Source: Akkermansiaceae bacterium (lineage in GTDB: Bacteria; Verrucomicrobiota; Verrucomicrobiia; Verrucomicrobiales; Akkermansiaceae). Taken from it: a stretch of DNA of 35,414 nucleotides. Of this stretch, positions 1 through 35,414 are shown in pieces. The notes beneath the pieces were generated by a model. The model searched no databases. It had not been told where the DNA came from and worked only from the letters and a program-made list of their open reading frames with translations. Numbering within the stretch: position 1 is the stretch's first letter; every line of letters starts with the position of its first letter. The stretch covers positions 1-35,414 of the forward strand of contig CAIVSK010000149.1 in assembly GCA_903908495.1 (NCBI GenBank), written 5' to 3'. Both the position numbers and the translations under genes were made by a program.

Positions 1-3000
1 CCGAGCTGTTGAGCAGCGCGCCACCACTACCGATTCCGGTGCCGCTGAGGGTGAGCCCTGCGGCGGCCGTGGGCGTGATGCCGGCCAGGTCGAAGGCCGC
101 GCCAATGGCAACGCTGACGCCGGATGTGTTGTTGGTTCCGTTGCCCAGCGCTCCGCTGGCACCGAGTTTCAGGGTTCCGCCGTTTACGCTGGTGGCTCCG
201 GTATATGTGTTAGATCCGCCCACGGTGAGGGTGCCGCCGCTGAGGGTCAGCGCGCCGCTGCCGCTGATGGCGTTGCTGACCGTGCCGCCGAAGCTATCGC
301 TGCGGTTAAATACCAGCGTGCCATTGTCGGTCACCGCGCCGCTGCCGAGCGTGCCGGCGGTGCCACCCGCGCCGATTTGCAGGCTGCCTGCGGAAATCGT
401 GGTGATCCCGCTGTAGGTGTTGGTGCCGGTGAGCGTGAGGCTGCCCGCGCCATCCTTGGTGAGGGTGCCGGTGGTGGTGCCGATGATGCTGGCGATGGCG
501 GTGTTGCCCGCGCCGCCCACCGTGAGGGCGAAGGTAGCGCCAGTGATCGTGCCGGCGTTCGAGAGGGTCAGCGTGCCGGAGTCTGAGTTGATGCGGGATG
601 CGGCCGCCAGGGTGATCAAGCCGCCGTAGGTGTTGCTGTTGCTGATGTTGCGCAGCGCGCCGTCGGTGGCGATGCCGCTGCCGCTAAGGGTGAGAGCCTC
701 GGCACCCACGCTGATACCGCCTTGGATTTGCAGCGCCGCGCCGCTGGATACCGTGGTGCCGGCGGCGGTGGTGCCCAGCGCGGTGGCGCTTTGAATATTG
801 AGCACACCGGTGGTGACGGCTGTTAGACCGCTGTAGGTATTGGCAGCGTTGAGGGTGGTGGTGCCGCTGCCCGTCTGACTGACGGTGCCGCTGCCGGAAA
901 TGGTACCGAAGTCGGTGCCCTGGCTGAGGGCATTGCTGTGATTGAACACCAGCGCCGCGTTGTCGGTGATGGCGCTGCTGGGTGAGAGCGAGCCGGTGGT
1001 GCTGCCAGCGCCGAGTTGCAAGGTGCCGCCGCTGAGGGTGGTGGTTCCGGTGTAGGTGTTGGTGCCACCCAAGGTGAGGCTGCCGCCGCTGAGCGTCAGC
1101 GTGCCGCTACCGCTGATGGTATTACTGACCGTGCCGCCGTATGAGTCGCTGCGGTTGAATACCAGCGCGGCATTGTCGGTCACCGAGCCGCTGCCCAGCG
1201 TGCCGACGGTGCCACCTGCCCCGACCTGCAAGGTGCCGGCGGAAATCGTGGTCACCCCGCTGTACGTGTTGGCAGCATTGAGGGTGGTGGTGCCGCTGCC
1301 CGCCTGACTGACGGTGCCGCTGCCGGAAATGCTGCCGAAGTCGGTGCCCTGGCTGAGCGCGTTGCTGCGGTTGAACACCAGCGCTGCGTTGTCGGTGATG
1401 GCGCTGCTGGCGGAGAGTGCACCGGTGGTGCCGCCAGCTCCGAGTTGCAGAGTGCCGGCGCTAACGGTCGTGATGCCGGTATAGCCGTTGGCACCGGAAA
1501 ATATCTGGGTGCCGGTACCGATCTTGGTGAGCGCACCCGTGCCGCTGATGGCACCGGCATAGGCGGCCGGGCTGGTGTTGTCGCCGCCGACGGAAAGCGT
1601 GGCCGCGCCGAGGGTCACGTTGCCGCCGCTGCTGCCGCCACCGGTGAGCGAGCCGATCTGGGTGTTGAAGCCGGTGATATCGAGGATCGCGCCGGAAGTA
1701 TTGGTAAAGCTGACTGCGGAGTTGACGCCAAAGGCACCGCTGGTACCTGCCACCGATGCCACTCCAGCCTTGAGGGTGCCGCCGCTGACGGTGGTGAGGC
1801 CGGTGTAGGTGTTTGCGCCACTAAGCGTCCAAGTGCCCGTGCCGGCCTTGGTCACGGCACCTGCGCCGGTACCGATGATGCTCGCCAAACTGCTGGCAGC
1901 GGCCGTCCCGTCGAGCGTCAGCCCGAAGCCCGCTCCGGTGATGGTGCCAGCATTGGAAAGCACGATATTGCCGCTGGCGGCGACGATGCTGCTGGCGCTG
2001 CCGAGGGTGATCAAGCCGCTGTAGGTGGCCGCGGTGGCCGAGCTATTGGTCAATGCGCCGCCACTGGAGACGCCCGTGCCGTTCAAGGTGAGCGCCTCGG
2101 CCGTGCCCAGGGTAAACCCGTTGAGATCGAGGGATCCGCCCGCGCTCACGCTGGTGCCCGCTGCGGTGGTACCCAGCGGCGTGTTGGTGGCATTGCCTGC
2201 GGCACCTAGCTTGAGGGTGCCGCCGCTGATGGTGGTGAGGCCGGTGTAGGTGTTTACCCCGCTGAGCGTCCAAGTGCCCGTGCCCGCCTTGGTCACGGTG
2301 CCTGCGCCGGTGCCGATGATGCTCGCCAAACTGCTGCCAGTGGCTGCGCCGTCGAGCGTCAGCCCGAAGCCTGCCCCGGTGATGGTGCCAACATTGGAAA
2401 GCACGATATTGCCACTGGCGGCGACGATGCTGCTGGCGCTGCCGAGGGTGATCAAGCCGCTGTAGGTGGCTGCGGTGGCCGAGCTGTTGGTCAACGCTCC
2501 GCCACTGGAGACGCCCGTGCCGTTCAAGGTGAGCGCCTCGGCCGTGCCCAGGGTGAACCCGTTGAGGTCAAGTGCCGCCCCCGTCGCGCTCACGCTGGTG
2601 CCCGCGGCGGTGGTACCCAGCGGCGTGTTGGTGGCATTGCCTGCGCCGCCGAGTGTGAGGGTACCGGCGCTGATGGTGGTGAGGCCGGTGTAGGTGTTGG
2701 CGGCGGAGAGCGTCGAGGCACCCGCGCCAGACTTGGTCAGAGTGACGGCCCCGCCCAGAATCGCCGAGACACTCGTGGTACCCGTCGTGTTGTTCAAAAC
2801 ATAACTGGTGCCCGTCAAAACCCCGGTGCTGCCGGTGATCGATCCGGCGGTCAGCGTGACGGTGCCTACCGTGTCGCTGAAAGTAGCGATGTTGAGGCTG
2901 CCTCCATTGACGGTGATGCCGCCGCTGCTCAGCGCGTTGGCAATCCCAAAAGCCAGCGTGCCGGCGCTGACGGTGGTCAGGCCGGTGAAGGTGTTTGCTG

Positions 3001-4372
3001 CGGAAAGCGTGAGAGTGCCGGCCCCATCCTTGGTGAGGGTGCCGCTGGTGGTGCCGATGATGCCGGAAATCGTGGTGTTTGCCGCGCCGCCCACCGTTAG
3101 GCCGAAGGTGGCCCCGCCGATGGCTCCGCTGAGGGTGAGGGCTCCGGCGTCCGAGTTGATCCGCGCGGCTGCGGCCAATGTCAAGGCCCCCTGCCAGGTG
3201 TTGGTGCCGCTGATGCTGCGCAACGCGCCGTCGTTGCTGATGCCAGTGCCACTGAGGCGGAAAGCCTCGCCGGTGGGGGTGGTGATGCCACCCTGGAGTT
3301 GCAGCGCTGCGCCGCTGGTCACCGCATTGGTGCCGGTGCCGGTGGAGGCCCCGAGGGCAGCGCTGTTTTGGATATTCAGAACCCCGACGCTGACGGTCAC
3401 CGCGCGGGTAAAAGTATTGGTGCCGGTCAGAGTCAGCGTGCCGGCTCCGATCTTGGTCCACGCGGCGTTGCCGGTGCCGGAAATGACGCCGCTGAGCGTC
3501 AAATCGCCGCTGCCGCCGATTTTGCTGGTGGAGGCGATTGCGGTGATATTGCCGCTCAGGCTGGCGGCTGTCGCGCTGTTGTTGACCAGCGAGCCGGCTC
3601 CGGTGAGGCTCATGGATTCCGCGCCGATGGCCTGTCCGTTGAGGTCCAAGGTGCCGGTACTGATGACGGTGGCCCCCGTCGTGGCACCCAAGGCACTCGC
3701 GTTGCCCAGCTGCAGGATCCCGCCGCTCACCGTGGTGACTCCTGAATACGTGTTGGTGCCGGTCAGGGTGGTGACGCCGGTGCTGCTGTTGGTCAGGCCG
3801 CCGGCACCCGCGAGCACGCCGTTGAGGTTGATGGCACCGGTGCCGGCCAGGGTGAGCAGGAACCCGCCGTCGGTCACGTCGTTGACCACGGTGAGCGCGT
3901 TGGCCGAGTTGTTGGTCCACGATTGGGCTCCACCGAGGGTGACTGCGACGTTTTGTCCCGCCGTGGTCGAGCCGATGGTTACAGCCCCGGCCAGACTGGC
4001 AACGCTGATGCCGCTGGTGCGGAGGGTCAGAATTTGGTTGGTGCCGCCGCCCTGCAACAGGGTCGTCGCGGCGTTGGTCCCCAGAAAACTCAAGCCCAAC
4101 ACACTTTGGGCGGCATTCAAATTGACCGTCTGCGCAGTGTTGGTCAGTGTGCTGATGCTAAAGGTGGCAATGTCCGCCGTGCCGGGAACGGCCGCCGGAT
4201 CCGGCGTCGTCGCCCCCACCGCAGTCGACCACGAACCCACGCTTGCCCATGAACTGCCGCTGCCATCCCAATAAATGGATGCGGCCTTTGCCCCTTGCAT
4301 GGCGAAGAGGGCGGCAATGGCCACGGCGAGCGAACCGCAACGGAAAATGCTCAAGACAGCAGGTTGTTTCAT
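1..4372 (-). CDS. Giant adhesin with autotransporter-associated beta-strand repeats, N-terminal part (runs off left edge)
   Basis: Reading the minus strand from the ATG at 4372 I see at least 1457 codons with no stop that I could find, continuing past base 1. Residues 1-31 form a signal peptide (MKQPAV start, hydrophobic core AVAIAALFAM, cleavage expected after GAKA). The rest is Gly/Thr/Ser/Ala-rich and built from a recurring theme close to LTLTGTNTYSGVTTISAGTL, then LxLGxAGxxGTLGSG and LVFNRSDS, which is the autotransporter-associated beta-strand repeat. Such repeats fold into beta-helices in secreted or surface-anchored adhesins. Charged residues are sparse and cysteines almost absent. The C-terminus, where an autotransporter barrel or PEP-CTERM anchor would sit, lies outside the window, so the export route is unknown. 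No clear Shine-Dalgarno precedes the ATG. Several open frames on the opposite strand are shadows of this gene. The family call is strong; the ligand is unknown. Confidence 0.9.
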   Translation of the reverse strand, partial: MKQPAVLSIFRCGSLAVAIAALFAMQGAKAASIYWDGSGSSWASVGSWSTAVGATTPDPAAVPGTADIATFSISTLTNTAQTVNLNAAQSVLGLSFLGTNAATTLLQGGGTNQILTLRTSGISVASLAGAVTIGSTTAGQNVAVTLGGAQSWTNNSANALTVVNDVTDGGFLLTLAGTGAINLNGVLAGAGGLTNSSTGVTTLTGTNTYSGVTTVSGGILQLGNASALGATTGATVISTGTLDLNGQAIGAESMSLTGAGSLVNNSATAASLSGNITAIASTSKIGGSGDLTLSGVISGTGNAAWTKIGAGTLTLTGTNTFTRAVTVSVGVLNIQNSAALGASTGTGTNAVTSGAALQLQGGITTPTGEAFRLSGTGISNDGALRSISGTNTWQGALTLAAAARINSDAGALTLSGAIGGATFGLTVGGAANTTISGIIGTTSGTLTKDGAGTLTLSAANTFTGLTTVSAGTLAFGIANALSSGGITVNGGSLNIATFSDTVGTVTLTAGSITGSTGVLTGTSYVLNNTTGTTSVSAILGGAVTLTKSGAGASTLSAANTYTGLTTISAGTLTLGGAGNATNTPLGTTAAGTSVSATGAALDLNGFTLGTAEALTLNGTGVSSGGALTNSSATAATYSGLITLGSASSIVAASGNIVLSNVGTITGAGFGLTLDGAATGSSLASIIGTGAGTVTKAGTGTWTLSGVNTYTGLTTISGGTLKLGAAGNATNTPLGTTAAGTSVSAGGSLDLNGFTLGTAEALTLNGTGVSSGGALTNSSATAATYSGLITLGSASSIVAASGNIVLSNAGTITGAGFGLTLDGTAAASSLASIIGTGAGAVTKAGTGTWTLSGANTYTGLTTVSGGTLKAGVASVAGTSGAFGVNSAVSFTNTSGAILDITGFNTQIGSLTGGGSSGGNVTLGAATLSVGGDNTSPAAYAGAISGTGALTKIGTGTQIFSGANGYTGITTVSAGTLQLGAGGTTGALSASSAITDNAALVFNRSNALSQGTDFGSISGSGTVSQAGSGTTTLNAANTYSGVTTISAGTLQVGAGGTVGTLGSGSVTDNAALVFNRSDSYGGTVSNTISGSGTLTLSGGSLTLGGTNTYTGTTTLSGGTLQLGAGSTTGSLSPSSAITDNAALVFNHSNALSQGTDFGTISGSGTVSQTGSGTTTLNAANTYSGLTAVTTGVLNIQSATALGTTAAGTTVSSGAALQIQGGISVGAEALTLSGSGIATDGALRNISNSNTYGGLITLAAASRINSDSGTLTLSNAGTITGATFALTVGGAGNTAIASIIGTTTGTLTKDGAGSLTLTGTNTYSGITTISAGSLQIGAGGTAGTLGSGAVTDNGTLVFNRSDSFGGTVSNAISGSGALTLSGGTLTVGGSNTYTGATSVNGGTLKLGASGALGNGTNNTSGVSVAIGAAFDLAGITPTAAAGLTLSGTGIGSGGALLNSS
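1780..2661 (-). repeat. 441-bp tandem duplication inside the adhesin gene
   Basis: Two adjacent copies of about 441 bp (147 codons), roughly 1780-2220 and 2221-2661, are almost identical and stay in frame. One marker, CCAAGTGCCCGTGCC, occurs near 1829 and again 441 bp later. Differences are a handful of substitutions and one 3-bp insertion in the right-hand copy near 2574. Each copy encodes the same set of beta-strand modules, ending in the recurring SSGGALTNSSATAATYSG theme. The high identity suggests a recent duplication. Confidence 0.85.
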
Positions 4373-4456
4373 CAGTGACTGAGAGGCGAAATGCTAATGG
4401 GAGTAAAAATGCTAGGCGGAGTCAAGACGTACCACATGGGAAAAAGCCAAAAACGC

Positions 4457-4468
4457 TGAGTTAACTCA
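4457..4468. promoter_or_regulatory. Perfect 12-bp palindrome upstream of the adhesin
   Basis: TGAGTTAACTCA is a perfect palindrome 85 bp before the adhesin ATG. It is followed on the minus strand by T-rich DNA and, nearer the gene, by a TTGACT hexamer (4420-4425) that lacks a good -10 at standard spacing. It could be an operator for a dimeric regulator. No regulator gene is adjacent, so this is inference from symmetry and position only. Confidence 0.3.
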
Positions 4469-4769
4469 AGTAAAAATACCCAACATTTTCTCTGGGACTG
4501 TAGACAGAAGCAGCGAGGGCGCAGGCCATGGGGAGAATTTGCTGGCAGGGTGGAGATGACCGGGGGACATAGGACGCGAACCCGGCAATGCACAAGAAAT
4601 ATCTTAAGAAATAATTACATTTATTGATATTCGTCCTGATTTTCCATCAGTTGCCATCTCCTGTTTTTTCCACCGAAGCGGCGATGCTTATGCGAGGCAG
4701 GTTATCCCGGGATGGAAAATGGCATGGGTTGAGCCAACCCCTCAATTCGCTGACGTGGGGACAATGCCC

Positions 4770-4880
4770 CCCTCCGGAGCGGCGGACTCCGATCCGCCGT
4801 GGCCCATGGTGAGCCAATGTGGGGGTGCTCGCCGCTTCCCATTGACCCATCATGGTCCGGGGCGATTCGAAGATCGCCCC
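4770..4880. repeat. Dispersed two-hairpin element (REP-like)
   Basis: Two stem-loops sit close together. CGGCGGA/TCCGCCG occupies 4780-4799 with a 6-nt loop. GGGGCGAT/ATCGCCCC occupies 4859-4880 with loop TCGAAG and is flanked by TCC. The second hairpin resembles the core of the hairpin at 11833-11878 (AGGAGGGCGA stem with a TTCGGAAC loop), so the two look like members of one intergenic repeat family. No protein-coding content is evident. Confidence 0.5.
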
Positions 4881-5081
4881 TCCTGGCGGCTTGCTCTTGC
4901 GCGTTGGCATGGGCAGGGGGCCAGTGCACCCCGCTCCGCTGCCCCCGCATCCCTGCCACCGACATTATCCTGGTGTAGCCCGCCAAACAGATTACATACT
5001 ATTCGGAAACCCCTTCGATTGATGATTGCCGATTGATGATTTTTGATTGTTGAAGTGACGGAACTCCATCTCAACATCCAT

Positions 5082-7454
5082 TCAGCATTCAGCAATCTTC
5101 AATCCAAAATCACCCACCCGATCCCCCGGTGGGGGGGCGCCTATTTCCCCCCCAGCATCGACGGGCAGGCGGAACGTGAAGGTACTGCCCAGGTCCTGGG
5201 TTGAGGTGACGGAGATGGAGCCGCCCATGGCCTCGGCGAGCTGCTGCGAGATGGCGAGGCCAAGACCGGCGCCCTCGAACGGCCGGCGCAGGGTGGAGTC
5301 GGCTTGGGTGAAGGGTTGGAACAGGATGCCGAGCTTCTCCGTTGAAATCCCCACCCCGGTGTCCTCGATGGTGAATTCCAGCCAGTGACGGCCGCCGTCT
5401 ACCACGGCAGCCAAGCGCAGCACCACCGATCCGTGCGAGGTGAATTTCACCGCGTTGGCCAGCAGGTTGACCAAGATCTGGCTGATGCGGCGGCGGTCGC
5501 CGTGGATCTGCTCCGGCACCCCGGGCGCCGTCTCGATGTGGAATGCCAGACCGCGCTCGGCGGCATTGCGATGGATCTTCTTGCAGGAGGTCTCGACCAG
5601 ATCAGCAACGCCAATCGGCACCGCTTCAAGCGTCGTGTTGGAATTATCGATGTTAGAGAAATCCAGGATATCACTGACGAGCTTGAGGAGCTGGTAGCCG
5701 CTGCTTGAGATCATTTGGGCCCAGGACCGGTGCTCCGCATCGGTCTGGGTATCGGCCAGCAGATCCGCAAAGCCGATGATCCCGTTGAGCGGCGTGCGCA
5801 GTTCGTGGCTCATCATCGATAGAAAATCGCGCTTCGCCCGGTTGCCCGCCTCGGCGCGATCGAGCGCCTCCAGCAGCTTGGCCTCCATCACCTTGCGCTT
5901 GGTGATATCGTCCTTGATGGCGATGAAATGGACGACTTCGCGGCTGTCGTTGACCACCGGGGAAATGATCCCCTTCTCCCAGTAGAGCGAACCATCCTTG
6001 CGCCGGTTGTGAAACTCGCCGCGCCAGATGTGGCCGGATTTGATGGATGCCCAGAGCTGCTGGTAAAATGCAATACTCTGCTCGCCGGAGCTGAGGACCC
6101 GCGGATTGCGCCCAATCGCCTCGGCCATCGAATATCCCGAGGATTTTTCAAACGCGGGGTTCACGTATTCGATGTTGCCCTCGGGGTCGGTGATGACGAT
6201 GGTGCTGGCGCTCTGTTCGACTGCGGTGCGCAGCGAGATGAGCTCCAGGTGCTCCCGCCTGCGCTCGTCCTCCTCGGCGAAGTGGTCCAGCGCAAAGCTG
6301 ATGTTGTCCGCCATTTTCACCAGCAGGGCGCGGATTTCCTCATCAAACGCGTCGCAGGTGTCGCTGTAGACGGTGAGCGCGCCGATGGTCTTTTTGCGCA
6401 AACGCAGGGGGATCGTGCCACTGGATTTCCAGCCGAAGCGGCCAGCGCTCGCGTGCCAAGGCGCGGTGCCCGCCGCGTTTTGAAAGTCATTGCACCACAC
6501 CGGGATGCCCTCGCGGATCGTCGTGCCCGTCGGCCCCCGCCCCATCGCCTCGTCGGCATTCACCGAAATCTCGATATCCGATAAATAATCGAGCCCGTCG
6601 CCGTAAGCGGCCGAGGGAAAAACCCTCCCGCTGGCGGCGTCGGGCGTGGCGATCCAGGCCATTTTCAAGCCGCCTTGTTCCACCACGTTGCGGCAAATTC
6701 TGGGCATCAATTCGGCCGCGCTGCCGGCATGCACGATCGCATCGTTGCACTCGCTCAGCGCCGCGTAGAGCATCGACAAGCGCACCACTCTGGCCTGGGC
6801 GCGCTTGCGTACCGTGATGTCGCGGACGAAGGCGGCGATGACGCCACCGGTAGGCCGCGACTGGACGCTGACCTCGACATCGAAGATGCTGCCGTCCTTG
6901 CGGCGGTGCCGGGACTCAAAGCGATCGGCTCCTTGGGTGATGATTTTTTGGATGACGGAGGAAATTTCCTCGCGACTCTCGAGGGCTTCCAAATCGGCGA
7001 TGCGCATGGATTTCAGCTCCGTCGCGCTGTAGCCGCTCATCCTGCAATAGGCCGCGTTGACTTCCTGGATGCGGCCATCGGTGTCCACCAACCAGAATCC
7101 ATCCACGATGGCCTGGAGGATGGCGCTGTGCCTCTCGCCGATCTCCCGCGCCTCATCCATTGCCTCGGTCCTGCGCTTTTCAGCGGTGATGAGGTTTGCC
7201 ATGATGCGGGTCTGCCGGCCGCGGTAATACAAGGCCACCAAGGCGGCTGAGACCAGGATGAACAAACCGGCGATGGGGGCGAAGTGGACCATGCCATCTC
7301 TGGCATGCGTTTGGGAGGATGCCCGAAGGGCCACCTCTGCCTCGGCACAATACCCCCAGTAGCCTGCACCCGCCAGGATCGCCGCGACGACCCCGAAAAC
7401 GAGCGCGGCCATGCGGCGGGCGCTGCGCTCGGTCGGCAATTGCTGGGTTTTCAT
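5082..7454 (-). CDS. Membrane-bound PAS/GAF/PAS hybrid-type sensor histidine kinase without receiver domain
   Basis: The protein has 790 aa from the ATG at 7454. There are two N-terminal membrane segments (about residues 15-35 and 58-77), a short coiled linker and a PAS domain (about 105-215, with GRIQEVNAAYCRMSGYS). A GAF-like domain follows (about 228-390), then a second PAS/PAC (about 405-520, GNIEYVNPAFEKSSGYS). HisKA carries the phosphoacceptor His550 in SHELRTPLNGIIGF. The HATPase domain has its N box at LVNLLANAVKF, and DTGVGIS and GAGLGLAI as its G boxes. It should autophosphorylate in response to an unknown signal, but there is no receiver domain and no response regulator nearby, so the partner is elsewhere. 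An upstream in-frame start at 7580 is possible, but it would reach into the terminator of the neighbouring gene. GGAAAG about 10 nt before the 7454 ATG supports the shorter form. Confidence 0.92.
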   Translation of the reverse strand: MKTQQLPTERSARRMAALVFGVVAAILAGAGYWGYCAEAEVALRASSQTHARDGMVHFAPIAGLFILVSAALVALYYRGRQTRIMANLITAEKRRTEAMDEAREIGERHSAILQAIVDGFWLVDTDGRIQEVNAAYCRMSGYSATELKSMRIADLEALESREEISSVIQKIITQGADRFESRHRRKDGSIFDVEVSVQSRPTGGVIAAFVRDITVRKRAQARVVRLSMLYAALSECNDAIVHAGSAAELMPRICRNVVEQGGLKMAWIATPDAASGRVFPSAAYGDGLDYLSDIEISVNADEAMGRGPTGTTIREGIPVWCNDFQNAAGTAPWHASAGRFGWKSSGTIPLRLRKKTIGALTVYSDTCDAFDEEIRALLVKMADNISFALDHFAEEDERRREHLELISLRTAVEQSASTIVITDPEGNIEYVNPAFEKSSGYSMAEAIGRNPRVLSSGEQSIAFYQQLWASIKSGHIWRGEFHNRRKDGSLYWEKGIISPVVNDSREVVHFIAIKDDITKRKVMEAKLLEALDRAEAGNRAKRDFLSMMSHELRTPLNGIIGFADLLADTQTDAEHRSWAQMISSSGYQLLKLVSDILDFSNIDNSNTTLEAVPIGVADLVETSCKKIHRNAAERGLAFHIETAPGVPEQIHGDRRRISQILVNLLANAVKFTSHGSVVLRLAAVVDGGRHWLEFTIEDTGVGISTEKLGILFQPFTQADSTLRRPFEGAGLGLAISQQLAEAMGGSISVTSTQDLGSTFTFRLPVDAGGEIGAPPPGDRVGDFGLKIAEC

Positions 7455-7579
7455 GCGGTGGGGGCTTTCCGCCAACTCCCGAGGCGGCGATGACAATGGA
7501 AACTTCAAGAAACGTCGCGATCGAAGGTCTTGCCAGGCACGATAGCCGTCCTTCCGGCTTTGAAAAGTGATTTTATGCA

Positions 7580-7617
7580 ATAAAAATGGAACGGGGCTTG
7601 GGCAAGTCCCGTTCCAT
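7580..7617 (-). terminator. Intrinsic terminator after the oxidoreductase gene
   Basis: ATGGAACGGGGCTTG (7586-7600) pairs with CAAGTCCCGTTCCAT (7603-7617), 15 pairs with one G-U, and a 2-nt loop as drawn. Read on the minus strand it is followed at once by TTTTTATTG. It begins 28 bp past the oxidoreductase stop codon and closes the two-gene minus-strand unit 9933-7646. Confidence 0.85.
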
Positions 7618-7645
7618 GAAGCATTCTTTGCGGTGTTGGCGCCGC

Positions 7646-8836
7646 TTAGATCTTCTTCGGCATGGCCACCCAGGCCCCCTTTTTCTTGCTGCTCTTGACG
7701 CAGGTTTCGATGAAGGCGATGCCGCTCCAGCCGTCCTCGACGTTGGCATACTTGCTGCCGTCGGCACTGAATTTCTTACCGGCCTGCCATTTGCGCACAT
7801 CCGCTTCGAAGCAGCGGTGGAGGCGGCCAAAGGCATCATGAAACGCCTCGGGATGGCCGGCGGGCAGGGTCGACTCCGCCAAAAGATCGGCGGGCAGCGT
7901 CTTGGGCAGGAAGCCATCGCCGGCCGACACCGCGCCGCGCCAGTACGTGCGGTCGGGCTGGTCGGGCAGGCAGATGGTCAGGCATTCGGGCTGTTCCTGG
8001 CTCCAGCGCAGGCTGCCCTTGCTGCCGGCGATGGTGATGCCCAGATCGTTCTTGGCGCCGATGCAGATTTGCGACGCCCGCACCAGGGCTTTGCCGCCAT
8101 TGCTCAGCTTGCAATAAATGGTGAAATGGTCGTCGAGTTGGCGGCCTTCCACGAAGGTTTCCATTTGCGCGGATACCTGCGTGACTTCCAGGCCCGTGAC
8201 GTAGCGCAGTTGCATCAGCGCGTGGGTGCCGATGTCGCCGCCGCAGCCCGATCCGCCGGCCCGCTTGGGATCGACGCGCCAGCTGGCCTGTTGTTGGCCG
8301 GTGGCTTCCAGCTTGGTGGCGAGCCAGCCTTGGATGTAATAGCTGTCGACCCAGCGGATATCGCCTAGCAACCCGCTCTGGACGATGTAGCGGCTCAGGC
8401 GGCTGGTCCAGTGGCCCAGATACGTGTGTGCCACGGCGAAGGGGACGCCGAGTTTTTGCGAGGTGCGCACCAGCTCGGTGGCTTCCTTCAGATTGAGGCA
8501 CAGCGGCTTCTCGCAGAACACCGCGATGCCCGCTTTCATCGCCTTCATCGCCGGATCAAAATGCACGAAGTTGGGCGTGACAATGAGGATGTAGTCGAGC
8601 TTTTCCTCCGGCGGCGCCGTCGCGTTGGCCGCGATCATCTCGTCGTAGGACCCGTATCCCTTGATCGGATAGGGCCAGTTGGCGGCCTCTTCCAGCGCGA
8701 CCTTCGGATCGGGAAACAGCGCGCCGGCGGTGATCCGGCGGGTACCGTCCATCAGGATGGCCTTTTGATGGGGGTGCACGATGAAGGCGCCTTTGCCGCC
8801 TCCGACTAGACCGATATTGAGTGGTTTGTTTGACAT
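7646..8836 (-). CDS. Gfo/Idh/MocA-family NAD(P)-dependent oxidoreductase
   Basis: The protein has 396 aa from the ATG at 8836 (MSNKPLNIGLVGGGKGAF). The N-terminal Rossmann motif is GLVGGGKGAF (about residues 8-17). The family signature EKPLCLNLKEA (about residues 109-119) carries the conserved Lys of the EKP motif. The C-terminal alpha/beta domain has GGSGCGGDIGTHALMQL, where the conserved D-x-G-x-H of the active-site region is readable. The family oxidises or reduces sugars, inositols and their derivatives with NAD(P). The substrate cannot be read from sequence, though a sugar or cyclitol is most likely. An open frame continues upstream to 9223 but is a shadow of the neighbouring gene. The gene begins 35 bp after that neighbour's stop and ends in a strong terminator, so the two are probably co-transcribed. 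Confidence 0.93.
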   Translation of the reverse strand: MSNKPLNIGLVGGGKGAFIVHPHQKAILMDGTRRITAGALFPDPKVALEEAANWPYPIKGYGSYDEMIAANATAPPEEKLDYILIVTPNFVHFDPAMKAMKAGIAVFCEKPLCLNLKEATELVRTSQKLGVPFAVAHTYLGHWTSRLSRYIVQSGLLGDIRWVDSYYIQGWLATKLEATGQQQASWRVDPKRAGGSGCGGDIGTHALMQLRYVTGLEVTQVSAQMETFVEGRQLDDHFTIYCKLSNGGKALVRASQICIGAKNDLGITIAGSKGSLRWSQEQPECLTICLPDQPDRTYWRGAVSAGDGFLPKTLPADLLAESTLPAGHPEAFHDAFGRLHRCFEADVRKWQAGKKFSADGSKYANVEDGWSGIAFIETCVKSSKKKGAWVAMPKKI

Positions 8837-8871
8837 GGTGGTGTGGGGTTGTGGTTTGTTTGTTAGGGAAA

Positions 8872-9933
8872 TCAGTTGAAAACCGCCAGCAGCGCGCGGT
8901 GATCGGAGGCGGCGGCCCACTCGGGGTCGTCGATGACGTGGCAACTCTTCAGGTCCACCCCGTGCTTGAGGCTCGCGCTGACGGTGATGAAGTCGAAGCG
9001 CGAGTAAATGTCGTGGAGTTCCCAAAAATGGGTCCAGCGCTCGCCCTGCCGGTCCTGGATGGGCAGCAGGGTGAGGTATGCCGCTTCGCCGAAATTGCCG
9101 GTGATGGTCTTGAGCGGGGCGCTGCCGCGGGTGTCGTTGAAGTCGCCGTAGACCAGCAGACGGGTGGAGGCATCGGCTTTGAGGATGGCATCGACGTGTT
9201 GGCGCAGCAACCTGGCTTCGCACAGACGCACGGCGTCCTGATCGCCATCGACCATCTCGCGCTTGGACTTGAGGTGCACGCCGAGCAGCCGGTACGGCTT
9301 GCCGTGGGCTTCGACGGTGGCATCAAGCACGCCGCGGCACATCGTGTAGGCGCTGCCGCTGAGCTTGAAATCGAGCGTGGCCGGGGTGGCGGTGCGGGTG
9401 ATGGGGAAGCGCGAGAGCAGCCCGAGATGGCGCAGGTCGTCGCCCCCGCCGGTGAAATACGAGTGTGGCAATTCAACGCCGCCAGCTTTGAGTGCGGCCT
9501 GCAATTCCGCCAGATCCGCGCGACTGCCAATCTCGCAAACCCCCACCACATCGGGCACCTGCCGGCTGAGCAGCGCTATGACCGCGCGCTTTTGCGCCGC
9601 CGGCTTGGTCACGCCTTTGGCGTCCGTGTGGTCGCGTGTGCGGTCCATCGTCAGCCAGTTGTTCAGGTTGTAGGCAATGAAGCGCAGCCCGGAGTTGGCC
9701 GGGTCCGCAGCCACCGCCGTCTTTTTGGCGGTGGTGGGGTGCCTGGCGGCGGGCGGCGCGGCCTCAGCCGGGGTCTGCCACACCGGAGTGGCGTGTTTTT
9801 TGCCGCAGGCGGGGGTGGCGAGAAGTGCCAGCGCGCAAGCCAGCGCGGCAGCAATGGCATGGGACGCATTGCTGCACGGGCGGGCCGCGGCCCGCGCTGC
9901 AGCGGGGGATTCAGGCGTTCCGAGAGATCCCAT
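8872..9933 (-). CDS. Exported endonuclease/exonuclease/phosphatase-family protein
   Basis: The protein has 353 aa from the ATG at 9933. The N-terminus has a hydrophobic signal segment (HAIAAALACALALLATPAC) followed by a Lys/Ala/Pro linker, so it is probably exported. The cysteine after ATPA is not in a good lipobox. The EEP fold is recognisable by FIAYNLNNWL, the metal-binding Glu in VVGVCEIGS, GVHLKSK, the catalytic YGDFND and the terminal SDHRALLAVF. Family members cleave phosphodiesters in nucleic acids, phospholipids or phosphoinositides using Mg2+, and the substrate here is undetermined. An in-frame start lies upstream at 10017, but the signal peptide fits the 9933 start better. It is the first gene of an apparent pair with the oxidoreductase. 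Confidence 0.88.
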   Translation of the reverse strand: MGSLGTPESPAAARAAARPCSNASHAIAAALACALALLATPACGKKHATPVWQTPAEAAPPAARHPTTAKKTAVAADPANSGLRFIAYNLNNWLTMDRTRDHTDAKGVTKPAAQKRAVIALLSRQVPDVVGVCEIGSRADLAELQAALKAGGVELPHSYFTGGGDDLRHLGLLSRFPITRTATPATLDFKLSGSAYTMCRGVLDATVEAHGKPYRLLGVHLKSKREMVDGDQDAVRLCEARLLRQHVDAILKADASTRLLVYGDFNDTRGSAPLKTITGNFGEAAYLTLLPIQDRQGERWTHFWELHDIYSRFDFITVSASLKHGVDLKSCHVIDDPEWAAASDHRALLAVFN

Positions 9934-10030
9934 GACAGAGTGTGTGTTGGCTAGAAAGGCCGACAATAGACCTGCGGGCCTAACATGCAAACTCAATCTC
10001 ACGCCGGCCGGCGTCACGGCGGGACGACGG

Positions 10031-10100
10031 GCTTCCAGCCTGTCGTTTCATGCGCAGACAGGCTGGAAGCGCTGTCTTCCCTCACAGGCAGGATGCCTGT
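10031..10100. repeat. Double hairpin intergenic repeat
   Basis: GCTTCCAGCCTGTC (10031-10044) pairs perfectly with GACAGGCTGGAAGC (10057-10070) around a 12-nt loop. A second hairpin, ACAGGCA-GGA-TGCCTGT, follows at 10084-10100 and is trailed by TTT. The second hairpin has the same design as GCGGGCA-GGA-TGCCCGC, found in the tandem repeats of the pseudouridine synthase gene at 27645-27936. This points to a dispersed family. It lies between the transporter stop (10156) and the nuclease start (9933), both on the minus strand. Confidence 0.6.
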
Positions 10101-10155
10101 TTTCCTGCCAAATGCGCGACACGACCGGGGTGGGCCGCCACCAGCGCCGCTGCGT

Positions 10156-11652
10156 TCACCGCTTGTCCTTGGCCAGATTGCTGCGCTTGCGGCTGTAGGT
10201 GAAATAGATGATGAGGCCCACGGCCATCCAAATGAACAGGCGCAGCCAGGTATCGGGCGATAGGAACGCCATCATGCCCAGGCACAGCAGCGCGCCGATG
10301 ATCGGCACCACAGGCACCCACGGGCAGCGGAATTTGCGCGGCAGGTCGGGGTTGGTGCGGCGCAACACGATCACGCCGATGCACACCAGCACGAACGCCA
10401 GCAAGGTGCCCACGCTGCACATTTCGCCAAATAAATTGCCCGGCAGCAAGGCCACCGCCACTCCCACCACCACCGCAAACAACGCGTTGCTCTTCCACGG
10501 CGTGTGGCGCGTCGGATGAATGTCTGAAAAAAACTTCGGCAGCAAGCCGTCCTGCGACATGGTGATGAACACCCGGCTCTGGCCTAACAGCAGAACCATG
10601 ATCACCGAGGAGAATCCCGCCAGAATTGCCGGCACGATGAGTTGTTGGAGCCAGTGGAATTGTTTGGGCAGGTGGCTCAGCGCGGTGGCCACCGGCGCGA
10701 GCTTGTCCACCACCCCGTGAAACTCGGTGTAATTGGCCAGCCCGGTGATCACCCACGAGAACAGGATGTAGAGGATCGTGCAAATGAACAGCGAGCCGAG
10801 AATGCCGATGGGCAGGTCACGCTGCGGGTTTTTCGCCTCCTGCGCCGCAGTGGACACCGCATCAAAGCCGATGTAGGCGAAGAAAATCATGCCAGCCCCG
10901 GTCAGCACCCCCTGCCAGCCGAAGTGATAGACGGTGTGGCCTTTGATCACCTCGGAGATGCGCTCGGGGATCATCGGGCTGTGATTGGCCGGGTTGATGT
11001 AGGCCCAGCCGATGCCGATGACCAGCAGCACGATCATGAGTTTGACCGCCACCATGATGGTGTTGAACAGCGCGCTTTCCTTGGTGCCGCGGATCAGCAA
11101 CAGCGACATCAACACCACAATCGCTGCCGCCGGCAGGTTCGCCATGCCGTGAATCACCGTGCCGTCCTTCAGCGTCTCCGAGTCAAACGGCGAAAGCGCC
11201 CATTGCAGCGGCATGTCAATATTCATCTGGTGGCAAAATTTCACGAAATACGCCGACCAACTCACCGCCACGGTCGCCGCGCCGATCGCGTATTCCATCA
11301 CCAGGTCCCAGCCGATGATCCAGGCCAGCAACTCGCCCATGGTGGCGTACGAATACGAGTACGCGCTGCCGGCCACCGGCACCGCCGAGGCGAATTCCGC
11401 GTAGCACAACCCCGCAAACGCGCAGGCGATGCCGCTGACCACGAACGACAGCACCACCGCCGGGCCGGCGTTGTCTGCCGCCACCTTGCCGGTGAGCGAA
11501 AACAACCCCGCGCCAATGACCACCCCGATGCCCAGGGTCACCAACTGGAATGCGCTGAGCGTGCGTTTGAGCGTCGGGGTGTCGTAAAATGCCTCGGTGT
11601 TGCAGGCGGTGGCGACGATGACATCGATGGGTTTCTTGCGGAACAGGTTCAT
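10156..11652 (-). CDS. APC-superfamily amino acid permease (cationic amino acid transporter type)
   Basis: The protein has 498 aa from the ATG at 11652 (MNLFRKKPID). About 12 or more hydrophobic segments are visible. The N-terminal region GIGVVIGAGLFSLTGKVAADNAGPAVVLSF is the APC-family TM1 substrate-binding motif, followed by GLCYAEFASAVPVAGSAYSYSYATMGE (TM2-TM3). FFAYIGFDAVSTAAQEAKNPQRDLP marks the TM6 loop typical of CAT/YfnA-type transporters. It should be an inner-membrane secondary transporter of amino acids, and the cationic subgroup is likely from overall similarity but not proven. The extra 25 residues from an earlier start (11727) look non-homologous. No co-transcribed metabolic gene reveals the substrate. 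Confidence 0.92.
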   Translation of the reverse strand: MNLFRKKPIDVIVATACNTEAFYDTPTLKRTLSAFQLVTLGIGVVIGAGLFSLTGKVAADNAGPAVVLSFVVSGIACAFAGLCYAEFASAVPVAGSAYSYSYATMGELLAWIIGWDLVMEYAIGAATVAVSWSAYFVKFCHQMNIDMPLQWALSPFDSETLKDGTVIHGMANLPAAAIVVLMSLLLIRGTKESALFNTIMVAVKLMIVLLVIGIGWAYINPANHSPMIPERISEVIKGHTVYHFGWQGVLTGAGMIFFAYIGFDAVSTAAQEAKNPQRDLPIGILGSLFICTILYILFSWVITGLANYTEFHGVVDKLAPVATALSHLPKQFHWLQQLIVPAILAGFSSVIMVLLLGQSRVFITMSQDGLLPKFFSDIHPTRHTPWKSNALFAVVVGVAVALLPGNLFGEMCSVGTLLAFVLVCIGVIVLRRTNPDLPRKFRCPWVPVVPIIGALLCLGMMAFLSPDTWLRLFIWMAVGLIIYFTYSRKRSNLAKDKR

Positions 11653-11832
11653 GGCTGGCGATGCGGCTGAGGAAAAATCGGCCCTCGCGGCCCCCCGGAA
11701 CCGGGACGTTGCGATGACCGGGGACACTAGGACGTCAAATCGCCATCTGGCAACCCCCGATTGTGTCCCGTCGGTGAATTTGGCGGCGCCGGCGGCCAGC
11801 TGGTGTTCACGGAGGAGGTGCGCTTGCCAACG

Positions 11833-11878
11833 GCCACCCCAAGGAGGGCGATTCGGAACTCGCCCTCCTTGGGGTGGC
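11833..11878. repeat. 19-bp perfect stem hairpin
   Basis: GCCACCCCAAGGAGGGCGA (11833-11851) is perfectly complementary to 11860-11878, with loop TTCGGAAC. It starts 2 bp beyond the stop of the PIN remnant, on its 3' side. There is no U-tract on either side, so it looks like a dispersed hairpin repeat that may stop or stabilise transcripts rather than a classical terminator. Its core resembles the hairpin at 4859-4880. Confidence 0.65.
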
Positions 11879-11880
11879 GT

Positions 11881-12210
11881 TCAAACTTGAGGCAGAAAGG
11901 GGTTCTCAATCCGCAGCGACCCGATCACGCGCCCATGCTGCAGGTCTTCGGAATACAGCAGGGCAGCGTCACAGGCGAGCGCAGCAGCCACGTTGAGGCA
12001 GTCAAAATATCCGTACTGCGTTTGTGCGTGGAGCGTGGCTGCCGTTTGATAAAGTGCCAGGGATGGAAGCACCTGGCAATGGGGCCACAGCATGAGGGCC
12101 AGATGGTCGCTCAGATCCGCGGGCCGCATGGGCACGGCGAAGCGATGCAGTGCGACATTGGAGAATTCCTGCAGCACCTGCCAGCTCAACACCCAGTTGC
12201 CGGCGGCCAT
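11881..12210 (-). pseudogene. PIN-domain (VapC-like) nuclease, N-terminally truncated
   Basis: The open frame from the ATG at 12210 encodes 109 aa starting MAAGNWVLSWQVLQEFSNVA. It matches the middle and end of VapC-type PIN domains. WVLSWQVLQEF carries the conserved Glu (about residue 15), YFDCLNVAAAL carries the third acidic residue (Asp70), and LLYSEDLQHGRVI carries the last (Asp89). The first strand with the essential DTN/DSN aspartate is absent, and about 30 residues are missing. I checked all three frames for 90 bp upstream and found no recognisable N-terminus. The frame continues upstream only as antisense of the helicase gene. No antitoxin gene is next to it. I read it as a decayed toxin-antitoxin remnant, probably inactive. 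Confidence 0.7.
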
Positions 12211-12300
12211 GATTAGTGCACACGATACCAGTGTCAAGCAGGTTTTGCGATTGCCTAATCGCCTGATTCCTGTCCTTGTAGGTGTCGCCCGTTTTCCGTC

Positions 12301-14355
12301 ATGGCCCGCCCCTACACCCTTCACCGCCAGCTTGCTGCCTCCGGCATCGATTACGTCGCCGCGCTCAACGCCGAGCAGTACATGGCGGTGGCCTCGCCTC
12401 CGGGCAAGGCCCTGGTCATCGCCGGCGCCGGATCGGGCAAAACCCGCACCCTCACCTACCGCGTCGCCTGGTTGCTGGATCACGGCGTCGAACCGCGCCA
12501 GGTCCTGCTGCTGACCTTTACCAACAAGGCGGCCCGCGAAATGGTCGGGCGGGTGCGCGATCTCATCGCCCGCGACACCTCGGACCTGTGGGCGGGCACC
12601 TTCCATTCGGTCGGCAGCCGCATCCTGCGCCGCCACGCCGAGGACATCGGCTACACCCGCGCGTTTTCCATCCTCGATCGCGACGACCAGAAAAGCATGC
12701 TCTCCAAAGTGGTCGCCGCCTGCGCGATTGATACCAAGGAGCGCCGCTTCCCCAAGCCGGACGTGCTGGCATCCATCTTCAGCCTGATGGAAAACTCGGG
12801 CACCAGCCTGGAGGAAATCATTGCCGTGGGATATGAGCGGTTCTACGATTGGATCGAACAAATCGAACAGGTCCGCCTCGGCTACATCGAGAAAAAACGC
12901 GCGTCCAACTCGATGGATTTCGATGACTTGCTGGTGCTCACTGTGCGCCTGTTCGAGGCCCGGCCCGATGTGCTTGATATCTATCAAAAAAGGTTCCGCC
13001 ACATCCTCGTCGATGAGTACCAGGATACCAACCTGGTGCAGGGCCGCATGATCGACCTGCTGGCCGGCGAGTCTAACAGCCTGATGGCGGTCGGCGACGA
13101 CGCCCAATCGATCTATTCATGGCGCGGCGCGGACATGGCGCACATTCTCGGCTTTACCCGGCGCTATGCCGGCTCGCAGGTGTTCACCATCGACACCAAT
13201 TACCGCAGCGTGCCGGAGTTGCTCGAGCTATCGAATGCGGCGATCCGCGCCAACCAGGGCCGCTTCGAGAAAGACCTGCGCTCGTCGCGCGCGGCCGGCG
13301 GCGTGAAACCCGCGCTGGTGGCGCTGGCCGACCCGCGGACGCAGGCGGCGTTTGTGGTGCAGCGGATGCTGGAATTGCACGAGGAGGGGATTGCTCTGAG
13401 CGAGATGGCGGTGCTCTACCGCGCGCATTTCCACAGTCTGGAACTGCAGATGGAACTGACGGTGCGCAAGATCCCGTTTGTTCTAACCAGTGGCTTGCGC
13501 TTCTTCGAGCAGGCGCATATCAAGGATGTGTCGGCGTTCCTGCGCTTTGTCGTCAACCGCCGCGATGAGGAGAGCTTCCTGCGCATGGTCATGTTGTTGC
13601 CGGGCTGCGGGCCGGTGGCCGCCGACAAGCTGTGGCGCGAATGGCTCGACACCGGGTGGGCCAAACGCGACGACCTGCCGGTGAGGTTTTCCGAGGTCTT
13701 ACTGGCCTTCAAGAAGGTGCCGAAGAAGGCGCACAAGCATTGGCAGCAGTTGTGCTATACGCTCGACGAGCTGGCACCCAATGGATTTTTCGCCAAGCCC
13801 TCCGCAATGATCTACAGCGTGGTGGAGGGCGTCTATAAGGAGTACATGGAAGCCGGCTTCGAGAACTACGAGAGCCGTCGTAGTGATTTGGACCAGCTCT
13901 CGCAGTATGGCGATGGCTTTGAGGATATCGTTGAATTCCTCTCGCAGTTGTCCTTGATGGGCTCGGTCGACGGTGAACCCGGTGCCGGCGACGATGCCGC
14001 GAACGCCGACAAGGTGACGTTGTCCTCGATCCATCAGGCGAAGGGCTTGGAATGGCAGGTGGTGTTTCTCATCTGGCTGGTGGACGGCCAGTTCCCTAAC
14101 GGCCGCATCCTTGAGGCCGACGACCAGCCGAAGTTGGAGGAAGAACGGCGCCTGTTCTATGTGGCCATCACCCGCGCCAAGGATCATCTCTATCTCACCT
14201 ATCCGCTTAATAACCCCAAGTCCTACACCGGCGACGTCATGTGCAACGCGTCGCGTTTCCTCAACGACTTCCCACCCGAACTGGTCGAAGAATGGGACGT
14301 CGGAAATTCCGATCCCTGGGGCGATGACGCTTGGAATGATGATGAACCGTTCTGA
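12301..14355 (+). CDS. UvrD/PcrA/Rep-type superfamily 1 ATP-dependent DNA helicase
   Basis: The protein has 684 aa. The Q motif is LNAEQYMAV (Gln26). Walker A is AGAGSGKT (41-48), motif Ia is TFTNKAAREM (72-81), Walker B is DEYQDTN (238-244) and motif III is GDDAQSIYSWRGA (265-277). Motif IV is TNYRSVPELL, motif V SIHQAKGLEWQVVFL and motif VI VAITRAKDHLYL. These define an SF1A 3'-5' helicase acting in DNA repair or replication restart. The C-terminus ends in an acidic tail (WGDDAWNDDEPF) and lacks the basic Tudor-like segment found in PcrA/UvrD. At 684 aa it is close to Rep or to the shorter UvrD group, so a specific symbol is not assigned. The start follows a non-coding 90 bp shared with the divergent PIN remnant. 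Confidence 0.93.
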   Translation: MARPYTLHRQLAASGIDYVAALNAEQYMAVASPPGKALVIAGAGSGKTRTLTYRVAWLLDHGVEPRQVLLLTFTNKAAREMVGRVRDLIARDTSDLWAGTFHSVGSRILRRHAEDIGYTRAFSILDRDDQKSMLSKVVAACAIDTKERRFPKPDVLASIFSLMENSGTSLEEIIAVGYERFYDWIEQIEQVRLGYIEKKRASNSMDFDDLLVLTVRLFEARPDVLDIYQKRFRHILVDEYQDTNLVQGRMIDLLAGESNSLMAVGDDAQSIYSWRGADMAHILGFTRRYAGSQVFTIDTNYRSVPELLELSNAAIRANQGRFEKDLRSSRAAGGVKPALVALADPRTQAAFVVQRMLELHEEGIALSEMAVLYRAHFHSLELQMELTVRKIPFVLTSGLRFFEQAHIKDVSAFLRFVVNRRDEESFLRMVMLLPGCGPVAADKLWREWLDTGWAKRDDLPVRFSEVLLAFKKVPKKAHKHWQQLCYTLDELAPNGFFAKPSAMIYSVVEGVYKEYMEAGFENYESRRSDLDQLSQYGDGFEDIVEFLSQLSLMGSVDGEPGAGDDAANADKVTLSSIHQAKGLEWQVVFLIWLVDGQFPNGRILEADDQPKLEEERRLFYVAITRAKDHLYLTYPLNNPKSYTGDVMCNASRFLNDFPPELVEEWDVGNSDPWGDDAWNDDEPF

Positions 14356-14471
14356 AAACATTGCGGCTCCAAGTGCTTGGTTCCTTGGCACTTAGCGTCG
14401 TTGCGGGCCGGCCCCGCCAGGATAGTTGGGCTTTCGGGCGGGAATGGCATGCCATCCGCTTGACCCCCAGT

Positions 14472-15272
14472 GTGAATACAATTGGATTTCTACTGGATAT
14501 GGATGGAGTGATCTATCGGGGGGCCCAGCTCATCCCTGGTGCCGACCGCTTCATCGCGCGTTTGCGCAATGAACAAATCCCCTTCCGCTTTCTTACTAAC
14601 AACTCACAGCGGACCCGCCGCGATGTGGCCCTCAAGCTCTGCCGCCTCGGCTTGCCGGCCGAGGCCGATGATGTTTTCACCTGCGCGATGGCCACGGCGC
14701 GCTTTCTGGCAAGTCAGAAGCCGGGTGCCACCGCTTTCGTCATCGGCGAAAACGGCCTGGCCGCCGCGCTCCATCATAACGGGATCACCGTGGTGGACGA
14801 CGATGCCGACTATGTGGTCGTCGGCGAGGGCCGCACCTTGAATTTCGAGATGATCGAACGCGCGTTGCGCCTGATAGAAAAAGGGGCGCGGTTGGTGGCC
14901 ACCAATCCGGACGCGACCTGTCCCACCGATGCTGGCACCCGGCCCGGATGCGGGGCGATCGTCGCGATGCTCGAAAAGGCCACCGGTCGCGAGGCGTTTT
15001 CCGTCGGCAAGCCCAGCGGCGTGATGATGCGCATGGCGCAAGCCGAACTCGGGGTGCGCTCGCGCCACACCGTCATGGTCGGCGACACCATGTCCACCGA
15101 CATTCTCGGCGGCGTGGGCATGGGCTACCGCACCGTGCTGGTTCTCAGCGGTCACACCCAACTCGAGCATCTGGAGGCCTTCGCCTATCAGCCCGATTGG
15201 ATCATCGAGTCGGTGGACCACATGCCCGAACAACTGTTCCATCCCATCGCCGCATTCAAGGGCGCCGCCTGA
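14472..15272 (+). CDS. HAD-superfamily IIA hydrolase (NagD-like phosphatase)
   Basis: The protein has 266 aa from the GTG at 14472 (MNTIGFLLDMDGVIYRG). HAD motif I is DMDGVIYRG with both catalytic aspartates, motif II is FLTNNSQRTR, motif III includes the Lys of FSVGKPSGVMM, and motif IV is MVGDTMSTDILGG. The C2A-type cap lies between motifs II and III, as in NagD, AraL and pyridoxal phosphatase proteins (250-270 aa). It should dephosphorylate small phosphometabolites in the cytoplasm, and the physiological substrate is unknown. The reading frame is open to a TTG at 14361, only 5 bp past the helicase stop. The added 37 residues would be unlike the family, so the GTG is preferred. It may be co-transcribed with the helicase gene. 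Confidence 0.88.
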   Translation: MNTIGFLLDMDGVIYRGAQLIPGADRFIARLRNEQIPFRFLTNNSQRTRRDVALKLCRLGLPAEADDVFTCAMATARFLASQKPGATAFVIGENGLAAALHHNGITVVDDDADYVVVGEGRTLNFEMIERALRLIEKGARLVATNPDATCPTDAGTRPGCGAIVAMLEKATGREAFSVGKPSGVMMRMAQAELGVRSRHTVMVGDTMSTDILGGVGMGYRTVLVLSGHTQLEHLEAFAYQPDWIIESVDHMPEQLFHPIAAFKGAA

Positions 15273-15303
15273 GCCACGGCGAGGGGCTGCGGCGAGGTGA
15301 CTG

Positions 15304-15354
15304 CGGCCTGCGGCGCCCCCGCCGCAGGCCGTGCTTGCTGCGTCTCGCAGCAAG
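15304..15354 (+). terminator. Two tandem hairpins after the HAD gene
   Basis: CGGCCTGCGGCG (15304-15315) pairs perfectly with 15320-15331 over loop CCCC. Immediately after, CTTGCTGCG (15334-15342) pairs with CGCAGCAAG (15346-15354) over TCT. The pair lies about 30 bp after the HAD stop codon. There is no T-run, so it may work as a strong structural 3' end or be a dispersed repeat. The position supports a transcript-end role. Confidence 0.5.
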
Positions 15355-15660
15355 TGCCTCTGCGTCTCGCTTGAGCTACCATCCCCCCACCCCGCCCCGC
15401 CCGGTCACTTTTTCACCCCGCACTTGACAAGTGCCGGGCCCACAGCCGCAAAAAAAAATGCTTCCCCTCCTGCTTCAATCGCCTAATCTAGGCGTGGCCC
15501 AAGCAAATCCACCGCCGTAGGAGCATGCTTCAAGGCAGGCCGTGCGGGCCCACACGGCCCACGAAAACCCACTCTCCCAGTACCCGTCACTAATCCCTCC
15601 CGGACTCGGAAGTCCTGATGGTATTTCCAGCGATGGCATTCATCCTGCTACCCAGTTCTC
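15355..15660. other. Upstream region of the Verru_Chthon A gene
   Basis: There is no gene in these 306 bp. It contains a pyrimidine-rich tract (15370-15420), a TTGACA hexamer at 15424-15429 without a recognisable -10 at 16-18 bp, and an A9 run (15450-15460 region). A small hairpin, CGCCTA-ATC-TAGGCG, sits at 15480-15494. The true promoter could not be fixed by eye. Confidence 0.4.
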
Positions 15661-18600
15661 ATGCACGCTAAAAAACCAATTGTCTGCGGCTTGCAAACCG
15701 GCAAGCCACCAAGAATCCGCGGGTTCGCCCTGGTCATCACGCTCGCCTTGATGGTCCTGCTGACGATGTTGGTGGTCGGACTGCTGTCGCTGTCCACCAT
15801 CGCATTGCGCACAGCCTCGCAGGGCAGCGCCCTGGCCATGGCGCGGAGCAACGCCCGCATCGCGCTCATCATCGCCCTCGGCCAGTTGCAAAAAGCCGCC
15901 GGCCCGGATCAACGGGTGACGGCAGCGGCAGACTTTGCAGGCGACACCGGCGGCCTGCGCCTCGCCGACGGCAGAGCCCCGCGCAACGACAAGTCGATCA
16001 ACGCCATCAGCAACGGGCTGACGGCCGTGAATCCCGGCACCCGCTATTGGACCGGCGTCTGGAACACGGTCACGGCCAGCGCTCCGGCCACCCAAATCTA
16101 CACCAAAACTCCCAGCGCCACCGGCGTCCAGTGGCTCATCAGCGGCAACGAACTGACCAGCACCCTCCCCCAAACCTACAATCCCGCCACATCGGGCACC
16201 GCCCTCTCTGCCAATGGCAGCGTCCCGGACACCACCAAATCCGTGGTCCTGGTCGGCCCGGGCACGGTGGGCACGGCCACCACCACCACCATCGGCAACT
16301 TCGTTTCCGCGCCGCTGGTGATGGTCACTGTACCCGATAACCACGGCGGCAAGTCGCTCGGCCGCTATGCCTGGTGGGTCGGCGATGAAGGCGTGAAGGC
16401 CAGACTCAACATCGCCCGCACCCAGACGGACAAGACCAATTATGCTTCCCTCGTGGCCCAGCGCCGCGCTTGGGAAACCGTGCCGGGCTTCAGCGGCTAC
16501 CCGGCACCGACCTCCCGCAAACAGGACTCGCTCGCGAAAGTGGTCACCCTGCCGGAAACCCAGTTGCTCGTTTCCGGCGCACAGGCCACCGTCCAAACGA
16601 TCTTCCATTCCGCCACCGCAGATAGCAAGGCGGTCATTGCCGACACCCTCAACGGCGGCACCAAAGCCGACTTATCGGCCGTGTTGGCGTCCGATCTGCC
16701 CTCGACGAAGAAGATCCCGACCCTGCTGAATTACCCGGTGGCCGGCACCAATATCATTCCGACGAGCGTGGCCACCAAGATGAGGGCGCCCAAATGGGAT
16801 GCGATCAAGGAGTTTTCCGATCGTTATAAAAAGCTGCAAAGCGGCACGCTGCTGGTGAAGGCCGCCACCAGCGACACCGGCGTCTCCATCGCACCCCTGA
16901 TCAGCGAATTCCGCATCCTCTTCGGCGTCCATTTCGTCCCCGGCGGCAACGGGTTCAAAGCCAATCCATGCGGCAAAATCGCCCTCGCCCTCGCCAACCC
17001 CTTCTCCTGCCCGCTCAAATGGGACAAGGATCTCGAATTCCAAGTCATCAACATGACTCCACCAGGAAATTTACCCTCCCGGATCTGGAACCTAGGCGAA
17101 AATTCCATGTTCCTTTGCGAAAATTCCGGCTCGGATGCCGTTTTCAACCAGACCATCTTCCGCATCAAGCCCGGCACCATTCCTCCCGGCGAAGCCCGCG
17201 CCTACACCGTGGGGGGTTCTTTGTTGCGGCCCCAAGGCGGCGGCAACAAGCGCGACGTGGTGGACCTCGTCGCCTTTACCGGCAGCGCCTCGGATTTCTC
17301 CGTCAGCGTCGAGCAGGATACCGCCGGATCGTGGGCGACGTTTCCCAGCCTGGATGTCCGGGAAAGCTGGCAGACGACGCTCGTTGCCTTGGAAATGCGG
17401 CTGGCGGGAAGTTCGCCCAGCGCACCGCCGCTGCGGCGGGTGGAACGCTTTGATTTGGACAATGGTTACTTCGGGCAAAACATTCTCGATGCCAACCCTC
17501 AATTCTGCACCGACCATACCAAGCCGGTGCCGCTCATGTGCTACAGCTTCCAGATCAGCCAACCCGGCGTCAGTTATTTGGACCTGATGCCATCCGGCTA
17601 TGAAATGGGCCAGCGCGCCTCGACGCTGCGCACCTTCACCGATTTCAATCTGCAGGCCACCCGCATCGGCAAGCCCATCGCCAGCTACAACCCGCCGCCG
17701 TATTTCATGCAAAGCAGCAACGGATTCGCGGATAACGACTCCGGCCCGACTGGCGGCCAAACCGGCACCGCGTTCACCAAGAACCTGCTCGCCAACCCGC
17801 TGCCGTGGGGACGCGCACCCAATGGCTCCAAGACCACGGTGCTGTTTTCCGTGCCGCCACAGATCGTCTCGCTGGCCCAGTTCCAGCATGCGGACCTCAC
17901 CGGAGATGAGGTCGCCGCCTCCATCGGCCACCAACCCGGCAACGCGTTTGCCAACTCTTACGCCACCCCGTTTGTCAAACGCAGCCTCATCACCCAAAGC
18001 CGCTACGATTACCAAATCATCGGCTCGAACAACCCGAGCGGTGCCGACCATTTCGCCCGCACCTATTTCGATATCTCCTATCTGCTCAATGCCGCCATTT
18101 GGGACTCCTATTTCGTCTCCAGCATCGGCGATACCAGCTCCAGCTCTTCATCATCCTCGGCTGGCGGCCCCACCAACCCGGCGATCATGCTGTACGGCGG
18201 CGCGGCCACCTCCTCCCAGCTCAAGGACCCCGTCGCCAGCGCCTCGCTGCTGATGATTGACGGTGCCTTCAACGTCAACAGCACCGATAAGAACGCTTGG
18301 AAGGCGTTCCTCGGCAGCGCCAAATACCTCAATCACAATGCCGAGTCCGGCCCCTCGCCCAATGCCTCGTTCCCGCGCTCGCTCGAACAAATCTCACCCG
18401 CCAAGGACCCCCCCACGGGCACCGCCACCGATTCGTTCTCCGGCTACCGCCGCCTCACCGATGCCGAACTCGACCTGCTGGCCACCGAGATCGTCAAACA
18501 GGTCCGCCTCCGCGGCCCCTTTGTCTCGCTCTCCCACTTCGTCAACCGCGCCCTCGCCGATATCAGCAAACAACCGGCCCTCACCCGCAGTGGTGCCCTC

Positions 18601-19179
18601 CAAGGTGCCATCGACGAAAGCGGCATCAATATCAATTTCGCCGGCAACAAGAAAGGCCTCTCCGGCATCGTGGCCACCACCGACCGCGTCACACTGACCG
18701 AAAAAAACGGTGCCCCGCGCGCCGACCTTGACGGCACCGACTCCGATTACGCGTTGCCCAATGCCGACTCGTCCGTCCCCGATTGGGCGGTCACCTCCAC
18801 CGATAACAACTTTGGCGCCGTTGCCAGCATCATCGCAGACCGCACCCTCCTGAACAGCCAGAAAACCGAACAGGGCTACCGCTCCACCGGCATTCCCGGC
18901 TGGCTCACCCAAGCGGATGTCCTGCAAGTCATCGGCCCCGCCCTGACCACCCGCTCCGACACGTTCCGCATCCGGACCTACGGCGAAGCCCTCAGCCCGG
19001 ACGGAAAAACCGTCTTGGCAAAAGCCTGGTGCGAAGCCATCGTCCAGCGCGTCCCCGAGTACCTCGATCCAGCCAATCTCACCACCGCACGCGGCACCGA
19101 ACTCAACGCCCTCAACCGAACCTATGGCCGCCGTTTCAACATCGTCTCCTTCCGCTGGTTGTCACAGAATGAAATTTGA
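15661..19179 (+). CDS. Verru_Chthon cassette protein A: giant pilin-like protein
   Basis: The protein has 1172 aa. The N-terminus, GKPPRIRG-FALVITLALMVLL, has a basic leader, a Gly21/Phe22 junction and one long hydrophobic helix, the layout of a type IV prepilin/pseudopilin processed by prepilin peptidase. Position 5 after the cleavage site is Ile, not Glu, as in GspK/PilX-type tip pilins. A long Ser/Thr/Asn/Gly-rich ectodomain follows, with a serine run (TSSSSSSSAGG) near residue 825 and late segments such as GYRRLTDAELDLLATEIVKQVRLRG. I recognise the protein as the family called Verru_Chthon cassette protein A, found in Verrucomicrobia. Its function is not established. The usual partner cassette proteins are not seen in this window. 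The gene overlaps the next one by 11 bp, which suggests coupled translation. Confidence 0.85.
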   Translation: MHAKKPIVCGLQTGKPPRIRGFALVITLALMVLLTMLVVGLLSLSTIALRTASQGSALAMARSNARIALIIALGQLQKAAGPDQRVTAAADFAGDTGGLRLADGRAPRNDKSINAISNGLTAVNPGTRYWTGVWNTVTASAPATQIYTKTPSATGVQWLISGNELTSTLPQTYNPATSGTALSANGSVPDTTKSVVLVGPGTVGTATTTTIGNFVSAPLVMVTVPDNHGGKSLGRYAWWVGDEGVKARLNIARTQTDKTNYASLVAQRRAWETVPGFSGYPAPTSRKQDSLAKVVTLPETQLLVSGAQATVQTIFHSATADSKAVIADTLNGGTKADLSAVLASDLPSTKKIPTLLNYPVAGTNIIPTSVATKMRAPKWDAIKEFSDRYKKLQSGTLLVKAATSDTGVSIAPLISEFRILFGVHFVPGGNGFKANPCGKIALALANPFSCPLKWDKDLEFQVINMTPPGNLPSRIWNLGENSMFLCENSGSDAVFNQTIFRIKPGTIPPGEARAYTVGGSLLRPQGGGNKRDVVDLVAFTGSASDFSVSVEQDTAGSWATFPSLDVRESWQTTLVALEMRLAGSSPSAPPLRRVERFDLDNGYFGQNILDANPQFCTDHTKPVPLMCYSFQISQPGVSYLDLMPSGYEMGQRASTLRTFTDFNLQATRIGKPIASYNPPPYFMQSSNGFADNDSGPTGGQTGTAFTKNLLANPLPWGRAPNGSKTTVLFSVPPQIVSLAQFQHADLTGDEVAASIGHQPGNAFANSYATPFVKRSLITQSRYDYQIIGSNNPSGADHFARTYFDISYLLNAAIWDSYFVSSIGDTSSSSSSSSAGGPTNPAIMLYGGAATSSQLKDPVASASLLMIDGAFNVNSTDKNAWKAFLGSAKYLNHNAESGPSPNASFPRSLEQISPAKDPPTGTATDSFSGYRRLTDAELDLLATEIVKQVRLRGPFVSLSHFVNRALADISKQPALTRSGALQGAIDESGININFAGNKKGLSGIVATTDRVTLTEKNGAPRADLDGTDSDYALPNADSSVPDWAVTSTDNNFGAVASIIADRTLLNSQKTEQGYRSTGIPGWLTQADVLQVIGPALTTRSDTFRIRTYGEALSPDGKTVLAKAWCEAIVQRVPEYLDPANLTTARGTELNALNRTYGRRFNIVSFRWLSQNEI

Positions 19180-20026
19180 ACCCCGCCGCCTCCTAACGTC
19201 CCTGCTGCTCGCCGGCCTGGCCCTCACCTCACCGCTGCTGGCCCAGCAAGCGGATGTCTCGCTCAAACTCGACATCGTCGCCTGGGGCGATGAGATCAGG
19301 GGCCTCTCGCTCAAATCTGGTGAAACCGGTGCCATCATCGCGCTGCCGTTCCGCTACTCCGATCCGGTCACCTACTCGGGACCTGCCGTCATGGAGATTT
19401 TCAGGACCGGCGACGGCGACGTCAAGCACCTGCCGCCGCCCACCGCAGACGACAAGAAGCACCAACTCCACCCGCTGCCGGCGGCACCCGCCGACGTCAT
19501 CAGTCCCGACGGCCAGCCCAAATCCCCCCTCGCGCTCGAACTCGACAAGCGCCGCGCCAAGCACTCCAATCTCGTGGCCTTGGCACCCATTCCGGCAGGT
19601 TGCACCCACGCCACCGTGCTCCTCGCCCCCCTCGGCAATGGCACCTTCCAAGCCTATGTGATCGACGACGACCCCGCCAAGCTGCCGCTCGGCGAGGTAC
19701 GCGTCCACAACCTCAGCACCTATGAGATCGCCGTGCGCTGCAATAATAACGGCACCAAAACCCTCAAAACCCGCGACGCCTTCGTCGCCAAGGCCCCTGA
19801 TGGCTACTTCATCTACGAACTCACCTACCTCCAGGACGGGGAGTGGAAATATCAGGAAAACAACGTCATACCGATCCGCCCCACCGACCAATCCCAAGTG
19901 ATCATCCTGAGCAGCGACAACGCGTTCTTCCGCTCCGGGGATGGCTCCAAAAACGGATTCCTCCAAATTGTCACCTTGCGGCGCTTCCCCAAAGCCCCGC
20001 CCAAAGCGCCCAAGCCCGCCAAGTAG
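19169..20026 (+). CDS. Secreted protein of unknown function coupled to Verru_Chthon A
   Basis: The protein has 285 aa from the ATG at 19169, which lies inside the last codons of the preceding gene (11-bp overlap). Residues 1-26 (RRLLTSLLLAGLALTSPLLAQ) form a clear signal peptide with cleavage near LLAQ-QAD. The mature part is mixed alpha/beta with repeated short hydrophobic strands (TGAIIALPFRYSD, TFQAYVIDDDP, VIILSSDNAFFR) and ends in a Pro/Lys-rich tail (APPKAPKPAK). I do not recognise a named domain. The overlap argues that it works with the pilin-like protein, perhaps as a periplasmic or surface partner. An earlier in-frame start at 19124 lacks the signal peptide architecture. Confidence 0.82.
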   Translation: MKFEPRRLLTSLLLAGLALTSPLLAQQADVSLKLDIVAWGDEIRGLSLKSGETGAIIALPFRYSDPVTYSGPAVMEIFRTGDGDVKHLPPPTADDKKHQLHPLPAAPADVISPDGQPKSPLALELDKRRAKHSNLVALAPIPAGCTHATVLLAPLGNGTFQAYVIDDDPAKLPLGEVRVHNLSTYEIAVRCNNNGTKTLKTRDAFVAKAPDGYFIYELTYLQDGEWKYQENNVIPIRPTDQSQVIILSSDNAFFRSGDGSKNGFLQIVTLRRFPKAPPKAPKPAK

Positions 20027-20270
20027 CCGCACTGTGGGAAAAGAGGCAGGGACGGAGCATTGCGCCGCACGCCTACCGGATGCCCGGTAGGGCGTGGCGG
20101 TCGCGCCGCGCCCTGATTGCCCCAGAGGGCGAGGTGCAGCTGCCATGCTCATTGCGCGGCCCCTTGGCACCCCGCCCATCCGAGGGGACAAGTGGGTCGG
20201 CGACCGCCATACAATACGGCCGCACGGATTGCTCCGGGCGGCCGCTGAGAGAGTCAGGTGACGGCTCGCA

Positions 20271-20879
20271 TCAGAAAGTGATGCGGGCACCCACTTCAAA
20301 CAAACAGTCGTTGTTGTTGAAGTTGTAGTTGGTGTTGGCGATTTTCACGTCATTGAGGTAGATCCAGCGAGCACCGGCGTACATATCGAACGACGGGCAG
20401 AACTTGTAGTCCAAACCGGCAAAAATCTGCGATGTGAAGACAGTGCTGTTATGGGAGTAATTGCCGATGAGCACACTGGAACTGGCACTGACGTCCACCA
20501 CCGCGGCACCGAGGCCGGCACCCACGTAGACGCTGAGCTTATCCATGATCGGCCGTTCAAACTTGACGTTGAAGGTGATCGGCACGATCTCGGTCTTGGT
20601 GTCCACGTAGAACCCGTTCACATAGCTGTCCTTGATGTCGCTGTAGCCCACTTCGCCGAAGAGGGCGACATTCCAACCACCGACAGTCCACGGGGTGTTG
20701 ACGCCGATGTGACCGTTATACATCACTTCCTGGGCATCAGCCAAATAGCCAACCGATCCGCCGATAAACCAGGACCAGAGACTGGACTGGGGCGCGGGGG
20801 CGACAGCTTCCCTTGCAGGACTTCCGGCAAAAACCGGCATTGCGAGGACCAACGAGGCAAGATACAATTTAGTTTTCAT
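20271..20879 (-). CDS. Small outer-membrane beta-barrel protein (OmpA/OmpW-like barrel)
   Basis: The protein has 202 aa from the ATG at 20879. The signal peptide MKTKLYLASLVLAMPVFAG is followed by a Pro/Ala linker. Then comes a run of alternating amphipathic strands with aromatic girdles (WSWFIGGSVGYL, WNVALFGEVGYSD, FNVKFERPIMDKLSVYVGAGLGAAVV, FAGLDYKFCPSFDMYAGARWIYL). The last residue is Phe in VGARITF, the C-terminal signal for BAM-dependent insertion. About eight strands fit the length. It is probably a structural or adhesive outer-membrane protein; no ligand can be read. Upstream of its start lies a 7-bp tandem repeat that may modulate expression. Confidence 0.85.
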   Translation of the reverse strand: MKTKLYLASLVLAMPVFAGSPAREAVAPAPQSSLWSWFIGGSVGYLADAQEVMYNGHIGVNTPWTVGGWNVALFGEVGYSDIKDSYVNGFYVDTKTEIVPITFNVKFERPIMDKLSVYVGAGLGAAVVDVSASSSVLIGNYSHNSTVFTSQIFAGLDYKFCPSFDMYAGARWIYLNDVKIANTNYNFNNNDCLFEVGARITF

Positions 20880-20972
20880 AGCAGGGGAACGTAATGCAGC
20901 AAAAGCCCTCTTGTCAACCCGCAATGATTCGGAAACCCGAACCATCTCCCGCAGAAGACGGCAAGACGGCAA

Positions 20973-21028
<56 letters not shown>

Positions 21029-21168
21029 GGAACAAGAATCGCCATGCGCGGACCGGTGGCTCTTCTGTATCTTGTCTTGCAGCGCAGCGGTCTTCTGTCT
21101 CCGAAGTTACTGCCTGCTCCATACCCGCCTCGGATTCGGGTCTTGCGTCTGGCGTCTTGAGTCCTGCG

Positions 21169-22026
21169 TCAGAGCCCCTGCCAGCGGAGTTTTTGGCGCA
21201 GCGCCTGGTAAAACGAGCGATCTTCCAGCAGCAGCAAGCGCAGCGAGCGGGGGGATTTGCGCACCTCGATCCGGTCGCCAGTCTCAATGTGGGTGGTGTC
21301 CCGCCCGTCGGCCGTAAACAGCATCGGCCCGCCATCCGCCGCTTCCGGCGAGATCTCCACCACCGCGTCATCCGCCAGGATCAAGGAACGCTGGCTCAGA
21401 CTGTGCGGGCAAATCGGCGTGATGACAAAAACCGCCGCCGCAGGCTCAATGAGCGGCCCGCCGGCGGACAGCGAATAGGCGGTGGAGCCCGTCGGAGTGG
21501 CCACAATCAAGCCATCGGCGCGATAGTGGTTGAGCAATTCGCCATTGACCGTGGCACGCAGCGCCACCAGGCGCCCGGTTTCACCACGGGCCAGCGCGAC
21601 CTCATTGAGCGCGACAAAGGACGCCCTGACCCCGCCACTGCGGAAAATGGTTGCCTGCAACAAAGAGCGCACACTGGTGGTGAAGCGGCCTTCGGTGATG
21701 GCGGCAGCAAAGGCGCCCGACTCGGCGTCGGTGCAGCTTGTCAAAAACCCAAGCCGCCCGATGTTGATGCCGGCCACCGGCTTGGCGAAATCGCCGAGCC
21801 TGGAGAGCGCGTCGAGCATCGTGCCATCCCCGCCGAGCACGGCGGCCAGATCGACGCAGCGGGCAAACTCCGCAGCGGGGATGCCGCCGGACTCGCCCGC
21901 CATGGCGGCGGTTTGCAGATCCAGCACGGGTCGGCAACCGCGCGCCAACAAGGCCGCGCGCAGGGCCTGCAACGCTTGCAGCGCCCCGGTCATTTTGGGA
22001 TTGGCTAAAATTCCGACGGTGAGCAT
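21169..22026 (-). CDS. nadK: NAD kinase
   Basis: The protein has 285 aa from the ATG at 22026 (MLTVGILANPK). The catalytic motif is LGGDGTML, followed by GINIGRLGFLT. NEVALARGE is the NE motif that contacts the nicotinamide ribose. DGLIVATPTGSTAYSLSAGGP is the GXXXXTPTGSTAYxxSAGG signature, and ICPHSLSQRSLIL is the conserved core of the C-terminal domain. It phosphorylates NAD to NADP in the cytoplasm. The longer reading frame from 22143 adds 39 unrelated residues covering an inverted repeat, so the internal ATG is chosen. It lies downstream of the EF-G-like gene with 132 bp between them. Confidence 0.96.
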   Translation of the reverse strand: MLTVGILANPKMTGALQALQALRAALLARGCRPVLDLQTAAMAGESGGIPAAEFARCVDLAAVLGGDGTMLDALSRLGDFAKPVAGINIGRLGFLTSCTDAESGAFAAAITEGRFTTSVRSLLQATIFRSGGVRASFVALNEVALARGETGRLVALRATVNGELLNHYRADGLIVATPTGSTAYSLSAGGPLIEPAAAVFVITPICPHSLSQRSLILADDAVVEISPEAADGGPMLFTADGRDTTHIETGDRIEVRKSPRSLRLLLLEDRSFYQALRQKLRWQGL

Positions 22027-22054
22027 CGGGGCCGAATCAATAGGGCGGACGGCT

Positions 22055-22101
22055 GCTTGGCAAGCACGATGCGTGCAGCAAAGAGCGGACACTTGCCAAG
22101 C
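22055..22101. repeat. 10-bp inverted repeat in the NAD kinase upstream region
   Basis: GCTTGGCAAG (22055-22064) is complementary to CTTGCCAAGC (22092-22101), with an internal GCAC/GTGC stem in the 27-bp loop. It sits 29-75 bp upstream of the nadK start. It might be a 5' leader structure or a dispersed repeat. Confidence 0.45.
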
Positions 22102-22158
22102 GTCGTGTGCTGAAGTCCAATCCATTGGCCGCGACAGAGCCACCGGCGGGATCCATCC

Positions 22159-24246
22159 TCATTCGTCGACCTCGCGCGCCTGTTTTTTGTGCTCGGCGAC
22201 GATCTTGGCCTCCAACTCGTGCGGCACCTCCTCGTAGTGATCGAACTGCTCGCGGTGGCGGCCACGACCTGCCGACAAGGCACGCAACTGGCTGGAATAT
22301 TTGTATAACTCGGCCTGCGGCACCTGGGTGACGACCACCTCGAAGCGGCCCTCGGTTTCCATGCCCATGACCCGGCCGCGCCGCCCGGAGAGGTCGGCCA
22401 TGACCGAACCCACCGCGTCGGAGGGCACCTTGACGCGCAACAGCATGATCGGCTCTAACAAGCGCGGGGTTGCCAGCAGGAACGCCTCATTGAAGGCGGC
22501 CTTGCCGGCGATTTGGAAGGCGATGTCCTTGGAATCCACCGGGTGCTGCTTGCCATCGTAGAAATCCACCTTCACGTCGGTGACCGGGAAGCCGGCGTAG
22601 GGGCCGTGGGTGCAGGCGGTATTGACGCCTTTCTCGACGGAGGCGACGAAGACGCGGTCGACATTGCTGCCGACCAACGAATTGGTGAACACCAGACCGG
22701 TTTCCGACGGCAGGCTCTCGACACGCAGCCACACCTCGGCGAATTGGCCGGCACCGCCGGTTTGTTTCTTGTGGCGGTGCTTGGAGTCGCCCTGGCGCTT
22801 GATGGTTTCACGATAAGAAACGCGCGGCTCGACCAGCTCGACTTCCACGTTGAAGCGGCGCTTGAGTTCTTCGGCGACGATTTGGAGTTGCAGCTCGCCT
22901 TGGCCGGAAACGATCGTCTGGCCGAGCGAGGGGTCGAAATGGAATTCAAAGGTCGGATCTTCCTCCCGCAACACCGACAAACCCTCACCCAGCTTGTTCA
23001 AGTCCGCCCGCGACTTGGCGACCAAGGCACCGCGCGTGTTGGCCGCCGGAAACGCCACGGTCTCCAGCACCACCCGCCGCGACGGCGCGCACAGCGTGTG
23101 GCCGGTCAGGGTGGAACGCAATTTCACCACCGCCCCGATATCCCCGGCGTGCAGCGCGCCCACCGGCTCGCGGTGCGATCCATTCACCCGATACAACTGG
23201 CCGATGCGCTCGGTCTCACCGCGGCTGGCATTGTACAACTCGGTGCCGGTGGTCACATCCCCGCTGTACACCCGGAAATACGACAGCGTGCCGACGTGCT
23301 GCTCGTGCATCGTCTTGAACACAAAGGCCACCGTCACCCCGTCATCCAGGGTCACCGTCAGCGGTGCCCCGTCCGGCGAGGCGGCCTCCACCGTGGCGCG
23401 ATCGACCGGCGAGGAACCGTACTTGGCGATGAAATCCATCAGACGCGACACGCCGATGTTTTTCGCCCCCGAAGTGGCAAACACCGGCACCACCAAACCT
23501 TTTTGCACCGCGTCATGCACATGCGCCCGCAATTCATCCTCACTCAAGGTGCCGTCCTCGAAAAACTTCTCCAGCAACGAGTCCTCGGACTCCGCCACCA
23601 TGTCGATCAACTGGCGGTGAAGCTCTTGCACCCGTTCCCGCAACTCGCCATCGGCGGGGCGTTCCTCGTAGCGGCCGCTGCCGTCTTCAGCGAAGGTAAT
23701 CACCTCCGAGCGCATCACATCGAGCACCGAGCGGAACCCCGGACCGGCATCCACCGGCAAAGTCATCGGAAACACCCGCGCCCCGTAATGGTCCCGCGCC
23801 TCCTCCAGAATCGCGTCATACTGCGTCCGCTCCCGATCTAGCAGGTTTATCACCAGAAACTTCGGGATATCATATTCACCGGCCGCCGCCCACACCTCAT
23901 CGGCGCCGGTTTCCACCCCATTGACCCCGCTGATGACGATCAGGGCGAAATCCGCCACCCGGATCGCGCTCAACGGTTCGCTGACGAAATCGGGCATCCC
24001 CGGGCAATCAATCGCGTTGAATTCCCGCCCCAGCCATTCTGACGTCAGCACCGTGGCGTGCACCGACTGGTGGTGCTCTTTTTCGTCGGGATGAAAATCG
24101 GAAACCGTGTTGCCCTGCTCGATGGTGCCCGCCCGCTGGATGCGGCCGGCACACACGAGCATCGACTCACACAGCAGGGTTTTGCCGGTCGCAGCATGTC
24201 CGACCACGGCGAAATTGCGAATCTCTGGCGCTAGGAAGTCTTTCAT
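22159..24246 (-). CDS. Divergent EF-G paralogue (elongation factor G-like GTPase)
   Basis: The protein has 695 aa, full length for EF-G. G domain: P-loop GHAATGKT (16-23), degenerate switch I with HHQSVH where canonical EF-G has RGIT, switch II DCPGMPDF (80-87) with Met84 where the catalytic His normally sits, and NLLD (134-137) in place of NKxD. The later domains are intact in form: RYEERPADGELR insert, domain II (FVFKTMHEQHVGTLSYFRVYSG), domain III (FEFHFDPSLGQTIVSGQGELQLQIV), and domain IV (YRETIKRQGDSKHRHKKQTGGAGQF and GPYAGFPVTDVKVDFYDGKQHPVDS). This belongs to the EF-G-like (EF-G2) group of ribosome-associated paralogues rather than housekeeping fusA. Its role is unknown; ribosome recycling, stress translation or drug protection are possibilities. 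Confidence 0.9.
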   Translation of the reverse strand: MKDFLAPEIRNFAVVGHAATGKTLLCESMLVCAGRIQRAGTIEQGNTVSDFHPDEKEHHQSVHATVLTSEWLGREFNAIDCPGMPDFVSEPLSAIRVADFALIVISGVNGVETGADEVWAAAGEYDIPKFLVINLLDRERTQYDAILEEARDHYGARVFPMTLPVDAGPGFRSVLDVMRSEVITFAEDGSGRYEERPADGELRERVQELHRQLIDMVAESEDSLLEKFFEDGTLSEDELRAHVHDAVQKGLVVPVFATSGAKNIGVSRLMDFIAKYGSSPVDRATVEAASPDGAPLTVTLDDGVTVAFVFKTMHEQHVGTLSYFRVYSGDVTTGTELYNASRGETERIGQLYRVNGSHREPVGALHAGDIGAVVKLRSTLTGHTLCAPSRRVVLETVAFPAANTRGALVAKSRADLNKLGEGLSVLREEDPTFEFHFDPSLGQTIVSGQGELQLQIVAEELKRRFNVEVELVEPRVSYRETIKRQGDSKHRHKKQTGGAGQFAEVWLRVESLPSETGLVFTNSLVGSNVDRVFVASVEKGVNTACTHGPYAGFPVTDVKVDFYDGKQHPVDSKDIAFQIAGKAAFNEAFLLATPRLLEPIMLLRVKVPSDAVGSVMADLSGRRGRVMGMETEGRFEVVVTQVPQAELYKYSSQLRALSAGRGRHREQFDHYEEVPHELEAKIVAEHKKQAREVDE

Positions 24247-24420
24247 ATTTGGGAATCGTTGTTGATTTCAAGGGTTATTGAATGGCTCACTGTGTCCATC
24301 CGTTTGCATTTGAGCAATTTCCCCCCCCGCAGTCAATCCCTCGATTGCCCACGCAAAGCCAAGCGCGGCTTTAGGCAAGATCCGGTCACTCGCCCGCAAC
24401 GCCCCGGCTCCTCGCCGCCG
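24247..24420. other. Short spacer with small hairpin between xer and EF-G-like genes
   Basis: The 174-bp gap contains a C9 run (24320s) and a stem AAAGCC/GGCTTT (24355-24372) with loop AAGCGC. No U-tract follows on either strand. I see no gene and no clear promoter. Confidence 0.35.
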
Positions 24421-25305
24421 CTAGCCGCGGGGATGGAATTGCCGGTGCACCGCCTTGAGCCGCTGGCGGTCGACGTGGGTGTAGACCTGGGTGGTGGAGA
24501 GGTCGGAGTGACCCAGCAATTCCTGGATGACCCGCAGATCGGCGCCGCCTTCCAACAAATGAGTGGCGAACGAGTGGCGCAGCAGGTGCGGATAGACGTT
24601 TTGCTCGATGCCGGCGAGGGCGGCGCGGCGTTTGACGATTTGACGCACGCGATCCGGCGACATGACGGTCCCGTGAATGGTGAGGAAAACGTGCGACGAG
24701 CTGCGTTTGGTCACCAGCGCCGGCCGTTCGTTGTGCAAATAGTCCTCCAGCGCGGCGCGGGCCTTGCTGCCGACTCGGGCGATGCGCGTCTTGTTCCCCT
24801 TGCCGGTGACGCGCAGGAAGCCCTCGTCAAAATCCATCACCTCCAGGCGCGCTTTGCACAACTCGGACAAGCGCAGGCCGGAGGCATAGAACAGCTCCAG
24901 GATCGCCAGATCGCGGCGACCGAGAAACGGCGCGGGGTCGATCGAATCCAACAATATTTGCACTTCCGAGGCGTGCAGGGTTTCCGGCAGCGTCAGATCC
25001 GGGCGGGGCGATATGAGCGGCTCGGCCGGATCCATCTCCAACCGCCCCTGCCCCGCCAGCCAACGGAAAAACACCTTCAAATGCACCGTGGTGATGCGCA
25101 ACGATGCGGCGTTAAGCCCGTCCTGCTTGCGCTGGCTCAAAAACGCCGCCAATTCGTCGGTGCCCACATCGCGCAACACACAGCCGCGTTTCACCAGCCA
25201 ACCCGCCAGCGCGTCGAGCGTCTGGCGCACCGACAGCTGATAGGCCGGCGACAGCCCGCGCTCGGTGGCTAGAAAGCGGATCAGGGCATCACTGGCTTGT
25301 TCCAT
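24421..25305 (-). CDS. Tyrosine site-specific recombinase, XerC/XerD type
   Basis: The protein has 294 aa from the ATG at 25305 (MEQASDALIRFLATERGLS), the usual length for XerC/XerD. It has an N-terminal SAM-like core-binding domain (residues about 1-90). The catalytic domain has Arg in YASGLRLSELCKA, Lys in VTGKGNKTRIARV, H-x-x-R in LLRHSFATHLLEGGADL, His in LLGHSDLSTTQVYTHVD, and the nucleophilic Tyr in VYTHVD. Housekeeping Xer proteins resolve chromosome dimers at dif. The sequence alone does not separate XerC from XerD, though QELLGHSDLSTTQVYTHVD is the general signature. Upstream residues from a frame open to 25479 are not part of the family. The gene is divergent from the small lipoprotein. 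Confidence 0.93.
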   Translation of the reverse strand: MEQASDALIRFLATERGLSPAYQLSVRQTLDALAGWLVKRGCVLRDVGTDELAAFLSQRKQDGLNAASLRITTVHLKVFFRWLAGQGRLEMDPAEPLISPRPDLTLPETLHASEVQILLDSIDPAPFLGRRDLAILELFYASGLRLSELCKARLEVMDFDEGFLRVTGKGNKTRIARVGSKARAALEDYLHNERPALVTKRSSSHVFLTIHGTVMSPDRVRQIVKRRAALAGIEQNVYPHLLRHSFATHLLEGGADLRVIQELLGHSDLSTTQVYTHVDRQRLKAVHRQFHPRG

Positions 25306-25360
25306 GGGATGGGCCGAGCCTGCGCCAGGCGGAGCCGCGCGGCAATGGAAACTTCCGCGC

Positions 25361-25388
25361 TTGACTCTGCGCGGAGGCGGGATATTTT
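25361..25388 (+). promoter_or_regulatory. Sigma70-like promoter of the small lipoprotein
   Basis: TTGACT (25361-25366), a 16-bp spacer and TATTTT (25383-25388) form a good consensus pair. The ATG of the following gene is at 25398. Transcription starting about 7 nt after the -10 would give a leader of only 2-3 nt, that is a nearly leaderless mRNA. Confidence 0.6.
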
Positions 25389-25397
25389 GCCGCCCCC

Positions 25398-25529
25398 ATG
25401 AAACGAATTGCCCTCTTGATAAGCGTGTTGGTGAGCGTTTCAGCACTGTCAAGCTGCGGCATGGCCAGCAGCGTTGCAAACTCCGGCGCGCGCTTGGTCC
25501 AAAGTGCAGGCCGCGTGGTCGGCATGTAG
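25398..25529 (+). CDS. Small lipoprotein (43 aa)
   Basis: The open frame reads MKRIALLISVLVSVSALSSC then GMASSVANSGARLVQSAGRVVGM. It has two basic residues, a hydrophobic core and a lipobox ending ALSSC-G, so signal peptidase II should release a 23-24-residue lipid-anchored peptide. It resembles entericidin-like and other tiny verrucomicrobial lipoproteins. A strong promoter lies directly upstream, and the stop codon is 3 bp from the convergent tsaE stop. Function unknown; it could be a bacteriocidal or envelope-stress lipoprotein. Confidence 0.72.
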   Translation: MKRIALLISVLVSVSALSSCGMASSVANSGARLVQSAGRVVGM

Positions 25530-25532
25530 GGC

Positions 25533-25964
25533 TCAGCCAATGCGCTCCACCGTCCGCGCGGTGTCGGGTTCCACCACGAAGCGCAGCCAGATCGCTTCCG
25601 GCGGCAGTAATTCTGGAAATTTATCGGCCCACTCGACCACCAACAGGCCCCCGGCATCGAGATATTCATCCCAGCCGAGCGCCAGCACCTCGGCGGCGCT
25701 TTCCAGCCGGTAAAAATCGAAGTGAAACACGCTCAGGCGGCCGCCACGGTATTCATGCACCAGGGAAAACGTGGGACTGGTGACATCCAGCGAACATGCC
25801 AAGGCCGCCACCAAACCCTTGGTCCAGTGAGTCTTGCCGGCACCAAGCCCGCCCACCAAGGCGATGACAGCACCCGCCGTGACATCCCCAGCGGCGGCGC
25901 ACCCGAGGCGGGTCATGGCCTCGGCAGATTCCGCCCGTCCCTGCATGCCGAGAGCACCCATCAT
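25533..25964 (-). CDS. tsaE: tRNA threonylcarbamoyladenosine biosynthesis ATPase TsaE
   Basis: The protein has 143 aa. The P-loop is GGLGAGKTHWTKGL, then SPTFSLVHEYRG, VFHFDFYRLESAAEVLALGWDEYL and VVEWADKFPELLP, the TsaE family core in order. TsaE energises the TsaB/TsaD/TsaE complex that adds the t6A modification at position 37 of ANN-decoding tRNAs. Its start ATG at 25964 overlaps the stop of the SprT-like gene (ATGA overlap, TGA at 25963-25961), so the two are translationally coupled. An alternative start 3 bp later gives one residue fewer. Confidence 0.93.
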   Translation of the reverse strand: MMGALGMQGRAESAEAMTRLGCAAAGDVTAGAVIALVGGLGAGKTHWTKGLVAALACSLDVTSPTFSLVHEYRGGRLSVFHFDFYRLESAAEVLALGWDEYLDAGGLLVVEWADKFPELLPPEAIWLRFVVEPDTARTVERIG

Positions 25965-26551
25965 GCCTTTTGCGCCACGAGGCGGAAGCGTGCGTGATAG
26001 GCACCGTTGTTGAATTTGCGGCAACACGCGTAACAAGCGACCATGCGGCGGATCGGCTTGACTCGCTGCAAGGCGATCATGCAATGCGGGCAAACGTAAG
26101 TGTAGTTGCGCTTCATTCGGCGGCGCTTGAAGGGCAACGTGTGATACGGACTTTCGTTGGCGATTCCCAATTCCGCACAGGCAGCCTGCCATTCCGGTCC
26201 GTGGGGCTCGGTGTAGCGGCGCCCGGCGCGTTCGTAGGCGATGAGGTGGGCGAGTTCGTGCTTGAGGGTGCGCCAGAGCTCTTCGGGGGCCAGCGGCTTG
26301 AGTTTCGGGTTGAGCTCAATGACCCGGTCAGGCCACCACGCGCGGCCCGCCGTCGTCTGCATCCGCGAGTTCCAAGAGACCCGGACCCTCCTCGATAATT
26401 CATTTAAATTGAGCGTCTTACACGTCTCGGAACACCACGCAGTCAGACCGCTATCGTCGTGGGTCGGGCGCTCCGGCGGCGGTGGCGGCGTCGCCCGCAC
26501 GCGCAGCCACGAGGCCCACCGGAATTCAAGCTGTGACAACAAGCGGCCCAT
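25961..26551 (-). CDS. SprT-like zinc metalloprotease-type protein
   Basis: The protein has 196 aa from the ATG at 26551. KHELAHLIAYE contains the H-E-x-x-H zinc site. Farther on, EPHGPEWQAAC supplies the third ligand region typical of SprT-like (YgjP/SprT family) proteins. CPHC followed by CYACC in the C-terminal part forms a zinc-ribbon with two CxxC-type pairs. The N-terminus has a Pro-rich segment (RATPPPPPERP) not part of the domain, so the true start may be later. The gene precedes tsaE and is coupled to it by a 4-bp overlap. Its substrate is unknown; eukaryotic relatives process DNA-protein crosslinks, but that role cannot be assumed here. Confidence 0.85.
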   Translation of the reverse strand: MGRLLSQLEFRWASWLRVRATPPPPPERPTHDDSGLTAWCSETCKTLNLNELSRRVRVSWNSRMQTTAGRAWWPDRVIELNPKLKPLAPEELWRTLKHELAHLIAYERAGRRYTEPHGPEWQAACAELGIANESPYHTLPFKRRRMKRNYTYVCPHCMIALQRVKPIRRMVACYACCRKFNNGAYHARFRLVAQKA

Positions 26552-26604
26552 CAGTTACGACTACCAGCAATCCCACCAACTGGCAACACGAGCATCACCA
26601 ATCG

Positions 26605-26619
26605 TGGAAAAATTTTCCA
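26605..26619. promoter_or_regulatory. Palindrome between divergent sprT-tsaE and PVC small protein genes
   Basis: TGGAAAAATTTTCCA is a perfect inverted repeat around a central A. It lies 54 bp before the sprT-like ATG on one side and 70 bp before the small basic protein ATG on the other. Position in a divergent promoter region suggests an operator, but no regulator or expression evidence is available. Confidence 0.35.
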
Positions 26620-26688
26620 TTTTTGCATTGCCAGCCACTGCGGGGCGGGTCAATCTCCGCGCCCCGCGAATCAATTCCTCTTCCCACG

Positions 26689-26844
26689 ATGTCCAAGCAC
26701 AACAGCCTCAAATCCAGCGCCTCCGTCGGCGGCAAACGCTCCGTCCTCAAACGCTTCGAGCGCGTCAAACTCCTCAGGGAGCGTGGCGAATGGAAAGCCG
26801 GCCGCTCGCCGGTGGGCCTGCCGAAGACGAAACACGAGGGCTGA
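26689..26844 (+). CDS. PVC-superphylum small basic protein (signature protein)
   Basis: The protein has 51 aa, MSKHNSLKSSASVGGKRSVL then KRFERVKLLRERGEWKAGRS and PVGLPKTKHEG. About one third of residues are Lys/Arg and cysteines are absent. Its length and the KRSVLKRFERV and VGLPK motifs match the small basic protein conserved in Planctomycetes, Verrucomicrobia and Chlamydiae that has been called the PVC signature protein. It is thought to bind nucleic acid or ribosome, but its exact role is not settled. It sits 77 bp upstream of the pseudouridine synthase start on the same strand, so it may be co-transcribed. Its presence is one of the best organism markers in the window. Confidence 0.85.
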   Translation: MSKHNSLKSSASVGGKRSVLKRFERVKLLRERGEWKAGRSPVGLPKTKHEG

Positions 26845-26921
26845 TCGCCCGCGGGTTTTCTTCTGCTGCACGCGCGGATCCTGCCAGGCTCCGCGCCTTT
26901 TGCATTCCAAGCCACCCCCCC

Positions 26922-27989
26922 ATGAACGACGGAACCCGCCTCAATAAATACCTCGCGTCCTGTGCCATCGGCTCCCGCCGGGCCTGCGACGCATTGATTC
27001 AGGCCGGCCGCGTCGAGGTCAACGGCAGTTCCTGCACCAAGCTGGCCACCCGCATCCAGGCCAGTGATCACGTCAAGGTGGATGGCCGCCGGGTGGTGCC
27101 GCGGGACGTGACCATCGTGGCGTTTCACAAACCTCGCGGCTACGTTTGTTCGCGCGAGGACGAACTCGGCCGGGACACCATCTACGCGCTATTGCCCGGC
27201 GCGTTGCACTCGCTGCACCACGTCGGACGCCTGGACCGCGATTCGGAAGGCCTGCTCATCCTGACCAACGACGGCGACCTCTCGCAACGCCTGATGCACC
27301 CGTCCAAATCCGTGGAAAAGGAGTATTTGGTCACCTCCAATCAGGCGTTTGAAAATGCCCACCTCGACAAGTTTCTCGAGGGCGTCTACACCGAAGGGGG
27401 CAAGCTGCGCGCCAAGGCGATCGAACGACTCTCTGCGCGCCGCATCAAGGTGGTCCTCGACCACGGTGCCAAACGCCAGATCCGCCTGATGTTTGAAACC
27501 ATGGGCTACACCGTCACCAAGTTGCTGCGGGTGCGCATCGGCCAATTGTGGCTCGGCGATCTGGAGCCCGGCCACTGGGCCCTGCTCACCCCGCCGGAAG
27601 TGGAGATGCTGCTAGGCACCGCCACCCCGACCAAGAAGCGCGCGACGGAGAAAAGGGGTCCTGGAATCCCGCCCGGATCCCGGAACAGCGGGCAGGATGC
27701 CCGCACCACGGAGAAAAGTGGTCCAGCCAGATCGCCCGGATCCCGGAGCAGCGGACAGGATGCCCGCGCCATGGAGAAAAGTGGTCCGGCCAGGTCGCCC
27801 GGGTCTCGGAGCAGCGGGCAGGCTGCCCGCGCCACGGGAAAAAGTGGTCCGGCCAGATCGCCCGGATCTCGGAGCAGCGGGCAGGCTGTCCGCGCTGCGG
27901 GAAAAAGTGGTCCGGCCAGACCGCCCGGGTCTCGGGTCAAGCGCAGCACGACGGGTGCTTCGCCCAGTGTGCGGAAAAAAACCCGCTGA
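26922..27989 (+). CDS. RsuA/RluB/RluE/RluF-family rRNA pseudouridine synthase with repeat tail
   Basis: The protein has 355 aa from the ATG at 26922 (MNDGTRLNKYLASCAIGSRRAC). The N-terminal S4 domain (about residues 5-65) binds RNA. The catalytic core follows, with GRLDRDSEGLLILTNDG carrying the essential Asp, then KEYLV and RQIRLMFETMGYTVTKLLRVRIG. This family isomerises specific uridines in 16S or 23S rRNA. The core ends near residue 230 at WALLTPPEVEMLL. After that come about 120 residues of a Lys/Arg/Ser/Gly/Pro-rich tail encoded by the 63-bp repeats at 27645-27936. The tail looks disordered and is not part of the family. The larger frame open upstream (to 26241) is not homologous and overlaps other genes. 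Confidence 0.9.
   Translation: MNDGTRLNKYLASCAIGSRRACDALIQAGRVEVNGSSCTKLATRIQASDHVKVDGRRVVPRDVTIVAFHKPRGYVCSREDELGRDTIYALLPGALHSLHHVGRLDRDSEGLLILTNDGDLSQRLMHPSKSVEKEYLVTSNQAFENAHLDKFLEGVYTEGGKLRAKAIERLSARRIKVVLDHGAKRQIRLMFETMGYTVTKLLRVRIGQLWLGDLEPGHWALLTPPEVEMLLGTATPTKKRATEKRGPGIPPGSRNSGQDARTTEKSGPARSPGSRSSGQDARAMEKSGPARSPGSRSSGQAARATGKSGPARSPGSRSSGQAVRAAGKSGPARPPGSRVKRSTTGASPSVRKKTR
27645..27936 (+). repeat. 63-bp tandem repeat (4 full + 1 partial) inside the pseudouridine synthase gene
   Basis: Units begin at 27645, 27708, 27771, 27834 and 27897 (the last about 40 bp). 63 bp is 21 codons, so the frame is kept and each unit adds roughly EKSGPARSPGSRSSGQDARA. Most units contain GCGGGCAGGATGCCCGC or a close variant, a 7-bp-stem hairpin like ACAGGCA-GGA-TGCCTGT in the intergenic repeat at 10084-10100. 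Units differ by several substitutions, mostly outside the hairpin. Confidence 0.92.
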
Positions 27990-28045
27990 CCACACTTGGC
28001 CGCTTGCCTTGTGGCGGCTTGGCAGCTAGAGTGTCGCCTTCGTTC

Positions 28046-28090
28046 CTTGTTGTAGCTGCGGCCCTTGTTGTAGCTGCGTTCTTGTTGTAG
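28046..28090. repeat. Short direct repeats in the acetyl-CoA synthetase upstream region
   Basis: CTTGTTGTAGCTGCG occurs at 28046-28060 and 28064-28078, and its first ten bases again at 28081-28090. The spacing is 18 and 17 bp. It lies 37-81 bp upstream of the ATG. It could be a set of regulator sites on one helix face every 1.7 turns or a dispersed repeat remnant. Confidence 0.6.
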
Positions 28091-28126
28091 AAGTCCTTCC
28101 GAATCCTCGCCCTTTCAGAAACCCCC

Positions 28127-30088
28127 ATGAGCCACTCCCACGCCCCCCAGGAAGCCTCCACCCCGGGACCCGCCTCAGTTTACCTGCCCCCCAAAGATTT
28201 TGCCGCCAAGGCCCGCATCCCATCGCTGGCAGCCTACCGCAAGCTCTACGCGGAATCCATTGCCGACCCCGAGGCGTTCTGGGCGGCCGAGGCCAAGGAA
28301 CTCCTCTGGCACAAACCCTGGTCCAAAGTGCTCGAGTGGCAAATGCCCTTCGCCAAGTGGTTCGACGGCGGCAAACTCAACGTCTGCGAAAATTGCGTCG
28401 ACCGCCACGCCGCAGGCCCCCGCAAAAACAAGGCCGCCATCATCTGGGAGGGCGAACCCGGCGACCAGCGCGTCATCACCTACGGCCAACTCCAAAAAGA
28501 CGTCTGCCGCTTCGCCAACGTGCTCGAAGCCAACGGCATCAAGGCCGGCCAACGGGTCATCATCTACATGCCGATGGTGCCCGAGGCGGTGGTCGCCATG
28601 CTCGCTTGCGCCCGCATCGGCGCCGTCCATTCCGTCATTTTCGGCGGCTTTTCCAGCGAGGCCATCTATGACCGCCTCGAGGACTCCGCAGCCGTGGCCA
28701 TCATCACCGCCGACGGCGGCTGGCGCCGCGGCAAGGTCGTCGCCCTCAAGCCAGCGGTCGACGAGGCGGTCGCCAAGTACCGCAAGATCAGGCGGGTCAT
28801 TGTCCTGAAGCGCTGCGGTAACGAAGTGGCGATGGACCCCGCCACCGACGTGTGGTGGCACGATGAGGTCGTCAAAGTCCCGGCCAAGCACACGGCCAAG
28901 GCGTTCGATTCGGAACACCCGCTGTTCATTCTCTACACCTCCGGCTCCACCGGCAAACCCAAGGGCATCCTCCACACCTCCGGCGGCTACCTCACCGGCA
29001 CCTACGCCACTTGCAAGTACATCTTCGACCTGCGCGAGGAAGACATCTTCTGGTGCACCGCCGATGTCGGCTGGATCACCGGCCACTCGTACATCGTCTA
29101 CGGACCGCTGGCCAACGGCGCCACCCAGATCATGTATGAAGGCGCTCCCAACCATCCGGACTTCGGCCGCTTTTGGAAAATGATCGAGGCCTACGGCGTA
29201 AGCATCTTCTACACCGCCCCCACCGCCATCCGCGCCTTCATCAAGGCCGGCGACACCTTCCCCGCCGCTCACGACCTGTCCTCGCTACGGCTGTTAGGCT
29301 CGGTCGGCGAGCCAATCAACCCGGAAGCCTGGACCTGGTATCACCAACGCATCGGCGGCGGCAAGTGCCCGATTGTCGACACCTGGTGGCAGACGGAAAC
29401 CGGTGCCATCCTCATTTCACCGCTGCCGGGTGCCACGCCCTGCATTCCAGGCACCGCGACCCTGCCGTTCTTCGGCATCGATGCCGCCATCCTCGATGAC
29501 AGCGGCAAGGAATGCGGACCCAATCAGGACGGCCGCCTCGTCATCCGCAAGCCATGGCCCGCCATGACCCGCTCGATCTACAACGACCCGGAGCGTTTCA
29601 AAAAAACCTACTGGTCGGATTTTCCCGGCCTCTACACCACCGGCGACGGCGCGCGCCGCGACGAGCACGGCAATTTCTGGATCATCGGTCGGCTCGACGA
29701 CGTTCTCAACGTTTCCGGCCACCGTCTCGGCACCGCCGAAATCGAAAGCGCACTGGTCTCGCATCCAGCCGTCGCGGAAGCCGCCGCCGTCGGCCGCCCC
29801 GATGAAATCAAAGGCCAAGCCGTCGCCGTGTTCGTCACCCTCAAGGCGAATTTCGCCGAATCGGAAGCCCTCCGGCAGGAACTGCGCGCCCACGTCGGCC
29901 ACATGATCGGTGCCCTCGCCAAGCCCGATGACATCCACTTCGCCGCCGCCCTGCCCAAGACCCGCTCCGGCAAAATCATGCGCCGCATCCTCAAAGAGCT
30001 GGTGAGCACCGGCGAAGTCACCGGCAATATCACCACCCTTGAAGATTACTCGGTGGTGGCTACCCTGCAGCGCAGCATCGCCCGCTAA
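28127..30088 (+). CDS. acs: Acetyl-CoA synthetase (AMP-forming)
   Basis: The protein has 653 aa, the usual length for bacterial Acs. The A3 phosphate loop is [17 protein letters not shown], with the Acs-specific [75 protein letters not shown], and [16 protein letters not shown], which carries the acetylatable catalytic Lys. It activates acetate to acetyl-CoA via acetyl-AMP, feeding the TCA cycle or biosynthesis in the cytoplasm. Regulation by lysine acetylation of the SGK site is known for the family. The start ATG follows a short region with CTTGTTGTAG repeats. A coiled-coil gene starts 33 bp after the stop and may be co-transcribed. Confidence 0.96.
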
Positions 30089-30121
30089 TCCCCCACCCCG
30101 CCGTCAACCCGACCGCCTGCC

Positions 30122-31000
30122 ATGACCACCACCCGCTACTTCATCGCCCGCTTCGCCCAAGCCTTCGGCATCTTCCGCCGCAATCAGCGCATGGGCGACG
30201 CCGCCAGTGAAATGCACCTCCTGCGCGAAGCCGAAGCCCAACTGGGAATGGAGGTGTGGGAGAGAGTCGATTCCATCGAGCGACTCTCGATCGAATACTG
30301 GAATCTGCGCAAACTCGTCAAAGACCGCGACACCGTCCTGGAACAACTCGCCGAATGCGAAAAGCGCCTTGAAACCACCCAGCAGAACCGCTCTGATTTG
30401 CTCAACGCCACGCCAGCGCCACAGACAAGCCTTTACGACGAACGCATTGCCGTCATCTCATCCCTCGAAGACCTCACCCGCGACCGCGACCTGATCGTCA
30501 CCCGCGCCCGTGACGTCCGGCGCATCCACGACGGCCTCAAAATCAAGACCGAAGTTCTCATCAACGAGCACGCCCCATCGCCGGAACGCACGGCCGAACT
30601 CGAACAGGTCAAACAACGCCTGGCCGATCTCAAACTCCAGTTCGTGGCCCTCAAGGACGAACGCACGGCAGTGGGTGGCAAAATCGAAGACGGCGACAAA
30701 AAACTCGACGAAATCGACATTGCCATTGAATCCTTCAAGAGCGAGCGCCGCACCCAGGCATCAGGCATCTTCAAAGTCATTGGCGAGGCGAACCGCGAAA
30801 TCTCCTCGCTGCGCGCCGAACTCGGCCTCCTCGACACCCGCATCCGCCAGCTGCAGGGCGAAATCGGCCGCTACGTCAGCCGCCATTCCTACAGCGACAA
30901 GCATTGCGCCGATACCGTCAAGACCCACCGCGGCCTCATCGAGGTGATGCGCGCCCTGCGCCGTTCCGTCGCCCTCAACCACCGCCTCGGCGGCTCCTGA
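30122..31000 (+). CDS. Coiled-coil protein of unknown function
   Basis: The protein has 292 aa. From about residue 45 to 250 it is rich in Glu, Leu, Lys and Arg with long heptad-like stretches (for example LKDRDTVLEQLAECEKRLE-type and ERRTQASGIFKVIGEANREISSL), so it should form an extended coiled coil. No membrane helix, signal peptide or enzymatic motif is visible. The basic N-terminus (RYFIARFAQAFGIFRR) might attach to membrane or nucleic acid. It follows acs by 33 bp on the same strand. I do not recognise a family. Confidence 0.8.
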   Translation: MTTTRYFIARFAQAFGIFRRNQRMGDAASEMHLLREAEAQLGMEVWERVDSIERLSIEYWNLRKLVKDRDTVLEQLAECEKRLETTQQNRSDLLNATPAPQTSLYDERIAVISSLEDLTRDRDLIVTRARDVRRIHDGLKIKTEVLINEHAPSPERTAELEQVKQRLADLKLQFVALKDERTAVGGKIEDGDKKLDEIDIAIESFKSERRTQASGIFKVIGEANREISSLRAELGLLDTRIRQLQGEIGRYVSRHSYSDKHCADTVKTHRGLIEVMRALRRSVALNHRLGGS

Positions 31001-31016
31001 GCCAAGCTGCGGTGGC

Positions 31017-31787
31017 TCAGCCCCGCATCACCGTCACCACCAGCACGGTTTTGCAACCGGCGCGGCGGAGGGTCGCGGCGCAAGCCTCCGCGGTCGAGCC
31101 AGTGGTGAGGACATCATCGATCAGGATCACCCCGGCGGCGGCAGTGGCAAGATGGCGGCGCCCGGCGCCGGTAACCGCGAAGGCGCCATGGAGGTTGCTG
31201 AGCCGCTGCTTGCGGCCCAACAACGCCTGCGTATCGGTGCGCCGGATGCGCTTAAGGGCGGCCAGCACCGGCAAGCCGGTATGCCGGGCCACGGAGCGGG
31301 CGATTTCCGCAGCCTGATTGAAGTTGCGGTGCTGGAAACGCGAGCGGTGCAAGGGGACCGGGACGAGCGGCCAGTGGCCGGCAAGCGCGGGCCGCAGGCG
31401 CTCATCACGGAACGACTCCGCGGCGAGGCGGCCCAACTCGGCAGCCAGATGGATGGCCCGCCCGTATTTCAACTGGTGCACCAGTTGGCGGGTCCGCTCG
31501 TCGCGCAGCATCGCCGGCCGGGCAAAGCTGAAGGTGAAATCCAACTCGCCACAATTCGGGCACTGGAATGGCCCGTCGATGCGTCCTTGGAACGGCTCGC
31601 CACAGGTTGCGCAAAACGGCGCACTGAGCCGCGGCAACTCCCGATCACAGGACTCACACAGAGACCGGCCGTCTTGCAGCACCTCACCGCACAACTCGCA
31701 TTGCGGGGTGTACACCCAGTCGAGCAGGCGCGTGGCCAGTTTCCGCCAGCAATGAACCGCATAGCGCATGGCCGAATCTAACCCCAT
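31017..31787 (-). CDS. ComF-family phosphoribosyltransferase-like protein
   Basis: The protein has 256 aa from the ATG at 31787 (an alternative ATG at 31769 gives 250). The N-terminal zinc-ribbon has four CxxC-like pairs (CELCG, LCESC, CATCG, CPNCG). Then come HQLKYGRAIHLAAELGRL and the C-terminal PRTase core with the PRPP loop ILIDDVLTTGSTAEACAATL. ComF proteins are associated with DNA uptake in naturally competent bacteria, and the PRTase activity is generally inferred. Uptake of DNA in this organism is not shown by anything else here. The stop is 16 bp from the convergent coiled-coil gene. Confidence 0.88.
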   Translation of the reverse strand: MGLDSAMRYAVHCWRKLATRLLDWVYTPQCELCGEVLQDGRSLCESCDRELPRLSAPFCATCGEPFQGRIDGPFQCPNCGELDFTFSFARPAMLRDERTRQLVHQLKYGRAIHLAAELGRLAAESFRDERLRPALAGHWPLVPVPLHRSRFQHRNFNQAAEIARSVARHTGLPVLAALKRIRRTDTQALLGRKQRLSNLHGAFAVTGAGRRHLATAAAGVILIDDVLTTGSTAEACAATLRRAGCKTVLVVTVMRG

Positions 31788-31868
31788 TTGCAGAAATGAA
31801 AAGCCCCATGCGCCGCCGCCGTGGTTCTCCGGCCTTGCATTCCCCCGCCGTCCCACTATCGTCCGGCC

Positions 31869-32135
31869 ATGGAAAGCCACGAATGGCACGATCGCAGTGC
31901 TGACGGAGTCAGGTATTACAGAGCCACCCACCACGGTGAGCGCTGGACGATTCTGACGACTTTGAAAACCGACCCCGATTGGCTACGCCTCGAGCCGGAC
32001 CAAATTCCGGAGGACGTTTGGCGCGCCCTGCGCGACGTGGTCTGGCGCAAGTACCAACGCAAACGCTGCCCGTGGGAGCGCGTCGCGGAAATCGACAAAC
32101 TCCTCGGCGACGAACCCGCCCCGGAAGGCCGCTGA
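31869..32135 (+). CDS. 88-aa hypothetical protein
   Basis: The frame from the ATG at 31869 encodes MESHEWHDRSADGVRYYRAT and ends DKLLGDEPAPEGR. It contains motifs RYYRATHHGERWTILTTLKT and VWRALRDVVWRKYQRKRCPW. It is charged with an aromatic-rich middle, has no signal peptide, and ends 5 bp before the convergent CAP-domain gene's stop. I do not recognise a family, but the composition, the compact ORF and the spacing from the divergent comF-like gene (81 bp) support a real gene. Confidence 0.6.
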   Translation: MESHEWHDRSADGVRYYRATHHGERWTILTTLKTDPDWLRLEPDQIPEDVWRALRDVVWRKYQRKRCPWERVAEIDKLLGDEPAPEGR

Positions 32136-32140
32136 GCGCC

Positions 32141-33148
32141 TCAGCCCCCGAACATTTGGGTCCAGTGGTTGCCGGTGCAACCCATGCCGATACGGTGCTG
32201 GCCCGGGCTGAACATGTTCTTGTGGTGGCCCGGCGAATAAAACCAACCCATGTTGGCATCGTGCGGCTCCGCGCTGCCCATGTAGATATTTTCGCCCGAG
32301 GCGGAAGTCCCGAAATTTTTTGCGCGGTCCCAGGGGGTTTTCTTGCCTGGCACGGGCGATTCATGCGCGAAAAACCCCTTCTCCGCCATGTCCTTGGAAT
32401 GATCGCGAGCAGCATCACACAATTTTGGATCCAACAACACGGCGCAGAGCCCCACCAACATCCGTAACTCGTTGCATTCCTCAATGCCGCGCACTTCCGC
32501 ATCCGGCACCTTCTTGTCCTTCGCCAGCTTGCGGTTGAGCGCGAGGATTTTCAAGTCACTGCGCTCAAAGCCGGAGACCCCTTCGGCCGCTGTCTTTTCC
32601 GCGGCAGCCAACGGACCGATGGAGTCCAGCGGTGCCACAAACATCACCGCGTTATGAGCCGCATCCCGCAACTTCGCCACGGCAAACACCAGCTTGCGTT
32701 GCGCCTGCAATTTCTCCCCGCCCGCTTCAATGACTTGCGCCGGATTGGGTGCCAAGAGCTTGCGCAGCGCCTCAACGGCGGGCATGCTCACCGTGGTGAG
32801 CAAGGGCTTCATCGCGTCTTCCCCCTTGCCGTAAACTTCCTTGAAGGCCTCGCGATGCTTGCGAATCTGCTGGCGGCTATCAGTCTTTTTGTTACCGAGG
32901 GTCTTGGCAGTGACTGCGAGCTGGCTCAGATACGCTTCACTCTGGGCGGGCCAAAATTTCTCGATGCCCGCACTCAGGCGTTTGAGGTCCACCGCGGAGA
33001 GTTTATCCACCCCGGCGATCACGTCATCGACGTTCTCGCCCTTGGCGGCTTTGGTTTGAAAGGTGCTGAGCAGTTCGTCGGCCGCAGTGGGCACGGCAGC
33101 CAGCGGCAACACCAACAGCAACGATAGCAGGAAGGTAAGTTTTTTCAC
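32141..33148 (-). CDS. Secreted CAP-domain (SCP/PR-1/YkwD-like) protein
   Basis: The protein has 335 aa from the GTG at 33148. The signal peptide is KKLTFLLSLLLVLPLAAVPTAA. A helical middle (about 25-220), rich in Lys, Ala and Glu, is of unknown fold. The C-terminal CAP domain (about 225-335) has NELRMLVGLCAVLLDPKLCDAARDHSKDM, FFAHESPVPGKKTPWDRAKNFG, GENIYMGS, and WFYSPGHHKNMFSP, with the conserved His/Glu set. CAP proteins of bacteria are extracytoplasmic and of unclear enzymatic role. A longer frame (start 33325) overlaps the next gene and has no signal peptide. Confidence 0.88.
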   Translation of the reverse strand: MKKLTFLLSLLLVLPLAAVPTAADELLSTFQTKAAKGENVDDVIAGVDKLSAVDLKRLSAGIEKFWPAQSEAYLSQLAVTAKTLGNKKTDSRQQIRKHREAFKEVYGKGEDAMKPLLTTVSMPAVEALRKLLAPNPAQVIEAGGEKLQAQRKLVFAVAKLRDAAHNAVMFVAPLDSIGPLAAAEKTAAEGVSGFERSDLKILALNRKLAKDKKVPDAEVRGIEECNELRMLVGLCAVLLDPKLCDAARDHSKDMAEKGFFAHESPVPGKKTPWDRAKNFGTSASGENIYMGSAEPHDANMGWFYSPGHHKNMFSPGQHRIGMGCTGNHWTQMFGG

Positions 33149-33221
33149 ACCGGAGAAGATTGAGTGCCTATCCCCCAACCCTGGCAAGCCAATTCGACAG
33201 CCAATTTTGTTGGGCATCGCC

Positions 33222-34787
33222 TCATTCCGCCAATATCGCCTCGCCGCCGCCATTCCCCACGATGGGCCGCTGCAACATCCGTTCATACACCCCGAAGTAA
33301 CTCCGCGCCATGACGGCATGATCAAACCGCTCGCGGGCGTCCAGCATGATGCGCCTAATATGGGAGGCGCGCACCTCGAGCGGCAAGCGGGTGAAGATCA
33401 TGGCCTCATCGATGGCCCAGCGCAATCCATTGGTGTCATAGTTCTTGAAGGAAAAACCATTGCCACTGCCGCGCGCCAGGTCGAGGTGCTCGATCGTGTC
33501 GTGCAGACCGCCGGTGTCGTGCACAATGGGCAAACTGCCGTAAATGGTGCTGATCATCTGCGGCAGGCCACAGGGCTCAAACAGCGAGGGCATCAGCGTG
33601 AAGTCCCCCGCCGCATAGCCCAGGCGTGAGAGTCGCTCGCGAAAATCGCAGACGGCGACCCGGCCGTACAAATTGTGAAACCGCACGATGTCGTGAAAGG
33701 GTTGCTGGAAGGCACCGTTGGCAATGATGGCCACCTGCACGCCCTCTTCGTGGAAGACGTCAATGAGGTCGTAGAGGATATGGGCCAGAAGTTGGCAGCC
33801 CTTTTGGATCGGATCGAGGCGTGAGGGCCACAGGAAGAGCGGAGCATCCGGGTTTTGCGCCAAACCCAATTCCTTCTGCAGCGCCAGTTTGTTCAACCGC
33901 TTGCCCGCAATGGCCGTCTCCGCCGTATACGTCTGCTCCAACAGCGAATCAGTGGCCGGGTCATGCGATTCATCCGGCGCATTGAGAATTCCCACGGCAC
34001 ACCCGGCGTTGCGCTTCTGCTCCATCTCGGCCCGGATGTGACCCGGCACGAAATCGTGCCTGCCTTCCACGACCTCATCCAAAAACGTCGGGCTGACCGT
34101 GTTGATGAAATCGGAGGCGAAAATACCACTCGCGAGGAAGTCGACGGGGACACTTTCCCTGGCTTGCTCGTAACTGCCGGGGTTGTCCTTGTAGAAGAGG
34201 TTCGACCAAAATGCCGCCGCATCGATCCCCCGGTCTTCGATCGCCGCCAGCGTCATTTCAAGGGAGTGAATATTGTGCAGCGTAAACAAACAGGGAATGT
34301 TCAGCCGCCGCGCCAGCCCCGGAATCAGCCCCGTCATCCAGTCGTTGCAGTGAATCAGGTCCGGCTTGACCAACGGAATAATGGTGTTGATAACCTCGCG
34401 CTGAAAGGCCAGCGCGATTCTCGCCAGCTCGTCCCGATAGCCGCTGTACACCGCGTCCCGGTAGTAAAAAATCCGGTCTTCCGCCAGGTGAATGCGGGCA
34501 TTGGGCAGCCTGCTGTGGTACATCCGCAGGTCGTTGCTGATGAGCTTGCCGATATTGGCCTGAAACAAGCGCCGGTAATGCGGCAGCGCCACATGCACGT
34601 CGGCACCCTGGTCAAACAGGGCCGACACCAGCGACGCCGACACGTCGGCCAAGCCACCCGCTTTGGCCGTCAAGCGATGCGCCATGTCGCCCATGCCGTC
34701 GGGCAGGCACGTGATCTCCGGGGTGACCAGCAAAATCCGCGGATCACGGCGGGGAGAGGTTGTTGTGTGGCTTGATTCCATTTCCAT
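33222..34787 (-). CDS. glgA: Glycogen synthase (GT5 family)
   Basis: The protein has 521 aa from the ATG at 34787 (an ATG at 34781 and a GTG at 34817 are alternatives). ILLVTPE at the start and KAGGLADVSASLVSAL (the KxGG ADP-glucose loop) define GT5, followed by LIHCNDWMTGLIPGL and LFTLHNIHSLEMTLAA. The C-terminal half has SRLDPIQKGCQLLAHIL and EPCGLPQMISTIYGSLPIVHDTGGLHDTIEHL with the conserved EPCG. GlgA transfers glucose from ADP-glucose to glycogen. It is separated from the CAP gene by 73 bp on the same strand. Other glycogen genes are not in this window. Confidence 0.93.
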   Translation of the reverse strand: MEMESSHTTTSPRRDPRILLVTPEITCLPDGMGDMAHRLTAKAGGLADVSASLVSALFDQGADVHVALPHYRRLFQANIGKLISNDLRMYHSRLPNARIHLAEDRIFYYRDAVYSGYRDELARIALAFQREVINTIIPLVKPDLIHCNDWMTGLIPGLARRLNIPCLFTLHNIHSLEMTLAAIEDRGIDAAAFWSNLFYKDNPGSYEQARESVPVDFLASGIFASDFINTVSPTFLDEVVEGRHDFVPGHIRAEMEQKRNAGCAVGILNAPDESHDPATDSLLEQTYTAETAIAGKRLNKLALQKELGLAQNPDAPLFLWPSRLDPIQKGCQLLAHILYDLIDVFHEEGVQVAIIANGAFQQPFHDIVRFHNLYGRVAVCDFRERLSRLGYAAGDFTLMPSLFEPCGLPQMISTIYGSLPIVHDTGGLHDTIEHLDLARGSGNGFSFKNYDTNGLRWAIDEAMIFTRLPLEVRASHIRRIMLDARERFDHAVMARSYFGVYERMLQRPIVGNGGGEAILAE

Positions 34788-35138
34788 CGGTTCAAATGAC
34801 GCCCGTGTAACCAACACCGGCCAGGTGACTCAAATCAAGCAGCCCCACCGTGGGGTTCTACATTGATCCTGAGGGTATGACTCCCTCCCTCCGCACACAA
34901 GCGAAAAATCCACTGATTTTCGCCGCAAACACCAGCCACAAACAAGCTTTGCGGCTGTTGGCACATGCAACAGTCACCGCCTCATCCAGCGCAAGATCCT
35001 CCCAGCCGCCCCCACAGGCATGCGCGGCAAGCGAAGAGCATGTTGGAGATCGCTCGCGACAAATTTTAACACTGAGGCACCCTTTGCCGCAATCAGGGCT
35101 TGCCGGAGCGGCCAAGCGCCGTATCATCCGCTCCAGCC
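34788..35138. other. Non-coding stretch between glgA and the tRNA-Leu half
   Basis: No convincing gene. It holds the glgA upstream region, a CCCCA/TGGGG hairpin (34843-34855) and a 7-bp stem GCGAAAA/TTTTCGC (34901-34923). The tRNA promoter lies at the right end. A 115-codon frame on the minus strand (34858-35205) crosses the tRNA and lacks any family signature. Confidence 0.5.
35100..35127 (+). promoter_or_regulatory. Promoter of the tRNA-Leu gene
   Basis: TTGCCG (35100-35105), 16 bp, TATCAT (35122-35127). The tRNA starts at 35139, 12 bp past the -10, a reasonable distance for a tRNA transcript with a short leader. This supports the tRNA having once been a normal gene at this place. Confidence 0.5.
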
Positions 35139-35178
35139 GCCGGGATGGCGAAATTGGTAGACGCACTTGATTTAGGAT
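35139..35178 (+). tRNA. 5' half of tRNA-Leu (UAG), cut off after the anticodon loop
   Basis: GCCGGGA (acceptor 5' strand), TGGCGAAATTGGTAGACGC (D arm with the class-II leucine spacing) and CTTGA-TTTAGGA (anticodon stem and loop, anticodon TAG) are all present and correct through the first base after the loop. The expected 3' anticodon strand TCAAG, long variable arm, T arm and TCCCGGC acceptor strand do not follow, and I did not find them in the remaining 236 bases. The gene is therefore interrupted at its anticodon region. Confidence 0.75.
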
Positions 35179-35414
35179 GTATTGCAACTCGTTCATAATA
35201 AGCATGTTACGACCGAATATAGCCTGTATTGGCCGTTATTGGCCATCAGTATTTTGAACCATTTTGCCAGTTGGAACCACGGTGGCAATCTGTTTGTCAC
35301 CATTTGTCACCACTAGTTCCGTTAGACAGTCAGTTAGACAGTGGTTGACATGCCAACACCGGCATGGACACGCCAACTGATTCGCCGCGCACCGAACTAG
35401 CCCCCTCCCCTCTC
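35179..35414. other. Candidate attachment-site region with paired direct repeats
   Basis: Right after the tRNA break the DNA becomes AT-richer. It contains three pairs of short direct repeats: TATTGGCC at 35227-35234 and 35237-35244; TTTGTCACCA at 35293-35302 and 35303-35312; GTTAGACAGT at 35321-35330 and 35333-35342. Paired arm-type repeats beside a tRNA core are typical of integrase-binding regions of mobile elements. An open frame from ATG 35364 (MDTPTDSPRTELAPSP) runs off the window edge and is too short to judge. Confidence 0.4.

Follow-up and report, generated by a model that had tools for sequence, protein, structure and literature searches.

The window, by which we mean the whole stretch of DNA that was analysed, is 35,414 bases long and represents one entire contig (G000:C149, one of 432 in an assembly of 6.19 Mb), so that no reading beyond its end is possible. 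Near this end lies the 5′ half of a tRNA-Leu(UAG) gene, which agrees to 97.5% with the first 40 of the 83 positions of an intact tRNA-Leu(UAG) (E = 1.4e-16; Table 1). No whole tRNA was found in the window by ARAGORN. A sequence-only reading had described a lone half gene broken at the anticodon loop, and this description is borne out. The promoter that it had assigned to the half corresponds to a promoter-like site recognized by consensus match only, and the scanned stretch of the window holds three such sites compared to 0.5 expected in shuffled sequence. We read the half as the native one, apparently displaced by an island. The sequence upstream of it differs from the island leader described below, according to a comparison of upstream regions, and base 35178 may be derived from the element rather than from the tRNA.

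Table 1. Features at the 3′ edge of the window (positions are those of the whole contig).
Feature	Position	Strand	Basis
Promoter-like site of the presumed native 5′ half (TTGCCG, 16 nt, TATCAT)	35100..35127	+	consensus match only
tRNA-Leu(UAG) 5′ half, positions 1-40/83	35139..35178	+	sequence match to intact tRNA-Leu(UAG)
Anticodon loop TTTAGGA; anticodon TAG	35171-35177; 35173-35175	+	read from sequence
Junction: variable TG followed by TATTGCAACTCG (outermost 12 bases of the excisionase-side island end)	35178..35191	+	register compared by eye
Non-coding island end, excisionase side, with putative arm-type repeats (sequence-based)	35180..35363	+	homologous ends in relatives, repeats, motif
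Direct repeat pair TATTGGCC	35227-35234 and 35237-35244	+	read from sequence
Tandem pair TTTGTCACCA, 100%	35293-35302 and 35303-35312	+	repeat search
Direct repeat pair TCCGTTAGACAG / TCAGTTAGACAG, 92%	35318-35329 and 35330-35341	+	repeat search
HTH_17 excisionase-like gene, first 17 codons MDTPTDSPRTELAPSPL, cut by the contig end	35364..35414	+	homologues in relatives

The 235 bases that follow the broken tRNA gene on its 3′ side, up to the end of the contig, belong to the terminus of a genomic island whose family has many copies in this genus and, in relatives, carries a tyrosine integrase at the opposite end. The excisionase-like gene that starts there was assigned through Pfam HTH_17 on one relative and PHROG 66 on a consensus-like sequence of relatives. 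All three paired direct repeats that had been noted past the break are present, and their interpretation as integrase arm sites gains support from the motif TGGYGACAA, which appears paired at both ends of the islands: TGGTGACAAA, the reverse complement of TTTGTCACCA, fits this motif, and the motif is also paired at the starts of integrase genes. At least two copies occur in 22 of 23 excisionase ends and in 20 of 22 integrase starts (from 23 of the 28 junctions and 22 of the 30 integrase loci treated below), compared to 21 of 846 windows drawn from these loci, a set that includes the ends themselves; the choice of the motif followed inspection of the sequences. Arm-type sites thus probably lie near both ends of the islands.

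The last 231 bases of the window match places in 14 of the 73 genomes of the genus, G000 included, with at most six places per genome and, apart from the window itself, identities of 71–94%. The second island end of the window's own genome, on C123, is diverged (76%). A scan with the excisionase-like protein returned 34 loci, which are titled Akkermansiaceae and other Verrucomicrobia MAGs, with some under other titles such as Victivallales, Prosthecobacter or Akkermansia muciniphila. Viral contigs contain four relatives of this protein that are 36–76% identical over parts of it, and a search of a phage collection gave 15 matching records, the ten listed being 24–26% identical. Compared by eye, most readable junctions share one register, in which the seven bases of the loop are followed by two variable ones, by 12 further bases and then by TTCATAA or similar. 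Three islands have both ends on a single contig: a Lys island of about 11.4 kb in G026:C242 and, judging from position and tRNA identity, two Arg islands in G018:C11 (about 58 kb) and G091:C71 (about 6.7 kb); among the contigs examined there is no Leu(UAG) island with both ends on one contig, its ends lying on separate contigs. Among the cargo genes are those of type I restriction systems (G018 and G026) and one for a TIR-domain protein (G029). The Lys(CUU) island of G026:C242 (L142, 31703-43135) carries a restriction gene between its ends; no integrase match was found on that contig, and this island was perhaps moved by the integrase of another one. A module composed of DUF6431, a large serine recombinase and two RepB/ParB-like genes recurs behind the island end in G001:C47 (L084:651-5173) and G029:C510 (L096:10167-14279), as identified by Pfam, while in G018:C21 (L095:7121-11234) the two genes looked at were a match to the serine recombinase and a QueC gene behind it.

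We compared 28 excisionase-side junctions with respect to the tRNA half that they adjoin. A 3′ half is abutted by 23 of them and a 5′ half by three, and two are without a tRNA. The 3′ halves stand in reverse orientation and belong to Arg(ACG) (9), Lys(CUU) (4), Tyr(GUA) (3), elongator Met (2), fMet broken at the T loop (2), Leu(AAG) (2) and Leu(CAG) (1). All three 5′ halves are Leu(UAG): the window, G078:C370 and G078:C343, the last a degraded copy that lies within a 90-kb contig and matches at 90% over 40 bases. Two of these three junctions come from G078, a bin of 12.6 Mb that is possibly mixed. The tRNA piece ends at the anticodon loop in 24 of 26 cases and at the T loop in the remaining two (fMet), where the distant relative L192, counted both among the 23 3′ halves and among the 24 anticodon-loop pieces, has its tRNA piece about 50 bases away from the assumed junction. 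The breaks of fMet at the T loop by islands of this family are those of G077:C450 (L148) and G086:C265 (L149). The 28 junctions exclude partial ends with no readable junction (G089:C248, G089:C90, G077:C635, G026:C222, G029:C57, L189 and L197), loci with no end match (L187, L188, L190, L193, L194, L196, L198 and L199), short matches such as G018:C6, G026:C9, G001:C27, G006:C383 and G023:C12, the second pieces of G006:C454 and G086:C265, and contigs duplicated under two names; by position, L176 appears to be the same as G078:C143, and L189 the same as G078:C199. The mobile element suspected at the edge of the window is supported as such, but it is not a single element: it belongs to a multicopy family, and most of the members examined are classical and adjoin a 3′ half.

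Which enzyme inserts these islands? In the relative G078, contig C120 contains a tyrosine integrase gene (PHROG 1, E = 3.7e-18; the Pfam Phage_integrase match of this incomplete query is below the cut-off), which lies upstream of an intact tRNA-Leu(UAG) in divergent orientation and is seemingly broken near its end. When used as a query against 15 genomes, it detected 76 places in 14 genomes, and the 30 of these that were returned as loci were checked for a neighbouring tRNA. A whole tRNA is near the integrase in 22 of the 30 loci and near none of the other eight. The integrase follows the 3′ end of the tRNA on the same strand in 21 of the 22, and only at the Leu(UAG) of G078:C120 is it divergent and upstream of the 5′ end. 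The 21 same-strand loci belong to Lys(CUU) (7), Arg(ACG) (5), Met(CAU) (2, fMet by sequence), Leu(CAG) (2), Ser(UGA) (2, both with distant integrases of about 30% identity), Leu(AAG), Phe(GAA) and Tyr(GUA) (1 each). Coordinates place divergent integrase pieces on the 5′ side of Leu(UAG) in three further contigs, G036:C109, G086:C145 and G078:C370. The integrase and the second copy of the core to which the sequence-only reading had pointed were thus found in relatives, while this contig contains neither. In the window's own genome a tyrosine integrase stands beside tRNA-Lys on C137, and none was found adjoining the Leu(UAG) 5′ half.

The leader of tRNA-Leu(UAG) in G078:C120 is shared by five of 15 other Leu(UAG) upstream regions (G036, G006 over about 53 bases, G089, G086 and G078:C370) and is absent from the other ten, including the window and G078:C343. 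Of 16 regions upstream of Leu(UAG), 15 contain a CTTGC element on visual inspection. The integrase beside Leu(UAG) is broken in G036 and G086, and none was found beside it in G006 and G089; in all four genomes the island leader is retained upstream of the tRNA gene. In G078:C370 the order is integrase N-terminus, 5′ half and excisionase end, as in an attP or a tandem array. The own genome has a mirror image of this arrangement at a contig end (C10, L269), where an excisionase end, a Met(CAU) 3′ half and an integrase start follow one another in an attP-like manner; the integrase match contains an internal stop, and a tandem array would give the same order.

Taking together the observed junction, the multicopy family, the bias in side, the divergent integrase at the intact tRNA-Leu(UAG) of a relative and the integrase tree, we consider it about 85% probable that what lies at the end of the window is the attachment junction on the excisionase side of a tyrosine-integrase island, inserted into tRNA-Leu(UAG) by crossover in the anticodon loop and belonging to a branch that carries a 5′ half with leader and displaces the native 5′ half. 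Because the divergent integrase is located upstream of intact tRNA-Leu(UAG) in relatives, the 5′ half and its leader appear to come from this branch. The Leu(UAG) branch would carry these two parts beside its integrase, and integration in the loop would join the island 5′ half to the host 3′ half, giving a restored gene. The native 5′ half and its upstream sequence would stay behind at the excisionase end, as is seen in the window, whose own island probably has the same 5′-half-carrying layout. The earlier suggestion of an element with the 5′ half as its core fits what is found in relatives, namely the Leu(UAG) 5′ junctions, the divergent integrase and the shared leader. Around the island leader of G078:C120 the promoter scan gave no site, which counts against a simple promoter claim, and for this reason we infer, rather than observe, that the restored tRNA-Leu(UAG) is expressed from the island leader.

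The junction in the window could also have arisen by a classical insertion, in which a 3′ half was carried, followed by an inversion between two attachment sites that placed the excisionase end on the 5′ half. The own genome contains other family ends (C123, C137 and C10), so that sites for such an inversion may be available, and its two Leu(UAG) halves are located on two contigs with different neighbours. However, another genome (G078) has two junctions of this kind, the integrase-side leader is combined with a 5′ half in five genomes, and three chance inversions would be needed, every one of them at Leu(UAG). We therefore regard an inversion as improbable. An assembly chimera, in which a repeated island end was glued onto the tRNA half, would be conceivable at a distance of 235 bases from the contig end in a genome with a second, if diverged (76%), island end; it is still less probable, because the register matches that of other junctions and because a Leu(UAG) 5′ junction is also present in G078:C370 and in the interior of G078:C343, a contig of 90 kb.

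Insertion by the large serine recombinase instead of a tyrosine integrase is very unlikely. Its presence behind the island ends of G001:C47 and G029:C510, with DUF6431 and two RepB/ParB-like genes, made it a candidate, but in neither contig is it at the island edge, it was found at E 1e-20 in five of 41 genomes and not in the own genome, and 22 of 30 tyrosine integrase loci have a whole tRNA next to the gene. This candidate was dropped once the tyrosine integrase had been found beside restored tRNAs. Although a position just past the anticodon is a usual place for introns in tRNA genes, a tRNA split by a group I intron, which the sequence-only reading had kept as an option, can practically be dismissed, since no Rfam family, the intron models among them, reaches the gathering score in the window, and the sequence past the break is an island end that is also found beside many different tRNAs.

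The preferred reading, an island branch that brings its own tRNA 5′ half, implies a change of side relative to the classical members of the family. In a tree of 29 integrases, clustering mostly follows the tRNA that is targeted. The three Leu(UAG) rows, two of which cover at most half of the tree columns, fall within a clade of 12 (91/95) and inside its 97/91 subclade. The other members of this clade with an assigned target use Lys(CUU) or Lys(UUU) on the 3′ side (L257 is a Lys(UUU) 3′ end by eye; L263 has no assigned target). The Leu(UAG) rows do not form one clade: G086:C145 groups with three Lys rows (89/89), and the fork that joins both Leu(UAG) groups is weak (84/77), so that one flip, two flips or a flip back are all possible.

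A comparison of anticodon arms points in a similar direction. The Leu(UAG) arm of G036, compared with the reverse complement of the Lys(CUU) arm, agrees at 12 of 17 positions when read forward, which is the top score of 43 forward-read arms, and at 10 of 17 in the backward reading; leaving aside Lys(CUU) itself, there are four reverse-read arms with scores equal to or better than that of Leu(UAG) against the Lys arm, and the comparison is therefore suggestive only. From these sequences, the Leu(UAG) branch may descend from a Lys-targeting ancestor that flipped strand on the anticodon arm, which is pseudo-palindromic. More generally, we give about even odds to the idea that pseudo-palindromic arms, by virtue of this very property, let an integrase switch to a tRNA on the opposite strand and capture a 5′ half with its leader. 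Through this capture the island would take over the transcription of an apparently single-copy tRNA gene, and since the leader is kept where the integrase is broken or was not found, the island edge would have been permanently incorporated into the tRNA gene of the host.

Mobile elements that supply the front of their target gene are known from SXT-type elements, which replace the start of prfC. As the Leu(UAG) branch appears to do, they bring a new 5′ end of the target gene; the branch differs from them in using a tRNA gene, which is broken within the anticodon loop. Genomic islands that target tRNA genes through tyrosine integrases, with a class that uses the anticodon loop, were reportedly treated by Williams in 2002. 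As far as the available parts of PMC8371274 and PMC4383910 describe the anticodon-loop class, it resembles the relatives studied here in having a tyrosine integrase at the restored tRNA and a displaced fragment at the other end, a break in the anticodon loop of seven bases, arm-like sites that occur in pairs, an excisionase-like gene and several tRNA identities within one integrase family. It differs in that the Leu(UAG) branch appears to carry a 5′ half and a leader, whereas its closest integrase relatives carry 3′ halves. The use of symmetric tRNA arms by integrases has been described (PMC8371274), as have tRNA gene fragments left by islands (PMC9897764).

Islander contains 3760 islands with 3′ tDNA fragments and 159 with 5′ fragments (159 of 3919; PMC4383910). 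The displaced piece in the latter is the 5′ end of a tRNA gene, as in the window, and these 159 islands mean that 5′ displacement is already known. The new part is the change of side among close integrases. The accessible Islander text (PMC4383910) makes no mention of such a switch, and no title among the literature matches listed refers to it or to these islands of Verrucomicrobia. If this reading is true, close integrase relatives hold both modes, replacement of the back half and of the front half, together with a sequence reason for the switch, and the evolution of integration-site choice becomes testable. The same reading would reveal a route by which a mobile island becomes the source of a tRNA gene's leader, and some solitary 5′ tRNA halves could be accounted for in this way.

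What remains of tRNA-Leu(UAG) in the own genome is one 5′ half, that of the window, and one 3′ half on C69. Neither tRNA hits nor pattern and DNA searches revealed an intact tRNA-Leu(UAG) in the own assembly, and the integrase end of the window's island was not found there either. On the upstream side of the window, the comparison with the Leu(UAG) loci of G036, G006, G018 and G026 gave no DNA match other than the tRNA, and the starch-synthase-like neighbour has relatives at 51–65% in 27 of 43 other genomes searched. G089:C416 was rejected as a Leu(UAG) locus, as its match is a weak one of 24 bases and the sequence is, by eye, a different one. Downstream of its 3′ half, C69 is syntenic with the region downstream of the intact gene in G036 (83% over 914 bases). 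Upstream of the 3′ half, C69 has an element-like end that differs from the island end of the window, and because of this different end a second event must be assumed. This was presumably a second insertion at the restored gene, and an intact tRNA presumably lies on an unassembled stretch. An element-like end of this other type is seen at the Leu(UAG) 3′ halves of both C69 (L127:3123-3415) and G019:C341 (L140:1237-1526), the two ends being 77% alike over 296 bases. The loop in C69 resembles that of Leu(AAG), as if a Leu(AAG) element had used Leu(UAG).
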